NCBI RefSeq assembly: GCF_024346995.1
Contig: NZ_AP024887.1
Location: 1,426,001-1,490,000, forward strand
DNA: 64,000 nt
DNA from: Vibrio palustris
GTDB lineage: Bacteria > Pseudomonadota > Gammaproteobacteria > Enterobacterales > Vibrionaceae
Direction: 5' to 3'
Shown: positions 1 through 64,000 of the stretch, in pieces
How the letters are laid out: every line of letters begins with the position of its first letter
Position numbering within the stretch: the first letter of the stretch is position 1
The notes under the pieces: generated by a model
What the model was told of the DNA's origin: nothing
Databases searched by the model: none
The model's input: only the letters and a program-made list of their open reading frames with translations
Position numbers and translations under genes: made by a program

Positions 1-2
1 GA

Positions 3-143
3 GCTAAATTACTAAAAATGAGTGGCAATTCAGAGCGCATGATATCGCCTAGTGGAAGAGAGCCAGTCACCAGACAATTGCTACCTATTTATATGGATAA
101 ATTGTGTGAATTGGAGACAGGATATTCATTATTCATTGGCTAG
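3..143 (+). CDS. 3' fragment of an unrecognised gene cut by the left edge
   Basis: An open frame enters from the left edge and runs 46 codons to a TAG at 141-143. The visible tail is hydrophilic and ends in LFIG. It has no motif I can place in a family. Support comes only from the uninterrupted frame, plausible amino-acid composition and its convergent position against the next gene. It could be chance coding; the missing upstream sequence would settle this. Confidence 0.45.
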   Translation, partial: AKLLKMSGNSERMISPSGREPVTRQLLPIYMDKLCELETGYSLFIG

Positions 144-179
144 AGTGTAGATTTTTCTCGAGACTAAAAATACGGTGAT

Positions 180-210
180 AGCAGCATGTAGATCACAGGC
201 TGCTTTCCAA
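180..210 (+). terminator. Possible hairpin terminator
   Basis: AGCAGC at 180-185 pairs with GCTGCT at 199-204, with an inner TGT/ACA pairing, followed by a weak T-containing tail. It lies between two convergent genes. The T tract is poor, so this is tentative. Confidence 0.3.
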
Positions 211-234
211 TTTAGTCCACTCCTGTCACGAGAT

Positions 235-549
235 CTACTGGAGTGCACTCACGGCACTTTCAATGGTGGGGAACTGAATTTTCATAATACACATTTGCGC
301 CTTGCTAAACTCATGCTTTTGAATTAATTCAGTAATTTTTTCTAACGTATAAAAACGTTTTTGTGGTTCTAACTCAACCGTTCTACCTTTACTGGTACGT
401 AAATAGTAACTTTTCCCGACACTATCAATAATACAATCATTTTGGCTCAAAATTAATGCTTCACACTCATCAAGCAAGGCTGTGTAAGAAGCAATAAATA
501 TTAACTCTGCATCACCTTCAAGTTTTAGTAAGCAAGGCCAAGTAACCAT
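235..549 (-). CDS. Small conserved Vibrio hypothetical (DUF4144-like)
   Basis: A 104-residue soluble protein starting MVTWPCLLKLEGD, with no signal peptide or membrane segment. The opening (a WP pair, then acidic residues and a hydrophobic ELIFI stretch) and the length recall the DUF4144 family of Vibrionaceae; that assignment is from memory and is tentative. No catalytic motif is visible and the function is unknown. It is followed on the same strand by nothing and preceded by an acetyltransferase gene 36 bp away, so the two may share a transcript. Confidence 0.6.
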   Translation of the reverse strand: MVTWPCLLKLEGDAELIFIASYTALLDECEALILSQNDCIIDSVGKSYYLRTSKGRTVELEPQKRFYTLEKITELIQKHEFSKAQMCIMKIQFPTIESAVSALQ

Positions 550-585
550 AGCTGATGTACTCCCATAATCTTATGTATAAAGTGA

Positions 586-1023
586 CTAAATTAACGAATA
601 TTCCATCGCTTGATGCTCGATTCCCGCTTCGATAAAGCGTTCACCATAGCAGCTAAATCCCAATTTTTTATAAAAACCAATCGCGGAACATTGTGCTCCA
701 AGATAGGCTCTAGCATAGCCTTTTTTCTTGGCCACGTTTATTAGAGAGCAGACGACCTTCATTCCCATACCACAGCCGCGGAAAGACGCGATAACAGCAA
801 CACGTCCAATGTGCCCATCGGCTAAAACTCGACCAGTAGCAACAGGCTGACCTTCAACAAAAATTAAAGAATGCTGCGCTCTATCATCAAGACCATCATG
901 TTCAAGCGATGGCGCTATACCTTGCTCTTCGACAAACACGGTATCGCGAACCATACGTATCCATGGGGCATATTTATCATTAAAATCGGTCGTTAACATA
1001 TGAAGGTTCATCATATTTCTCAT
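586..1023 (-). CDS. GNAT-family N-acetyltransferase (YjcF/ElaA-like)
   Basis: A 145-residue single-domain GNAT protein that should transfer an acetyl group from acetyl-CoA to an unknown small molecule or protein. The VFVEEQG segment (about residues 29-35) is typical of the YjcF/ElaA subgroup. The acetyl-CoA pyrophosphate loop is R82-G-C-G-M-G, just after the beta-4 strand GRVAV, and the C-terminal FYKKLGF motif is the usual alpha-4/beta-6 region. Several ATGs lie close together at the start (1023, 1014, 1011, 999); the first is used, but the true start may be a few codons in. The substrate cannot be read from sequence. Confidence 0.8.
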   Translation of the reverse strand: MRNMMNLHMLTTDFNDKYAPWIRMVRDTVFVEEQGIAPSLEHDGLDDRAQHSLIFVEGQPVATGRVLADGHIGRVAVIASFRGCGMGMKVVCSLINVAKKKGYARAYLGAQCSAIGFYKKLGFSCYGERFIEAGIEHQAMEYSLI

Positions 1024-1160
1024 TTCGAATGTTTACAGCATCATCATTAATTATTGATTTAATAATGAATATAGTCTGATGCATCGTCAAGGTATGATTT
1101 CAACCTCTTCATTATAATCAGAGGTCTATATTAGCGACGATAGCTCACTACTCTTTGCGT

Positions 1161-1188
1161 AAAAAAGCCCCAACTTTGGGGCTTTTTG
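1161..1188 (-). terminator. Rho-independent terminator of the chemoreceptor gene
   Basis: GCCCC and GGGGC arms around AACTTT, flanked by an A run on the left and a T run on the right. On the minus strand it lies about 35 bp after the chemoreceptor stop codon. The T run on the other side means it could work in both directions. Confidence 0.8.
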
Positions 1189-1221
1189 TGGGTCATGATA
1201 TATCTGACTATTTTGCTATAC

Positions 1222-3186
1222 CTATACTTTGAACTTACCGACTAAATCATACATTTTATCAGATAAACGGCGGAATTCTTCGGCACTATCTAACTGCCCC
1301 TGCGCTTCATGCGTTAACTGATTCGCTATATCATTAATCTGGTTTGTATTGACGGTAATATCTTCACAGACACAAGATTGCTCTTCTGTTGCTGTCGCGA
1401 TTTGAATCGACGTTCCTTTTATTTGATCAATAGCATGAGACAATCTACTCAAACTTTCGCTCGCCACATTGGCCTGTTCAACCGCACTGTCAGTCATCGT
1501 TTTACTGTTTTGCATGACACTTGCCGCTTGATGAGTCGTCGATTGTAGTTCTTGTATCATATTTTGAATTTCCTCCGTCGAAGAGGTCGTTTTTTGCGAT
1601 AAGTTGCGTACTTCATCTGCCACCACTGCAAACCCACGCCCATGCTCTCCTGCGCGTGCTGCCTCAATTGCAGCGTTTAGTGCAAGTAAATTGGTCTGTT
1701 CAGCAATACCTTGAATTGTCGTTATAATAGCCGTGATATGTTGAGAATTATCATTCAGCTTACCTATAATTTCATTCGTATTACTGACCTCAGTTGCTAA
1801 GGTTTCTATTGACTCGCGAGTGCTCTCGACCACCACTTTACCATCATTACACGCTAACGCCCCTTCTTCAGCAACACTCGCTGCTTGCTCAGAATTAGAA
1901 GCAATTTCAGCAGTCGCTTTAGACATTTCACTGATCGCCTCAGTCACTAACGTCACTTTTTCTAATTGCTGCCGTGAGTCATCTTGCCATTGGTGCGCTT
2001 TCGTTGTGGTCGCTTCAGACATCACTTTTAACTGTGTACTCAAACTAACGACTTCGGTAATCAAGTTGGCAAGCTTATCGACAAAGCCATTGAAGGCTGT
2101 TGACAACTCACCCACTTCATCTTTTCCAGATGAATCTAACTTAACGGTTAAGTCCCCATGACCTTGAGAAATTTGCTGTAGAACACTGGTGACATTATTA
2201 ATCTGTGATGTAATCGCCCGCGCTACATACACAGCCATAATAATAAATAGCAGCGCCAACGGAACCGTCACGGCAATAGTCACGTACATTTGTTTCTTAG
2301 CTGCCGCATAGACTTCGGCTTGGGGCACCATTGCGACAAAATGCCAGCCCAGTGCTTCAGAGGTAATCACCTGACCAAAATAATCGACGCCATCTCGAGT
2401 TGTTTCAAATAATCCACGCGGATTTTTATCAAGCAGATTAAAAAATGGGGTATCTACCTTACTCACCGGCTTAAACGTGTTATCGGGATGCAATGCATCC
2501 ACTAGAATATTATTATTCTTCTCGATTAGTACAATAAAGCCTTTCTCTCCGATAGTAATATTTTTCACAATATCAGTGAGTTCATTTACCGACACATCGA
2601 AGCTCGTGACACCAATCGGCTTGCCTTGAGCATTTTTTAATGCTTGCGCGATCGCAATATACGTCGCATCGTCGCCAGCCCAGTAGTACGCATTGGTGAT
2701 AACTGGTTCACCGTCTGCCGCCATCGCGGCTTTATACCAAGGCCTGACTCTCGGATCGAAGGGCTTGGTGAAGTTACTTCCTGGCCATTCAATATAACCA
2801 CCATCTTCACGACCGGTATAGACATAAGCCAAATTTCGGTGAGATTTAGCAAAACTTTCAAATTTGTTCCATAAGTCGCTCGATTTTCCTTGTAGCGAAT
2901 TCCAACCAGAAAAACTATCGACATATTCTTGCGACGAAAACTTTGGAGACTGTGGAATGTGTTCTTTATTTAAAGGGAGGGTTGCTAAGTATCCAATATT
3001 ACGTTTGGCATTAGCAAAAAACATCGTAAATGCACGATCGACTTGAAGAATTTCTTTATAAGTGGCTTTCTTAAATTGTTCTTTGGCTACCGTCGTTGCT
3101 TCAAATATCGATAAAGACGCTAAAATACCAGCAGGTATAATCACAGCAACGCTAAAGGCAAGTATCAGTTTGGTTTTTATTTTCAT
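1222..3186 (-). CDS. Methyl-accepting chemotaxis protein with dCache sensor
   Basis: A 654-residue chemoreceptor. A short cytoplasmic tail and TM1 (about residues 7-28) are followed by a periplasmic dCache-type domain (about 35-295), TM2 (about 300-322), a HAMP domain and a long helical signalling domain. The conserved hairpin tip [19 protein letters not shown] identifies the MCP signalling domain that binds CheA/CheW. In the distal sensor part R148, W150, Y151, Y167/Y168 and D197 are spaced like the amino-acid-binding dCache_1AA signature, so an amino acid or related amine ligand is a reasonable inference but not shown. It is transcribed divergently from a BCCT transporter, and a terminator follows it. 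No CheR/CheB-binding C-terminal pentapeptide is obvious. Confidence 0.95.
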
Positions 3187-3654
3187 ACAAGTATACCAAT
3201 TAAGTTAGCCATATTATTAAGCAGAAGGTTAAGCATAATGCATATCGCCTTATCACTTTAAACCTCTATAAAAATATGCAGAGTCGAGGATAATTTCCAA
3301 TATTTACGCCCAGATAATGACCATATTAAAAAAATTACTCCGTTAGTATAGTTGTGAATGATGCATGCAACTTTCGATTTATCTATCATAGATCACAAAC
3401 TTAGACACTTTTCGCACTCACTTTTAAACACTCCGTCACGCTTATCATTCTGAATGTCCAAATCTGCTCACAATTCATTATTATGCAACTGCATTATGCG
3501 TTTTGGGGAAAGAAAACCATCAAAAATAGCGAATTGAGTAACATAACCACATCTAGGTCATAAATTAACATTTCATTCTACGTATAAATTTTCAAATTCC
3601 TTCGCTTTCATCTACACTTAGCGCTGTTTTAGGCTGTTTAAAAAGGAGATAACG
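3187..3654. other. 468-bp divergent intergenic region
   Basis: This holds the promoters of the chemoreceptor (leftward) and the BCCT transporter (rightward). It is AT-rich, with no open frame of note. The only distinct element is the Shine-Dalgarno AAGGAG at 3643-3648 in front of the GTG start at 3655. I do not see a clear operator. Confidence 0.6.
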
Positions 3655-5328
3655 GTGAGCAGCGACCATAACAATGAAGAAAATGGTGGCATCCCGCGTC
3701 CTACAGGGAAAGCCAACCCAATCGATACCGATTATACTGTAGGACAAGATAATGTTGTATTATCCGTAGGTCCCTTTGGTTTAGATATACATAACCGTGT
3801 ATTTGCCATTTCTGGCTTAGCCATTGTGCTATTTGTCGTAGCAACGTTGGCTTTCAGAGAACAAGTTGAACCTTTGTTTGAAACAATTAAATCCACTATG
3901 GTTTCAACATTCGATTGGTTCTTCTTATTATCAGGAGATTTCTTTGTCTTCGCATGTATAGCCATTGCACTCTCGCCTTTAGGCCGAGTACGAATTGGCG
4001 GTACTGATGCGACACCGGATTACTCGTACTCCGGATGGTTAGCTATGCTATTTGCCGCAGGTATGGGGATTGGATTAGTGTTCTTCGGTGTGTCAGAACC
4101 CATGTCCCATTTCAGTACAGCACTTGGCGGTACGGCAATGGAAAATGGTGTGCGTACAGACTGGGCTCCGCTTGGCGGCGCTCTTAACGATCCTGAATTG
4201 GCTCGTAAACTCGGGATGGCCTCCACTATTTATCACTGGGCTCTCCACCCATGGGCTTTATATTCTTTGTTAGCGTTAGGCTTAGCCATATTTTCGTTTA
4301 ACAAGGGATTGCCACTGACTATGCGTTCAATCTTTTATCCATTATTTGGTGAGCGTGTTTGGGGATGGACTGGCCATATCATCGATATTTTAGCGGTTGT
4401 TGCAACCGTATTTGGTCTTGCGACTTCGTTAGGATATGGCGCGCAACAAGCTGCAACAGGATTAAACTTCTTATTTGGTATCCCATTAACTGACACCACA
4501 AAAGTTGTGCTAATCGTGTGCATCACAGCTCTAGCCTTAGGGTCGGTATTAGCTGGGTTAGATAGCGGCGTAAAACGCTTGTCGGAAATCAACATGGTCG
4601 TCGCCGGCGTCTTACTTACCTTTATTGTATTTGCTGGGCCAACTCTGCAAATTCTAGAAGGCTTTTTTAGTAATTTAGTCGGTTATATTGAATATTTCCC
4701 ACAACTGTCGATGCCATTTGGCCGTGAAGATGTGAATTACTCACAAGGCTGGACAGCATTTTATTGGGCTTGGTGGATATCTTGGTCACCATTTGTTGGT
4801 ATGTTCATCGCGCGAGTCTCTCGTGGACGTTCAGTTCGTGAATTTATCATTTGTGTCATGTTAGTCCCATCGCTGGTATGTGTGTTCTGGATGACTGCGT
4901 TTGGTGGCACGGCTATCGACCAGTTCGTTAATCATGGGTACGATGCCGTAAAAAATGCTGAACTGTCACTAAAGCTGTTTAAAATGTTGGAAGTGATGCC
5001 GTGGCACTCTATTACATCATTTGTTGGAATTGTCTTGGTGATTGTCTTCTTTATTACATCGTCCGATTCAGGCTCATTGGTTATTGATACCATTGCCGCA
5101 GGCGGTAAAGTGGAGTCTCCAACCGCACAACGTGTTTTCTGGTGTAGTTTTGAAGGTTTGGTAGCGATTGCCTTGATGTTAGGTGGGGGCTTGGCTTCTG
5201 CTCAAGCAATGGCGATTGCAACAGGCTTGCCATTTACCGTGGTATTGTTGGTAGCGACGGTATCATTAGTCAAAGGCTTGATGTCTGAACCTCGTCCTAA
5301 AAAACTGAAGAAGACAAAAAGTATCTAG
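3655..5328 (+). CDS. BCCT-family betaine/choline/carnitine transporter
   Basis: A 557-residue inner-membrane secondary transporter of the BCCT family, which imports quaternary ammonium solutes such as glycine betaine, choline or carnitine, usually for osmoprotection. Twelve hydrophobic segments follow a hydrophilic N-terminal tail of about 50 residues. The family signature is present in the tryptophan-rich stretch AFYWAWWISWSPFVGMFIAR and the following SRGRSVREF. The start is GTG at 3655, set by AAGGAG seven bases upstream; translation from it gives an ordinary BCCT N terminus. The C-terminal tail is short and lysine-rich. The exact substrate is not decided by visible residues. Confidence 0.93.
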   Translation: MSSDHNNEENGGIPRPTGKANPIDTDYTVGQDNVVLSVGPFGLDIHNRVFAISGLAIVLFVVATLAFREQVEPLFETIKSTMVSTFDWFFLLSGDFFVFACIAIALSPLGRVRIGGTDATPDYSYSGWLAMLFAAGMGIGLVFFGVSEPMSHFSTALGGTAMENGVRTDWAPLGGALNDPELARKLGMASTIYHWALHPWALYSLLALGLAIFSFNKGLPLTMRSIFYPLFGERVWGWTGHIIDILAVVATVFGLATSLGYGAQQAATGLNFLFGIPLTDTTKVVLIVCITALALGSVLAGLDSGVKRLSEINMVVAGVLLTFIVFAGPTLQILEGFFSNLVGYIEYFPQLSMPFGREDVNYSQGWTAFYWAWWISWSPFVGMFIARVSRGRSVREFIICVMLVPSLVCVFWMTAFGGTAIDQFVNHGYDAVKNAELSLKLFKMLEVMPWHSITSFVGIVLVIVFFITSSDSGSLVIDTIAAGGKVESPTAQRVFWCSFEGLVAIALMLGGGLASAQAMAIATGLPFTVVLLVATVSLVKGLMSEPRPKKLKKTKSI

Positions 5329-5362
5329 TTGACTTAACTTGTTGAAAAAAAACTTTCAATTT

Positions 5363-5390
5363 AAAGGCCTCACTACGAGGCCTTTTTTTT
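5363..5390 (+). terminator. Rho-independent terminator after the BCCT gene
   Basis: A perfect 9-bp stem (AAAGGCCTC / GAGGCCTTT) with a 5-base loop and a run of eight T, 34 bp after the stop codon. Confidence 0.92.
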
Positions 5391-5734
5391 GAAACAAGTG
5401 ATGCGTACGTCCATGCACTCGTTGTTTTGCAGACGATATATAACGATGGCATTTTGAACCATAGCGTTGTTTATGCTAAGATTTAGACAATTACATTACA
5501 AAGGAGATACATTTTGGGTTCACGAGCGAGCTTCTCACTCAGTTCCATCAAAAACAATTTAAGGCACATAATTCGCTCTACGCATATTGATATTCGTTCC
5601 TGACATAACTTACTAAATTTTGTTTCGTCTTAGGCGATTCATCTCGAGTAGAGTTTTTGGATATGTCAGTTTCGTTTTAAGCACCTTTCAAATCCAGACA
5701 CAATCTACTCCTAGAAAAATGAAAGGAGTCAGTC
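5391..5734 (+). other. Intergenic region with a possible short leader ORF
   Basis: A 344-bp spacer between the BCCT terminator and the MFS-like gene. It contains a strong Shine-Dalgarno (AAGGAG, 5501-5506 region) properly spaced before a TTG at 5514, which opens a 29-codon frame ending TGA at 5601-5603. The peptide (basic, serine-rich) has no recognisable family. It may be a leader peptide, a gene remnant or chance. The Shine-Dalgarno AAAGGAGT at about 5722 belongs to the next gene. Confidence 0.35.
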
Positions 5735-6685
5735 ATGTCTGCAATATCAAATTACAAAACACAATTTATTTTAATGATTTTCAGCGCAGCGACGCTGAGC
5801 GGCATTTTACTAGGGTTTGATACCAAGGTAATGTCAACGATCATCACGTCGGTTTCTAGTCAATTTCAATTGAGTCCTGCCAGCCTATCTTGGGCTATGA
5901 TAAACATCGGCTTTGGCGCTATCGCAGGCGCATTCGGAGCCAGTTGGTTAGCGGCGCGTTTGGGACGAAAAAGTACGATGCTACTAGCAAGTGTGCTTTT
6001 CTTAGTTTCATCCCTTGGCTCTTCACACGCCGACACCTTCTCTTGGTTTGTCTTTTTTAGAATTGCCAGTGCGATGTCAATCGGTCTTATCACCGTTGTC
6101 TTCCCTCTTTATATTAGTGAGGTAATTCCAAGAGACGAACATGGAAAGCTCAATTGGTTACAGAGCGGTACACTTGTTATGGCGTTGATGGGTATGTTCA
6201 TCGTCGGTTTTTTTCTTAGCCAACACATATCGATTCCATCACAACCTTGGGCAACACTACTTCGTTTCGAACTTTACCCGTGTCTACTGTTTGCTAGCGT
6301 TGTTTTATTCATGCCCGACTCTCCACGTTGGTTAGTAATGGTACAACGTCAAAACGATGCATTTTTAACGCTAGAAAAAATGGTCGATGTTCACTATGCC
6401 CAACTAATGCTCGTTGATATTGAAGCCTCGCTTAAAGAACGGGATTTAGTCACTAAAGAGCCAGTATCGATGCTAACCCTTATGAAACAATCGTATTTTT
6501 GGGCTTTTACTCTTTTTGGTGTCACTATTGCATTAATTCAGCAACTTATCGGCACACATGATTGGAGTATATTGATATCCACTTCGCTCACACAATGGTT
6601 TGGCTATACTGACACCGTAATATTTATGGCGGTATGGTTCGCTGTGTTCCCGCTATCAAGCTATCTATCGTCACGTCAATATTAG
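5735..6685 (+). CDS. MFS sugar-porter-like transporter, shortened at the C terminus
   Basis: A 316-residue protein resembling the sugar porter branch of the MFS. TM1-6 are present with the loop 2-3 motif AARLGRKS, the PDSPRWL motif typical of the central loop, and QQLIG at the start of TM7, where sugar porters carry QQLxG. Family members are about 450-500 residues with 12 TM segments; this one stops after about TM8. In the next reading frame, from about 6652, a hydrophobic stretch of about 23 codons continues before a stop at about 6721, which looks like a frameshifted continuation. It is probably a decaying gene or a reduced transporter; either way its transport activity is doubtful. Confidence 0.7.
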   Translation: MSAISNYKTQFILMIFSAATLSGILLGFDTKVMSTIITSVSSQFQLSPASLSWAMINIGFGAIAGAFGASWLAARLGRKSTMLLASVLFLVSSLGSSHADTFSWFVFFRIASAMSIGLITVVFPLYISEVIPRDEHGKLNWLQSGTLVMALMGMFIVGFFLSQHISIPSQPWATLLRFELYPCLLFASVVLFMPDSPRWLVMVQRQNDAFLTLEKMVDVHYAQLMLVDIEASLKERDLVTKEPVSMLTLMKQSYFWAFTLFGVTIALIQQLIGTHDWSILISTSLTQWFGYTDTVIFMAVWFAVFPLSSYLSSRQY

Positions 6686-6776
6686 CGCTGGATCTCATAT
6701 TGGTTTTCACCCATGTGACCTAACGCTGATATTGCACCAAAAGCATTCGTCACCTCACCATTTAGATGAGAATATC

Positions 6777-6992
6777 ATGGCTAATGAATTAGACATGATA
6801 TGTGACGAGGTAGTAATGGATCATTTAAAAGTACAACCGCAAGAAGGCATGTGGACGCGTATGTTTCATTTGCTCGCTCAAGCAGGACAGGCTTCACAAC
6901 CTTTTGAAGGCAGTGAAGTGTTGATCGAAACATATCATGATGGCGACGATGCTTATCACTCTCTCTTTAAACAAGATATACCAGAGAAATAG
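6777..6992 (+). CDS. Small acidic hypothetical protein
   Basis: A 71-residue soluble, acidic protein beginning MANELDMICDE, with no signal peptide. The frame is open back to a TTG at 6732, but the ATG at 6777 gives a more natural start. No domain is recognised. It sits just after the shortened MFS gene and ends 24 bp before a strong terminator, so it is probably the last gene of that unit. Its sequence is not a continuation of the transporter. Confidence 0.55.
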   Translation: MANELDMICDEVVMDHLKVQPQEGMWTRMFHLLAQAGQASQPFEGSEVLIETYHDGDDAYHSLFKQDIPEK

Positions 6993-7015
6993 TGTTCTTG
7001 CATTGTTCTTGGATT

Positions 7016-7044
7016 AAATAAAGGCACCATATTGGTGCCTTTAT
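7016..7044. terminator. Bidirectional terminator between convergent genes
   Basis: Near-perfect palindrome AATAAAGGCACC / GGTGCCTTTATT, with A/T flanks on both sides. It lies between the rightward 71-residue gene and the leftward lumazine-protein-like gene. Confidence 0.85.
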
Positions 7045-7092
7045 TGTTTGTATCTATTATTTACTTTATCTATTTTGCGACTTATTTAAATA

Positions 7093-7869
7093 TTAACATG
7101 TCGATACATCCACATGCTCTAGAGAAGCATGCTCACGTGTTTGTTTTGTATCTTCAGTATTTTGGTGTAACTTCGCTTTTGCTCGAAAAGCCAAGCTTTC
7201 CATACTTGTTCCCTGCAATTTCAATAATTGCTGAAACGTCGGATAGAGCTCACCGAGTGTTTCGCTCAACCTCTCATCAACTGCTTTTAACGCCTTTGAA
7301 CTAAGGCGCTCGATTTCAATATTAACTTGATCACCAACAAACTTCATATTCAAAACTTGGGTATTATTTGTGGTCGCAGCAATACTGACAGTCATGACTC
7401 GCGCACAGTTATCTATTTCACACACGATGCCTTTAATACCATTAACGGCTAAGTATGTATCTACTCGTAATTTATTTAACCAATCATGTTCAACAGGCAC
7501 AGATAACTCTATGAGTACCTGCTCGTTATCACTGACCATTGAACGAATATGACTTTGAAAATCTATTCTGCCACACACTGCGCGAGAGTTTTCAAACGAC
7601 GCCGCTATATCCACGAGAAATACATGAACAAAAGAAGCCACGGTAAGATTAGATAATGTTGAAAGGCTTAACGCCTGATCAAATTGACAATAAAACACAT
7701 CACCAGAGCAACGAGACACTGAAAGCTTCATTCCATCAACAATAACATGCGCACCAACATTAAATTGAGCACACAATGATTGATGTACCTGAATACCCAA
7801 TTCAATCACCGATGAATGTCGTTCAACAGCCACGACCTTTCCCATCGAACGTGCAAAATTTGTAAACAT
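7093..7869 (-). CDS. Lumazine-protein-like riboflavin synthase paralogue
   Basis: A 258-residue protein with two tandem riboflavin-synthase-type beta-barrels (about 1-90 and 95-188) plus a C-terminal extension of about 70 residues. The N terminus MFTNFARSMGKV copies the MFTG...GxG start of RibE. GDVFYCQFDQAL (56-67) closely matches the equivalent strand of Photobacterium lumazine protein (GDxxYxxxDQALxxxT). Residues needed for RibE catalysis appear changed: the conserved Cys in the VNGVCLTV motif is Lys48, and the His of the GHVD motif is Arg101. By analogy it may bind a lumazine or flavin without making riboflavin. No lux genes are in the window. The C-terminal extension is unrecognised. Confidence 0.75.
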   Translation of the reverse strand: MFTNFARSMGKVVAVERHSSVIELGIQVHQSLCAQFNVGAHVIVDGMKLSVSRCSGDVFYCQFDQALSLSTLSNLTVASFVHVFLVDIAASFENSRAVCGRIDFQSHIRSMVSDNEQVLIELSVPVEHDWLNKLRVDTYLAVNGIKGIVCEIDNCARVMTVSIAATTNNTQVLNMKFVGDQVNIEIERLSSKALKAVDERLSETLGELYPTFQQLLKLQGTSMESLAFRAKAKLHQNTEDTKQTREHASLEHVDVSTC

Positions 7870-8119
7870 AACATCTGGTTCCTAATAAACTTATAATGTT
7901 AGGTACTCTTATGCGAACGCTAAGGAATTTCCTGATGCCATCAGCGGAGATGCATGGATATTTCAGAGTACAGACAGTCTTTATCATAATGATTATATGG
8001 AAAAAAGTGCTTGGAGAATACTAATATTCCAAAAATAATCAACACCGGACAAGTGGCCGATGCTGAAAACAAGATAGTAGAGTAATCATATCACCATACG
8101 ATGACAATGAATCCGTGTA

Positions 8120-8572
8120 TCATCGACTAGTAGAGGCTAATTGGTTAGATGGGTTACTTACTAAATGATGTTGAAATAAAGGAGGTAAAGATTCAGCTTG
8201 TGCAACTGGCATAGCATCAAGCGAAGTATCTTTAGGAATAGACAGATTATGCTGCTCTGCAACTTTGCGAACTGCCGCCATATCAACTTTATCCCCTTGC
8301 TGATGCGCTTTAAGCAGTTCTATCTCATCTGGGGTTAATTGCACTGATTTCCCACCGGGTAAATAAATGGTGCCATTAGAAAAGTCGACAGCAAATGCCA
8401 CAATACCAGGTATAAAGAAAAATAATAAGCCGATTGCATCTAGAGCGACGACCCCTAAATCTATACGCCCATCGATCTGACCTTTACGTTCTGGATAGAT
8501 TATCGTACCGCATCCAACAACATTCGCAATAAAAATGGCACTCATTACTATTGTTAACGTTTTTTTCATCAT
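8120..8572 (-). CDS. Small lipoprotein with one hydrophobic hairpin
   Basis: A 150-residue predicted lipoprotein. A signal peptide with KK at positions 3-4 ends in the lipobox VVGC, giving Cys21 as the lipidated residue. The mature N terminus GTIIYPERKGQ and the following LDAIGLLFFFIPGIVAFAVDF hydrophobic stretch (split here by a short polar run) with GTIYLP resemble a widespread gammaproteobacterial lipoprotein family of unknown function. The C-terminal part is helical and charged. The Shine-Dalgarno GGAGGAG precedes two adjacent ATG codons. Envelope location is an inference from the lipobox. Confidence 0.8.
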   Translation of the reverse strand: MMKKTLTIVMSAIFIANVVGCGTIIYPERKGQIDGRIDLGVVALDAIGLLFFFIPGIVAFAVDFSNGTIYLPGGKSVQLTPDEIELLKAHQQGDKVDMAAVRKVAEQHNLSIPKDTSLDAMPVAQAESLPPLFQHHLVSNPSNQLASTSR

Positions 8573-8767
8573 AGCTCCTCCATAAAGTTGTCTTTATAGT
8601 TTAGTCAGTTGATAGCCAAATACGTTACCTTGCTGTTAATTTATGATCAATCGAACACTAGAATAATTCAATTCACCACAAGCGATGATGTATATTCCGT
8701 TATAGGAAAGGATAAATGATATAACCGACTTAATAAGTGGCTATAAAAGCGAATTAAAGACAAAACG

Positions 8768-8798
8768 AAAAAAGCCTGCTAAAAATAGCAGGCTTTTA
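8768..8798 (-). terminator. Terminator of the tRNA-Val pair
   Basis: AAAAGCCTGCT and AGCAGGCTTTT arms around AAAAAT, immediately 3' of the second tRNA-Val on the minus strand, with T run on that strand. Confidence 0.85.
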
Positions 8799-8803
8799 AA
8801 ATT

Positions 8804-8880
8804 TGGTGCGTCTGAGTGGATTCGAACCACCGACCCCCGCCATGTCAAGGCGATACTCTAACCAACTGAGCTACAGACGC
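8804..8880 (-). tRNA. tRNA-Val (GAC)
   Basis: A 77-nt cloverleaf on the minus strand with encoded CCA. The acceptor stem is GCGTCTG / CAGACGC, the D arm is GCTC...GAGT, the anticodon loop TTGACAT gives anticodon GAC, and the T loop is TTCGAAT. It closely matches the Escherichia coli tRNA-Val(GAC) pattern. It is the distal member of a tandem pair. Confidence 0.97.
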
Positions 8881-8893
8881 ATTTTGCTTCCTA

Positions 8894-8970
8894 TGGTGCG
8901 TCCGAGTGGATTCGAACCACCGACCCCCGCCATGTCAAGGCGATACTCTAACCAACTGAGCTACGGACGC
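8894..8970 (-). tRNA. tRNA-Val (GAC), second copy
   Basis: A 77-nt tRNA that is identical to its neighbour except for a compensated acceptor-stem change (GCGTCCG / CGGACGC). The anticodon is GAC and CCA is encoded. It lies 13 bp upstream of the other copy in the same transcript. Confidence 0.97.
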
Positions 8971-9074
8971 ATTCCTAGGAACGGGAAGAATATTAACGAC
9001 TGTTCTTGTCCGGTGCAAGAAAAAATCTCAATTTTTTAACTAGTTGTCGCTTAGATGAACAAATCGCTTAAGTT

Positions 9075-9776
9075 TTACTCTTTATTGTCGTGAAATAGTG
9101 TTGGCATTATCGGCTCATCGTTCATTTCATCAAAGACGACATTATAGTTTTCTGTATAAGTACAGTGTGGTTGGCGACTACAAGTAAAGAAACGTCGACC
9201 TTTATATTCCCCCTGAGAAGCCACTTTTAAAATCATTGGGCTCCCGCAACGTTTACAAAAACGGACTTCTTTATCGGGTTCGATTAAATCGATGTGCGTG
9301 GCCAAAAGTCGACGTAACTTGCCAACTTGATAGCTCATTTTTATATTCGCACCGATTAGCGGTAAATTTGCCGATTTACACACTTGCATCACCAGCTTTT
9401 CACGCTCAGCCTTCCCTTTATCTAACGCCTTACCATTATCAAGTTCAATGACAACACGAGGCTCTAAGGTTCTAGCATCACAGACCAAATAATCAAAATA
9501 GCTGCGTGATATATGATTGTGAGCAATAAACCACGCTTTTTTATTGGTGATTTTATAGGGCGCGAGAATTGATGTCATCGACACTCGTGTCAGTACGACG
9601 CCATGTTCGCCTACAGCGGCAACCAGTGCGTTGTAAAATGCACCTTCATTGGCTGATAGTACTGGCCCTTTGACCCGATATTGATAACGTTTAGTGTCCT
9701 CTTGCTTGAGAACATACTTTTGAATCACATAAAAAAACGCAACTAAAATCGCGACGACAACAAAGATGTCGAACAT
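9075..9776 (-). CDS. DUF2726 protein with C-terminal topoisomerase-type zinc ribbon
   Basis: A 233-residue protein. An N-terminal membrane anchor (about residues 3-20) is followed by a DUF2726 domain (about 35-160) and a C4 zinc ribbon with C174, C177, C199 and C205 (CKRCG ... FTCSRQPHC), the type found at the end of topoisomerase I. The DUF2726 part has an FDYLVCD ... VIELD ... K pattern (D95, E111, D113, K116), which fits a PD-(D/E)XK nuclease-like fold. A DNA-related role is therefore likely but unproven. A good Shine-Dalgarno (AAGGAGAG) precedes the ATG. It is a single-gene unit. Confidence 0.85.
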   Translation of the reverse strand: MFDIFVVVAILVAFFYVIQKYVLKQEDTKRYQYRVKGPVLSANEGAFYNALVAAVGEHGVVLTRVSMTSILAPYKITNKKAWFIAHNHISRSYFDYLVCDARTLEPRVVIELDNGKALDKGKAEREKLVMQVCKSANLPLIGANIKMSYQVGKLRRLLATHIDLIEPDKEVRFCKRCGSPMILKVASQGEYKGRRFFTCSRQPHCTYTENYNVVFDEMNDEPIMPTLFHDNKE

Positions 9777-9892
9777 ACAAACAGCTCTCCTTAAATAATT
9801 AACATGCCTGTGCGGTTTATGATCTGATCGAGCGTTAATCTAAAATGAATAAACCTTTCATGATGTTATTTGGGCAAGTTTACACCAAACAT

Positions 9893-9927
9893 AAAAAAAC
9901 GGAGCATTGAATGCTCCGTTTTTTTAA
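9893..9927 (-). terminator. Terminator of cheV
   Basis: ACGGAGCAT / ATGCTCCGT stem with a 3-base loop, flanked by seven A on the left and seven T on the right. It lies just 3' of cheV and may act in both directions. Confidence 0.9.
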
Positions 9928-9940
9928 TAATCGTGCACAT

Positions 9941-10909
9941 TTAAAACACAAATTTATCCATTAAAGAAACCATCTTACCAATTTCTGGTTTTGTGATCGT
10001 ATCATTGGCTCCCAACGCCAACGCTTTTTCACGATTATCCTCACTCATAATAGATGAGAACATAACAATCGGCATATCGCCATAATCAGGGTGTTCTCTG
10101 AGTCGTTTCAACAAATGCATACCGTCCATACGTGGCATTTCTACATCGGTAATGACAGCATCCAAAAACTTGCTCACCCCCACTCCTTCTGCTTTAGCAT
10201 GCTCAGCTAATTCAACCAGTTTTTCATGAGCTTCTCCGCCATCTTTACAAGCAATAATGTTGAACCCCGCTGAGGTCAATGTATCTTGGATTAAGCTACG
10301 AATAAACGCAGAGTCGTCGACAATCATAACGGTCTTCGCATTACGTTTCGCTACCATAGCTTGATTAAGATCAACACTGCGGTCAATGGTAACATCGTAC
10401 TTTTCCATACTTAGTTCTGGATTAATATCCGCAATAATTTTTTCGAAATCTAGAATCATAATGAGCTTATTTTCCTTGCGTACGACGGCGACGACACAAT
10501 CTTGCTCACCCGCTTCTAAAAATTGGCTGGGAGATTCTACATCGTTCCATGAAATACGGTGAATACGGCTCACGCTATCGATTAGAAAACCATTAGTCAT
10601 ACGGTTAAAGTCAGTGACGATAACAAACTTCTTATCGATATCACTGTGGACAGGAACACCTAACCAGCCAGCGAGATCGACCAACGGTGTCAAAATATCC
10701 CGAGAAGAAAATACACCAATCATATGTGGCTGAGCATTTGGATAATCTGTGGTTTCAGGAACACGAATAACTTCGCGTACTTTAGCGACATTAATTCCGT
10801 AATAGCATGTTTTTGTTTTGCCGTTCGGTAAATGCTTTTCCAGATGAAACTCAATAATTTCCAGTTCATTGGTGCCACTTTCTAATAAAATTGCATCACT
10901 TTTGCTCAT
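9941..10909 (-). CDS. cheV: Chemotaxis coupling protein CheV
   Basis: A 322-residue CheW-REC fusion that couples chemoreceptors to CheA and can be phosphorylated. The CheW-like domain covers about residues 10-165 (YGINVAKVREVIRVPE). The receiver domain covers about 193-320, with acidic pair D198/D199, phospho-acceptor D255 in ITDVEMPRMDG, and K307 in ITKPE. The frame is open 31 codons further upstream, but homologues begin near MSKSDAILLESG, so the ATG at 10909 is used. It lies alone, away from the main che cluster, as is usual for CheV paralogues in vibrios. Confidence 0.92.
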   Translation of the reverse strand: MSKSDAILLESGTNELEIIEFHLEKHLPNGKTKTCYYGINVAKVREVIRVPETTDYPNAQPHMIGVFSSRDILTPLVDLAGWLGVPVHSDIDKKFVIVTDFNRMTNGFLIDSVSRIHRISWNDVESPSQFLEAGEQDCVVAVVRKENKLIMILDFEKIIADINPELSMEKYDVTIDRSVDLNQAMVAKRNAKTVMIVDDSAFIRSLIQDTLTSAGFNIIACKDGGEAHEKLVELAEHAKAEGVGVSKFLDAVITDVEMPRMDGMHLLKRLREHPDYGDMPIVMFSSIMSEDNREKALALGANDTITKPEIGKMVSLMDKFVF

Positions 10910-11429
10910 AATTGTCACATCATTCAAAGATTGGGAATACGCTTTAAAAAACACCTTGCTCATGACTATAAATTGAGCCAATCCCAAGCAGTTCTGTGTC
11001 AATTAAAACAATGTACCTGTATTTTAGGTGTTGGGGTCAATGATCTTAACCGCACGACTCTTATCTCTCTAAAGAACTCTGTTGATTTAGTTAACCAGCC
11101 TATGAGTGCCTGCGATCATTTACTTTCGCTATCCTAAGGTTTAAACACCTGTGCAGTGTTAAACATTGTCAAAACACGAATTTAAATCAGTTGATAAAAC
11201 TTTAGTTGTTGTTCTTATCTTCGTCTAGTTATCTACTCATATTTGAGAATAATTTCATAACTCTATGCATAAATAGGCACTAAGTAGTATATCGCTAATC
11301 AATGACAGCAAAGTTTCGCGCAAAATAATACCATTCATTCTACAAAGAATAGATGGTCGCACTATACTTATTAGGTAGTGCTTAATGCACGACTAGCTAT
11401 GCAATCAACACACAATAAAGGAGACGATT
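10910..11429. other. 520-bp divergent intergenic region
   Basis: Between leftward cheV and a rightward small gene. It is AT-rich, with an open frame on the plus strand that lacks a Shine-Dalgarno and coding character, which I regard as spurious. Promoters for both flanking genes must lie here, but I do not see a convincing -35/-10 pair or operator. Confidence 0.5.
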
Positions 11430-11663
11430 ATGGAACGCGACGATTTAGGTATCTGTTTGAGCAGTCACCTACTTAGTAGTCATTTATATTCAACGTTTAC
11501 TAGTGTGCGGGCATATAAAGTCGATTCATCAGACCATAACGATGTCACCGTGATCTTTTCTAGTCCGCAAATGACGGGCCGTGACGTGTTAAAATCGATG
11601 GAGACTGATGATGAGTTAGAATGGCGAGCCGAACATCTTTGCTGTGAGCAACACCACTTCTAA
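11430..11663 (+). CDS. Small hypothetical protein
   Basis: A 77-residue soluble protein with Shine-Dalgarno AAAGGAG correctly spaced from its ATG, which supports translation. It is rich in Ser, Asp and Glu, has a CC pair near the end (HLCCEQHHF) and no membrane segment or known domain. The function is unknown. It is a monocistronic unit upstream of the TolC-type export operon. Confidence 0.65.
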   Translation: MERDDLGICLSSHLLSSHLYSTFTSVRAYKVDSSDHNDVTVIFSSPQMTGRDVLKSMETDDELEWRAEHLCCEQHHF

Positions 11664-11804
11664 CAAAATAATAGGTATAAACTGTGCGGTTCTGTGGTGT
11701 TTTTGCATTCCGAGCAAGCATGACGAGAATTGATATGCTATATATCTGACTTATAATAGATTTATTATTCTAAACTCGTCTAATCAAGGTCGGTTGCATA
11801 CACA

Positions 11805-13274
11805 ATGAAATCATTGGTTCCTTATCTCATCTGCACAACGCTCGCTTTTCCAGTGGTGCCCGTATCAGCAGCACCTATCTCCTTCATGCAAGCATGGGAA
11901 GTTCTGCAAAAAGATAATAATTCTTTAGCCGCAGAGCGAGAGAACGTTTCTCGTTATCGATACTTAAAAGATGCCACAGATAATCTGTCTCTTCCTCGTG
12001 TATCTATTGGGGCCAACTACACTCGTTTAGATGATAATGTCACACTCTCAGGAAAGAAAATTCTCGATAATACTAAACTAGAAGCCCCTGCAGGTACCGC
12101 AGCCACTTTGTCGTCATTAATTTCATCCATAAATCAAGAGCTCGCTGCGTTAGGCGGCGTCGGTACGACGACGACAATCAGCAAGCAAGATGTCGTACAT
12201 TCATCCATTCGCGCCATGTGGCCAATTTTTACTGGCGGGAGAATTAGTGCCGCGCAAAGCGCGGCCGAAGGCAAGCAGGATGAAGCCGCGAGTCAATTGC
12301 AAATGGAAACATTGGCCCGCTATGAAGATTTGGCAAAGTATTACTTTAGTGTGGTGTTAACCAAAGAGGTGCTAACAACACGTCAGGCGGTCGAGGCTGG
12401 ATTGGCAAAACATCGCAATAACGCCGTCAAACTAGAGCAACAAGGCCAAATTGCCCATGTCGAACGTTTGCAAGCCGATGTGGCGTTAGATAAAGCGACC
12501 ATTGAACGTAAAAAAGCACAAAAAAATGTCAACATTGCACAAAGCGCTTTAACCACAATTCTTGGCCAAGATGCTGAAGTTGAACCCAAAGACACACTTT
12601 TCACCAATCGTACATTGCCACCAATGAGCGCATTTACCGAACAAACCTTAGCGACCTATCCTGGTTTATCGATTCTCGATGCTAAAGAAAAACAAGCCAC
12701 CAGCTTGAGAAAATCCGAACAAGGCAAGTACTACCCGAACGTGTATCTTTATGGTAGCTACAATCTTTATGAAGACGACTCAATTGCAAGTCAGTTGAAG
12801 CCAGATTGGGTAGCCGGTATCGGCGTCAGTATTCCATTAATTGAAAGTACCGGCCGCAGCGACCGAGCAAAAGCAGCATCCAGTGCAATCTCACAAATTC
12901 ATTATTTACGAGCACAAGCTCATGAAGATTTGTCAGTACTAGTCCAAAAAACTTATCAACAAGCGGGACAAGCTTTAGAAGAAGTCGATGGGTTGAACTC
13001 GAGTATCGCTCTTGCTAAAGAAAATTTACGTTTACGCCAAAAAGCCTTTAATCAAGGTCTGTCAACATCACTTGATGTAGTGGATGCTGAACTTTATAAA
13101 GCTCAAGTACAAACTCAACAAGCGGTCGCGAGTTACCATTATTTGATTGCTCTTACCAAGTTATTAGCACTTAGTAGTGAGGTCGATACATTTTCGCATT
13201 ATCGGCGTTCCGCTTTACGCTTACATCACACACCAAAAACCGCTCCATCACGACAAACCGAGGTTGCGAAATGA
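11805..13274 (+). CDS. TolC-family outer membrane efflux protein
   Basis: A 489-residue outer membrane channel protein of the OEP/TolC type, with a Sec signal peptide ending VSAAP (cleavage near residue 23). Two repeated helical-barrel halves are visible, the second containing SIPLIESTGRSDRAKAA, equivalent to the first-half WPIFTGGRISAAQSAA. The long coiled-coil helices are rich in Ala, Gln and Lys. It would form the outer membrane exit of the pump encoded by the next three genes. The stop overlaps the next start (ATGA at 13271). The signal peptide fixes the start. Confidence 0.92.
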   Translation: MKSLVPYLICTTLAFPVVPVSAAPISFMQAWEVLQKDNNSLAAERENVSRYRYLKDATDNLSLPRVSIGANYTRLDDNVTLSGKKILDNTKLEAPAGTAATLSSLISSINQELAALGGVGTTTTISKQDVVHSSIRAMWPIFTGGRISAAQSAAEGKQDEAASQLQMETLARYEDLAKYYFSVVLTKEVLTTRQAVEAGLAKHRNNAVKLEQQGQIAHVERLQADVALDKATIERKKAQKNVNIAQSALTTILGQDAEVEPKDTLFTNRTLPPMSAFTEQTLATYPGLSILDAKEKQATSLRKSEQGKYYPNVYLYGSYNLYEDDSIASQLKPDWVAGIGVSIPLIESTGRSDRAKAASSAISQIHYLRAQAHEDLSVLVQKTYQQAGQALEEVDGLNSSIALAKENLRLRQKAFNQGLSTSLDVVDAELYKAQVQTQQAVASYHYLIALTKLLALSSEVDTFSHYRRSALRLHHTPKTAPSRQTEVAK

Positions 13275-14251
13275 AACGTCTTACCCAATGCTTGCTTGGA
13301 CTACTTGCGCTCGTCATTATCGGTGCCATTGCGTGGGGGTTTTATCAAGCCTATCAACCTCAGCCTGTCCAAATTCAAGGACAAATCGATGCTCAACAAT
13401 ACAGTATTTCGTCAAAAGTCGGCGGGCGTATTGATGAAGTGTTAGTTCGAAAAGGTGACCGCGTCACTAAAGGTCAGCATATTTTCACTCTACATAGTCC
13501 AGAGATTGAAGCTAAGTTAGAGCAAGCGGTTGCAGGACAAAAAGCCGCCGGAGCGATGGAAGCGGAAGCGCGTAGTGGTGCTCGCGAACAAAAAATTCGT
13601 GCCGCCAAAGACAAATGGATGAAGGCACGCAGTGCAGCGCAACTGGCCGAGAAAACCTACCGTCGTATTAATAACTTATATAATGATGGGGTTATTTCCG
13701 AGCAAAAACGTGATGAAGCAAAAACACAATGGCACGCAGCTAGCTACACTGAAAGCGCCGCGTTGCAAATGTACCATTTAGCTAAAGAAGGCGCACGAAA
13801 AGAAACCATTGAAGCCGCAAGTGAAAAAGCCAAAGCGGCTGCCGGCCAAGTTGCTGAAGTACAAGCGTACGCCGACGATACCAAAATCGCGAGCTGGTTT
13901 AACGGTGAAGTGTCGCAAGTATTATTGCACAGTGGTGAGCTTGCCCCGCAAGGTTTTCCTGTTGTCACGGTTATCGATACCAGTGATACGTGGGCAGTAT
14001 TCAATGTTCGAGAAGACCGCTTGTCACATTTTAAAAAAGGCGAGGAATTCACGGCTTTTGTACCTGCATTAAAACGAGACGTCACGTTTAGGGTCACTCA
14101 TATTGCTGTCATGGGTGACTTTGCAACGTGGCGTTCTACCGACGCTTCACAAGGGTTCGATTTACGCACATTTGAAGTAGAAGCACACCCGGTAAAACCT
14201 GAGCCAGAACTGCGCATGGGCATGAGTGTTGCGCTACAACTGGCTCCCTAG
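13271..14251 (+). CDS. HlyD-family periplasmic adaptor protein
   Basis: A 326-residue membrane fusion protein linking inner-membrane and outer-membrane parts of an exporter. An N-terminal anchor (about 7-27) is followed by a biotinyl-lipoyl half-motif (VGGRIDEVLVRKGDRVTKGQ), an alpha-hairpin rich in Ala/Lys/Glu (about 85-205), the second lipoyl half (SWFNGEVSQVLLHSGE) and a beta-barrel. It is close in layout to YbhG/YhiI/EmrA-like adaptors. It overlaps the TolC-like gene by 4 bp, and the first permease starts 4 bp after its stop, so the four genes are translationally coupled. Confidence 0.92.
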   Translation: MKRLTQCLLGLLALVIIGAIAWGFYQAYQPQPVQIQGQIDAQQYSISSKVGGRIDEVLVRKGDRVTKGQHIFTLHSPEIEAKLEQAVAGQKAAGAMEAEARSGAREQKIRAAKDKWMKARSAAQLAEKTYRRINNLYNDGVISEQKRDEAKTQWHAASYTESAALQMYHLAKEGARKETIEAASEKAKAAAGQVAEVQAYADDTKIASWFNGEVSQVLLHSGELAPQGFPVVTVIDTSDTWAVFNVREDRLSHFKKGEEFTAFVPALKRDVTFRVTHIAVMGDFATWRSTDASQGFDLRTFEVEAHPVKPEPELRMGMSVALQLAP

Positions 14252-14255
14252 TCTT

Positions 14256-15431
14256 ATGAGATCACAAACCTGGCAACTCATCAAACAAGACCGATGGCTA
14301 CAAAGCAGTGTGATATGGATGCCCATCGGTTTATCGGTGATTTTATGGTGGATATTTTCTCAAGGGATTGTTCGCGATCTACCTATCGGAGTCGTCGATT
14401 TATCGCACAGTACACAATCACGGCAAGTGATCAGGCATATTGATGCCACGTCTACGCTAAAGGTTCTTAAGGTTTATCCTAGCCAAGCAATGGCGAAAGC
14501 CGATCTTATTGAAAGCCATATTTATGCCTATACCGTCATTCCTCGTCATTTTGATCGTGACATTCAACGGGGGCAATCCCCGCAAGTCACAACGTTCTAT
14601 AATAGTCAGTATATTTTAACAGGCAGATTGATAAGCTCGGCCATGACGAGGGTGATGCAAACCCTCAGCGCTCACATAGATGCTGGGCAGCGTCTTGCCA
14701 AAGGCAATAAAACAGTCAGTCAAGTCATGGGACAAGCGGTGCCGGTCGGCACTCAGTTAACGCCTTTATTTAATCTTAATATGAATTACGCGCAGTTCTT
14801 AGTTTCCGGTATTATTCCGGCATTATGGCAAATATCAATTGTGACAAGCACTATTTTGATTTTATCAACCTATCAGCAACGCTTTGGCTTAAATACTTGG
14901 CTAGGTACATCCCCCTACCGGAATATGCTCGTGACTCTTTGGCCATTTTGTGTGTGGTTTGCCATACAAGGAATCGCATTTTTATGGTGGTTTTATGTCA
15001 TTTTAGATTGGCCGCAACAAGGGCAACTCTGGGTCGTCATATTTGCACAATGGATAACTCTAGTGGCCTGTATGATCATGGGGATTCTTTTCTATTTCAT
15101 CACTCTTGATCCTGCGCGAGCGCTCAGCTTTGCTGCCGCTTACACTGCACCAAGCTTTGCATTTATGGGGATTACATTTCCCGCATCAAACATGGATACT
15201 CTTGCTCAGTTTTGGCGTAATCTTTTACCTATAACTCATTATATGAGTGTGCAAATCAATCAAGTAAATTATGATTTAGAGCCACTACGTAGCTTACAGC
15301 CAATGCTATGGATGATGATTTATATCGTGCCATTGCTCATTGCAGCCGGATTAATCTATAAACGTGTTAATTTAGCCAGATCATTAACAAATAACCTAGG
15401 AGGACAGAATAATGCGCCAACTACTGAATGA
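14256..15431 (+). CDS. ABC-2-type permease, first of pair
   Basis: A 391-residue inner-membrane protein with the ABC-2 layout: one N-terminal TM (about 28-47), a large periplasmic domain (about 50-175), and five or six TM segments to the end. The conserved segment GITFPASNMDTLAQFWRNLLP (split by Asn/Met) near TM5 is typical of YhhJ/YbhS/YbhR-type permeases. The frame is open 10 codons further upstream inside the adaptor gene, but ATG 14256, four bases after that stop, is the better start. It should pair with the next gene as a heterodimeric permease. No cognate ATPase is encoded here. Confidence 0.88.
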   Translation: MRSQTWQLIKQDRWLQSSVIWMPIGLSVILWWIFSQGIVRDLPIGVVDLSHSTQSRQVIRHIDATSTLKVLKVYPSQAMAKADLIESHIYAYTVIPRHFDRDIQRGQSPQVTTFYNSQYILTGRLISSAMTRVMQTLSAHIDAGQRLAKGNKTVSQVMGQAVPVGTQLTPLFNLNMNYAQFLVSGIIPALWQISIVTSTILILSTYQQRFGLNTWLGTSPYRNMLVTLWPFCVWFAIQGIAFLWWFYVILDWPQQGQLWVVIFAQWITLVACMIMGILFYFITLDPARALSFAAAYTAPSFAFMGITFPASNMDTLAQFWRNLLPITHYMSVQINQVNYDLEPLRSLQPMLWMMIYIVPLLIAAGLIYKRVNLARSLTNNLGGQNNAPTTE

Positions 15432-16569
15432 ATGTAAGGCATTATTTACCAATAGCGTCGTGGTTATTACAGTATTTGGCGGTGTATTTTTTTATTCGTT
15501 TCTCTATCCACTCCCCTACGCTCATCAAATTCCACGCTCGCAACCCATCGCGATCGTCAATCTAGATAAAAGCCAAACCAGTTATCAACTAGAACGTATG
15601 GTCGATGCTACCCCACAATTACATGTGGTCGAGCGTGTACATTCGATTGAAGACGCAAAAGATGATTTTTATAATGGGAATATCGCAGGATTTTTAGTCA
15701 TCCCCCATCATTTTTATCGGGATTTAGCGATGAGTAAACACCCAACCCTCGCGTATGCCGGTGACGCATCTTACTTTTTAGTATACGGAACGGTGGTTGA
15801 AGGTCTGTCTCAGGCCTCTGGAACGTTAGCGGCACAAGTTAAAATTCAGCACCTACTTAACCGTGGTGATGCATTACCTCAAGCAAAGCAAACCTTATCT
15901 CCCCTGAGAAATAATTTAAAGCCGACCTTTAATGCTCGTATGGGATACGTGGATTATGTGGTTCCTGCGGTGTTTGTCCTCATTTTGCAACAAACCATGG
16001 TCATGGCTGCCGGGTTAATGGGAGGGACGCAAAAACACAGTTCAGGATACTGGTCGACCGCTTCGCAACGAACGCTGCTCTTCAATCGTACTCTCGTATT
16101 GGTACTCATCTATTATGTATTAAGTGCTTACTACTTTGGCGGAAGCTTTTATTGGCATGGGGTCAATACGCTTGCCTCACCAGTCGAACTCAGCTTGCTT
16201 TTGTTGCCTTTTTTATTGAGCACATGCTTTCTTGGTATTTTTTTAGGTGCGGTGACACCAAAACGAGAGTATGTCACGCTTTTAGTGTTAGTCAGCTCTA
16301 TGCCCTTGGTGTTTTCCGCCGGTTTTATCTGGCCGATGGAAAGTATTTCGCGACCAGTGGTCTGGTTGGCGAATCTGTTTCCAAGCACCCCAGGTATTCA
16401 AGGATTTTTAGCCTTAAACCAAATGGATGCGGCTTGGCAGCAGGTGGCGGATCAATGGACACAGCTATGGTTGCAAACTGTATTATGGGGCGGTTTAGCT
16501 TGGTGGCAATTTAAGCGTAACGGTCGAACGCTACCTAATATTGCCAACGACGGCGCATTTTCTCAATAA
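15412..16569 (+). CDS. ABC-2-type permease, second of pair
   Basis: A 385-residue paralogue of the preceding permease with the same layout: N-terminal TM, periplasmic domain starting with the QPIAIVNLDKS motif (compare DLPIGVVDLS in the first), then membrane segments including FSAGFIWPMESI. It starts 20 bp before the end of the previous gene, with a strong AGGAGG ahead of its ATG, indicating tight coupling. It is the last gene of the export operon. Its 3' end overlaps the convergent P-loop gene by 35 bp. Confidence 0.88.
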   Translation: MRQLLNECKALFTNSVVVITVFGGVFFYSFLYPLPYAHQIPRSQPIAIVNLDKSQTSYQLERMVDATPQLHVVERVHSIEDAKDDFYNGNIAGFLVIPHHFYRDLAMSKHPTLAYAGDASYFLVYGTVVEGLSQASGTLAAQVKIQHLLNRGDALPQAKQTLSPLRNNLKPTFNARMGYVDYVVPAVFVLILQQTMVMAAGLMGGTQKHSSGYWSTASQRTLLFNRTLVLVLIYYVLSAYYFGGSFYWHGVNTLASPVELSLLLLPFLLSTCFLGIFLGAVTPKREYVTLLVLVSSMPLVFSAGFIWPMESISRPVVWLANLFPSTPGIQGFLALNQMDAAWQQVADQWTQLWLQTVLWGGLAWWQFKRNGRTLPNIANDGAFSQ

Positions 16570-16915
16570 CCGTCGGCTCTATATTGTGAATGCTACCATA
16601 GTTTCCTTGGCACACCTTAATTATGAGCTTAGCGCCATACTGTTTCGCAAGGCGCTTATAAAATGCCATTTCCCAATGACGAACAAAAGTATTGGATACG
16701 ACAATACTTTCTCCTTGCCTAAGCCAATATTCACTGCGCTGTTGACACCAATCGTGAGCGGCACTCAGCTTTTCTGGCTGGAAAATATACACGTCGCGCT
16801 CATCAATAAAATACATATCCGCTTCTAAATGAACGCCCGGTAATTCTCGCGCTAGGGTTGACTTTCCCGACCCAGGTAACCCCCGCACTAGTGTGACTGT
16901 CAGCACTTTACTCAT
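16535..16915 (-). CDS. Small P-loop ATPase/kinase-like protein
   Basis: A 126-residue protein with a clear Walker A motif GLPGSGKST (residues 13-21), followed by a DMYF segment and the SNTF motif seen in small zeta-toxin/polynucleotide-kinase-like P-loop proteins. The length suggests a minimal nucleotide-binding domain that may phosphorylate a small substrate; the substrate is unknown. It runs convergently with, and overlaps, the end of the second ABC-2 permease gene, so its codons constrain that gene's C terminus. Confidence 0.75.
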   Translation of the reverse strand: MSKVLTVTLVRGLPGSGKSTLARELPGVHLEADMYFIDERDVYIFQPEKLSAAHDWCQQRSEYWLRQGESIVVSNTFVRHWEMAFYKRLAKQYGAKLIIKVCQGNYGSIHNIEPTVIEKMRRRWQY

Positions 16916-17066
16916 TAGACCACGTATTACATTATTAAAATGAATTAGTTAAAGCGCCAAAGTAGTATATGACGCTTATCGTTTATCCGCATCAAACTCG
17001 GCTATATCGCGGTTGAAAAATAGTGAAAGTTAGAGTTTAACCTCGACATTATCGAAGATTTAAGTT

Positions 17067-17098
17067 ATAAGTCTAGATGTATAGACGTCCATAGATAA
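17067..17098 (+). promoter_or_regulatory. Tandem Met boxes (MetJ operator) before metA
   Basis: Consecutive 8-mers ATAAGTCT, AGATGTAT and AGACGTCC match the MetJ consensus AGACGTCT at 5, 6 and 7 of 8 positions. They end 24 bp before the metA start. MetJ binds such tandem boxes with S-adenosylmethionine as co-repressor; this is the expected control of metA. Confidence 0.75.
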
Positions 17099-17114
17099 TA
17101 AAAGGGAGTATGTT

Positions 17115-18059
17115 GTGCCTATTAAGATCCCCGATCAATTACCCGCAAGAGATGTGCTACGTCAAGAGCATATTTTTGTCATGCCGGAGTCACGAGCGAC
17201 CACCCAGCAAATTCGTCCGCTCAAAGTCTTGATCTTAAATCTCATGCCAAAAAAAATAGAAACCGAAACACAATTCCTGCGTTTACTCTCTAACTCTCCG
17301 CTACAAATTGATGTGGAACTGTTACGAATCGATGATAGGCCAAGTAAAAACACACCTGAAGAACACTTAAACTCTTTTTATCGCCAATTTGATGTGGTTA
17401 AAAATCGTAACTTCGACGGTTTAATTATTACAGGCGCACCGCTCGGGTTAGTGCAATTTGAAGATGTGATTTATTGGAGTCACTTACAAACCGTCATTGA
17501 ATGGGCAAAAAACCACGTGACATCAACGTTGTATGTGTGTTGGGCTGCGCAAGCCGCTTTAAAATCGATTTATCAATTGCCAAAACGTACGCGTGAAGAC
17601 AAGCTTTCCGGGGTCTATTCGCATGAAACTCAGTATCAATATCACCCATTGACGCGAGGGTTTGATGATACGTTTTTAGCTCCTCATTCACGTCACGCTG
17701 ATTTTGATCCAACCTATCTTGCTGATAATACTGATCTGGATATTCTTGCAGTATCACAACAGGCTGGCGTCTACCTTGCTTGCACCAAAGACAAACGAAA
17801 TGTGTTTGTGACCGGTCATCCAGAATATGAAGCATCAACCCTACATCACGAATACCAACGGGATGTCGATCAAGGGCTATCTCCAATGATGCCGATCAAT
17901 TATTACCCAGAAGATAATCCAGCCAACTCACCGCGCGCGACTTGGCGTAGCCATGGTAATTTATTATTTTCAAATTGGTTGAACTACTGCGTGTATCAGC
18001 AGACTCCGTTTGACCTAGAAAACTTTAGTGAAGATAAATTTACGAAAGATGACGAGTAA
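17115..18059 (+). CDS. metA: Homoserine O-succinyltransferase
   Basis: A 314-residue cytoplasmic enzyme that commits homoserine to methionine synthesis. The catalytic Cys142 sits in VCWAAQAAL and the His/Glu pair is H235 and E237 in GHPEYE, as in the MetA family. Position 111 is Gly, the residue reported to favour succinyl-CoA over acetyl-CoA in MetA enzymes, so succinyltransferase is the better call. The start is GTG at 17115 with GGGAG upstream. The promoter carries MetJ boxes. It is a single-gene unit. Confidence 0.96.
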
Positions 18060-18211
18060 ATAACGTCGGCGGGCATCACATCCATGGTGCCCGAATCCTA
18101 ATATCGAACATTGAGTTGTGTTAAGTCACTCGCAGTGCTTTGTATGCATGCTATGTCTATCAATCGCAACGTTTACTATCGGACTTTATCCAAGCCATGG
18201 TGATTAACACA

Positions 18212-18982
18212 ATGTCTTTGTTCTTATCGCTATCTGATAGTGTAACCATACACGCAACCAATCAACGCAAAACCGCAACGATGTTAGGGCTCGCACTGAT
18301 AATGTTGGCAGGATGCGTACAGTCGACCGTAATAAAACCCGCCGCTAGCCCGCGGCAAATTGCCGATAACCGACTTGCGTTAGCCATTGCCTATATGGAG
18401 CGAAATCAGCCACAAAAAGCTCTTAAGAACCTACAACGTGCTAAGCACGTCGCGCCTTATTACTTACCGACATTGTTAGCATTAGCCCATTACTACAACA
18501 CAGTACAAGATACTCGCCAAGCCAGCGGGATTTACCAACAAGCGTTACAACGCTACCCAAACAACAGTCAGCTCCTACATAATTTTGGCATATTTCTTTG
18601 TCAGCAAGGCAAGTATAACCAAGCAAATAACTATTTTTCTAAAGCGATTAAGCAACAGAAATATACTCATGTTGCTCTTACCTATGAAAGTGCCGCCCAA
18701 TGTTTATGGCTGGCAAACCAAACCGATAAAGCGATTGAGTCGATGCGTGCAGCCGTCAATCATGCCCCAAGTAATCCGCGGATGATAGAGCGGTTGTTGG
18801 CCATGTATGCCAACAACCAACAAGCACATAAGGCGTATAGGTTACTTCAACAATACGGTGAGTTATTGAGTCCGATTAGACAAGACCAATGGCGAGCACA
18901 ACTGGAGAAACAAAGTAAGCAAGAGCGTGAAAATGAGCCGGTCGCCAACACTCACGCATCAATTGGTCACCGTTTACCCTAG
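18212..18982 (+). CDS. TPR-repeat lipoprotein (PilF/PilW-like)
   Basis: A predicted 256-residue lipoprotein. An RK-containing region precedes a hydrophobic stretch that ends in the lipobox MLAGC, then at least four tetratricopeptide repeats (for example ALKNLQRAKHVAP and QQALQRYPNNSQLLHNFG). It resembles PilF/PilW, the pilotin for type IV pilus secretin assembly, but lacks the usual rlmN/rodZ/ispG neighbours, so it may be a paralogue. The start is uncertain: ATGs at 18140, 18197, 18212 and 18281 are all in frame, and none has a strong Shine-Dalgarno. It overlaps the convergent next gene by 4 bp. Confidence 0.7.
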   Translation: MSLFLSLSDSVTIHATNQRKTATMLGLALIMLAGCVQSTVIKPAASPRQIADNRLALAIAYMERNQPQKALKNLQRAKHVAPYYLPTLLALAHYYNTVQDTRQASGIYQQALQRYPNNSQLLHNFGIFLCQQGKYNQANNYFSKAIKQQKYTHVALTYESAAQCLWLANQTDKAIESMRAAVNHAPSNPRMIERLLAMYANNQQAHKAYRLLQQYGELLSPIRQDQWRAQLEKQSKQERENEPVANTHASIGHRLP

Positions 18983-19209
18983 CGTTTTTTTGTTGCATTT
19001 GTCGGTCGACCATCATCGCCACCTTTACGATCGCGATAGTGGGTACGGCGACGTTGATGCGTTTCTTTAACACGCACTGATTTAAGGTATTCTCGATATA
19101 CAATACGTATAAAGAACCCTAAGCCAATAAGCAGCACAATCGTAAACACGAAAAAAAATGGCTTACATAACCAGTTCGGCTGGCACGGTACAAAAAACTC
19201 AAAGTCCAT
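18979..19209 (-). CDS. Small single-pass membrane protein
   Basis: A 76-residue protein. Its short N terminus contains a C-x5-C spacing (VPCQPNWLCKP), then one TM segment (about 18-38) and a strongly basic Arg/Lys/His-rich C-terminal tail ending NATKKR. By charge the tail should be cytoplasmic. The frame extends 16 codons further upstream, but TTGGAGGT just before ATG 19209 decides the start. The function is unknown. It lies downstream of rlmF on the same strand's opposite side, ending against the TPR lipoprotein gene. Confidence 0.7.
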   Translation of the reverse strand: MDFEFFVPCQPNWLCKPFFFVFTIVLLIGLGFFIRIVYREYLKSVRVKETHQRRRTHYRDRKGGDDGRPTNATKKR

Positions 19210-19271
19210 ATTACCTCCAAGAGGCATAGCGATTGTTCTTACTTTATCGGCTATCAATGCAATAACTTAAA

Positions 19272-20369
19272 TTAGCACGCTTCTTGTCCCCACTTATTGC
19301 GTTGCGCAGCATTTTGAAAACTCCATGCGATAAATCGGCTGATCTTTTGACCTTGCGCCATTTCAACGATTTTCACATCACACGCCCCTACTTTTGCTAA
19401 CTGTTTCTTCATCCAACGTACATTGTCTTTTTTAGAAATTAAGCTCGTAAACCACAGCACTTGCTCCGAAAATTGGGCACTGTCTTGGGCTAAACGACGC
19501 AGGAAACTGGCTTCACCGCCAACACACCATAATTCACCGTGTTGCCCACCAAAATTCAGCATCGGTCCATTCGTATGCGTATTCTGTTGTGAACCCAATG
19601 AACGGCCACGTTTCTGTTTATTCTTGCCTAAATTATCTAACTTACGTTGACTACCTTGCGCCGCTTCATGTGCAGAAGCGTGAAATGGTGGATTACACGT
19701 TGTCAACGTATAACGCTCTTCCGGCCCAATAATACCCGCGAACATGGCGTTTGGTTCTGTTTGTAACCTAACCGTCACTTTCCCCTTCAAGCAGGCATTA
19801 TTTTTCACAATACCCTTAGCGCACTTTACTGATAGCGGATCAATATCACTGCCAACAACCGTCCAGTTATATTCCGTCGCCGCAATGATAGGATAGATAG
19901 CATTGGCACCAGTCCCGACATCCAACATCGTGATGGCTTGTGATAATAGTTCTGGACAATCGGTGAACAGTAATTCCGCAGCTCGGTGAATATAATCGGC
20001 GCGACCGGGAATAGGCGGACATAAATATCCTGGCGGAATTTGCCAATGATTCACTCCGTAATGGTGAGCGAGCAATGCTTGATTGAGCAATAATACCGCG
20101 TGAGGTTCGTTAAAGGGAATTGTCCATTGACCACGCGGGTTTTTCACCATATAGGTTTTCAGCTCAGGTACCACGTTGCTTAATGCGGCAAAGTCATACA
20201 ACCCTTGGTGACGATTATTACGATGTAAGCCCGGCGGTGAAGGGATTGTCATAACATTCATCATCTCATGACTTGTCGCTAAATTAGATGATGCTTGCGT
20301 CTTATGAGTGGCTTGGCTTGGGCGTTTTTTTTTAGGCTTGCGAGGCACTGGGTTGACAGGCGTTACCAT
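19272..20369 (-). CDS. rlmF: 23S rRNA (adenine-1618 N6)-methyltransferase
   Basis: A 365-residue SAM-dependent enzyme that methylates A1618 of 23S rRNA. A basic N-terminal tail (RKPKKKRPSQ) is followed by the RlmF-specific region (LHRNNRHQGLYDF, YLCPPIPGRADYIH), the SAM-binding motif LDVGTGANAIYP and the catalytic NPPFH motif typical of N6-adenine methyltransferases. The length is slightly above E. coli RlmF because of the longer basic tail. A single-gene unit. Confidence 0.95.
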   Translation of the reverse strand: MVTPVNPVPRKPKKKRPSQATHKTQASSNLATSHEMMNVMTIPSPPGLHRNNRHQGLYDFAALSNVVPELKTYMVKNPRGQWTIPFNEPHAVLLLNQALLAHHYGVNHWQIPPGYLCPPIPGRADYIHRAAELLFTDCPELLSQAITMLDVGTGANAIYPIIAATEYNWTVVGSDIDPLSVKCAKGIVKNNACLKGKVTVRLQTEPNAMFAGIIGPEERYTLTTCNPPFHASAHEAAQGSQRKLDNLGKNKQKRGRSLGSQQNTHTNGPMLNFGGQHGELWCVGGEASFLRRLAQDSAQFSEQVLWFTSLISKKDNVRWMKKQLAKVGACDVKIVEMAQGQKISRFIAWSFQNAAQRNKWGQEAC

Positions 20370-20528
20370 GATTATTTGTTCTCATTACAGAATAAATGCC
20401 ACTAATGGGCACAGATTGACAACCAAAGTTTACCTGAATCCTATGAATATGCCACTCAAGAACAATTGCATCCCAGTGAGTGCGCAGTTAAACTCCGTAC
20501 CCTTAAATTTAGCTTAAGGAATTGTGTG

Positions 20529-20753
20529 GTGAAACGCGTCGTTTTATATGTCAAAGATAAATGCCCTCACTGTAAAGATGCTCAGCGCTACCTAGACAGT
20601 AAAAATATCCCTTACCGTCTTTGTAATGCGAAAATGCAACGCGGTCGCAAAGAATTAGACGCCATGGGTGCGCGCAGTTTACCCGTATTAAAAGTTGGCG
20701 ACCGCGTGATGATCGGGTGGAATTCAGGTAACTTTGAAAAATTGTACCGTTAA
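20529..20753 (+). CDS. Glutaredoxin-like protein with CPHC motif
   Basis: A 74-residue thioredoxin-fold protein with active-site pair C12 and C15 in CPHC and the cis-proline region SLPVLKVGD. The short length is like NrdH/glutaredoxin-3 mini-redoxins. The frame extends upstream, but AAGGAA at about 20516 and the start of the fold favour a GTG start at 20529 (GTG 20526 is equally possible). It is likely a disulfide reductase; its electron donor and target are unknown. Confidence 0.8.
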   Translation: MKRVVLYVKDKCPHCKDAQRYLDSKNIPYRLCNAKMQRGRKELDAMGARSLPVLKVGDRVMIGWNSGNFEKLYR

Positions 20754-20849
20754 GGCGCGACAAGACGCCACCCAGAGTGAGCATACATAAACAGGTTTTT
20801 GTACGGTTTTGTGTTATTATCCTGACACGAATCTCGACTTCTTAAATTT

Positions 20850-21416
20850 ATGAGCACAACTCAACGTATTGATACTATTGCACAGCAGGTCAACCAATGG
20901 CTTAACGACGTCGTAATTGGTTTAAATCTATGCCCTTTTGCGGCAAAGCCACAAAGAAATCATCAAGTTAAGATTCATGTGAGCACCGAGACCACAGAAG
21001 AAGGTCTACTTTCAGACATCACACAATGTTTGCATGAGTTAGACGCACAACCAGTCGCGACCCTTGAAACTACGTTAGTCGTTGTCCCTGATATGCTAAA
21101 GGACTTTTTTGACTACAACTTTTTTATTGACTGGATTGAGGCACTCCTTCGCCAAGAAGGATGGGAGGGCGTTTATCAGGTCGCTACATTTCACCCAGAT
21201 TACTGCTTTGCCGGCTGCGAGACCAATGATCCAGCCAATCTCACCAACCGAGCACCTTTTCCTATTTATCACCTGATTCGTGAAGACAGTATGGAAAAAG
21301 TCCTCAAGCATTACCCTGATCCGGAGTCCATTCCCGACACAAACATCGCACGAGTCTCGAGTTTATCAGACACAGAGAAGCACGCGCTGTTTCCTTATTT
21401 ATTTGGCCGTCCGTAG
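20850..21416 (+). CDS. DUF1415 family protein
   Basis: A 188-residue cytoplasmic protein of the DUF1415 family, common in proteobacteria. Typical blocks are GLNLCPFA (about 25-32), a VVVPDMLKDFFDYN segment and QVATFHPDYCFAG. Conserved Cys/His residues suggest an enzyme or metal site, but no function is established. It is followed by a second small gene of unknown function 101 bp downstream. Confidence 0.85.
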   Translation: MSTTQRIDTIAQQVNQWLNDVVIGLNLCPFAAKPQRNHQVKIHVSTETTEEGLLSDITQCLHELDAQPVATLETTLVVVPDMLKDFFDYNFFIDWIEALLRQEGWEGVYQVATFHPDYCFAGCETNDPANLTNRAPFPIYHLIREDSMEKVLKHYPDPESIPDTNIARVSSLSDTEKHALFPYLFGRP

Positions 21417-21517
21417 ACAAACTAACGGACGTCTCTCAGCGTTCAGTTGGTATTCGCCATAGGCAATATGCCTATGGAATGCTATCCTAAGCGCCATCAC
21501 CACTAAGAGAATATAAA

Positions 21518-21868
21518 ATGAGTAATTTAACCACTGATATGCAAGCTAACTTGGCACTCTTCGTAGAAGAAACACAAAATACCCACACGGTCTGGGGTCT
21601 ACAAACTGAAGAAGGTTGGTTATCATGTGACTCGACTGAGTTCGCAAATAGTGAAGTGATGCCATTTTGGTCAACTAAAGAAGACGCTCAAACTCATAAC
21701 ATTGAAGAATGGGCAGAATTTGAAGTTGTGAGTATCCCTCTTGATGTCTTCATCGAAGATTGGCTCGTTACGCTAGATGAAGATGGCGTATTAATCGGTC
21801 CAAACTGGAATCAAAATTTAGATGGTAAAGAAGTAGAGCCAGCAGACCTCGTTAAAATGTATCTGTAA
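21518..21868 (+). CDS. DUF2750 family protein
   Basis: A 116-residue, strongly acidic soluble protein that fits DUF2750. It contains the VWGLQTEEGWLSCDS and MPFWSTKEDAQ blocks and ends with an acidic NWNQNLDGKEVEP stretch. No catalytic residues are recognised; the function is unknown. A typical terminator follows 18 bp after the stop. Confidence 0.85.
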   Translation: MSNLTTDMQANLALFVEETQNTHTVWGLQTEEGWLSCDSTEFANSEVMPFWSTKEDAQTHNIEEWAEFEVVSIPLDVFIEDWLVTLDEDGVLIGPNWNQNLDGKEVEPADLVKMYL

Positions 21869-21885
21869 GCTCAACGCTTTGCGTC

Positions 21886-21916
21886 AACAAGGTGCCACAA
21901 GGCACCTTGTTTTGTT
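21886..21916 (+). terminator. Rho-independent terminator after the DUF2750 gene
   Basis: An 11-bp stem AACAAGGTGCC / GGCACCTTGTT with a 4-base loop and a T-rich tail. Confidence 0.9.
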
Positions 21917-21993
21917 TCTCCCCTACTCTTTCATGGCGCGTCGTGTGTCGCTTTGATAAAATAAATCCATTATTTATTGCTCGGACTGGATTC

Positions 21994-22566
21994 ATGCAAC
22001 TGACCAAACTGACCCAAGACCTCTTTGACCACCTTTATCGCGATATCAGTGAATTTCGTACAACGTTTAATTTACCCGTCGCCCAGCCTGATACGCTTAA
22101 TGACCAGCAAGATAGCCTGCATTCTTCGCTCATTATCGAAGAATTAACCGAGCTTGCCGAAGCGCCAGATAAAACCGAACAAGCCGATGCCATCGTCGAC
22201 AGTATTTATGTGCTTATGGGACGTCTTGTTCATTTAGGCCAGAGTAATATTCACGATAATATCGCCATTAGCTATTTTATTGATGTATTGCTAAATGTCG
22301 CCGCCAATCGTCAGATTAACTTTGTGGCATGCTGGAATGAAGTACATAGCTCGAATATGAGCAAAGTTTGTCGTACGCAGCAAGAATATGCAGAGACACA
22401 AACCTATTACGCGAAACAAGGGATTGAGTTGATGCCTGTTACCAAAGGCGATTACATCATTGCAAAATGCGCGAAAGACTTTACGTCACCAGAAAAAAGC
22501 ATCAAACAAGGCAAGGTTCTAAAATCTATTTATTATCGTCCAGCCGATTTAGCATCCATCGCTTAA
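21994..22566 (+). CDS. MazG/HisE-like nucleotide pyrophosphohydrolase
   Basis: A 190-residue all-alpha NTP-PPase-like protein. The EELTELAEA segment with a following D-x-x-D pair (EQADAIVDSIYVLMG) is the metal-binding helix pattern of the MazG/HisE/dUTPase superfamily, which hydrolyses nucleoside triphosphates to monophosphate and pyrophosphate. The upstream 34 codons of open frame are a poor start; ATG 21994 begins the domain. The substrate is unknown; housecleaning of non-standard nucleotides is an inference. Confidence 0.8.
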   Translation: MQLTKLTQDLFDHLYRDISEFRTTFNLPVAQPDTLNDQQDSLHSSLIIEELTELAEAPDKTEQADAIVDSIYVLMGRLVHLGQSNIHDNIAISYFIDVLLNVAANRQINFVACWNEVHSSNMSKVCRTQQEYAETQTYYAKQGIELMPVTKGDYIIAKCAKDFTSPEKSIKQGKVLKSIYYRPADLASIA

Positions 22567-22609
22567 TGATGCGAGATTACCTAAGATAATACTGTTTGAA
22601 TGTAGCCTA

Positions 22610-22648
22610 ACAATGGCAATGTGATAAGCGCGTTGCCATTGTCTTTTT
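22610..22648 (+). terminator. Rho-independent terminator after the MazG-like gene
   Basis: A 10-bp stem ACAATGGCAA / TTGCCATTGT with a 13-base loop, followed by CTTTTTAT. Confidence 0.85.
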
Positions 22649-22992
22649 ATGACCTTTCTCTCCCTCGATTCTCAGTATATTCATCGATACCTATCGATTA
22701 CTCCCTACATGCTCATCTCAATACACGTATTTTGTTTACATTAACTTCATGTCCAAGTGAGCCTGGCATTATTACTCTATTCATATCTATTAATTAAATC
22801 ATCTCTGCATATTGACCTAATAAAAGAGTGATCTATTCGATCTATTTGGAAAGCGGTTTCCTTTTTTGATTCTTTTTTGGAAAAAACCGTGTTTCTCCCC
22901 ACACTATTCGCCGACATGAGTTTATATACTGCTCGTGATACATACCGATTACCTCTAACAACAATAATAATATTAACCACAAGAAGGATATA
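22649..22992 (+). other. Promoter region of the PTS-locus porin gene
   Basis: 344 bp between the preceding terminator and the porin start. It carries the LacI-type operator at 22847-22862, about 130 bp before the ATG, and the Shine-Dalgarno AGAAGGA at about 22982. The remainder is AT-rich with no open frame. Confidence 0.6.
22847..22862. promoter_or_regulatory. LacI/AscG-type operator 1 (porin)
   Basis: TGGAAAGCGGTTTCCT is a near-perfect palindrome matching two other copies in this locus (25774-25789 and 29385-29400). It lies before the porin gene. It is the expected binding site of the LacI-family regulator at 29448. Confidence 0.75.
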
Positions 22993-24156
22993 ATGATGAA
23001 AACCTCCCTGCCCCTAGCCAGTCTCGCATTATCCATCACTGCAGCGCTTCCCTTATGCGCTCAAGCGGCGGATAACGACGAACTCGCCACACAAATAAAA
23101 AAAGTCCAACAATTGCAAGAGCAGTATCAAAAGCAATTTGCTGACTTAGAACTGTTACGCGCAGACTATGAAAATGATTCCAAAGAAGAGGGTGCCCCGT
23201 ATCAATCGCTACAATCTTTGATAGATAGAGTGTCTATTTACGGTTTCTTTCGAGCGAAATACGATCACGATGACAACGAGCCATTAGGATCTGGAGCGAA
23301 TAACAAACACTTCTATATGGACTTAGAAGGTAAAATGAAAGTATCTGAGGATTGGATAGCACGTTTCCAGATTGAAGCTCGTAAAGGTTATACGGTCAAT
23401 CAATCATGGCGTAATGGTGAAGCAGGTAGCGATGACCAAGATGGTACAATTCAACGGATTTGGGTGGAAGGTCGTCCTGGCGGTGTCGGGGTTGAATTGG
23501 GAACCAAATGGTGGGGATTAGGCTTTCAAGCCGTACCATTTGGACACGCCGCCGATGGTGTACAGCTCGATTACGACGTCGTGGAGAATTGGAATGCGAA
23601 AGCGTTTTGGTTGCGCCCTCGTCAGGGAGATTTGGTTACAATGCCTAATGGGCAAGAAACACAAATTAGCGGCCTCAATGTCACTGGCGAAATTGTTGAT
23701 AGTTTACAAACCAGTTTAACCTTTGCGACCAATGAAAATCACAGTGATGATCAAATGATGAATCGGATGGGAGCCGTTGAACTACAACTACAAGCAACGT
23801 CAGATATTTTGCTTAGAGGTGCGTTTGTGCTTACCGACGCTGATGACTACAACACGAGCCAAGAATACCGTATTGATTATAAAAACATCGAACTCAATGA
23901 CGTGGGTTCATACAGTTTATATACTCGATATATTGATTTTGAACGTTACGGAGATTACTCCCACGATGATGAATGGGGCTCGTTACCTAGTGATGCGAGA
24001 GGATGGATATTTGGTGCCAAATACGTTTTATTTACCAATGTCGTTTGGGAAACCTTCTATTCAATTCAAGAGCGTAACCGTTCTGGCGAACTCGCAGGAA
24101 TCAAACGTGGCGACGATCGTAACTTATTTCGTACTCAGTTAGATTTTCACTTTTAA
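22993..24156 (+). CDS. Outer membrane porin of the beta-glucoside locus
   Basis: A 387-residue porin with signal peptide cleaved after AQA (about residue 25), a short coiled-coil N-terminal stretch rich in Gln and Glu (about 30-60), then a beta-barrel region beginning VSIYGFFRAKYD and ending with the aromatic C-terminal LDFHF needed for outer membrane insertion. The C-terminal Phe and alternating hydrophobic strands are clear. It likely passes oligosaccharides or glucosides to the PTS encoded downstream; that role comes from context and the shared operator. Two adjacent ATGs follow AGAAGGA. Confidence 0.9.
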   Translation: MMKTSLPLASLALSITAALPLCAQAADNDELATQIKKVQQLQEQYQKQFADLELLRADYENDSKEEGAPYQSLQSLIDRVSIYGFFRAKYDHDDNEPLGSGANNKHFYMDLEGKMKVSEDWIARFQIEARKGYTVNQSWRNGEAGSDDQDGTIQRIWVEGRPGGVGVELGTKWWGLGFQAVPFGHAADGVQLDYDVVENWNAKAFWLRPRQGDLVTMPNGQETQISGLNVTGEIVDSLQTSLTFATNENHSDDQMMNRMGAVELQLQATSDILLRGAFVLTDADDYNTSQEYRIDYKNIELNDVGSYSLYTRYIDFERYGDYSHDDEWGSLPSDARGWIFGAKYVLFTNVVWETFYSIQERNRSGELAGIKRGDDRNLFRTQLDFHF

Positions 24157-24183
24157 GGCATTACCCCCTTTTTTATGACAAAC

Positions 24184-24215
24184 ATGACCACCGCGGCAAT
24201 GATCGCCGTGGTCAT
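24184..24215. terminator. Hairpin between convergent genes
   Basis: ATGACCAC and GTGGTCAT arms with an inner GC-rich helix (CGGC/GCCG) around AATGAT. It lies between the porin and the convergent EIIC gene. No long T tract, so terminator strength is uncertain. Confidence 0.5.
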
Positions 24216-24250
24216 GATGTCTTATTAGCTGAAAAGTATCGTGCCGAAGC

Positions 24251-25546
24251 TTATTGCTGTGCTTGCTGTTGATCTAAGACAATACGTTCATGCGCACGGA
24301 AAAAAGGTCGATAACAAAAATATGAAATAGTTAATGCGACTAAGGTCATCAACGCATTATTAATACTTCCATTCGCCGCCCAAGCCGCACCGATTGGAGC
24401 TGGAAGTGTCCAAGGTAACATCATGACGACACGATCAAGAATCCCTATAGACGTTAGGTTCCACACTAATACTGCATTCAATAATGGCACACCAATAAAT
24501 GGGATCACAAAAAGAGGATTCATAATAATAGGAAAACCAAATAATATGGGCTCGTTAATATTAAAAATTGCCGGTACCAGTGCAACTTTACCTATCGACT
24601 TTAACTGGTTCGAACGACTTCTTATCGCTAAAAAAACTAAAGGTAACGTTGACCCTACGCCCCCTATTAACAAGAAAAAATCCCAAAATGAAGCGGTATA
24701 GATATGCGGTAATACCGGTGAATCGGCAGAAATCGCCTGCTGATTAATCAGTAAATTTGTCATCCAAAATGGGTTCATAATTCCAGTCACAATAACTGAA
24801 CCATGAATACCAACAAACCATAGTACTTGGCAAATGAATACTGACACCAGTACTGCGACTAGGCTGTCTGAGGCTAAAACGAGTGGCCGAAATACCTGTT
24901 CAATAATTTGCGGGAAATGGACGCCAATATGCTCTTTGAGAATGAGATTGAATGCAGACACACTAGTCAGCACGACAAAGATCGGAATAATTAAACGAAA
25001 TGCCTGAACGGTAATTCGCGGGACATCTTCGGGCATATTAATACACCATCCCCGCTTAACACAGAAATGAATCACTTCAACCGCGTAAAAACTCGCAACC
25101 AAAGCGGTAAAAATACCGGCTCCGCCTAGGTAGCGTATGTCCATTCCTCCTTCTTGAGGTAATCCCGATAACATCAAAAAAGCCAAACTGCCCGTCAAAC
25201 CTGATAAACGCTCGGGCAACGCATATTGTTTACCTAAACTTGCCGCGACGCCAAAGGAAACGATCAACGCCATCGCCCCTAATGTGGCTTGATGGATGGG
25301 CAATAATAAAGGACGTAACACGCTTAATATGTCATTAAACCATATCGATGATCCATCGCCCGCTGGCTCGGTGATAATAGGAAACATGAGCGGAACAAAT
25401 AAACATCCAATAAAAATAAACGGCATAGATAATTGAAAACCATCTCGCAAAGCAATCAAATGACTATTACGCGTCAGTTTGCGAGCGGTTGGTGACATAT
25501 ATTTTTCAATATTGACCGCTAGCACGCGACTTATCAAATGCTTCAT
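24251..25546 (-). CDS. PTS EIIC, lactose/cellobiose family (divergent copy)
   Basis: A 431-residue inner-membrane sugar channel of the PTS Lac family. About ten hydrophobic segments are present, with conserved FVGIHGSVIVTGIMNPFW and FNINEPILFGFP signatures that line the sugar site in ChbC/CelB-type EIIC. There is no fused EIIA or EIIB domain. The upstream frame is open, but GGAGCA before ATG 25546 decides the start. It is transcribed away from the EIIB-EIIC operon, across a shared operator, and resembles the EIIC at 26182. It presumably uses the same EIIB and EIIA and may widen the substrate range. Confidence 0.93.
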   Translation of the reverse strand: MKHLISRVLAVNIEKYMSPTARKLTRNSHLIALRDGFQLSMPFIFIGCLFVPLMFPIITEPAGDGSSIWFNDILSVLRPLLLPIHQATLGAMALIVSFGVAASLGKQYALPERLSGLTGSLAFLMLSGLPQEGGMDIRYLGGAGIFTALVASFYAVEVIHFCVKRGWCINMPEDVPRITVQAFRLIIPIFVVLTSVSAFNLILKEHIGVHFPQIIEQVFRPLVLASDSLVAVLVSVFICQVLWFVGIHGSVIVTGIMNPFWMTNLLINQQAISADSPVLPHIYTASFWDFFLLIGGVGSTLPLVFLAIRSRSNQLKSIGKVALVPAIFNINEPILFGFPIIMNPLFVIPFIGVPLLNAVLVWNLTSIGILDRVVMMLPWTLPAPIGAAWAANGSINNALMTLVALTISYFCYRPFFRAHERIVLDQQQAQQ

Positions 25547-25773
25547 AACTGCTCCATGGTAAAAATTATTCTCATGCGGAAACCGATCGTCCATACGCAT
25601 ATACTTTCACAATTAACAACAGATAGATAATCGACTGATCACAGATTAATACTCATTATTTGGCAATAGTTAACCGCTATTTCATTTAAAAATAGGTTTG
25701 TTAACGTGATCATATTTCCTCTCCTTATTCACCTCAATTTAATGATCCTTTTCACACTCCTTTAGAAACCAAA

Positions 25774-25789
25774 AGGAAACCGGTTTCCA
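25774..25789. promoter_or_regulatory. LacI/AscG-type operator 2 (divergent PTS promoters)
   Basis: AGGAAACCGGTTTCCA, an almost perfect palindrome, sits in the 296-bp region between the leftward EIIC gene and the rightward EIIB-EIIC-GH1-EIIA operon, 54 bp before the EIIB start. The core GAAACCGGTTTC is like AscG/GalR-type operators. It could control both promoters. Confidence 0.8.
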
Positions 25790-25842
25790 AATTTTCCATA
25801 AAGGCGCATAGTTAAAATGAATCAATAAAAGGAGTATTTATC

Positions 25843-26157
25843 ATGAACAAAATTATGCTGTGCTGCTCGGCTGGAATGTCAACCTCTCTATTAGTAAGAA
25901 AGATGAAAATTGCGGCAGAACAACAAGCGATCGACGTCCAAATCGACGCCTATGGCGCTTCCGAATTTAGCAGTCATGTCGAAGACTATGACGTGGTGTT
26001 ACTGGGCCCCCAAGTTAAATATATGTTGAACGATTTACAACAACAAGCGGAGCCATTTGGCATCAGCGTTAAAGTTATCGATATGATGGACTATGGCATG
26101 CAAAACGGTGAGAAAGTATTGCAGTTTGCACTCGATACTATCCACGAACACGCATAA
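25843..26157 (+). CDS. PTS EIIB, lactose/cellobiose family
   Basis: A 104-residue cytoplasmic phosphocarrier. The N-terminal CCSAGMSTSLL loop contains the phosphorylated cysteine (Cys8 by alignment with ChbB), and the protein has the full length of a free-standing Lac-family EIIB. It passes phosphate from EIIA to the incoming sugar at EIIC. It is the first gene of the operon, 54 bp after the operator, with AAGGAG before the ATG. Confidence 0.95.
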   Translation: MNKIMLCCSAGMSTSLLVRKMKIAAEQQAIDVQIDAYGASEFSSHVEDYDVVLLGPQVKYMLNDLQQQAEPFGISVKVIDMMDYGMQNGEKVLQFALDTIHEHA

Positions 26158-26181
26158 CATTCACGACTGCGGGATAACACT

Positions 26182-27513
26182 ATGAGTACCCTATATAATA
26201 AAATGGTCGATATAATCGAACAAAAAGTTTCACCCGTTGCGACTAAAATGGGGCAACAACCCTACATTGTTGCCATACGTGATGGTTTTATTTCTGCGCT
26301 GCCGTTCATGATTGTCGGCTCATTCATTCTGGTTTTTGTCTTTCCCCCCTTCTCTGCCGACTCAACATGGTCGTTTGCTCAAGGGTGGTTAGCACTATCG
26401 GCTGAGTACCGCGAACAACTCATGATACCTTTCAATTTAAGTATGGGGATTATGACATTATTCATCTCGGTGGGTATTGCGGCCAGTTTAGCCAGACACC
26501 ATCATTTAGACCCATTGACCACTGGCTTACTGTCATTGATGTCGTTTTTACTGGTCGCGGCACCACTGAAAGACGGCGCCTTGTCGATGCAATACTTATC
26601 TGGCCAAGGTATTTTTACTGCCATTCTCACTGCACTGTATTCCACTGAGCTCTATGCACTCCTCAAACGAAAAAATGTCACGATAAAACTGCCTCCAGAA
26701 GTCCCGACAGGTGTGGCACGTTCGTTTGAAATTCTCATTCCGGTTCTTGCGATTATCGTCACTTTACACCCTTTGAACCTCTTTATTGAAGCGCAGACTG
26801 GCATGATCATTCCACAAGCGATTATGGCGTTGATTCAACCTCTCGTGTCCGCCTCTGATTCTTTACCCGCGGTCTTACTTGCGGTACTTATTTGCCAGAT
26901 TTTATGGTTTGCAGGTATTCATGGCGCTTTGATCGTAACCGGAATAATGAACCCTTTTTGGATGGCGAATCTATCAGAAAACCAAGTAGCGATGGCAGCC
27001 GGTGAAGCGATGCCACATATATTCCTCCAAGGTTTTTGGGATCACTATCTACTGATTGGCGGGGTCGGTTCTACGTTGCCTCTAGCTATATTGCTCTTAC
27101 GCTCTCGAGCAACACATTTGCGCACGATTGGCAAAATGGGCTTCATTCCAGGTTTATTTAATATTAACGAACCAATCTTATTTGGTGCTCCGATCATCAT
27201 GAACCCAGTGTTTTTCTTACCGTTTATTTTTGTTCCGATGATTAACGCCGTCATCGCTTGGTTTGCTATTGATCTTGGCTTGGTGGCGAAGGTGGTGTCT
27301 CTCACGCCATGGACAACACCGGGGCCGATTGGAGCGTCATGGGCGGCTAACTGGGCGGTAAGCCCCGTCATTTTATCATTACTGTGTATGACTTCCGCCG
27401 CTCTCATGTACCTTCCTTTTCTGCGTGCCTATGAAAAGCAGTTGCTGGATAAAGAAGCACAAGAAGAAGCAAAAAACGGCGCCGTAGATAGCACACCAGT
27501 TTCAAGTCATTAA
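26182..27513 (+). CDS. PTS EIIC, lactose/cellobiose family (operon copy)
   Basis: A 443-residue membrane channel with the same landmarks as the divergent copy: FAGIHGALIVTGIMNPFW and FNINEPILFGAP, about ten membrane segments, and an acidic C-terminal tail. It should transport a beta-glucoside such as cellobiose, chitobiose, arbutin or salicin, phosphorylated at the 6-position by EIIB. It starts 24 bp after EIIB and is followed 52 bp later by the GH1 gene. The exact sugar is not decided. Confidence 0.95.
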   Translation: MSTLYNKMVDIIEQKVSPVATKMGQQPYIVAIRDGFISALPFMIVGSFILVFVFPPFSADSTWSFAQGWLALSAEYREQLMIPFNLSMGIMTLFISVGIAASLARHHHLDPLTTGLLSLMSFLLVAAPLKDGALSMQYLSGQGIFTAILTALYSTELYALLKRKNVTIKLPPEVPTGVARSFEILIPVLAIIVTLHPLNLFIEAQTGMIIPQAIMALIQPLVSASDSLPAVLLAVLICQILWFAGIHGALIVTGIMNPFWMANLSENQVAMAAGEAMPHIFLQGFWDHYLLIGGVGSTLPLAILLLRSRATHLRTIGKMGFIPGLFNINEPILFGAPIIMNPVFFLPFIFVPMINAVIAWFAIDLGLVAKVVSLTPWTTPGPIGASWAANWAVSPVILSLLCMTSAALMYLPFLRAYEKQLLDKEAQEEAKNGAVDSTPVSSH

Positions 27514-27565
27514 CGTCACAACATCGGTGGGCAAACGAGAGTCTGCCCACCATAAGGACACATCC

Positions 27566-28963
27566 ATGCAATATCAATTTCCAAACAATTTTTATTGGGG
27601 TAGCGCGGCATCGGCGGCGCAAACAGAAGGCACTACACTGGGAGATGGAAAAAGCGACAATATTTGGGACCACTGGGCTCGCCAAGAGCCAAACCGTTTT
27701 TTCAATGGTGTATTACCGACTGAGACGTCTACTTTCTATGATCACTTTCGTAATGATATTGGATTAATGAAAGCGATTAACCATAACAGTTTTAGAACCT
27801 CAATAGCGTGGTCGAGGCTGATCCCTGACGGGGTTGGTGACGTCAACCCACAAGCCGTCGAATTTTATAATAACGTTATAGATGAGCTTATCGAACAAGG
27901 CATAGAGCCTTTTATTTGCTTGTTTCACTTTGATATGCCCATTGCGATGCAAAACATCGGCGGATTTGAAAATCGCGATGTCATTGAGGCTTACGCAAAT
28001 TATGCACAGACCTGTTTTGAGCTGTTTGGTGACAGAGTCAAGCATTGGTTCACCTTTAACGAGCCTATTGTCACCGTCGAAGGAGGATATCTATATGACT
28101 TCCACTACCCGAATATCGTCGACTTTAAGCGAGCGTCTGTAGTTGCATTTCATACCATGTTAGCGCATGCGCAAGCGGTAATGCGTTTTCGCCAACTTAA
28201 TATTGATGGACAAATTGGGATTGTGTTGAATTTAACCCCCTCGTATCCACGATCTGATAACGCAAACGACTTATTGGCGTCACATCATTGCGATCTGTTA
28301 TTTAATCGAAGCTTTTTAGATCCCGCAGTCAAAGGCGAATATCCTCAGGACCTGCTGACGTTGCTAAAAAAATACGATCAGTTACCTGCAGTAGAAGCCA
28401 GTGATTGTGATGTTATCCAACAAGGTAAAGTCGACATTATCGGTATCAACTATTATCAGCCGCGCCGAGTCCAAGCCAAACTTCATGCCATTCATCCAGA
28501 TGCGCAATTCATGCCCGAATGGTTATTTGATAGCTATGAAATGCCTGGTCGGAAAATGAATCCTCATCGGGGCTGGGAAATCTATGAAAAAGGGGTGTAT
28601 GACATTTTAATTAACCTACGCGATAACTACGGAAATCTCCCTTGTTACATTTCAGAAAATGGCATGGGCGTTCAAGGTGAAGACGCATTCTCGGTGAATG
28701 GGCAAATTCAAGATGATTACCGTATTGAATTTGTCTCAGAACACCTTAAATGGATACATAAAGCAATCAACGAAGGGTCTGCCTGTTTTGGTTATCACAT
28801 GTGGACATTCATTGATAACTGGTCTTGGTGTAATGGATATAAGAATCGTTATGGTTTTTATCAGCTCGACCTAAACACACAAGAACGCCGGATTAAGAAA
28901 AGTGGGCAATGGTATGCCAACGTTGCCAAGAACAATGGCTTTAACGACCCACAAGGAGGTTAA
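27566..28963 (+). CDS. GH1 6-phospho-beta-glucosidase
   Basis: A 465-residue cytoplasmic GH1 enzyme that splits the phosphorylated disaccharide made by the PTS. The acid/base Glu166 is in TFNEP and the nucleophile Glu364 in ISENGMG. Near the C terminus NWSWCNGYKNRYGF carries the Ser/Lys/Tyr type of cluster that in this family binds the 6-phosphate. The PTS genes on either side support phospho-beta-glucosidase over plain beta-glucosidase. The frame extends upstream, but AAGGACA before ATG 27566 and the family start MQYQFPxxFYWG fix it. Confidence 0.93.
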   Translation: MQYQFPNNFYWGSAASAAQTEGTTLGDGKSDNIWDHWARQEPNRFFNGVLPTETSTFYDHFRNDIGLMKAINHNSFRTSIAWSRLIPDGVGDVNPQAVEFYNNVIDELIEQGIEPFICLFHFDMPIAMQNIGGFENRDVIEAYANYAQTCFELFGDRVKHWFTFNEPIVTVEGGYLYDFHYPNIVDFKRASVVAFHTMLAHAQAVMRFRQLNIDGQIGIVLNLTPSYPRSDNANDLLASHHCDLLFNRSFLDPAVKGEYPQDLLTLLKKYDQLPAVEASDCDVIQQGKVDIIGINYYQPRRVQAKLHAIHPDAQFMPEWLFDSYEMPGRKMNPHRGWEIYEKGVYDILINLRDNYGNLPCYISENGMGVQGEDAFSVNGQIQDDYRIEFVSEHLKWIHKAINEGSACFGYHMWTFIDNWSWCNGYKNRYGFYQLDLNTQERRIKKSGQWYANVAKNNGFNDPQGG

Positions 28964-28964
28964 T

Positions 28965-29276
28965 ATGGCCGATTTAGAAGAACAAGTCATGGGGATTATT
29001 ATCAATGCTGGCCAAGCACGTAGTTTATGTTTTGAGGCATTACACCATGCAAAAGCGGGAGATTTTGAGCAAGCCCAATCGTTATTGGAACAATCCAATG
29101 AGTTCGAACGCCAAGCACATCACATTCAAACCCAGTTAATTGAAGAGGATGAAGGAACAGGCAAAACGACAATGACACTTATCATGGTTCATGCGCAAGA
29201 TCATCTCATGACATCTATGTTAGCCAAAGAGCTCATTGGTGAGCTCATTGCGGTTCATCAGCGTATTGCTTCCTAA
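28965..29276 (+). CDS. PTS EIIA, lactose/cellobiose family
   Basis: A 103-residue free-standing EIIA that takes phosphate from HPr. Phospho-histidine is His76 in MVHAQDHLM, and the triple-helix pattern fits LacF/ChbA. The start ATG is one base after the GH1 stop (TAATATG), with AGGAGG inside the preceding codons, so the two genes are coupled. It completes the EIIA-EIIB-EIIC set. Confidence 0.95.
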   Translation: MADLEEQVMGIIINAGQARSLCFEALHHAKAGDFEQAQSLLEQSNEFERQAHHIQTQLIEEDEGTGKTTMTLIMVHAQDHLMTSMLAKELIGELIAVHQRIAS

Positions 29277-29300
29277 TCTCGCGACTCTGTCACAACTATC

Positions 29301-29338
29301 GCGACAAAGTACTGGCTACTACTTTGTCGCTATTCATC
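29301..29338 (+). terminator. Hairpin terminator of the PTS operon
   Basis: A perfect 11-bp stem GCGACAAAGTA / TACTTTGTCGC with an 8-base loop, 24 bp after EIIA, followed by a short T-containing tail. Confidence 0.7.
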
Positions 29339-29384
29339 AATCACAGGCTTGTTTAATCTTGCTTTGGCGGTAAAATGAGCATAT

Positions 29385-29400
29385 TGGAAACGCGTTTCCA
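29385..29400. promoter_or_regulatory. LacI/AscG-type operator 3 (regulator gene)
   Basis: TGGAAACGCGTTTCCA is a perfect 16-bp palindrome 47 bp before the regulator gene, and the most symmetric of the three copies. It suggests autoregulation. Confidence 0.8.
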
Positions 29401-29447
29401 TGCTCTACTCCTTTTTTGCATAACATTTTTCACAAAACGAGACTGCC

Positions 29448-30413
29448 ATGGCCACTATCAATGATGTATCACGACTTGCCAATGTATCTAAAGCGACGGT
29501 TTCTAGAGTATTGAGTGGCACGCGCGGTGTGAAAGAAGCAAGCCGTCAAGCCGTTTTGCAAGCAGCAGAATCTCTCAACTATCGCCCTAATGTTATGGCA
29601 CAAAATCTTGCCACCCAACGCTCAAACTACGTAGGAGTGATCCTTTCAACCACCGATGCTGGGCATGTCTCGACTTATTTACCTTTACTATCCAACGCGT
29701 TAAAAAGTCGTGGAAAAAACATGTTGGTTAATTTTGCCGACAACCCAGACGAATTTGCGCGCTGTGTGGATACTTTCCGTAGTGGGCAATGTGACGCGAT
29801 CATCGCCGTCGGTGGTTCACTTGCCAAACAAGTCGATGAAGATGACAACATTATCACCATTGATGGGCATAATAATGGAACTCAACGCAGTGTCGCGTAT
29901 GATTATCGTTTCGCGTGTGAAAGCTCATGCCGATATCTATCGAGTAAAGGACACACCTCGATCGCGATCATTTTGGACGATAACGACTATGCCAGCGAAC
30001 AGGTGCTCGAAGGCTATAAAACAGCAATGCAAAACTTATCGATTCCTATCAATCGCCAATTGATTGTCCATGCAGCAGAAAACCCAGAATTGGCGGCTAT
30101 GAACCTCCTCAACAGTTATTCACCGTTTACGGCGATGATTGTGATGCGTGATAGTCACGCAGCCATTGCCATGAAGCTATTTAAAAACTTCAACTTAGCG
30201 ACGCCTCAAGATGTTTCGATTATGTCTTTAGAGGATTCGTTTCTGGCCAACCAGCTTAGTCCAGCTTTAACCTGTATTAGCTATCCCAGCGAAAAACTCG
30301 TCAACGCTGCGATGCATGAGCTCGAGCACATTTTGAACCACCAGCAAACAGAACCTGCCATGATGATCCAAGGTAATCTCGTCACCAGAGATTCGGTCGC
30401 CAACCGCAATTAA
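29448..30413 (+). CDS. LacI-family transcriptional repressor of the PTS locus (AscG-like)
   Basis: A 321-residue regulator. The N-terminal helix-turn-helix (about 3-24, with SKATVSRVLSGTRGVK) and hinge are followed by a periplasmic-binding-protein-like sugar domain. Its DNA-binding segment is like AscG and GalR-type proteins, which bind palindromes with a central CG and GAAAC half-sites, matching the three operators found here. It is expected to bind a phosphorylated or free beta-glucoside as inducer. It is the last gene of the locus and has its own promoter and operator. Confidence 0.93.
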   Translation: MATINDVSRLANVSKATVSRVLSGTRGVKEASRQAVLQAAESLNYRPNVMAQNLATQRSNYVGVILSTTDAGHVSTYLPLLSNALKSRGKNMLVNFADNPDEFARCVDTFRSGQCDAIIAVGGSLAKQVDEDDNIITIDGHNNGTQRSVAYDYRFACESSCRYLSSKGHTSIAIILDDNDYASEQVLEGYKTAMQNLSIPINRQLIVHAAENPELAAMNLLNSYSPFTAMIVMRDSHAAIAMKLFKNFNLATPQDVSIMSLEDSFLANQLSPALTCISYPSEKLVNAAMHELEHILNHQQTEPAMMIQGNLVTRDSVANRN

Positions 30414-30471
30414 TATCAGTAATGAGCATTTACACGTTATAACAAACCGCTCACTTGCAGGAGCAATGGAT

Positions 30472-30502
30472 AAAAAAAAGCCACTTTGGGAGACAAAGTG
30501 GC
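30472..30502 (-). terminator. Terminator of the btuC-btuD operon
   Basis: GCCACTTTG / CAAAGTGGC stem with a 5-base loop. The eight A at 30472-30479 form the U tract on the minus strand, so it stops leftward transcripts. Confidence 0.8.
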
Positions 30503-30685
30503 AAGGAGACTTATAAAAGCCTAACAAGAACGAGAATGTATCACTCTTATTAATGCTAATTGCATGCCAAGTTTATAAAAAAATATAACCACTTGTTTAA
30601 TAATGAATTAATAGTAACTTTCCAATAATGGCTCTTGGGCTGCAAATAAACACTGAACCAAATTTGTGCTTTTTGTGCACCACAA

Positions 30686-31441
30686 TCAATCGAAGATGAG
30701 GACTGTGCGTTCTGCAACTTGTGTCAAGGTTACGGTCGTTTTAAATACGGCTTCCAGTTGCTCAGCTGTCAACACGTCCATCGGCTTTCCGTAGGCCACC
30801 AACCTCCCCTGCTCTAACAACATCACTTGACTCGCATATTGAAATGTACGGTTGAGATCATGATTGGCCATGACGATCGTAATACCTAATTGACTGATTT
30901 CTTGCAGTAACTCATACAGTAAGGCTTCTTGGGCAATATCTAACGGCGCGGCTGGCTCATCCAAAATGAGCAACTGGCTTTGAGTATTCCACTCGGGCCA
31001 CAATTGTAAACACATCCCGATCAAACGTACTCGCTGCCATTCTCCTCCAGAGAGCTGCTGAATAGAACGCGCTAGCTTGTCTGTGAGTTGAAGTTTGTCA
31101 CATAATTGGTGGATAGTACGGTTAACGTCATCACCAACGATATCTATGCCATTGGGCAAAGATAAAGCCAAATATTGAAACACATCCAATTGAAAAGCAG
31201 GGACTTGCTGTTGGGGTAAATAAGCACGCCATAACGCCAACTCGCGAGAACTCAGCTTGGCAATATTCTGGCTAGCAAAGTGTATTTCTCCTTGGTACGC
31301 CAATACACCCGCAAGCGCACTCAAAAAAGAACTTTTGCCGCTGCCGTTTGGCCCAATCACATGAATAATATCACCAGCATCAAATGTCACCGACAGTGGA
31401 AATAGACGCCCAGTAACTTGTAAATCTTTGATCTTAATCAT
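30686..31441 (-). CDS. btuD: Vitamin B12 ABC transporter ATPase
   Basis: A 251-residue ABC ATPase that powers cobalamin uptake through BtuC. Walker A is GPNGSGKS (about 31-38), the signature is LSGGEWQR, Walker B is LLILDEP, and the switch histidine is in NHDLNR. The GEWQRVR version of the signature and the neighbouring BtuC-like permease fit BtuD better than the related heme or iron-siderophore systems. It overlaps the end of btuC by 8 bp. No BtuF binding protein is encoded here. Confidence 0.9.
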   Translation of the reverse strand: MIKIKDLQVTGRLFPLSVTFDAGDIIHVIGPNGSGKSSFLSALAGVLAYQGEIHFASQNIAKLSSRELALWRAYLPQQQVPAFQLDVFQYLALSLPNGIDIVGDDVNRTIHQLCDKLQLTDKLARSIQQLSGGEWQRVRLIGMCLQLWPEWNTQSQLLILDEPAAPLDIAQEALLYELLQEISQLGITIVMANHDLNRTFQYASQVMLLEQGRLVAYGKPMDVLTAEQLEAVFKTTVTLTQVAERTVLIFD

Positions 31442-32423
31442 GATGCTTCACTAACATCCAAATAAAAATAGGCGCCCCTATGGTGGTAGTGACCACACCA
31501 AGAGGTAACTCCCCTCCCGATATTGCCGTTCGAGCCACCAGATCTGATACTGCTAGTAACCCCGCTCCACCCAAAGCCGATAACGGCAGTAACATACGAT
31601 TTTCACTTCCCAACATCAACCGAATTAAATGCGGAACGATCAACCCGATAAAACCAATAACGCCTCCTAATGCAACAGCGCCACCGACGAGTATCGCTAC
31701 TGCTATAATCAACTGCCAACGTAATCGATCCACATTCAGTCCTTGCTGCTTCGCATGAGCTTCACCAATCATCCATTTATCTAAAGCATTGCCTTTCAAA
31801 ATCAACCACAGCATTGGCAGTAGTAATATTAAAGTGAGGTGATGTTGCTGCCACGTTATTCCACCGAGACTGCCCATAAGCCAATACATTAACTGACGTA
31901 GATTCATCCCATTACTGAAATAGAACGCCCATGTCACGACCGCGCCTGACAAAATCCCCAGTGCGACTCCAACAAGCAATAACTTAGCCGTGGTTAAGCG
32001 CAGTGTGTGTCCCAGCACGACCAATAATAAGGTAAAGCTTAATGCTCCCCCCATGGCAAAAAACATAAAAATGGATGTCGTCATCGCGGCAGGAAAGAAA
32101 AAAAATGCCCCCATCATTCCAACGCTCGCACCTCCTGAAATACCAATGACACCAGGTTCAGCCAAGCTATTACCGAGCAGTACTTGCAAGGTCGCCCCAG
32201 CGACACTCAATGCGGCACCAATAAATAATGCCGCGACTAAACGCGGCATGCGCAGATCCCACAATAAACGCGACTCCAATCCTGAAGAAGGACTCAAAGG
32301 ATTGATCGATATACCACCTAAGACGAGATACATAACACAGATAACCATTAGCGAGATGGTCATTATCGCCATCGCACGTAACCAGCGCTGCCGTTTACGT
32401 TTCAATAATTGTTGAAAATTCAT
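31434..32423 (-). CDS. btuC: Vitamin B12 ABC transporter permease
   Basis: A 329-residue FecCD/BtuC-family permease with about ten membrane segments. It carries the conserved GAALSVAGATLQVLLGNSLAEPG segment (shown split: GAALSVAGATLQ, then NSLAEPG) and the coupling-helix region GFIGLIVPHL near the C terminus. With BtuD it imports cobalamin from the periplasm. I see no cobalamin riboswitch in the 72-bp gap upstream, so it is either regulated otherwise or transcribed with astE. Confidence 0.92.
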   Translation of the reverse strand: MNFQQLLKRKRQRWLRAMAIMTISLMVICVMYLVLGGISINPLSPSSGLESRLLWDLRMPRLVAALFIGAALSVAGATLQVLLGNSLAEPGVIGISGGASVGMMGAFFFFPAAMTTSIFMFFAMGGALSFTLLLVVLGHTLRLTTAKLLLVGVALGILSGAVVTWAFYFSNGMNLRQLMYWLMGSLGGITWQQHHLTLILLLPMLWLILKGNALDKWMIGEAHAKQQGLNVDRLRWQLIIAVAILVGGAVALGGVIGFIGLIVPHLIRLMLGSENRMLLPLSALGGAGLLAVSDLVARTAISGGELPLGVVTTTIGAPIFIWMLVKHHD

Positions 32424-32495
32424 AATGCCTAGAAAGGTGTTAGCAGGAAGGCCTTTAAACCAAGCAATCCCACTAATTAGAAAAGAAATAGACGT

Positions 32496-33530
32496 CTAAT
32501 CGAAAATGATTTGTCCATGTTCATAACGAATTGTCACCTGACAAACCATCAAGGCGGCTCTTTGACCAATTTCAACTCGTGGGTTAGGAAACACGATGGC
32601 TTCGTTAGCATTTTGCGCCATTAACGGTTTATCGCCATCATGGCCAAAGACCTCACCATGGACAAATGAGGTAAAATTCTCCACATCTTCAGCAAATAAA
32701 AAGTTAAAATCTTGATTCAATCGCATTAACGTTCTCGTAACCCGGTACATGACTGGGAGATGATCGTGTTTTGCCATGGCTAAGCCTTGCCCTGCTAATA
32801 AAAATCGAATGGCACGATCAAACGCTTTGAATTGCGCCAAATCATTCTCTCCGATCCGGTTCACTTGGCCTAGCTCTATGGTCAAAGCCTGTGCACTGTG
32901 ATGTTCAGCTGAATACCAGCTGTAAGTACTTGATGGCGCATTAGCTAGCATCAATGCCTCTACTTTTGCGGCACTTAAAAAATTCACCAGATCAAGACTA
33001 CGCGTCTCATTACGAGAACGTGGACTGACGGCAAATGAGTGATGTTTCGAGCGACGAATAGAACAATGCAAATCAAGATGCCAACGCGCGTCTTTTGGCG
33101 TATTACAAAAAAAAGCCTCAGTATAATGCTTGATGCGTGCAGCAATGACAGATTCAGTATTAGTAGGTATGACTTGATCGTCAAACAGTCGATTTAGATT
33201 GGTATCAATAAAGCGAGTATGCTGATTAATCGCTTCAGGATGGGCAATAATGAATAAGCAACGACACCCGATATCGAGCTTGCCAGCAAGAATGTCACTC
33301 ATCCAACGATCCATCATTTCTAATGGCGTCGTTTCATTTCCATGCACTCCCGCTGAAATAATGACATGCTTATCTACGTCACGAGATGCTGGTGGAATAA
33401 CTTCAATAAACCCACGTTCGTGTACGGTAACAGTCACGCCTGATTGACTCATTATTGAACCAAGCGTAACTGGGCGAGTCATATCTAATGTATCATTAAG
33501 CAACGTGTCTTGAAAAAGTGCCTTGGTCAT
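32496..33530 (-). CDS. astE: Succinylglutamate desuccinylase
   Basis: A 344-residue zinc carboxypeptidase-type enzyme that releases succinate and glutamate in the last step of the arginine succinyltransferase pathway. Zinc ligands are visible as H and E in AGVHGNETTP and the later LDLHCS motif. The C-terminal Glu-containing IELGQVNRIGEN segment supports AstE rather than aspartoacylase. The frame is open 23 codons upstream, but AGGAAGGA before ATG 33530 sets the start. Other ast genes are not here, a common arrangement in vibrios. Confidence 0.92.
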   Translation of the reverse strand: MTKALFQDTLLNDTLDMTRPVTLGSIMSQSGVTVTVHERGFIEVIPPASRDVDKHVIISAGVHGNETTPLEMMDRWMSDILAGKLDIGCRCLFIIAHPEAINQHTRFIDTNLNRLFDDQVIPTNTESVIAARIKHYTEAFFCNTPKDARWHLDLHCSIRRSKHHSFAVSPRSRNETRSLDLVNFLSAAKVEALMLANAPSSTYSWYSAEHHSAQALTIELGQVNRIGENDLAQFKAFDRAIRFLLAGQGLAMAKHDHLPVMYRVTRTLMRLNQDFNFLFAEDVENFTSFVHGEVFGHDGDKPLMAQNANEAIVFPNPRVEIGQRAALMVCQVTIRYEHGQIIFD

Positions 33531-34459
33531 GCGTATTCCTTCCTGTTGTAACTCAACATGATCATCATAGTTGAACCCACCACGGACACGACTTCTCATG
33601 CCTAGATACTCAACAGTGCTGATCGCATATATCGATGCATACGTTCATTTTGAAAGGTTTGCCTATTTAAGTAAAGCAAAGGTCATCAAATCTCGATCGT
33701 TATCGCAGCTCATTCCAAATGATGACAAAGTCCATTCACGGAATGAAATAGAAACATGCCATTCTGGGACTAGCGAATGTGAGAATATTCTAACCACAGC
33801 ATCAACAATGAGGAGTTGACATTCCTCTGACAATAAAAATGACTCATTCCGACGTTAAAACAGGTCAAAAATAAGAGTTTTTGTGAAAAATTTCGCTCTC
33901 ACTTAGTACGATCGCTCAATAATTAAGCAATCGATCACTGTAACCGTCATCGATTGTAAAAAAAATAATGACTATTTACTTACTTTAATAATCACAAAAC
34001 GAGACATTCATCTCATTATTAATAAATGGATTTTTTTTTAAAACCACGCTTACAAGACGAGTTCTACACGTTGAAAAAAGATATCCACAAGGTAGCTACG
34101 TGTTTATTTGCAAAATGAAAACGAATTTTGCGATCCATATTCCAAATATAATCATAATGGAGTATGACAGAGAGACTACACTTTTTTTAATAAATCGCTC
34201 AGTCGAGTTTTATCTCTCGATATTTCTAATAATTGAGTGTTTTATTTTTTTAAAATTTACTCTATAGTCTCGTCGATGAGATAACAAAGGGCACATAAAA
34301 ACACCCTTGAAAAATTTCATAGGTTTATTAATCTATATAAAGTTAAATAAACGGCTTAAACAAATTACTTAAATTTGTTTTATTAAAAATCTTCGATTAA
34401 TTAAAAATTTCTTTAGGCTCTACCTGAGAGATTTAATTTCAAACAAAGTAGGATACACA
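33531..34459 (+). other. 929-bp AT-rich non-coding region before a lipoprotein gene
   Basis: No open frame here has coding character. The last 300 bp are very AT-rich, with short T and A runs and a small AAGGG/CCCTT hairpin at about 34287-34309. GTAGGAT at about 34447 acts as the ribosome-binding region of the next gene. The length suggests a long 5' UTR, a regulated promoter or an unrecognised small RNA; I cannot decide which. Confidence 0.5.
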
Positions 34460-34891
34460 ATGACTAATAAACTAAAACTATCTGCAGCTGCAATCGCTCT
34501 TACTGTTCTTGCAGGTTGTTCTTCTTACAACACTAGCCAGCCATCAACTGCTCTACAAACTAAAGTAGAATCTTCAGTTAAAGCTGATATCGAAGTTGGT
34601 CAAAAAATCTCTGGCGAAGCAACTATCAACGTACTTGCAGGCGTTATCAAATGGGGTGCTGGCGATCACTTCGTTGACGGCGTAAGCTACGGCGCAGGCG
34701 GCGGTGCACTATCTTTCGCAGATCCAACAGCGCCTGCTAAATCAGCAGCTGCTTACAACGCAATCAAAGCGTCTGGTGCCGATCTAATCGTTGCTCCACG
34801 TTACGAAATTAAAACAGCAGATTACTTCATCTTCAAAAAAGTACACGTGAAAGTAATGGGCTACAAAGGTACAATCAAAAGCGTAAAATAA
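34460..34891 (+). CDS. Small lipoprotein, probably highly expressed
   Basis: A 143-residue lipoprotein: signal peptide MTNKLKLSAAAIALTVLAGC with lipobox LAGC and lipidated Cys20. The mature part is rich in Ala, Gly and Lys and contains GAGGGALSFADP and VAPRYEIK blocks. Codon choice is strongly restricted (almost all Lys AAA, the Arg codon CGT), which suggests high expression. The family resembles small exported proteins of unknown function in vibrios; no enzyme motif. A strong terminator follows. Confidence 0.8.
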   Translation: MTNKLKLSAAAIALTVLAGCSSYNTSQPSTALQTKVESSVKADIEVGQKISGEATINVLAGVIKWGAGDHFVDGVSYGAGGGALSFADPTAPAKSAAAYNAIKASGADLIVAPRYEIKTADYFIFKKVHVKVMGYKGTIKSVK

Positions 34892-34910
34892 TTCGCTCAT
34901 AGATTGTAGA

Positions 34911-34942
34911 AAAGGCTCCCTATTGGGAGCCTTTTTATTTTT
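34911..34942 (+). terminator. Rho-independent terminator after the lipoprotein
   Basis: A perfect 10-bp stem AAAGGCTCCC / GGGAGCCTTT with loop TATT and a T-rich tail. Confidence 0.93.
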
Positions 34943-35190
34943 TAATACGCACATAACAATGTCAGCAAAAAGTCATAAAATAACAACGTTTGTCATATTA
35001 TAGTTAAAATTAATATAAATTACCCTCCATTTATATTAATTAATCAAATAGCATTCCTATCAAATACCAGCTGGATAAATAAAAACAAAATAACACTCAG
35101 AATCTATTATTATTCTTATTTATCTCTGTGATTCAACGGCTTAAAACAGAAATTATATACATTCGCATTTTGCAATAAATAACATTACCA

Positions 35191-36543
35191 CTATGCAAAG
35201 CACGTCTCTGCCCAACGAGCTAAGCCCGCAGTCACTGAACCGAAATCATTGCCAGCAATCACTTCAACATTGGGTAATAATTCGCTGACTGCCTGACGTA
35301 ATATGGGTGATTTAGCAGAGCCTCCAGTCATATAAATGACATCCGGAGTAACACCACTTTGCACAACGGCTTCTTTTACCAAACGCATCATCTTGCTTTT
35401 AGGTGATTCAATCGCTTCCATCATCGCCTCGCGAGTAATCGTCACGTTCACAGTATCTGACAGAAAGTCCAATGATGATTGTATCTCATGGGTTTGTGAT
35501 AACGCGATTTTAGCTTCTTCTGCACGCCTAACGACACCATGTCCTAAAATCGCATGATACAGTTGTAACAAACGGGCAAGCTTTTCTGGCTGTTTCGCTT
35601 GCTTTTTAAGCTCGGCAAGGCGTTTGAGATTCGCTTGTGAATAAAAGTCGGTTTGCGCCGGGACATCATTAATGGCTACTGGATTCCAAAATTGGGTTAT
35701 TGGCATTTCTAAGCCAGAATTCATGAGTGAACCCAAGCCGAACTCTGTCATCATTTGACGAAATGCGAGGTGAATATCTAAATCGTTGCCGCCAACACGT
35801 TGACCGGTATGACCAAGTATCGAGCGAGAGCGATCGGTGTTATATCGATAACTGGGCCCCATTTTCAACATCGAGCAGTCTGTAGTACCACCACCAATAT
35901 CGACAATCAACACCGTTTTATCTTCAGATAATGAGGCTTCAAACTCCAGGCCCGCAGCAACAGGTTCCAATTGAAACTCAACATTTTTAAAGCCGACTCG
36001 GTGCGCTGCACTTAACAAAATCGTTTGTGCTTGTTGATTCGCATCATCACTACCACTGCCTTGGAAGTGCACTGGACGACCTATCACCGCATCGGTGATT
36101 TGGGTGTGTAATTGCTGTTCGCTGCGCTGTTTAATATTCGCCATCATGGCACACACGAGGTCTTCAAAAAATTGTAGTTGAGCATCACGCAACCCTGAGC
36201 TTCCTAAAAAAGATTTAGGCGATTTCACATAGTAAGTAAACTCTGGATCGCTCAGATATTGGTTTAATGCTGCATTACCAAAGGTCATATCATCACGTGT
36301 TAACTCAATGCCTTCTTCTTGATTAAATGCAATAGCTCGTCTGAGTGACGCCTTACGTTCTGGCGTATCGGGTACAATATTATAGAAACGGAATAAACTT
36401 TCTGATACTGATTCTCTGCTCGGGGCTGCCAATGTCGAGGGGATATAAATGTCATCACCTTCAATCGGAATAGGCGTAGGCTGCCCATTATGTATCGAAG
36501 CAACCGAACAACTCGACGTCCCATAATCAAACCCAATAAACAT
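35191..36543 (-). CDS. yegD: Hsp70-family chaperone-like protein YegD
   Basis: A 450-residue Hsp70-type ATPase of exactly the E. coli YegD length. The ATPase phosphate motifs are GFDYGTSSCSVA at the N terminus and VDIGGGTTDCS in the middle; the adenosine motif is MTGGSAKSP near the C terminus. It lacks the substrate-binding domain of DnaK. The open frame runs 38 codons upstream, but GGGGAGAA before ATG 36543 and the family start MFIGFDYG set the start. It is divergent from a DUF2076 gene. Confidence 0.93.
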   Translation of the reverse strand: MFIGFDYGTSSCSVASIHNGQPTPIPIEGDDIYIPSTLAAPSRESVSESLFRFYNIVPDTPERKASLRRAIAFNQEEGIELTRDDMTFGNAALNQYLSDPEFTYYVKSPKSFLGSSGLRDAQLQFFEDLVCAMMANIKQRSEQQLHTQITDAVIGRPVHFQGSGSDDANQQAQTILLSAAHRVGFKNVEFQLEPVAAGLEFEASLSEDKTVLIVDIGGGTTDCSMLKMGPSYRYNTDRSRSILGHTGQRVGGNDLDIHLAFRQMMTEFGLGSLMNSGLEMPITQFWNPVAINDVPAQTDFYSQANLKRLAELKKQAKQPEKLARLLQLYHAILGHGVVRRAEEAKIALSQTHEIQSSLDFLSDTVNVTITREAMMEAIESPKSKMMRLVKEAVVQSGVTPDVIYMTGGSAKSPILRQAVSELLPNVEVIAGNDFGSVTAGLARWAETCFA

Positions 36544-36781
36544 AACATTCTCCCCTAGCTCAAAATAGCTCGCCACTTTACCTGTATTTTTCTCTAAACA
36601 CCACTTTGTGACATCGTCACTTTTAAGCTGTAGTCGACTCATAGCGATACTGGACAAAATGGGTAGCGACCACCCCTTATCAATACGAATATTACATTTC
36701 TAAACACATAAAACTTGAACTCCGTAATACCTTTATAGACTAATAAGTATGACTACTCGATTATACGTATGGGAATAAACG

Positions 36782-37537
36782 ATGGATAAACATACTCAAA
36801 CCGTTATCGATAAGCTCTTTCAACGCCTCGGTCAAGTTGAAAAAGACAATGCTAATCGTGACCGCGACGCAGAGTCTCTTATTGAAAAGCATGTCGTACA
36901 ACAACCTTCGGCCCCCTACTACATGGCGCAAACCATGATTATGCAAGAAGCCACAATTAAACAATTACAAGCTCAAATTGAAACACTTCAAGAGCAGCAA
37001 ACAACAACGTCATCAGGCGGTTTTTTTTCTAACTTATTTGGTGGTAATAATCGTACCAAGCCTAATCCAAGAAGATCTCGTACTTCCTACGGTCGTGGTC
37101 CAGATTTCGGACCAGGGCAATATGGCACACAACCCGGAGGTTATTCACCAGGGTATGGCGGCTATCAAAGAAATAGCAGCTTTTTAGGTGGAGCACTGAA
37201 AACAGCGGCAGGAGTGGCTGGCGGCATGATGTTGGGTAACATGATGATGGATATGTTTTCCAGTCACCGACCGGAAGAAATCGTTGATATTATTAATGAT
37301 GACCCAACTCAAAGTATGGGGTCAGCTAACGATATGATGAATAATTCCGATTTTATGGATAATGGCATGGGCAGTCCTGGGTTTGATAATACTGACCTCG
37401 GCGACCAAGGATTTGCGGATAACAGCATGGACGTCAATGACCCATTTTCAAATGGGTTCGATAATGGCGGGTTCGGTGATAATTTTGATAGTGGTTTCGA
37501 TGGAGGCGGCTTTGGTGATTTTGACGATTTTAGTTAA
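36782..37537 (+). CDS. DUF2076 family protein
   Basis: A 251-residue protein. An N-terminal helical part (about 1-75, DKLFQRLGQVEKDNANRD) is followed by a Gly/Pro/Tyr-rich linker (about 80-135), a hydrophobic glycine/methionine stretch (GAAGVAGGMMLGN type, about 140-160) and a C terminus of Asp/Asn/Gly/Phe repeats (GFDNGGFGDNFDSGFDGGG). This layout is the DUF2076 pattern found near envelope genes. The function is unknown; it may be membrane-associated. The acidic glycine-rich tail is low complexity. Confidence 0.85.
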   Translation: MDKHTQTVIDKLFQRLGQVEKDNANRDRDAESLIEKHVVQQPSAPYYMAQTMIMQEATIKQLQAQIETLQEQQTTTSSGGFFSNLFGGNNRTKPNPRRSRTSYGRGPDFGPGQYGTQPGGYSPGYGGYQRNSSFLGGALKTAAGVAGGMMLGNMMMDMFSSHRPEEIVDIINDDPTQSMGSANDMMNNSDFMDNGMGSPGFDNTDLGDQGFADNSMDVNDPFSNGFDNGGFGDNFDSGFDGGGFGDFDDFS

Positions 37538-37580
37538 ATCTCCAATTCGACTTTACCGCCACGTTTAATCTCTCTGAACG

Positions 37581-37632
37581 CGATAGAAGGCTTGCTATTG
37601 TCTTTATTTAAGTAATAGCGAGCCTTCTATCG
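37581..37632. repeat. Long hairpin at the 3' end of the NYN gene
   Basis: Two 19-bp arms (37581-37599 and 37614-37632) pair at 18 of 19 positions, with one further G-T wobble. The 14-base loop includes the stop codon of the NYN gene at 37604-37606. It lies between convergent genes, so it may act as a bidirectional terminator or an mRNA-end stabiliser. There is no long U tract. Confidence 0.6.
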
Positions 37633-38080
37633 GTATAAACCGTGTCGCAGATTGAATGAGCGCATAAGCGGTTAATGGAGCGACGCCATAAACATCGGTC
37701 ATACAACCATAATTTTTATAGAGACGATCTAATAGTAAACTGAAATCGCCATCTCCGGACAATAAGACAACGGTATCCGCTTGCTGCCCATATTCAACAG
37801 CATCAAGCGTAATTCCAACATCCCAATCCCCTTTCGCCGTACCGTCAGCACGTTGGATAAACGGTTTCGTTTTCACCTCAAAACCAATCGCTCGTAAGAT
37901 ATTTTGAAACTGACGTTGTTTTTCATCCCCACGATCAATGGCATAAGCAATCGCTTTAACAACTTCACGGTTTGCGGTCACTTGGCGCCAAAACGCGTTA
38001 TAATCAAAGTTACATTGGTAGGCTTCGCGAGTGGTGTAATAAACATTTTGAACATCAACTAGGATGACAACCTTTTCCAT
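37604..38080 (-). CDS. NYN-domain (LabA/DUF88) putative ribonuclease
   Basis: A 158-residue single NYN domain. The conserved acidic residues are D9 and N12 in VDVQNVYY, D in KGDWDVGITLDA and the pair in LLSGDGDFSLLL, which together resemble the PIN-like metal site. Members of the family are small endoribonucleases or nucleic-acid-binding regulators. It is a single-gene unit with a long hairpin at its 3' end. Confidence 0.88.
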   Translation of the reverse strand: MEKVVILVDVQNVYYTTREAYQCNFDYNAFWRQVTANREVVKAIAYAIDRGDEKQRQFQNILRAIGFEVKTKPFIQRADGTAKGDWDVGITLDAVEYGQQADTVVLLSGDGDFSLLLDRLYKNYGCMTDVYGVAPLTAYALIQSATRFIPIEGSLLLK

Positions 38081-38200
38081 GGAGAGAACCTTTCGACAAA
38101 AAGCTGACTATACCATATTCATGCCTTAACCAAGACAGTACGAGTGGTATGTTTGACACCGCGACCAAGCTGTATTGATAACGATGCTATGTCAGCGTAT

Positions 38201-38230
38201 AAAAAAATTCCTCCTAACAAGTAGGAGGAA
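38201..38230 (-). terminator. Terminator of the small secreted-protein gene
   Basis: TTCCTCCTA / TAGGAGGAA stem with loop ACAAG. The A run at 38201-38207 gives a U tract for leftward transcripts, so it belongs to the gene ending at 38368. Confidence 0.75.
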
Positions 38231-38367
38231 ATAAACACAAAGGCAGTAATAAGAGTGTTGATGATAATCATTGATTAATCAAGGAGTCAGCGGTTTTACC
38301 AAGTCAATATGCATAAGAATGTTAACAACGTCCCAATCCAGCACCGAGAATTCCTATATTTCGACAG

Positions 38368-38700
38368 TTAATGTCTCAGTGGCATGCCATCTTCACCGTA
38401 CAACATCTCACGATTTTGCTTAGCTGCCTGACTTTCCTTTTGATTAACTACTGCACGTTGCTGTTTACGCCGCAATTGGGCGCGTTCAGAGGCGCTCATT
38501 ATCTTACTGCGTGAAGCGCTGGTCGATTTGGAGTCATTGCTTTTTTTATTCTCACTATCATGCCGTTGATATTGTGGATTTTTTGGATCCATCATTGCTC
38601 CCCCCATCATATTGTGAGCAGATGGATTCATATAAGCAAACACCTCTGGTGATAGCAAAGCGGCTGTCAAAAGCAAAGCTTTTATAGTCATCATTTTCAT
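38368..38700 (-). CDS. Small secreted hypothetical protein
   Basis: A 110-residue protein with signal peptide (MKMMTIKALLLTAALL, cleavage after AFA at about 22). The mature part is hydrophilic, first methionine-rich (NMMGGAMMDP), then Lys/Ser/Arg/Gln-rich and probably disordered. No domain is recognised. The Met-rich stretch might bind metal, but that is only a guess. Start ATG 38700 follows AGGAG. Confidence 0.7.
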   Translation of the reverse strand: MKMMTIKALLLTAALLSPEVFAYMNPSAHNMMGGAMMDPKNPQYQRHDSENKKSNDSKSTSASRSKIMSASERAQLRRKQQRAVVNQKESQAAKQNREMLYGEDGMPLRH

Positions 38701-38992
38701 CGTGTTACTCCTATCATGCCGACTCTTTTATGCACGTGAATGATCTATCTCTAAAACGGAGGAAGAAGCACTAGCTTCACTCACATAACATTATGATATT
38801 CGGTAAGTACTGCAATATATGCTCAACTTAATACACGCAGGGCATGCTTAGCAAATTTTTTATACGCCCAGTTATATACTCGAGAGTCTCTTGATACCCT
38901 TCAATCTGGTCTTTTATTTTGTCTAGCATTGCTATGTGTATACGCCAATGGTCTAATAGCAGGGAACCATTGATAAAAACGGTAAATTAAGC

Positions 38993-40417
38993 ATGCAACA
39001 GGATCACCAGCCAACTTTCTTTTTCTTTGACTATGAAACGTGGGGAACCAGTCCCGCTAAAGATCGGCCAAGCCAGTTCGCAGGGATTCGCACAGACAAA
39101 GATTTCAATATCATTGGCGAACCTGTCGTTCTGTATTGTCAATTGCCTGCAGATTATTTACCCAACCCTGAAGCGGCGTTAGTAACAGGCATTAAACCTC
39201 AGCTAGCAATGCAGAAAGGTGTTCCAGAGCCCGAGTTTATCCAAAAAATTTATCAAGAACTCGCCACACCAAACACCACGAGTGTTGGTTATAATAACAT
39301 TCGTTTTGATGATGAAGTGACGCGTTATACCTCATACCGCAATTTTCTAGACCCTTATGAATGGGCGTACAAAAACGGCAATTCTCGTTGGGATCTGTTA
39401 GATGTAATGCGTGCTTGTCATGCATTGCGTCCTGAAGGCATCACATGGCCCCAAAATGAGGAAGGCTATCCTAGCTTTAAACTCGAACATTTATCGAAAG
39501 AAAATGGTATTGAGCACGAAAATGCCCATGATGCATTAGCCGATGTCATCGCCACAATTGAAATGGCCAAAAAGGTCAAACAAGCTCAACCAAAATTATT
39601 TGAGTATTTCTATAGCATGCGCAATAAGCGTCCATTGAACGATTTAATCGATATCGTTAATATGACGCCACTAATGCATGTATCGGGTATGCTGGGTCGT
39701 GACTGTCAATATACAAGTTGGATAGTCCCAATAGCTTGGCACCCTACCAATAAAAACGCGGTTATTGTGGTCGACTTAGCCAAAGATCCACAGGTTATCT
39801 TAGATCTCTCTGCCGAAGATTTACTAACGCGCCTTTACACTAAGAAAAATGACCTAGCGCTTGACGAATCGCCCGTTCCGGTAAAATTAGTGCATATCAA
39901 CAAGTGTCCAATTTTAGCGCCAGCAAAAACCCTCACTGCCGATAACGCCGCGCATATTGGTATTGACCGTCAGCAGTGTTTAGCGAATCTAGCGCTATTA
40001 CGTGACCACCCAGAAGTCCGAGAAAAGCTGGTGAATCTTTTTGCGCACGAACGTGAATTTCCAGCCAATGATGACGTTGATACGCAACTATATAATGGCT
40101 TTTTTTCGCCTGCGGATAAAGCGGCTATGGCCATCATCCGAGACAGTCATCCGGAAAATCTCGGCGCATTGGACATCCAGTTTAGCGATCCTCGTATTGA
40201 ACCATTATTGTTCCGATACCGTGCTCGCAACTTTCCTTGGACATTAAGTGAAAGCGAGCAACATCGCTGGAAAAATCATTGTCGCGATTACTTCGAAAAC
40301 AATATTGAATCTTATATGCTCAACTTAGAAAACCTAGTGCATGAGCACGAAAGCGACACCCATAAAATGGCACTGCTCAAAGCGGTGTATCAATACGTAG
40401 AACATATTGCTTCTTAA
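38993..40417 (+). CDS. sbcB: Exodeoxyribonuclease I
   Basis: A 474-residue 3'-5' single-strand DNA exonuclease involved in recombination and mismatch repair. The DEDDh motifs are visible: FFFDYETWG (Asp, Glu), VGYNNIRFDDE, and NAHDALADV (His, Asp). The downstream SH3-like and C-terminal helical regions are of the usual SbcB length. The first codons match the family start. It is followed 18 bp later by the yohJ-like gene. Confidence 0.95.
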   Translation: MQQDHQPTFFFFDYETWGTSPAKDRPSQFAGIRTDKDFNIIGEPVVLYCQLPADYLPNPEAALVTGIKPQLAMQKGVPEPEFIQKIYQELATPNTTSVGYNNIRFDDEVTRYTSYRNFLDPYEWAYKNGNSRWDLLDVMRACHALRPEGITWPQNEEGYPSFKLEHLSKENGIEHENAHDALADVIATIEMAKKVKQAQPKLFEYFYSMRNKRPLNDLIDIVNMTPLMHVSGMLGRDCQYTSWIVPIAWHPTNKNAVIVVDLAKDPQVILDLSAEDLLTRLYTKKNDLALDESPVPVKLVHINKCPILAPAKTLTADNAAHIGIDRQQCLANLALLRDHPEVREKLVNLFAHEREFPANDDVDTQLYNGFFSPADKAAMAIIRDSHPENLGALDIQFSDPRIEPLLFRYRARNFPWTLSESEQHRWKNHCRDYFENNIESYMLNLENLVHEHESDTHKMALLKAVYQYVEHIAS

Positions 40418-40435
40418 CTTTACGATCTCCATATT

Positions 40436-40825
40436 ATGCCTAAAACATTATTGCAATATTGCGTTTCTTTCGCCTTAATTTATCTGTGTCTTATCATTGG
40501 TAATTGGATTCAAAATGCGTTAGATATCGCTATTCCTGGTAGCATCTTTGGTATGTTGGTGTTATTCGCTCTGCTCGTCAGCGGCATAGCTCCAGTAAAT
40601 TGGGTCAAACCGGGGTGTCACTTTTTTATTCGTTATATGATGCTGCTATTTGTGCCCATCAGTGTCGGACTCATGGATCACTTTGATCTCATGCTCAATA
40701 ATGCATGGGCTATTTTAGCCAGTGCCATTGGTGGAACCCTCATTGTGCTACTGACATCGAGTGTGATACTCGATAAATATATAACGCAAAAAGAACAACA
40801 ATCAATCCATAAGGAGCGCGACTAA
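40436..40825 (+). CDS. yohJ: CidA/LrgA-family membrane protein
   Basis: A 129-residue protein with four TM segments and the CidA/LrgA motif [13 protein letters not shown] and [11 protein letters not shown]. Members form membrane pores linked to murein hydrolase export or transport of small metabolites. In E. coli yohJ-yohK-cdd lie in this order; the same order here supports the name. The stop overlaps the next start by one base (TAATG). Confidence 0.85.
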
Positions 40826-41511
40826 TGTGGATTATTGCGACGATTGTGGCGTACTTTTTGTGCCGCTGGCTAGGCGCAAAAATTTCATCACCACTGGCCA
40901 ACCCATTATTGATGTGCATAGCATTACTAATAAGCTTATTAATGGTATTACACGTCCCTTTTCAAACATACTATGCCGATAATATCTATCTAAGCCAACT
41001 TTTAGGTCCAGCGGTGGTCGCCTTAGCTTTCCCTCTTTATGAACAGTTGCCGCAAATTCGTGCTAACTGGCGGATTATTTTGTTGGCGTGCACCTTGAGC
41101 AGCATTATGTCGATGCTTACGGCCAGTATCATTGCCGTGCTGTTACATACTGATGTACATCTCATCGCCTCTTTGATGGCAAAATCCGTAACGACTCCAA
41201 TTGCAATGGAAGTCGCGAGAAACCTTGGTGGAGAACCGTCAATTGCAGCGATCGTCGTCATGCTCGTCGGACTATTTGGCGCGATTATGGGCTACCCTAT
41301 TTTCCGGTTTTTTAACATTGAGCATTCACTGGCTAAGGGATTATCCATGGGGTCCGTCTCGCACGCACTCGGTACAGCCACCTGCGCTGAAACAAATGCT
41401 AGAGATGGCGCATTCAGTTCATTAGCTTTAGTACTATGTGGCGTTATCACATCGATTCTCGCCCCTTTCTTATTCACATTGGTCTTATGGCTTAACCAAC
41501 TATTGAATTAA
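40825..41511 (+). CDS. yohK: LrgB-family membrane protein
   Basis: A 228-residue membrane protein with about seven TM segments and the LrgB signatures ALAFPLYEQLPQIRANW and MAKSVTTPIAMEVA, plus the GSVSHALGTA segment. It functions with the preceding CidA/LrgA partner. Coupled translation with yohJ. It lies upstream of cdd, but a 169-bp gap with a CRP site separates the two. Confidence 0.88.
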   Translation: MWIIATIVAYFLCRWLGAKISSPLANPLLMCIALLISLLMVLHVPFQTYYADNIYLSQLLGPAVVALAFPLYEQLPQIRANWRIILLACTLSSIMSMLTASIIAVLLHTDVHLIASLMAKSVTTPIAMEVARNLGGEPSIAAIVVMLVGLFGAIMGYPIFRFFNIEHSLAKGLSMGSVSHALGTATCAETNARDGAFSSLALVLCGVITSILAPFLFTLVLWLNQLLN

Positions 41512-41608
41512 GCGACACCAAAAATGCGTTAACAACGTTGGCGTTTTAGATTTATTCGATGTGATTTAGAGCAACTAATGTAATTAACAACCCAGTTCTC
41601 ATCAAAAT

Positions 41609-41624
41609 TGTGACGTGAATCACT
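41609..41624 (+). promoter_or_regulatory. CRP-binding site before cdd
   Basis: TGTGACGTGAATCACT fits the CRP consensus TGTGA-N6-TCACA at 9 of 10 core positions. It lies 57 bp before the cdd start, in line with CRP/CytR control of cdd in enterobacteria. Confidence 0.75.
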
Positions 41625-41680
41625 TCATTGATTGATACATCCCCTAAACTGATCATCCATAATCAATCTAGGATGCTCCA

Positions 41681-42577
41681 ATGAAAGAGTTACTCGAGCA
41701 GGCACTAAGCCGTCTACCAGAGTCTATCGCCGACTCCCTAACTCCGATTGTTTTAGCCGACGATTTTGACGCGACAATCTCTAGTCTTCAATTTGATACA
41801 CTTCTCCATCGCTCTGGCTTCACGGATGCGGATTTGCGCGTCGCGCTGCTGCCTTTAGCGGCATGCTACGCTCATGTACCTATCTCGCAGTTTTTTGTTG
41901 GTGCTATTGTACGTGGCTTAAGTGGCACTTTATATTTTGGCGCCAATATGGAGTTTTCTGGAGTGCAATTAGGCCAATCGATTCATGCTGAGCAAGCGGG
42001 AATTAGCCATGCATGGATGAAAGGTGAAACCGGGATCAAAGACGTGACGGTCAATCACACTCCGTGTGGTCATTGCCGACAGTTTATGAATGAATTAACC
42101 ACAGCCCCGTCACTGAATATTCAGTTACCCCAGCGCGAAGAACTATCACTGCAACATTATTTACCCGAGTCATTTGGGCCTGACGATTTAGGCATAAAAC
42201 AACGCCTTATGGATCCAGCCGATCGTCACTTTGACTATGCATTTGAAGAGCCACTGTTACAAGATGCTTTAGCTGCATTAAGCATAAGCCATGCTCCTTA
42301 CACTAAAAACTTCAGTGGTATCGCCCTGAGCGCCGTTAATGGTGAGGTTTTCAAAGGCGCCTATGCAGAAAACGCGGCTTTTAATCCAAGTTTACCACCA
42401 CTGCAAGTGGCGCTGGTACAAATGCGTATGGCAGGTCTTGAATTTTCACAGGTTACGCACGTAGCATTGGTCGAAATGGCCAATACGCCCATTAGCCACT
42501 TGGATACCACACAAGCTACGCTTGATGGATTAAATCCTGATATTGAATTTAGCTATGCCGAAGTGCCTAAAGAATAA
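41681..42577 (+). CDS. cdd: Cytidine deaminase
   Basis: A 298-residue dimeric-type cytidine deaminase with two deaminase-fold domains. The catalytic zinc site is in the N-terminal domain: HAEQAG (His, Glu) and TPCGHC (two Cys). It converts cytidine and deoxycytidine to uridine derivatives. Length matches the E. coli long form. A CRP site lies in its promoter. The [14 protein letters not shown] stretch confirms the family. Confidence 0.96.
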
Positions 42578-42607
42578 CCGCATTTAGACAGGCAATACCA
42601 TAACAAT

Positions 42608-42645
42608 AAAGCCCTTGCACGAGTATTCGTGCAAGGGCTTTCGTT
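42608..42645. terminator. Terminator between cdd and the DUF393 gene
   Basis: A perfect 15-bp stem AAAGCCCTTGCACGA / TCGTGCAAGGGCTTT around a 4-base loop. The flanking A/T runs are short. It serves the two convergent genes. Confidence 0.8.
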
Positions 42646-42664
42646 ATTACAGCGCAGTAATTCA

Positions 42665-43060
42665 TTATTTTTTCGTTGAACACTGTCCATTGTCGCAGCG
42701 AGATGTACCGGTAAATAAAAACGAAATACGGTAACGATGGCGCGCGAAAAAGAAATAGCACCAATCAGCCACTGGACGAATCAATCGCCAACGTAAAGGC
42801 GCATATAGCCAGCCTCGACCAACCATTTGCCATGCTTTATGTACAGCATCCAGTCCTAATAACAAACGGCCTTGTTTATCTACCGCATGTAAGATTTCAC
42901 TCGCACTCACCGGATCGATATCGGGAAACTGAGCAAACTCTTCACTGTGTAGATCGACTAAGTGCAGACGTTGCTGAGTATCGAGTTTACGTAGGTGGTT
43001 CATTTCTTTCGCACACAAAGGACAAGTTCCATCATAAAATACGATTAATGACGTCATCAT
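42665..43060 (-). CDS. DUF393 (thiol-disulfide oxidoreductase DCC) family protein
   Basis: A 131-residue DCC/DUF393 protein with the signature FYDGTCPLCAKEM (CxxC) and the family WLYAPLRW region and a hydrophobic C-terminal part. Members are thioredoxin-fold redox proteins of unknown target. The frame is open upstream, but ATG ATG at 43060 after AGGGGTGA matches the family start. It lies 59 bp downstream of the 2H-phosphoesterase gene on the same strand. Confidence 0.88.
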   Translation of the reverse strand: MMTSLIVFYDGTCPLCAKEMNHLRKLDTQQRLHLVDLHSEEFAQFPDIDPVSASEILHAVDKQGRLLLGLDAVHKAWQMVGRGWLYAPLRWRLIRPVADWCYFFFARHRYRISFLFTGTSRCDNGQCSTKK

Positions 43061-43118
43061 TTCACCCCTAGTCGTGTGTTGAATTGATCTACACTGTAGC
43101 ACACCTATCCCTGACTCA

Positions 43119-43805
43119 CTATGGCTGCGCGGGCGAGAAACGATATTCACCTAAAATGGTTTTTTGCTGCCCCCATTTATCGGTCACCCCCACGCCGATT
43201 CCCACAATTTTACCATGAGCTTGAGGGGGTGTTTTTTCCATGGCTTGTGCAAATTTCGCTAATTTCGGGTTCTTCTCTGCCCCCACTAGCGTCAAGTGAG
43301 GCGCGAAATTTTGAAATACATTCGGACTTCCGTAACGTTCAAATGCAGATTGTTTATTTGGAAACGCCTTTACCCAATTCGGCATCTCAGGATTTGGCGA
43401 ACGCAGCGGCTCCATCGCCAACGTTATTTCATCGGCTAACCGTTGTAGTGCTGCGTTTTGGTCGACATCGACAAATGCCCAGTGACCTTTAGTGACCGTC
43501 ACACCATGTGCCGAGATGGGGAATGCTTGATGAGTCTGTGCAAATTGCTGCGCAATCTGCGTAATTCGCTCTTTTGCAGACACTGGGAAATCCGTGAGAT
43601 ACAAGGTAATGTGCACGGGTTTACCTTGACGGTAAAAGCTCTCTATACCATAAGAGTGCAACGTTTCACTGGTTTCTTTTACCACGTTGACAACATTATC
43701 TGAAGGTATCGCAAAGATATCAATACTCTCAGCCTGTACCATCGCGGGTAATACCGCCATCCCACTAACGAAACACGTAACCACTGTAGCTTTCATCCTT
43801 GACAT
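43119..43805 (-). CDS. Exported 2H phosphoesterase (2'-5' RNA ligase-like)
   Basis: A 228-residue protein with a Sec signal peptide (basic start, hydrophobic core, cleavage after VQA near residue 25) and the two HxT motifs of the 2H phosphoesterase superfamily: H65-I-T67 and H170-L-T172. These are catalytic in LigT and cyclic phosphodiesterases. Most bacterial members act on RNA in the cytoplasm; an export signal suggests this one acts on an extracellular or periplasmic cyclic nucleotide or other phosphodiester. The Shine-Dalgarno TGAGGAAA precedes the start. Confidence 0.85.
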   Translation of the reverse strand: MSRMKATVVTCFVSGMAVLPAMVQAESIDIFAIPSDNVVNVVKETSETLHSYGIESFYRQGKPVHITLYLTDFPVSAKERITQIAQQFAQTHQAFPISAHGVTVTKGHWAFVDVDQNAALQRLADEITLAMEPLRSPNPEMPNWVKAFPNKQSAFERYGSPNVFQNFAPHLTLVGAEKNPKLAKFAQAMEKTPPQAHGKIVGIGVGVTDKWGQQKTILGEYRFSPAQP

Positions 43806-44202
43806 AATTTCCTCATAGATATCAAATTTAATAATAGCGAGTTTAACCCAATCAATCTGTGATTGGATATCTGGATTTCTTCGTTAACCTACTGACGGTA
43901 AGATAGAATTCTCTGTACGTTTTGCATAAGCAAGAATATACGGTTTGCATATGACATTCTAGTGATGACGAAATTAACGATGCCCTTTAGGACGAGTATA
44001 GAGACACACGATAGAGCGCGGCGTTTCAATAGCATAGAACGCGATGAAACGTCATAAACAACGTCAGGATTCACTGATAAGGTTGCCTTGAATAGTATCT
44101 ATACCCATTAAAAACTTGTTGCGCAAACGTTTGCTTTTTACATTAAAATCCGTATGATGTGCCGTGTTTATTACTTAGCATTACACATTGGGAAGGACTT
44201 TT
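43806..44202 (+). other. 397-bp divergent region before purT
   Basis: Contains the promoter of the exported 2H gene on the left and the purT promoter on the right. Apart from the purT PurR box and -35/-10 elements (listed separately), I see no open frame or repeat. Confidence 0.6.
44121..44136 (+). promoter_or_regulatory. PurR box overlapping the purT promoter
   Basis: GCGCAAACGTTTGCTT matches the PurR consensus ACGCAAACGTTTGCGT with changes only at the first, and last two or so, positions. It overlaps a -35-like TTGCTT (44131-44136) spaced 16 bp from a -10-like TATGAT (44153-44158), so PurR would block RNA polymerase. Confidence 0.85.
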
Positions 44203-45378
44203 ATGTTGGGAACCGCCACGCGAACAAATGCTACTCGTGTCTTACTTCTTGGTTCTGGAGAGTTGGGTAAAGAAGTCGCGATTGAATGCCAGCGCCTTGG
44301 TTTAGAGGTTATCGCCTGCGATAGATATGATAACGCACCGGCTATGCAAATTGCTCATCGTCGTCATGTTTTTAATATGCTTGATGGCGATATGCTGCAA
44401 ACCGTGATAGAGAAAGAGCAGCCGCACTATATCGTTCCTGAAGTCGAAGCGATTGCAACGACAAAACTGATCGAATTGGAACAGCGTGGTTTTAACGTCG
44501 TCCCTACTGCGAATGCAACACGTCTTACCATGGACCGTGAGGGTATTCGCCGTCTAGCTGCCGAAACGCTTTCTTTGCCAACCTCTCCTTTCCGATTTGC
44601 CGATACGTATGAAGAGTTTGCTGCTGGTGTCGAAGCCGTTGGTATTCCATGTGTGTGTAAGCCCGTCATGAGCTCCTCAGGTAAAGGCCAAAGTGTCATT
44701 AAAACCCCCGAAGATATACAAACCGCATGGGATTACGCGCAAGCAGGTGGTCGTAGCGGTGCCGGTCGCGTGATCGTTGAGGGATTCATCGACTTTGATT
44801 ACGAAATCACCCTACTCACCGTCCGTGCCGTTGATGGTGTCCATTTCTGTGCTCCTGTCGGGCATCGTCAAGAAGACGGCGACTACCGTGAATCTTGGCA
44901 ACCACAAGCCATGTCTGAAAATGCCCGTAAAGCCGCCGAATATGTCGCTGAAGAAATTGTGAATGCTTTAGGCGGCTACGGCCTGTTTGGGGTTGAGCTG
45001 TTTGTAAAAGGTAATACTGTTGTTTTCAACGAAGTATCACCACGTCCACATGATACTGGCTTGGTCACACTCGTTTCGCAAGATTTATCTGAGTTTGCAC
45101 TCCATGTGCGAGCGTTCACTGGCTTACCTATTGGCGATATTACCCAATACGGTGCTAGCGCATCAGCGGCGATATTAGGCCAAGGGACGTCAAAAAACCT
45201 AAGCTATAGTGGCCTAGATCACGCATTGCTCGTGCCTAATTCACAAGTGAGACTATTTGCGAAACCAGAAATCGACGGTCGCCGCCGCCTTGGTGTCGCC
45301 CTTGCCCGTGGTAAGAGCTTAGAAAAAGCGATTGACCGTGCAACCGACTGTGCCAAAGCGGTTAACATTCATTACTGA
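44203..45378 (+). CDS. purT: Formate-dependent phosphoribosylglycinamide formyltransferase
   Basis: A 391-residue ATP-grasp enzyme that formylates GAR with formate and ATP in purine synthesis, an alternative to PurN. The N-terminal [15 protein letters not shown] nucleotide-binding region, the [15 protein letters not shown] loop and the [13 protein letters not shown] metal-binding strand are present. The start at 44203 follows GGAAGGA; the length matches E. coli PurT. The promoter has a PurR box. Confidence 0.96.
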
Positions 45379-45394
45379 GTAGCTGGCAACTAAG

Positions 45395-45426
45395 ACACGG
45401 TGTCGAATAGCACACCGTGTTTATGG
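45395..45426. terminator. Hairpin after purT
   Basis: ACACGGTGT / ACACCGTGT arms around a short loop, with a brief TTTAT tail, lying between convergent purT and tpm. Confidence 0.6.
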
Positions 45427-45444
45427 CCTGGGAGTATGGGATGG

Positions 45445-46101
45445 TTATTGCTTTTCAGCAGTAATCATCCAAACATGTTCCGCAAAACGAGACAAGCCTT
45501 GCTCGGCACGCTTAGCGTGCTGCTCATCAGCCTCATCACTATCGAGTAACGTCACTTCAAACCCCGCAAATAACTCACATAATTCTTGCTTAGTGACACT
45601 AAACGGAGGTCCAGCCATTTCTTCCTGTGGGTAATCTAACGTCACAATTAATAGTCGGCCTTGTGGGGAAAGCAAGCGTTTTATACGCTCAGCGTATTCG
45701 ACACGCATGGCAGCAGGTAAAGCAATCAATGCGGCGCGATCATAAACTAAATCGGCCGATTCTAATGGGGCAACAAAGAAGTCTCCGGTATAAATCGATA
45801 ACTCATCAAATTGATACAGTTCATGGGCGCTACTTAGTTGAGTCACTAACGGCGTGTATAAATGTTCTGCGAAGAAGGCACGAACTGCAATCGGGCTAAG
45901 CTCAACACCAACGACTTCATCATGACGCTCCGCGAGCCAGACTAAATCTTCACTTTTACCACAGAGTGGAACCAGCACACGCTCGCCTCTTTGTGGAGAA
46001 AGTGCTGACCAATATTTAGCAAGAAAAGGATGCACATCCCCCATATGAAAACCAATTTTGTTGTCCGCCCACTTTTGGTGCCAGAATTCAGGATCTTGCA
46101 T
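45445..46101 (-). CDS. tpm: Thiopurine S-methyltransferase
   Basis: A 218-residue SAM-dependent methyltransferase of the TPMT family, which methylates thiopurines and, in bacteria, tellurite or selenite. The start [14 protein letters not shown], the [10 protein letters not shown] loop and the [16 protein letters not shown]-binding stretch are typical. It is divergent from relV and convergent with purT. Confidence 0.94.
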
Positions 46102-46445
46102 GTTGTACTCTCTTCGATTTTACAGGTAGCTAAGCCTAACTTATCGCCCCAAAAAACGATAGCCTCTAACACAACCTCATCACATTTATAGCCTAAAATC
46201 TGCTCAAGCGTCCACGTAACTGGTCTCATCTATCGTCGTTGTGAAGTGATAACAAGGGTCAGTTCGTTAAATAACGTGCTCTCAATTGCAAACCATTGTC
46301 AGTTTCTGGTCATAGGTATTGTTTTTTTCATACCAGACCAGATATAAAGAGAGTAGCAAAGAGCTAGTAACTTTCGCGAGTGACAGTCATGAATCCTTTT
46401 CGTGCCCCTTCTGACTCAAACAGCGTTATAGCTTAAGGAGAGTAT
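46102..46445. other. 344-bp divergent region between tpm and relV
   Basis: Holds the promoters of both genes. No long open frame with coding character. TAAGGAG before 46446 is the relV ribosome-binding site. Confidence 0.5.
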
Positions 46446-47225
46446 ATGAACCTCTTATTGCGTACCACGGCACTCATGCTGTTAATTTTAAGCCGTGCCC
46501 CCGCATTCGCGGCCGCCATGCCCGTTGATACGAATGTCGAAGACAATCGCAGTACGGAATCTCAAAGTGAAATCAGCTCTGAAGTTTTTAAACACAGCTT
46601 AAGTGGGTTGTATGGCATTCAATCTATATCATCAACACCACTACAGCCTTATCGTGATTTTGATGTGTTGTACAGTAAATCTCATCAAGCGCAGCACGAG
46701 CTCACAAACTTATGCAAAAAAACCGCTATGCTCACAGGCACTACCCCATTCACTTGTGGCGTCAAATCTCGTGAAAGAGCACAACAAAAAATCGCCGCTG
46801 ACTTTGCCGGTCAAAATGAGCGTATCACCGATTTAGCTCGTGCCACAATCGTGGCTAACGATGTACCGAGTTTGGTTCAAGCATATGAAATGTTACGTCG
46901 CTCAGCCACCATAGTGAAAGTAAAAAATCGCTTCAAAAATCCCACGCCATCAGGTTATCGAGACTTAAATATATTGGTTAGACTGCCTAAAACACAGTTA
47001 ATCGCAGAAGTGCAGTTACATTTAAAAGGGATAGAGAAAGTGAAAAGCGGCGAAGAACATCGCATTTATGAAAATATTCAAACATTAGAACGTACTGCTG
47101 CGGCTCAGCAACGAGATCTCACAGAGTTAGAACGGGCAAAAATTGAACAGTTACGAGCCCAAGCAAAGAACTTATATCAAAACGCATGGCATCCATACAT
47201 TACCACCCAGCTTCAAGCTGCGTAA
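46446..47225 (+). CDS. relV: Small alarmone synthetase RelV-like, with an N-terminal signal-like segment
   Basis: A 259-residue RelA/SpoT-type synthetase. The nucleotide-binding core has RITDLARATI, KVKNRFKNPTPSGYRDLNI (split) and EVQLHLKG. Residues I recall as essential in V. cholerae RelV (K107, D129, R132, L150, E188) fall at exactly the same numbers here, which supports both the identity and the start codon. The neighbourhood (purT, tpm, ihfA, pheT) also fits. RelV makes (p)ppGpp from GTP/GDP and ATP in the cytoplasm. Yet residues 1-24 look like a Sec signal peptide: Arg6, a hydrophobic core and AxA before 25. This is listed as a finding. Confidence 0.85.
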   Translation: MNLLLRTTALMLLILSRAPAFAAAMPVDTNVEDNRSTESQSEISSEVFKHSLSGLYGIQSISSTPLQPYRDFDVLYSKSHQAQHELTNLCKKTAMLTGTTPFTCGVKSRERAQQKIAADFAGQNERITDLARATIVANDVPSLVQAYEMLRRSATIVKVKNRFKNPTPSGYRDLNILVRLPKTQLIAEVQLHLKGIEKVKSGEEHRIYENIQTLERTAAAQQRDLTELERAKIEQLRAQAKNLYQNAWHPYITTQLQAA

Positions 47226-47259
47226 CACGCCCATACAATAATTCTTATGACTCAAACAT

Positions 47260-47290
47260 AAAGACCACGCCTAAAAGCGTGGTCTTTCTT
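47260..47290. terminator. Terminator between relV and ihfA
   Basis: AAAGACCACGC / GCGTGGTCTTT stem with a short CTAAAA loop and T run. It serves the two convergent genes. Confidence 0.88.
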
Positions 47291-47300
47291 TGCTCGAAAC

Positions 47301-47597
47301 TTAATTCGCGCTCTTAATGTTCTCGACTCGGGCTTTTAATTTCTGCCCAGGGCGGAACGTTACAACGCGGCGAGCTGAAATCGGAATATCTTCCCCTGTT
47401 TTAGGGTTACGACCAGGACGTTGATTTTTATCACGCAGGTCAAAGTTTCCAAATCCTGAGAGCTTTACCTGTTCTCCACTTTCTAGTGCTTTACGAACTT
47501 CTTCAAAAAACACTTCCACCGTTTCCTTGGCATCACGTTTGCTAAAACCCAATTCTTCAAAGAGGCTTTCTGCCAGATCGGCTTTTGTGAGCGCCAT
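47301..47597 (-). CDS. ihfA: Integration host factor alpha subunit
   Basis: A 98-residue HU/IHF-family protein. It has the alpha-subunit start [10 protein letters not shown], the [22 protein letters not shown] arm (shown split: [18 protein letters not shown]) and the [14 protein letters not shown]-terminal part. The IHF heterodimer bends DNA at specific sites. In many relatives ihfA directly follows pheT; here a 448-bp gap and a terminator separate them, so ihfA has its own promoter. Confidence 0.97.
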
Positions 47598-47990
47598 AAA
47601 ACTTCCCTCAAAGCTTAGTTAATCTTGCTGTCCTATCGACAGCGCCTTGGCAATAATTGCCTTGCCGAATCAACAACCTATCGACAGCACCTGAAAAGTG
47701 TATGCCAAGCTTATGATTTTCGCCAACTTTTTTCACTCAAAAAAATTTGTTACTAACAAATTTGAGACGCATATAAATGTCAATATACCGATATTTGACG
47801 TCGAAATATGTCAATTCATAGGTATTTTACAGGTAATTTATCTTTTTTTATACCATACGCAGTATTAAAAACTGAATGTCATTTTTTAATAGAAAATTTT
47901 ATTTTCAAAAAAAATTTTATTTTTCTGAAATATCATCACCTTACATGACAAAACCATGACATTTCAAGTCATGAATTTCCACTACTCACA
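47598..47990 (-). other. Promoter region of ihfA
   Basis: About 390 bp between ihfA and the pheT terminator. The 150 bp nearest pheT are strongly AT-rich with A and T runs. An IHF-like core (AATCAACAACCTA) at about 47669-47681 differs from the consensus in the last part, and may be chance. No open frame. Confidence 0.5.
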
Positions 47991-48026
47991 AAAAAGCGGA
48001 CCTCTTGACGAGGCCCGCTTTTTGTT
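47991..48026 (-). terminator. Terminator after pheT
   Basis: AAAAAGCGG..CCTC / GAGG..CCGCTTTTT stem with a short loop, 20 bp after the pheT stop on the minus strand, with T runs on both strands. Confidence 0.85.
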
Positions 48027-48045
48027 TTTGCGGTGCAGCTAACAA

Positions 48046-50433
48046 TTAGTCACGCAATGTTGCACCAAATTTCTCACCAATTTCGGTAACAATAGCGTCA
48101 ACAGAAGCACTAATGTCAGCTTCTTCTAGTGTACGTTCCGTTGATTGGAGACTCAGCGCAATCGCCAGACTCTTCTTACCATCATCGATGCCTTTACCCA
48201 CATAAACATCAAATAACTGTGCGTCTTTGAGCAATGTGCCACCTGCATTCTTACACGCTTGGACAATCACATCAGAAGCTGTATTTTCATCAACTACGAC
48301 CGCAATATCACGACGGTTAGCCGGGAATTTTGACAAAGAAACCGCTTCAGGGATCACACGAGTTGCAATCGCATTCCACTCAATTTCAAAGACAACCGTA
48401 CGACCATTCAAACCAAACTTACGCTCAAGTTCAGGATGAACTGTCCCAATCACACCGATCTTTTTACCATCCAGCATCACTGCTGCGCTTTGACCAGGAT
48501 GTAAAGCGGGATGTTTTACCGCTTCAAAGTGATAGGCTTTTTCATTGGCTGTTAACTCAAGGATTGCTTCAACATCGCCTTTGAGGTCGAAGAAATCAAC
48601 GGTTGCCGTCGCGATATCCCAGTGCTCTTCACTGCGGTTGCCTGCAAGTACACCTGCCAACATTGGCTCTTGGCGCATACCGTTTTCAGCAGTAGTATCT
48701 GGAGTAAAACGTAAACCATACTCAAACAGACGAACGCGAGGTTGTTGACGCTTTTGATTACGTACGACAGTGTTCAACAAGCCTTGCATTAATCCCAAAC
48801 GCATAGCTGACATATCAGCAGAGATTGGGTTAGGCAGCACTAATGGCTCAACACCTGGCACCGTCAGTTTTTGCTGCTCTGGCTCAACGAAGCTATATGT
48901 GATCGCTTCATGGAAACCACGATCAACCAACAAGTCACGAACACGTTTCAACGGCATGTTGGCTTCTTTGTGCAGGTTCATGCTTAAAGCCGCAACCGGA
49001 GATTGATTTGGAATGTTGTCATAACCGTAGATACGACCCACTTCCTCAATCAAATCTTGCTCAATAGCAATATCGAAACGCCAGCTTGGTGCCGTTGCTT
49101 CCCAGCCCGAGTCCGTGCTTGTTACAGTCAGACCCAAACGTTGTAGAATTTCGACGACATCCGCATCGCTAATATGATGACCTAACAGATCATCTAGTTT
49201 GCTACGACGAAGCGCAACTTTGTTGGCTTGCGGTAGTTCAGCTTGCGCTTCTGCCGTGACAACAGGTGCCACGTTACCGCCACAGATCTCAACCAGTAGT
49301 TGAGTTGCTCGTTCCATCGCAACCGCTTGTAGCTCATAATCCACACCACGTTCAAAACGCAGCGAAGAGTCGGTATGCAGACCATATTCACGGGCACGTC
49401 CACGGATGGCCGCCGGAGTAAAGAAAGCACACTCCAACATAATATCTTGGGTTGCCGTACTAACGCCAGAGTCTTGACCACCAAAAATACCCGCTAAAGC
49501 CAGCGCTTTAGTGTGATCGGCAACCACGAGAGTCCCCTCTTGAAGTTCCGCTTCTGAACCATCAAGTAACGTCAGTTTTTCACCCGCCGTCGCCATGCGA
49601 ACCACAACACCACCGTCAATCTTAGCCAGATCGAAAGCGTGCATTGGTTGGCCTTGTTCCAGCATTACGTAGTTAGTGACATCAACAATGGCATCAACAC
49701 TACGGATACCACAACGGCGCAATTTTTCTTGCATCCATAATGGTGTTTGCGCACTCGCGTCGACATTTTTGATGACACGACTTAGATAGCGAGGACAGGC
49801 TGCAGGCGCTTGAACGTCGACCGCCACTGTGTCAGCTATCGTTTCTGCCACAGAGGCAAATTCGAGTTCGCTTACGTCTGTACGATTTAATACACCAACT
49901 TCACGCGCTAAACCACGAATGCTAAAACAATCCGCACGGTTAGCAGTCAAGTCAACATCAATCGTGACATCATCTAAACCAAGGAATTCACGGAAGTCCG
50001 TACCAAGAACCGCATCATCAGCTAATTCCATGATGCCGTCTGACTCAATGTCAATACCAAGCTCAGTAAATGAACACAGCATGCCATGAGAAGGCTGACC
50101 TCGTAGTTTCGCTTTTTTAATTTTGAAGTCACCAGGCAAGACGGCACCAACAGTTGCTACCGCAACTTTGATACCTTGGCGACAGTTAGACGCACCACAC
50201 ACGATATCAAGTAACTCGTCTGCACCAACGTCAATCTTGGTCACACGCAATTTATCTGCATCTGGGTGTTGAGCACACTCAACCACTTGACCGACTTTTA
50301 CGCCGCTAAATTCGCCCGCAACAGGAAGCACATCATCCACTTCCAAACCGGCCATCGTTACTTGGTGTGTCAGTTCGTCAGTCGTGACCGCAGGGTTCAC
50401 CCACTCACGAAGCCATGTTTCGCTGAATTTCAT
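48046..50433 (-). CDS. pheT: Phenylalanyl-tRNA synthetase beta subunit
   Basis: A 795-residue beta chain of the heterotetrameric enzyme. The N-terminal tRNA-binding EMAP-like domain ([22 protein letters not shown] split here) is followed by the B3/B4 editing domain ([13 protein letters not shown]), the B5 and core domains, and a C-terminal ferredoxin-like anticodon-binding domain. The length matches E. coli. It begins 18 bp after pheS and is co-transcribed with it. Confidence 0.98.
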
Positions 50434-50451
50434 AGTGATTAAACCTCTGGA

Positions 50452-51566
<1,115 letters not shown>

Positions 51567-51595
51567 ATAGTACCGAATGCTGCTCTCATTGCCAA
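51567..51595 (-). promoter_or_regulatory. Predicted sigma-70 promoter of pheST
   Basis: On the minus strand a -35 TTGGCA (51590-51595) and a -10 TACTAT (51567-51572) are 17 bp apart. It is the best such match in the region and would give a leader of about 125 nt before pheS. Confidence 0.65.
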
Positions 51596-51726
51596 ATGAA
51601 ATGCGTGATTAACCAATAAATCGCCTATTTATCAGTCAGCCTTAGTGGCATTAGCCACATTCTTGTTCTAAATAGAGAAATTCGGTAACCTGCAACCTTA
51701 TTAGGCCACCATAATAAGGATATTAC

Positions 51727-52203
51727 ATGCATATCAAACCTATTACTGCTCAATATGACGCACACATACGTACCATTATTGAGGCGGTAGGAGCAGAATT
51801 TGGTGCCGTGGGCGATGGGTTTGGTCCATCCGATCGTGAAGTACAAGCCATGAGTCAACATTACTGTATTGAGCAAGGCTCGCAATACTTTATCGCCGTG
51901 GAACATGGACAAATCATGGGCGGCGGAGGGATCAAACCTTTTTTAAACTCAGCAAAAACGTGTGAACTATGTAAAGTCTTTTTATTACCCGCAGCGCGTG
52001 GTAAAGGAGCAGGGAAAAAATTAACTCAAACATGCTTAGATTTTGCACGTCAGGCTGGTTACACCCAATGCTACCTAGACACACTAAGTGAAATGACCAG
52101 TGCTATCCGCCTTTATGAACATCTCGGTTTTAAGCACCGTGATACCCCAATGCCTGGAGTGATTCATACTGGGTGTGATGTGTGGATGGAGTTGACGCTA
52201 TAA
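51727..52203 (+). CDS. GNAT-family N-acetyltransferase
   Basis: A 158-residue GNAT enzyme. The acetyl-CoA loop is R91-G-K-G-A-G96 after VFLLPAA, and the C-terminal AIRLYEHLGFK motif is typical. The GGGGIKPF stretch (about 65-72) and CELCKVFLLP lead into it. The substrate is unknown. It is divergent from pheS and ends at a 10-bp tandem repeat. The ATG follows AAGGA. Confidence 0.85.
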   Translation: MHIKPITAQYDAHIRTIIEAVGAEFGAVGDGFGPSDREVQAMSQHYCIEQGSQYFIAVEHGQIMGGGGIKPFLNSAKTCELCKVFLLPAARGKGAGKKLTQTCLDFARQAGYTQCYLDTLSEMTSAIRLYEHLGFKHRDTPMPGVIHTGCDVWMELTL

Positions 52204-52205
52204 AC

Positions 52206-52260
52206 CGTTATCTATCGTTATCTATCGTTATCTATCGTTATCTATCGTTATCTATCGTTA
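52206..52260 (+). repeat. Short 10-bp tandem repeat
   Basis: The unit TCTATCGTTA occurs five times without change from 52211 to 52260, preceded by a partial copy (CGTTA). It starts a few bases after the acetyltransferase stop codon. This is a simple VNTR-type locus that may vary between strains. Confidence 0.9.
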
Positions 52261-52329
52261 TTGCAGTAGCATAAGTGCTAACGCTCAACTTACAATACCA
52301 ACCAATCCACATTTAGGTAAACAAAAACA

Positions 52330-52361
52330 AAAAAGCCCGAACTTAGGTTCGGGCTTTTTTA
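52330..52361 (-). terminator. Terminator of the tRNA cluster
   Basis: A 13-bp stem AAAAAGCCCGAAC / GTTCGGGCTTTTT with loop TTAG, immediately 3' of the last tRNA on the minus strand. Likely bidirectional. Confidence 0.9.
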
Positions 52362-52363
52362 TT

Positions 52364-52439
52364 TGGAGCGACACACGAGGTTCGAACTCGTGACCTCGAC
52401 CTTGGCAAGGTCGCGCTCTACCAACTGAGCTAGTGTCGC
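52364..52439 (-). tRNA. tRNA-Gly (GCC)
   Basis: A 76-nt cloverleaf with encoded CCA: acceptor GCGACAC / GTGTCGC, anticodon loop TTGCCAA giving GCC, T loop TTCGAAC. Identical to the copy at 52624. Confidence 0.97.
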
Positions 52440-52471
52440 ATGCTACATATAGTCAATGTAGACTTTATAGA

Positions 52472-52558
52472 TGGTGCCCCGGGCCGGACTTGAACCGGCA
52501 CAGCGCGAACGCCGAGGGATTTTAAATCCCTTGTGTCTACCAATTCCACCACCAGGGC
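52472..52558 (-). tRNA. tRNA-Leu (TAA)
   Basis: An 87-nt class II tRNA with a long variable arm and encoded CCA. The anticodon stem AGGGA / TCCCT around TTTAAAA gives anticodon TAA. Closely like E. coli leuZ, which occupies the same position after pgsA. Confidence 0.96.
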
Positions 52559-52623
52559 ACGCAATTCTTTGCGATGATAGGCACACCATCTAGAATACCG
52601 AGTAAACTCCATATCCTTTAATT

Positions 52624-52699
52624 TGGAGCGACACACGAGGTTCGAACTCGTGACCTCGACCTTGGCAAGGTCGCGCTCTACCAACTGAGCTAGTGTCGC
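52624..52699 (-). tRNA. tRNA-Gly (GCC), second copy
   Basis: A 76-nt tRNA identical to the one at 52364-52439, with anticodon GCC and encoded CCA. Confidence 0.97.
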
Positions 52700-52701
52700 A
52701 A

Positions 52702-52775
52702 TGGAGGCGCGTCCCGGAGTTGAACCGAGGTCCACGGATTTGCAATCCGCTGCATAGCCACTCTGCCAACACGCC
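52702..52775 (-). tRNA. tRNA-Cys (GCA)
   Basis: A 74-nt tRNA with acceptor GGCGTGT / ACGCGCC (one G-T pair), anticodon loop TTGCAAA giving GCA and encoded CCA. First gene of the cluster in the direction of transcription. Confidence 0.95.
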
Positions 52776-53133
52776 TTCAATACTGAATCGGCAACCGCTT
52801 TGTGCGCTTCCTCTTGAGTACGGGAATGCATTCTACGGATTCACGAAGATGAGTCAACAGAATTTTTTATGATTTTGCATCGTTTGACTATTTTACACTC
52901 AAAACCAGCTATTTTGATTAAAAACACACCTAAACTAGTGGATTTTCCGAGAGATAAGTCACGAAACTTAGGATGAAATTATCGCAAGTTTACCGCTAAC
53001 CGCCCCACTCAAGGGAAAATTGCAGAACGCTATAAGTCAGATTTTACTGCTAGACGTGACTAAGCACACGAAAACACACTCATTGCTCTGTCATTGCCGT
53101 CACTAGCTCGACGATGAGACCCGCGATAAACAC
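52776..53133 (-). other. Upstream region of the tRNA cluster
   Basis: About 358 bp between tRNA-Cys and the pgsA terminator. It must hold the tRNA promoter, as pgsA transcripts appear to end at 53134-53169. AT-rich, no open frame, no clear promoter chosen. Confidence 0.5.
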
Positions 53134-53169
53134 AAAAAAGCGAAGTCCCTATAGAAAGACTTCGCTTTT
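53134..53169 (-). terminator. Terminator after pgsA
   Basis: A 12-bp stem AAAAGCGAAGTC / GACTTCGCTTTT around CCTATAGAAA, 32 bp after the pgsA stop on the minus strand. Confidence 0.85.
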
Positions 53170-53200
53170 CAATCAGTGTCGACAGAGTCACAGCCGAAAG

Positions 53201-53758
53201 TCACATATTATCTTCGCTGAGTAAATCATCTTTTGCTGCTGCTAGATATTGCGCCATTGACCAATAAGTTAATACTGTCGCAATGTAAATAGACGCGTAA
53301 CCCAGCCATACCATCCAGTCATCATAGTGCCAAATGAGTACCCATAACGCGAACATTTGTGACAACGTTTTTACTTTACCGATCCAAGAAACCTTAACGC
53401 TGGCACGTTTGCCAATCTCCGCCATCCATTCACGCAATGCCGAGATAATGATTTCACGAGCAATCATAGTCACCGCGGGAATAGTAATCCAAATAGTGTG
53501 GTAATGCTCAGTGATTACAATTAAGGCCGAAGCCACTAAAACTTTATCTGCCACCGGGTCGATAAAAGCCCCAAAGCGCGATGTCTGGCCGAGCTTTCTT
53601 GCCAGCATACCATCGAGCCAATCAGTAAACCCTGCAACCCAAAAAATCATAGCGGCAGCAAACGGCGCCCAAGTAAATGGGAGATAAAATGTCACGACAA
53701 AAACTGGGATCAGAAAAAGTCGTATTAAAGAAAGAATATTTGGGATGTTAAAACGCAT
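53201..53758 (-). CDS. pgsA: CDP-diacylglycerol-glycerol-3-phosphate 3-phosphatidyltransferase
   Basis: A 185-residue inner-membrane enzyme that makes phosphatidylglycerol phosphate, the first committed step to PG and cardiolipin. The CDP-alcohol phosphotransferase signature is complete: DWLDGMLAR ... [12 protein letters not shown] (D-G-x2-A-R-x8-G-x3-D-x3-D). Five or six TM segments. It follows uvrC by 46 bp on the same strand, the conserved uvrY-uvrC-pgsA order. Confidence 0.97.
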
Positions 53759-53804
53759 AATTATAAGCTCTTATCGACAGCGCGTTTATGGTGCGGCATT
53801 TTCA

Positions 53805-55634
53805 CTATTGTTTCAATGCCTGATAAATGTTTTCTGCCAGAGAATGACTGATCCCCGGGACTTTGGCGATTTCTTCTACAGTTGCACGTTTCAGTTCTTG
53901 TAGCCCTCCCATATGCGTTAACAGTGCTTGCCGACGTTTCGGCCCTACACCTTCGATTCCTTCCAAACTACTAGTACGCCGAGTTTTACCTCGCTTAGCT
54001 CTGTGCCCACTGATGGCGTGGTTATGACTTTCATCACGAATGTGTTGGATTAGATGTAACGCTGGCGCATCACTAGGTAAATTTGATTCGCGTCCATCAA
54101 CGGTGATCAAGGTTTCTAAACCAGGTTTTCGTGTCACCCCTTTCGCTATCCCCATCAATAATGGTCTTTTGGGCCAATCTCCCCAACATTGCTGTACTAT
54201 TTCATAAGCACGATTGAGTTGCCCTTTACCACCGTCGATAAAAATAATATCGGGAATTTTATCCACATCCAGTTGTTTTGAATAACGACGCTCTAACACT
54301 TGCGCCATCGCTGCATAATCATCACCACCAGTGATGCCTGTTATATTATAGCGACGATATTCAGATTTGAGCGGTCCTTCTTGATTAAATACCACACAAG
54401 ATGCAATGGTACTCTCGCCCATTGTATGGGAAATATCAAAACATTCCATGCGCTGAATCGATTCTAGACCTAATTCTTCCTGTAACGCTTTAAAACGCTG
54501 ATTAATGGTCATCTTATGATTGATTTTCGTCGTAATCGCCGTTCGTGCATTGGTGTTGGACAAATTAAGGTATCGGCCACGATAACCATTGGGATCAAGG
54601 TGGAAATGGACTTTTCTTCCTGCAATCTCACTTAATGCCGTTTGTAACAGCGTTGAGTCTTGACATAACTCTCGGTTAACCACAATACGATTGGGCATTG
54701 AGCGCGCTTCGTTGTGGTTCAAATAATACTGCGTTAAAAAGCTCTCAAAGACTTCTTCGCGCGTCGTATTATTAGGAATTTTGGGGAAATGACTGCGACT
54801 ACCTAAAATTTTTCCTTGCCGTATCATGAGAATATACACACAAGCTATACCATTTTCCTGAGCAAAACCCAGTACATCCATATCATCCATGGAATCATCA
54901 GACACGTACTGCTGTTCTTGCACACGACGAATAGCTTGAATTTGATCGCGAAACTTGGCGGCATCTTCAAAACGTAATTGCCCACTCGCCTGTTCCATTT
55001 TATCAATTAACTGCTGCAACACTTGTTGATCTTTACCGCGTAGAAATAACCGAACCAGATCCACCAGCTCAGCATAATCATCATCGGAGATTAATTCACT
55101 GACGCACGGCCCAGCGCAGCGACCAATCTGATACATCAAGCATGGTCGAGTACGATTACTGTAGACAGAATCTTCACATTGACGCACAGGAATGATTTTT
55201 TGCAGGAGATGGAGCGTTTCTCTCACGGCGCGAGAATCAGGATAAGGGCCGAAATATTCGCCTTTACGCTTCTTGGAACCACGATGACTGGATAAACGCG
55301 GATGTTTATGATTACTAATAAAAATATAAGGATAAGATTTATCGTCTCGCAGCAGCACGTTATATTTTGGCAAATATTGCTTAATATAATTATGCTCTAG
55401 GATCAAAGCTTCTGTCTCCGTGTGTGTCACGGTGACATCAATTTTCGCGATATTACTGACTAACGCTCTCGTTTTTTCACTATCCACGTTTTTACGAAAA
55501 TAGCTAGTTAAACGCTTTTTCAGGTCTTTAGCTTTTCCAACATAAATAACCTCAGCGTCAGTGTTATACATCCGATATACACCGGGCTGATCGGTCACTG
55601 TTTGTAAAAAAGCAACAGAATCAAATTCAGGCAC
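53805..55634 (-). CDS. uvrC: Excinuclease ABC subunit C
   Basis: A 609-residue nuclease that makes both cuts in nucleotide excision repair. N-terminal GIY-YIG domain (QPGVYRMYN ... [13 protein letters not shown]), four Cys near RCAGPC, a UVR motif (about 200-235), the RNase-H-like endonuclease domain (ECFDISH ... IDGGKGQL) and the C-terminal helix-hairpin-helix ([14 protein letters not shown]). The start is GTG at 55634, overlapping the uvrY stop by one base (TAGTG). Confidence 0.98.
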
Positions 55635-56278
55635 TACAACTTCTCTGTGTCTAGCATTCCATGTCGAATCGCCAAATGCGTCAGCTCTACATCCCCACCA
55701 ATATTTAGTTTGGCAAATAAACGATAGCGATAACTATTAACGGTCTTTGGGCTTAAATTCAGCTGTTCGGAAATATCCGTTACTTTTTGTCCTTGAGTAA
55801 TCATCATCATGATTTGCAATTCACGCTCAGACAAATCCGCAAATGGATTTTCAGATGCAGGTGAAAATTGGCTTAACGCCATTTGTTGGGCTATCTCTGG
55901 AGAAATATAACGCTGCCCACTATTCACCACGCGAATCGCATTGACCATTTCATCCGGCGCTGCACCTTTGGTCAAATACCCTGCAGCACCCGCTTGCATA
56001 ACTCGCGTTGGAAACGGATTTTCGGTATGTATCGTTAATACAATAATTTTGACATCGGGATTAAAACGTAAAATCTTTTTCGTCGCTTCTAACCCACCAA
56101 TGCCTGGCATGTTCATATCCATTAATATGACATCGGCATGATTGCTGCGGCACCATTTTACCGCATCTTCACCACTGACAGCTTCCCCTGCTATACTCAT
56201 TCCACGGACGTCTTCAATAATACGTCTTATCCCTGTGCGAACCAGTTCGTGATCATCTACAAGGAAAACATTTATCAA
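55634..56278 (-). CDS. uvrY: GacA/UvrY-type response regulator (VarA in Vibrio)
   Basis: A 214-residue response regulator: receiver domain (phospho-acceptor Asp54 in ILMDMNMPG, Lys in LTKGA) and a LuxR-type HTH (about 150-205, [25 protein letters not shown] split). It is the partner of a BarA/VarS sensor kinase and activates Csr small RNAs; in V. cholerae it is called VarA. Located upstream of uvrC with a one-base overlap, as in E. coli. Confidence 0.95.
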
Positions 56279-56722
56279 ACTTGTATCTCCACGCTTATTA
56301 TCGGTTGGCTAGCGTACACAATTTAGCCGTGTGTATTACTCGCCTAGTTAAACTTTAATGCAAAAATATATTACCCGACTATGTGCTGAAACATAACGTT
56401 TAGCAAGCACTTATTACCTCGCTTTCTTACCAGATAGTAAAAAAACCCAAAATCAATGCATTGCAACTAAATGCACTAAGAGGCACGGGTTATTTTTTGA
56501 CTATTATTTATCTCTCGATCCATGATGAGTGCACCCACTCATCGTGGCTTATCGAAGATAATATCAAACTCTCCTAATGAACCAAGGTTACGGTGCACAT
56601 TTTGAGAAAAAATAAGGCAATGGTTACCGTGCATGGTGAAACGCACTCTCCATATTGCGAGCCTTTTCTATGCTAACATGGCACGCTAAACTTGCAGTTT
56701 GCTTAACCATTTAACGGATACT
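56279..56722 (+). other. 444-bp divergent region between uvrY and polB
   Basis: Promoters for uvrY (leftward) and polB (rightward). I looked for a LexA box (CTGT-N8-ACAG) before polB and did not see one. A hairpin-forming stretch at about 56437-56500 (AACCC/GGGTT with an inner TGCATT/AATGCA) ends in T6 and could be a terminator or small RNA end; tentative. Confidence 0.45.
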
Positions 56723-59083
56723 ATGACTCACCACACTGGCTTCTTACTGACTCGGCATGCGCGTGACCTTGGTTCTCACACTCACATCGAACTGTGGCTA
56801 GCAACACCACACGGACCAACACAGCTATTAATCCCCAATGAGAGGCCCGTATTTTTTATTGAGCAAACCGCACAAAATGCAGCGTTACAGGCGTTAGATT
56901 CTCTCGCAAATATTGAAGTACGTCCATTAGAGATGATGCACTTCTCAGGAGCTGCTGTGAGTGCCGTGTACACATCTACGATTGCGCAATCACAATTATG
57001 CCAACAACGATTACGCCAGTCAGATATTGCAGTATACGAAACAGATATCCGGTTAGCCGATCGTTACTTAATGGAACGCTTTATTCGAGGCAGCCTCGAC
57101 TATACTGGTACGGTCTATAATCAATCAGGCTATAGCCAAATTCGTAATGCCAAGTGTCGCCCAACCGATTATACGCCGCAACTTTCTGTCGTTTCACTCG
57201 ATTTTGAATGCTCAGAAAAAGGCATATTATATTCCGTCGGCTTAGCGAGCCCTATGGATAGTCGCGTCATCATGATAGGCGACGCTGAACCGAGTGATAC
57301 CAACATCGAGTGGGTTAATGATGAACAAGCGTTAATTCATGCGTTAATTGCTTGGTTCAAGCACCATGATCCCGATGTCATTATTGGGTGGAACGTAATT
57401 GATTTTGACTTTCGACTATTACACCGTCGCGCCCAGAGGCATGGCATTGCATTACAAATTGGTCGCGGACAACAAACCAGTTATTTTCGAAGTGCATCCA
57501 AAACCGGCCAAGGTTTTATTACCATTCCGGGGCGAGTGGTATTAGATGGCATCGATACATTGAAAACCGCGGCTTATCATTTTCGCTCATGGTCATTAGA
57601 AGCCGTATCTCAAGAACTTTTAGGTGAAGGCAAAGCCATTCACAATGTTCATGACCGTATGGCTGAAATCAACCATATGTTTGCCCACGACAAATCGTCA
57701 TTGGCCAAATATAACCTACAAGATTGCACCTTAGTAAACCGTATATTCCAGCACACTCATTTATTAGAGTTTGCGATTCAACGCTCGCGCTTAACGGGTT
57801 TGGAACTCGACCGTATCGGGGGATCAGTCGCCGCATTTACCAATTTATATCTACCACAATTACACCGGGCGGGGTACATCGCTCCCAATTTAGAATCTGA
57901 ACATTGGCAAGCGAGTCCCGGGGGCTATGTTATGGATTCTTTACCCGGCTTATACGATTCAGTATTAGTGCTCGATTTTAAGAGCCTATACCCATCAATT
58001 ATTCGTTCGTTTCTTATCGACCCGATGGGACTCATTGAAGGGCTACAGCTTGAAATAGGAAAACACGCGAATCAAGCCGTACCTGGATTTCGTGGTGGTC
58101 AGTTTCACCGTACCCGCCATTTCCTACCCGAAATGATCGAACAACTGTGGATCGCCCGCGATCACGCCAAGAAAGCCAATGAATACGCGTTCTCACAAGC
58201 GATTAAAATCATCATGAATTCCTTCTACGGCGTATTGGGCTCTTCTGGTTGTCGATTTTTTGATACCCGCTTAGCGTCCAGTATTACGATGCGGGGTCAT
58301 GAGATCATGAAACAGACCCGCGAACTTATCGAAAGCTATGGCTATCAAGTTATCTATGGAGATACAGATTCAACGTTTGTGGCACTTGGTTATGAATGCA
58401 CGGAAGCTGATGCCAAGCGTATCGGCACAGAATTGGTCGACACCATCAACCAATGGTGGACTGATCATTTACGCGCTAACTACCAATTAACGTCAATTTT
58501 AGAAATTGAGTATGAAAATCATTACCGTAAATTTTTAATGCCAACAATACGAGGTTCAGAAACAGGATCGAAGAAACGTTATGCGGGTTTATTAGGTCAA
58601 GGTGACCATGAACGTATGGTTTTTAAAGGCTTAGAAAGTGTGCGTACCGATTGGACCGCGCTTGCTCAGCGGTTTCAAAAGGAACTGTATCGCATGATAT
58701 TCCATGGTGAATCCCCTGATGACTATATCCGTGATATGACCGAGCGCACGCGCGCTGGGGAGTTTGATGAAGAATTAGTCTATCGCAAACGCTTACGCCA
58801 AAAGCTCAGTGAATATCAACGCAACGTACCACCACAAGTGCGTGCAGCGCGCTTAGCCGACGACATCAATGCCAAACTGGGCCGCGCACCACAATATCAA
58901 AATAAAGGCATTATCGATTATGTGATCACAGTTAATGGGCCAGAGCCGAAAGAGTATTGCCGCAGTCCACTTGACTATGATCACTACATCGACAAACAGC
59001 TCAAGCCCGTCGCCGACGCGATATTACCTTTCATTGAGCGCCAATTTGATGCACTCAATGCCCCGCAGTTGGGATTATTTTAA
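56723..59083 (+). CDS. polB: DNA polymerase II
   Basis: A 786-residue family B DNA polymerase with 3'-5' exonuclease. Exo I is SLDFECSEKG (Asp, Glu), Exo III near YNLQDCTLV; polymerase motif A is LDFKSLYPSIIRSF, motif B is KIIMNSFYGVLGS, and motif C is YGDTDST. Length matches E. coli PolB. The frame is open from 56699 (TTG), but the ATG at 56723 begins the family sequence. In E. coli polB is SOS-induced; no LexA site is visible here. Confidence 0.97.
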   Translation: MTHHTGFLLTRHARDLGSHTHIELWLATPHGPTQLLIPNERPVFFIEQTAQNAALQALDSLANIEVRPLEMMHFSGAAVSAVYTSTIAQSQLCQQRLRQSDIAVYETDIRLADRYLMERFIRGSLDYTGTVYNQSGYSQIRNAKCRPTDYTPQLSVVSLDFECSEKGILYSVGLASPMDSRVIMIGDAEPSDTNIEWVNDEQALIHALIAWFKHHDPDVIIGWNVIDFDFRLLHRRAQRHGIALQIGRGQQTSYFRSASKTGQGFITIPGRVVLDGIDTLKTAAYHFRSWSLEAVSQELLGEGKAIHNVHDRMAEINHMFAHDKSSLAKYNLQDCTLVNRIFQHTHLLEFAIQRSRLTGLELDRIGGSVAAFTNLYLPQLHRAGYIAPNLESEHWQASPGGYVMDSLPGLYDSVLVLDFKSLYPSIIRSFLIDPMGLIEGLQLEIGKHANQAVPGFRGGQFHRTRHFLPEMIEQLWIARDHAKKANEYAFSQAIKIIMNSFYGVLGSSGCRFFDTRLASSITMRGHEIMKQTRELIESYGYQVIYGDTDSTFVALGYECTEADAKRIGTELVDTINQWWTDHLRANYQLTSILEIEYENHYRKFLMPTIRGSETGSKKRYAGLLGQGDHERMVFKGLESVRTDWTALAQRFQKELYRMIFHGESPDDYIRDMTERTRAGEFDEELVYRKRLRQKLSEYQRNVPPQVRAARLADDINAKLGRAPQYQNKGIIDYVITVNGPEPKEYCRSPLDYDHYIDKQLKPVADAILPFIERQFDALNAPQLGLF

Positions 59084-59098
59084 AATTCAGACACACAT

Positions 59099-59866
59099 TT
59101 AGCCAATTTTGAATTCGGTTTTCTCATATTGTTTAGCCAACCAAGGGCCAAAGTCATCGAGTAAACCGACGACCGAACGTTTAGCAATGATTTTACCGCG
59201 CAGTAGCAATGCTAGGCGATCAACCTCGCGCTGTTTCTCTGGATGATATAACAAAAATTGTTTGCCACATTCTACTGGATCATCAAACCATTGCTTATCT
59301 CGGTGCATGATCAGTGAGTAGCTGGCACGTAATAACTTTTTAGCGACTTCAGTCTGCGCATGAATTTGCTCGTCGCCCCGCGTCGCTTTGGCGATTTTTG
59401 CTCGGTAATAGGCCACTTTATAACCGACATCCATATTCCAATACTTGGCAATTTCCCAACTAGGCTCATAGTCGCCAAAACACTCTCCCAAGTCACTACC
59501 ATGAATACATCGGGCACAATGTCGTAACAAAAAGCCCCATGAAAACAAACTGTCGAGAGAAGCGACGTCACTGGCTAATGCGGTTTTCACATTCAAATCC
59601 GTAATAAACGGATAATGCCGTTGGAAACGATAACGAATCGTATTGACTAGCGTCATTCGATTGCTTTCAAAGGTGTCATGAGTGACCACAATAATATCAA
59701 TGTTCGAGCGCCCCGGTTTCGCCGTACCGCGCGCCACACTGCCATACACATAGAGACTGTGTAAGTTATTTCCTAAACCAGCACGAAAAAATTTCACTAA
59801 CTCTGCTACAGCAGGCACATAATCAGACTGTAACGGCGATTGTGCCGTTAACACATTCAGTGGCAT
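59099..59866 (-). CDS. Nucleotidyltransferase-domain protein with an altered metal site
   Basis: A 255-residue protein with an N-terminal pol-beta-type nucleotidyltransferase domain: YGSVARGTAKPGRSNIDIIVV (split here) holds the GS motif (G42, S43) and R46-G47. The canonical SDxD has Asn55 in place of the first Asp, with Asp57 kept. The C-terminal half is helical, like aminoglycoside adenylyltransferase AadA or related proteins. It may therefore be inactive or use a different metal arrangement. Gene ends 15 bp from the convergent polB. Confidence 0.75.
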   Translation of the reverse strand: MPLNVLTAQSPLQSDYVPAVAELVKFFRAGLGNNLHSLYVYGSVARGTAKPGRSNIDIIVVTHDTFESNRMTLVNTIRYRFQRHYPFITDLNVKTALASDVASLDSLFSWGFLLRHCARCIHGSDLGECFGDYEPSWEIAKYWNMDVGYKVAYYRAKIAKATRGDEQIHAQTEVAKKLLRASYSLIMHRDKQWFDDPVECGKQFLLYHPEKQREVDRLALLLRGKIIAKRSVVGLLDDFGPWLAKQYEKTEFKIG

Positions 59867-60065
59867 TACTTGCGCTCGCTCTTATGATAATGATGAATAC
59901 TATGTTCCCCTATCCCCCATGCTTAATCAACAAATTGTCATCTGCATGAGGCCTCATTGCATGAATTCTCACCATATTATAACCAGATAACACCGTAATC
60001 AGAGATGTTTTTCAGTCACGACCTTCGCTATAATAGCGATACTCATACAATGAAGGACACAGTTC

Positions 60066-60632
60066 ATGCCAAAGGCAAGTGAATTAAAAAAAGGGCTCGC
60101 AATTGTTGCGAACAAGAAAACCCTATTGATTAAAGATATCGAAGTGACGACGCCTGGCGGTCGTGGCGGTTCAAAAATTTATAAACTCCGTTGTACTGAC
60201 TTAGAAACAGGCGCTCGCGTCGATGAACGTTATAAATCTGACGATTTCCTCGATACCGTTGATATGAATAAACGCGCCGTTTCATTCTCTTACATTGACG
60301 GTGACGAGCATATTTTCATGGATAATGAAGATTTCGCTCAATTTAACTTTAAGTCAACCGACATTGCAGACGAACTGCTATTTATGACGGAAGAAATTCA
60401 AGGTTTACACGTGGTACTTGTTGACGGTAAGCCAGTGGCCTTAGAAATGCCTGCTTCGGTGGAACTTGTCATTGACGAAACCGATCCTTCTATCAAAGGC
60501 GCATCTGCGTCTGCACGTACTAAACCTGCATATTTTGCAACTGGCCTTGTGGTACAAGTACCTGAGTACATTGCCAGCGGCGAACGCGTTGTGATCAACA
60601 TTGCAGAACGTAAATTCATGAGCCGAGCATAA
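60066..60632 (+). CDS. yeiP: Elongation factor P-like protein YeiP
   Basis: A 188-residue EF-P paralogue (EfpL/YeiP). KOW-like N-terminal domain (ELKKGLAIVANKKTLLIKDI) with the loop TPGGRGGSKI, where EF-P carries its modified residue, then two OB-fold domains. YeiP helps ribosomes at certain proline motifs and is not modified like EF-P. The next gene follows 9 bp later. Confidence 0.96.
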   Translation: MPKASELKKGLAIVANKKTLLIKDIEVTTPGGRGGSKIYKLRCTDLETGARVDERYKSDDFLDTVDMNKRAVSFSYIDGDEHIFMDNEDFAQFNFKSTDIADELLFMTEEIQGLHVVLVDGKPVALEMPASVELVIDETDPSIKGASASARTKPAYFATGLVVQVPEYIASGERVVINIAERKFMSRA

Positions 60633-60641
60633 AGAGGCACT

Positions 60642-60962
60642 ATGACAGACTTAATTTCTTACGACGATACTATCGACACTGCTTATGACATCTTTTTGGA
60701 AATGGCAGAAGATAACTTAGAACCAGCAGATGTCATTTTATTCACTGCTCAGTTCGATGAACGCGGCGCTGCCGAAGTGGTCGAAACAGGTAATGACTGG
60801 GTTGAACATGTTGGCTTCGATGTTGATAAAGAACGCTATGCCGAAGTACGTATTGGACTCGTGAATGAAGAAGACGACGTGCTCGACGACGTCTTTGCAC
60901 GTATGCTAGTTAGCCGCGATCCAGAACATAAGTTTTGTCATATGTTATGGAAACGTGACTAA
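60642..60962 (+). CDS. yciU: HI1450/YciU-family dsDNA-mimic protein
   Basis: A 106-residue, strongly acidic protein of the HI1450/DUF440 family. The charged surface is proposed to mimic double-stranded DNA. Block EMAEDNLEPADVILF and the C-terminal HKFCHMLWKRD are diagnostic. It is in the same unit as yeiP. Confidence 0.9.
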   Translation: MTDLISYDDTIDTAYDIFLEMAEDNLEPADVILFTAQFDERGAAEVVETGNDWVEHVGFDVDKERYAEVRIGLVNEEDDVLDDVFARMLVSRDPEHKFCHMLWKRD

Positions 60963-60970
60963 TTTAAAGC

Positions 60971-61001
60971 AAAAGCCAGCTCATTCGAGTTGGCTTTTTA
61001 T
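60971..61001 (+). terminator. Terminator after yciU
   Basis: AAAAGCCAGCTC / GAGTTGGCTTTT stem (one G-T pair) with loop ATTC and a T run. Confidence 0.9.
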
Positions 61002-61029
61002 TATCCCTGCCGCCTCTTGGCGAACCATA

Positions 61030-61356
61030 CTAAATAACGTCAGTCATCAGTGAAAACTTCAGCATGTATAACTGTTCAATGCCGGGATATATCTCTTGGA
61101 TCACCTGTTTTAGTTGAGCTAACGTCATATTTTCTTGCTCAGCATGCAGCGCAGTCAACGCATCAAAGCGTACTTGCGTGACACCATCGATACGTACATG
61201 GCAAAATCGGCGTCCGTGCTCTAATGTCGACACGGCAACCACGTCACCAACTTCATAGTCTTTTTCACTCTCATCTCGCAGCGTGATCACTTTTTTACCG
61301 GATAAAATATCAGCTTCAAACCGTTCAAAAAACGTTATATGTTTCATCTGGGGCAT
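61030..61356 (-). CDS. yqfB: N4-acetylcytidine amidohydrolase (ASCH domain)
   Basis: A 108-residue ASCH-fold enzyme that deacetylates N4-acetylcytidine. The catalytic Lys and Thr of E. coli YqfB (K21, T24) correspond to K22 and T25 in SGKKVITLRDE, and the downstream HAEQENMTL segment containing the catalytic Glu is identical in pattern. ATG 61347 (residue 4) is an alternative start that overlaps the stop of an upstream short frame as ATGA. Confidence 0.92.
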   Translation of the reverse strand: MPQMKHITFFERFEADILSGKKVITLRDESEKDYEVGDVVAVSTLEHGRRFCHVRIDGVTQVRFDALTALHAEQENMTLAQLKQVIQEIYPGIEQLYMLKFSLMTDVI

Positions 61357-61439
61357 ACCTTAATATTGCGCTGTCGTGCTTCTCTATAAAGGGCATACAT
61401 TAAACACGCAATCACCAAGTTTGCCAAACCAATGACCAT
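61344..61439 (-). CDS. Possible micro-ORF overlapping yqfB
   Basis: A 31-codon frame on the minus strand with a single hydrophobic stretch (MVIGLANLVIACLMYALY) followed by a basic tail. Its TGA overlaps the second in-frame ATG of yqfB (ATGA), a typical coupling arrangement. The frame is open further upstream without a good start, and a one-base shift would join it to an ATG at about 61479 to give a 44-residue single-pass membrane protein. Real coding is uncertain. Confidence 0.3.
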   Translation of the reverse strand: MVIGLANLVIACLMYALYREARQRNIKVCPR

Positions 61440-61676
61440 GATTATGGTAATAACGACGCCTTTTGTGGACTTTATTCATACTAAATACCCAGTATTTGTT
61501 GAATTATTTGCATTTTCAACAAATAACACAAAAAGATAAAATAATTTAAAAACAATAACTTAATGTGAAATTATAATAGTAAAAAACAGAAAATATATTT
61601 TTTTTCGACTGAAGAGACCAATTTAAGGCAATTGTCCGTTATAATGCCGCACGGTTTTGGTCACGTAGCGTATATT

Positions 61677-62399
61677 ATGTTTTTAAATCCCTATTTTTCA
61701 TCTCAAGAATCAAAGTTTCGATTCACACGCCGCCAAGCAAGTCATTTTGCTAAAAAAGTAGCGGGTGATTACAACCCTATTCACGACGAAGACAACAAAC
61801 GTTTTTGCGTCCCTGGGGATTTGCTGTTTGCCGTATTGTTAAAACAAGAAGGCATTAGCCAAAAAATGCGCTTCGATTTCTCTGGAATGGTCAGCGATGA
61901 CGTATTACTGCATATTGAAAAACGCAGTGAAGAAGAAAGTGCGGTCGTGAATGATGCCGGTAAAGAGTTTTTGCATTTAAACCGTTCAGGCGAAACAACG
62001 CATAATGCCGAATTTATCGAGCATATGGTGACCAAGTATGTGCAGTTTTCTGGAAAAAACTTCCCGCACATACTCGTGCCTTTAATGAAAGAGAAGCAGA
62101 TGATGATTAATTGTCAGCGCCCTCTTGTCATCTACGAAAGCATGGAAGTTGAGTTCGAACGGCTTGATTTAATTCATCCAGAAATCGAATACACAGGCGC
62201 TACTTTCGATGTGGAAGGTAAACGTGGCCTTGTTACGTTGAACTTTACCTTCAAAGAAGAGGGTATTGTGATTGGTAGAGGGGTCAAACGCATGGTAGCA
62301 AGCGGCCTAAAACCTTATAATCAAGATGACATTGATAACTTAGTGACGCGCTTTAATACCCTTAAAGAAGCATTTATTTCCGAGTATTGCTCAGCATAA
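61677..62399 (+). CDS. DUF3581 family protein with a MaoC-like hot-dog motif
   Basis: A 240-residue protein of the DUF3581 family, typical of vibrios and relatives. The segment FAKKVAGDYNPIHDED resembles the hydratase motif (DxNPxH) of MaoC/R-hydratase hot-dog enzymes, followed by RFCVPGDLLFA. This suggests an acyl-CoA-type ligand, but no reaction is known. Upstream 15 codons are open, but ATG 61677 begins the family sequence. Confidence 0.85.
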   Translation: MFLNPYFSSQESKFRFTRRQASHFAKKVAGDYNPIHDEDNKRFCVPGDLLFAVLLKQEGISQKMRFDFSGMVSDDVLLHIEKRSEEESAVVNDAGKEFLHLNRSGETTHNAEFIEHMVTKYVQFSGKNFPHILVPLMKEKQMMINCQRPLVIYESMEVEFERLDLIHPEIEYTGATFDVEGKRGLVTLNFTFKEEGIVIGRGVKRMVASGLKPYNQDDIDNLVTRFNTLKEAFISEYCSA

Positions 62400-62420
62400 A
62401 TAACTCACCTCTTTTAATAA

Positions 62421-62450
62421 AAAACGAGCCTATTTGGCTCGTTTTTTATT
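62421..62450 (+). terminator. Terminator after the DUF3581 gene
   Basis: A 10-bp stem AAAACGAGCC / GGCTCGTTTT with loop TATTT and a T tract. Confidence 0.92.
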
Positions 62451-62467
62451 ATCTACTCTAAGTGCAA

Positions 62468-62500
62468 TAACAGGCCGTACTGACAAAGTACGGCCTGTTA
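62468..62500. terminator. Perfect hairpin at the end of the ydiJ-like gene
   Basis: A 14-bp perfect stem TAACAGGCCGTACT / AGTACGGCCTGTTA with a 5-base loop. It lies 8 bp past the stop of the leftward gene. No U tract, so it may stabilise or pause rather than terminate; the neighbouring terminator at 62421 may complete the job. Confidence 0.6.
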
Positions 62501-62508
62501 CTCATTCA

Positions 62509-64000
62509 TCACGATAACCCAATACCCGCATTAAGCACTTGGAGCAGCGCCTGCAACGGATGCTTGGGTTGATAATGTTCAAAGCGTTTCACCTGACTGC
62601 GACAGCTATACCCCGTCATTAAGCAACGCTCTTGTGGTAATAATGCTAAATTAGGCTTCCAGCTTAAACTGTAAATATCTGTCGACATCTGCACTTTATC
62701 CGCCTCATGGCCAAATGTGCCCGCCATACCACAACAGCCTACTGGAATGGTCTCTAATTGCGCACCAAAGTGAGTAAAAATTGCTTGCCACTGTTTTTCC
62801 GTATTCGGCAGTTTGGTTTTTTCTGTACAGTGCCCTAATAAATACCAAGGCCTGTTTGTCTCTGCCATCGTTAACGGGTCAAGCGCTGATAGCTGCGGTA
62901 ACAACCATTCATGTACTAATAACACATCAAATTGTCCACGCTGCTCGCCAAGCATCTCTACGTATTCATCGCGATAACACAGCACCATTGCTGGGTCGAC
63001 TCCCACCAACGGAATATCAAGCTCCGCGACTTGAGTCAAAAACTCCGCCGTGTTGGTTGCGGTCGACTGAAACTTCTGCAAGAAACCTTTAACATGCTGC
63101 GCTTTACCATTGGGTTTAAAAGGGAGTAATACAGGTTTTTTACCGAGTTTTACTGCCAGTGCAATCATATCTTCGACTACATCTGCATCGTAGTATGAAG
63201 TAAATGGATCTTGAACAATAATGACGTAATGCTGCTTTTCTTCAGGTGACAGTCCCGCCAAACGCTGCATATCAAACGCCTCGAGTGGGTGGCGGCGAAT
63301 CCGTTTTGCTAATATTGGTACCGATAATAACGGAGTGTCGACATACCCTATTGTTTTCTTAGTCAGCGTTTTCACCCAGCCCTGAGACAACATATTATTG
63401 ACCACATTTGGCATACGAGCCATCGTCGGTAATAACTGTTCAATGTTAGCCACTAAGTAGTCCTTCGCTGGACGCTGGTAACGTGAGTGGTAGAGATTTA
63501 AAAACCGCGAGCGAAAGCTCGGTACGTCGACTTTGATCGGACATTGGCTGGCACACGCTTTACACGCTAAACACCCGTTCATCGCATCAAATACTTCATG
63601 AGAAAAGTCTTCTTCATGACGCTTATTGAGGCGGTGGCGTATTCGGTTAATCAATGCTTTTACGGTTGGTGTACGCTCATAGGTGTCGTGCTCTAGGCTT
63701 AATATGTCGATACCTTCGTCACTGAGCTGACGTAGCCATTCTCGTACTAACCCTGCACGCCCTTTCGGAGAGTGACGACGATCCGCTGATACCTTCATTG
63801 AGGGGCACATCGGGGAACTGGTGTCATAGTTAAAACACAAGCCATTGCCATTACATAACATCGCCTGTTTAAAACTATCACGCACTTGAACATCAATTTG
63901 GCGATCATAATAGCCACGTGTGACACTCGCCACTTTGACTAATTCTGCATCGGATTCAAGAGGGGTACAAATTTTACCTGGGTTCATTTTATTGAGTGGG
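62509..64000 (-). CDS. ydiJ: C-terminal half of YdiJ-like FAD/Fe-S dehydrogenase (cut by right edge)
   Basis: About 497 codons of a larger gene that continues past the window; the frame is open through LNKMNPGKICTP, so the internal ATG is not the start. LNPGK marks the end of the FAD-linked oxidase domain. Then follow the Fe-S part: a Cys cluster C-N-G-N-G-L-C with a later C, CLACKACASQCP (4Fe-4S), and the CCG-type cysteine region GCCGMAGTFGHE. This is the layout of E. coli YdiJ (about 1018 residues), a D-2-hydroxyglutarate dehydrogenase. A hairpin follows the stop. Confidence 0.9.
   Translation of the reverse strand, partial: PLNKMNPGKICTPLESDAELVKVASVTRGYYDRQIDVQVRDSFKQAMLCNGNGLCFNYDTSSPMCPSMKVSADRRHSPKGRAGLVREWLRQLSDEGIDILSLEHDTYERTPTVKALINRIRHRLNKRHEEDFSHEVFDAMNGCLACKACASQCPIKVDVPSFRSRFLNLYHSRYQRPAKDYLVANIEQLLPTMARMPNVVNNMLSQGWVKTLTKKTIGYVDTPLLSVPILAKRIRRHPLEAFDMQRLAGLSPEEKQHYVIIVQDPFTSYYDADVVEDMIALAVKLGKKPVLLPFKPNGKAQHVKGFLQKFQSTATNTAEFLTQVAELDIPLVGVDPAMVLCYRDEYVEMLGEQRGQFDVLLVHEWLLPQLSALDPLTMAETNRPWYLLGHCTEKTKLPNTEKQWQAIFTHFGAQLETIPVGCCGMAGTFGHEADKVQMSTDIYSLSWKPNLALLPQERCLMTGYSCRSQVKRFEHYQPKHPLQALLQVLNAGIGLS

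Follow-up and report, generated by a model that had tools for sequence, protein, structure and literature searches.

A constrained Sec-type signal peptide, with a basic residue past its core, predicted on the Vibrio palustris (p)ppGpp synthetase RelV

We propose that RelV of Vibrio palustris, encoded in a window of 64,000 nucleotides (the whole stretch of DNA analyzed here, contig NZ_AP024887.1 of assembly GCF_024346995.1), is very probably an exported small (p)ppGpp synthetase, with a cleavable Sec signal at residues 1-23 and a mature SYNTH enzyme residing in the periplasm. In this scenario, residues 1-23 would direct the chain through the inner membrane, probably during its translation, and would be cleaved off, so that the mature enzyme would come to lie in the periplasm and use a substrate found there. 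Export was also the main interpretation of the preliminary description of this DNA, and it is in all likelihood right. The export reading of Vibrio RelV has already been published: Ahmad et al. (mBio, Nov 2025, PMC12691689) describe a signal on the Vibrio RelV proteins VP1295 and VC1224, name the class exported alarmone synthetases, and state that the signal was unacknowledged in previous work on RelV. Our analysis adds that the RelV signal varies less among homologues than the enzyme that follows it and that a conserved basic residue follows its hydrophobic core. The gene and the elements of its N-terminal region are the following:

46446..47225, + strand: relV, a small (p)ppGpp synthetase with a predicted N-terminal Sec-type signal peptide; 259 amino acids plus stop, ATG start
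46435..46440, + strand: ribosome-binding site AAGGAG, with the ATG 5 bases downstream; read from the sequence, AGGAG over 90% conserved in 51 Vibrio-level homologues
46446..46514, + strand: predicted signal peptide, residues 1-23, MNLLLRTTALMLLILSRAPAFAA, with predicted cleavage after Ala22 or Ala23
46461..46463, + strand: Arg6, n-region charge; R in 63, K in 4 and H in 1 of 68 homologues
46494..46496, + strand: Arg17, basic residue lying after the hydrophobic core and ahead of the cleavage site; of 68 homologues, 63 have R here, 3 K, 1 Q and 1 G
46515..46577, + strand: fast-evolving, probably disordered linker, residues 24-44; amino-acid entropy 1.82 (residues 24-47), pLDDT below 50 (residues 17-41)

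The N terminus has the layout of a Sec signal, as had been noticed previously: Arg6 in the n-region, a core free of charge spanning residues 7-16, and AxA-type cleavage sites, among which our own reading favors A20-F21-A22. Residues 1-23 are accordingly predicted from the sequence to be a Sec-type signal peptide. By a simple, strict rule of our own (charged n-region, core and AxA), this layout is present in the real N terminus and arises in 18 of 20,000 shuffles of RelV, and the rule recovers it in 56 of 68 distinct homologues and misses it in 12. Alanine occupies position 22 in 63 of the 68. No homologue has a twin-arginine RR in its first 15 residues (one has KR), and without this motif the RelV signal is not a Tat signal. 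A lipobox cysteine after the core is likewise absent from the RelV of the window, where the first cysteine is C90. This set of 68 leaves out L051, L065/L079 (a broken copy in G201), L080, L081 and identical proteins.

The N terminus is alignable in all 68 distinct homologues. With the protein divided into five segments, amino-acid entropy in the 51 Vibrio-level sequences is lowest for residues 1-23 (0.59), followed by the catalytic residues 107-200 (0.73), residues 48-106 (0.93), residues 201-259 (1.12) and residues 24-47 (1.82). Third codon positions under the signal are free to vary: four-fold sites show 1.54 bits in residues 1-23 versus 1.68 in the rest (51 homologues; Mann-Whitney p = 0.08). 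We considered an RNA-level element beneath the signal and found no support for it, as the four-fold sites there are about as variable as elsewhere.

Mean pairwise identity was then compared between the signal and mature parts of exported proteins. In relV these values are 0.75 and 0.64 (n=27, same-genus genomes), and in the homologues of genus g289 they are 0.72 and 0.52 (13 of 14 fetched loci, L192 being left out and the first residue set to M in all rows). Signal and mature identities of the controls are 0.22 and 0.65 for an outer-membrane efflux protein (PF02321), 0.42 and 0.75 for a transglycosylase (PF13406), 0.27 and 0.51 for a SIMPL protein (PF04402), 0.36 and 0.49 for a DUF2884 protein (PF11101), 0.69 and 0.71 for DsbA (n=24 loci from 27 genomes searched), and 0.53 and 0.82 for TolB (n=22, with 5 of 27 rows omitted for an unrecognized start). 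The first four were picked from 137 reciprocal-match pairs obtained with a signal detector that also caught many cytoplasmic proteins; control starts were chosen for best alignment with the reference, and the controls omit L227 and L317 (internal stops) and a split copy in G227. Only in relV, one of the seven proteins, is the signal more conserved than the mature part. DsbA comes near, and we dropped the notion of a uniquely conserved RelV signal on account of its almost equal value. The DsbA signal of E. coli is co-translational (PMC5539426). As a rule, signals change faster in evolution than the mature parts they precede; in Actinobacteria the Ka/Ks of signals has been reported to be 2-7 times that of mature parts (PMC3729583).

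The basic residue past the core, which was not stressed in the preliminary description, is present as K or R at position 17 in 66 of the 68 homologues. The last eight signal residues contain no K or R in any of 24 E. coli MG1655 exported proteins, a control set drawn from 280 kb of annotated sequence on the basis of product names or well-known export, omitting lipoproteins, membrane proteins and cut genes, with cleavage sites placed by our own rule and some of them doubtful; the same is true of all 24 DsbA signals. Signals with a positively charged c-region are reported to be rejected by Sec, and a single lysine added there to the OmpA or DsbA signal lowers Sec export (PMC5539426). Judging from the sequences, Arg17 is thus unusual for a Sec signal. 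Outside the family, inspection by eye finds a basic residue past the core at every locus of genus g289 (14 of 14) and of family f184 (3 of 3); it is rare elsewhere (1 of 8 in f192, 0 of 2 in f190 and 0 of 2 in genus g309).

The enzyme that follows the signal comprises the following features:

46578..47198, + strand: SYNTH (RelA/SpoT synthetase) domain, residues 45-251; Pfam PF04607, model pLDDT mostly above 90, Foldseek
46764..46766, + strand: Lys107, invariant in 68 of 68 homologues
46830..46841, + strand: Asp129 to Arg132, with D129 and R132 each invariant in 68 of 68
46893..46895, + strand: Leu150, L in 61 of 68
47007..47009, + strand: Glu188, invariant in 68 of 68

A Pfam scan of the 259 residues up to an E-value of 1 returned RelA_SpoT (PF04607) as the sole match, at residues 106-207 (E 5.1e-6), with a score just above the curated cut-off (27.2 versus 27 bits); it detected neither HD, TGS or ACT domains nor a PAAR/Rhs or other delivery domain. 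K107, D129, R132, L150 and E188, which the preliminary description gives for V. cholerae RelV, do lie at these numbers in the protein of the window and in those of V. mimicus (L034) and V. metoecus (L035). We take these residues to matter for RelV activity; the catalytic residues are retained in the enzyme part. An AlphaFold2 model built with 38 homologues has a mean pLDDT of 86 and a pTM of 0.75, with pLDDT below 50 at residues 17-41 and above 90 over most of the SYNTH domain. The source genome has three RelA_SpoT matches, namely RelV and open frames of 747 and 709 amino acids, presumably RelA and SpoT. With a conserved disulfide in mind as a possible mark of the periplasm, we counted cysteines: the mature parts of the 68 homologues contain two in 38 cases, one in 19, none in 9 and three in 2. 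Where a cysteine lies at positions 42-47, C90 accompanies it in 36 of 38 homologues; V. palustris has C104 beside C90, and C104 occurs in 1 of 68.

Comparisons with known alarmone synthetases place RelV closest to VcRelV (VC1224) and VpEAS (VP1295), cluster B of PMC12691689, with which it shares the SYNTH domain, length, residue numbers and N-terminal Sec signal, as well as the absence of a visible adjacent immunity gene. It differs from them in being known from sequence alone and in having C104 beside C90. The RelP/RelQ small alarmone synthetases (6ewz, 6fgj, 5dec) display the same SYNTH fold in Foldseek searches; they are cytoplasmic and tetrameric, and are not known to carry a signal peptide. 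SaEAS of Streptomyces albidoflavus (PDB 8vx3; Foldseek E 2.9e-8) has both a signal peptide and the SYNTH fold in common with RelV, but comes from a Gram-positive organism, is only 18-22% identical over the aligned parts, and makes ppApp besides ppGpp (PMC12691689). The best match of RelV among solved structures, both by Foldseek (2.2e-9) and by sequence (E 1.1e-8), is the T6SS effector Tas1/Apk1 (PDB 6ox6), which shares the SYNTH fold but, unlike RelV, is delivered by the T6SS with a Rhs/PAAR-type domain, is accompanied by an immunity gene, and makes ppApp (PMC12691689). Attack on other cells, one sense that had been suggested for export, is supported by nothing found here. A separate locus, L080 (G294:C12:529204-529632), codes for a Rhs-repeat protein (Pfam RHS) whose post-repeat part matches the relV query with 29% identity; it resembles a Tas1-like polymorphic effector, and its genome also has relV.

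In its genomic context, relV is adjoined by genes for a TPMT-type methyltransferase and an IHF/HU-type protein, both on the opposite strand, and no adjacent immunity gene is seen among the neighboring open reading frames of at least 60 amino acids. One further element lies downstream:

47260..47287, no strand assigned: inverted repeat AAAGACCACGC-CTAAAA-GCGTGGTCTTT, recognized by eye, between relV and the convergent IHF/HU-type gene

This repeat is probably a bidirectional terminator; a simple computational scan missed it, and the same scan returned no promoter-like sites. Both neighbors are present in 35 of 73 related loci, the methyltransferase alone in 17 and neither in 21, in a partly redundant set with flanks of often just 1.5 kb. 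An AGGA motif lies within the ribosome-binding site (46435-46440), and relV is up 2.8-fold in a stationary-phase V. cholerae csrA mutant (PMC7858070); CsrA may therefore bind there.

Searches for relV homologues matched 247 of 296 family genomes (E <= 1e-8), 78 of 394 genomes of the order (E <= 1e-5; 31 from its own family and 47 from other families), and 2 of 369 genomes of a class-wide sample, one being the source genome itself. The 49 family genomes with no match, together with broken copies, indicate that the gene apparently can be lost. Seemingly broken versions are seen in V. aestivus (L051), with an open frame of just 93 amino acids, and at G201:C1:1750982-1751749 (L065/L079), with in-frame stops. 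Within the genus of the source organism, the divergent L075 (G240:C1) has a longer post-signal linker and a G at position 17 instead of a basic residue. In genus g8, tandem relV pairs 0.3-0.35 kb apart occur in G097 (L063 and L077), G037 (L064 and L076) and G022 (L071 and L078), with signal-like N termini on both copies, and many other g8 genomes have two relV matches. Beyond the family, signal-like N termini were recognized by eye in 29 of 30 loci, taken one per genome from 30 of the 47 genomes, a few of them needing a non-ATG start codon. The exception, L218 (G840:C32), is a distant relative with a 420-residue frame and a lipoprotein-like LSGCAAD near its N terminus, and is perhaps a lipid-anchored synthetase. 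Another distant relative, L081 (G315:C260), has an N-terminal hydrophobic segment with no obvious cleavage site and is perhaps membrane-anchored.

Published experiments bear on the same question. Expressed in E. coli, signal-less VpEAS of V. parahaemolyticus produces ppGpp and is toxic, and signal-less VcRelV of V. cholerae also inhibits growth, whereas full-length VpEAS in E. coli and full-length VcRelV in V. cholerae leave growth unaffected; (p)ppGpp synthesis is published for VpEAS and, via earlier work, for VcRelV, and Vibrio and Shewanella sequences share one signal-bearing cluster (PMC12691689). That source grades the location of VpEAS as "likely" and infers location in Vibrio; the string "fractionat" is absent from its main text, and a search of the paper by word finds no mention of disulfides, cysteines, internal or alternative starts, or alternative translation. 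Among the open-access matches listed, PMC12691689 is the only paper combining RelV, signal peptide and alarmone; those since 2024 on RelV with periplasm or ppGpp are the same paper and a preprint that deletes relV and, in the part considered here, is silent on location; and none concerns conditional export of an alarmone synthetase. Of the three options initially raised for this N terminus, export is best supported, and it is published for the Vibrio enzyme on the strength of signal prediction together with the toxicity of the signal-less form (PMC12691689); tethering is less likely, and a mis-assigned start is refuted at the comparative level.

An unlikely alternative holds that the signal is tuned such that export is conditional, making RelV a sensor of failing protein export. 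In growing cells RelV would leave the cytoplasm; under glucose or fatty-acid starvation, energy or membrane supply would fall, export would slow, and the precursor remaining inside would make ppGpp. Such a switch would reinforce itself, because SRP targeting is itself inhibited by (p)ppGpp, which binds to Ffh and FtsY (PMC8881573). It would accommodate the sequence-specific constraint on the signal, the basic residue after the core (66/68 homologues, 14/14 g289 and 3/3 f184 loci) with the reduced Sec routing caused by a c-region lysine in the OmpA and DsbA signals (PMC5539426), the harmlessness of full-length and toxicity of signal-less enzymes (PMC12691689), and the ppGpp attributed to RelV in the two starvations (PMC3089054, PMC7552824). 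The same absence of a growth effect of full-length VpEAS and VcRelV also tells against it, since any cytoplasmic leakage during growth must then be small. Moreover, 7 of 8 f192, 2 of 2 f190 and 2 of 2 g309 loci lack the basic residue. The DsbA signal is almost as conserved (0.69 vs 0.71), and we know of no export-gating role for it.

A quite improbable alternative is that the N terminus stays uncleaved, its hydrophobic segment holding RelV against the membrane on the cytoplasmic side or inhibiting the enzyme, with no export at all. The published toxicity contrast is by itself no proof of export, and the signal is conserved as sequence, beyond mere character, which such a role could accommodate. 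The distance between Arg6 and Arg17 cuts both ways: a core of just 10 uncharged residues is compatible with an uncleaved segment, but this shortness, together with the conservation of the AxA-type sites (A22 in 63/68), makes simple membrane tethering less likely. Against an uncleaved N terminus also stand the fast-evolving linker at 24-47, the low confidence of the AlphaFold2 model at residues 1-20 (pLDDT 54 and 53), which lends no support to packing, and the exported relative SaEAS, which was recovered from the medium, seemingly with the signal removed (PMC12691689).

Finally, that the true protein starts downstream, leaving the apparent signal untranslated, is next to impossible: an in-frame ATG does occur at codon 25, after the signal, in the relV of the window, but methionine is found at column 25 in 1 of 68 homologues and at column 24 in 6, the first possible start past residue 18 falls anywhere between codons 20 and 176, and the upstream ribosome-binding site and ATG are conserved (51 Vibrio-level sequences) along with protein-level constraint on residues 1-23 amid free synonymous change, which together refute it at the comparative level. 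We also considered that an internal start might yield an additional form located in the cytoplasm, and rejected this, as neither the methionine at column 25 nor any other start is conserved.

The favored reading, an exported RelV, leaves the oddity of an enzyme that needs GTP and ATP and yet is exported. According to a review and a subsequent article by the discoverers of RelV, this enzyme makes ppGpp when cells are starved of glucose or fatty acids (PMC3089054, PMC7552824), and therefore either the enzyme is cytoplasmic or substrate and product cross the membrane. Published work on RelV is thus in conflict, the genetics placing ppGpp synthesis inside the cell and the signal peptide sending the enzyme out. 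The starvation genetics suggests that some enzyme has access to cytoplasmic GTP/ATP; a fully exported RelV does not easily explain this ppGpp, and an export-gated one would, by a chain of inferred steps. In its boldest form, to which we attach a low probability, RelV would be a sentinel of protein export: a hyperconserved, deliberately marginal Sec signal would keep a potent synthetase out of the cytoplasm until export fails. On failure of membrane energy or lipid supply, export of RelV would be the first to fail, ppGpp would slow the SRP pathway further, and the stringent response would lock on. If true, this would explain how one gene provides both an exported enzyme and a third intracellular source of ppGpp in V. 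cholerae. The conserved basic residue and the constrained signal offer a handle on whether RelV export is complete or conditional.
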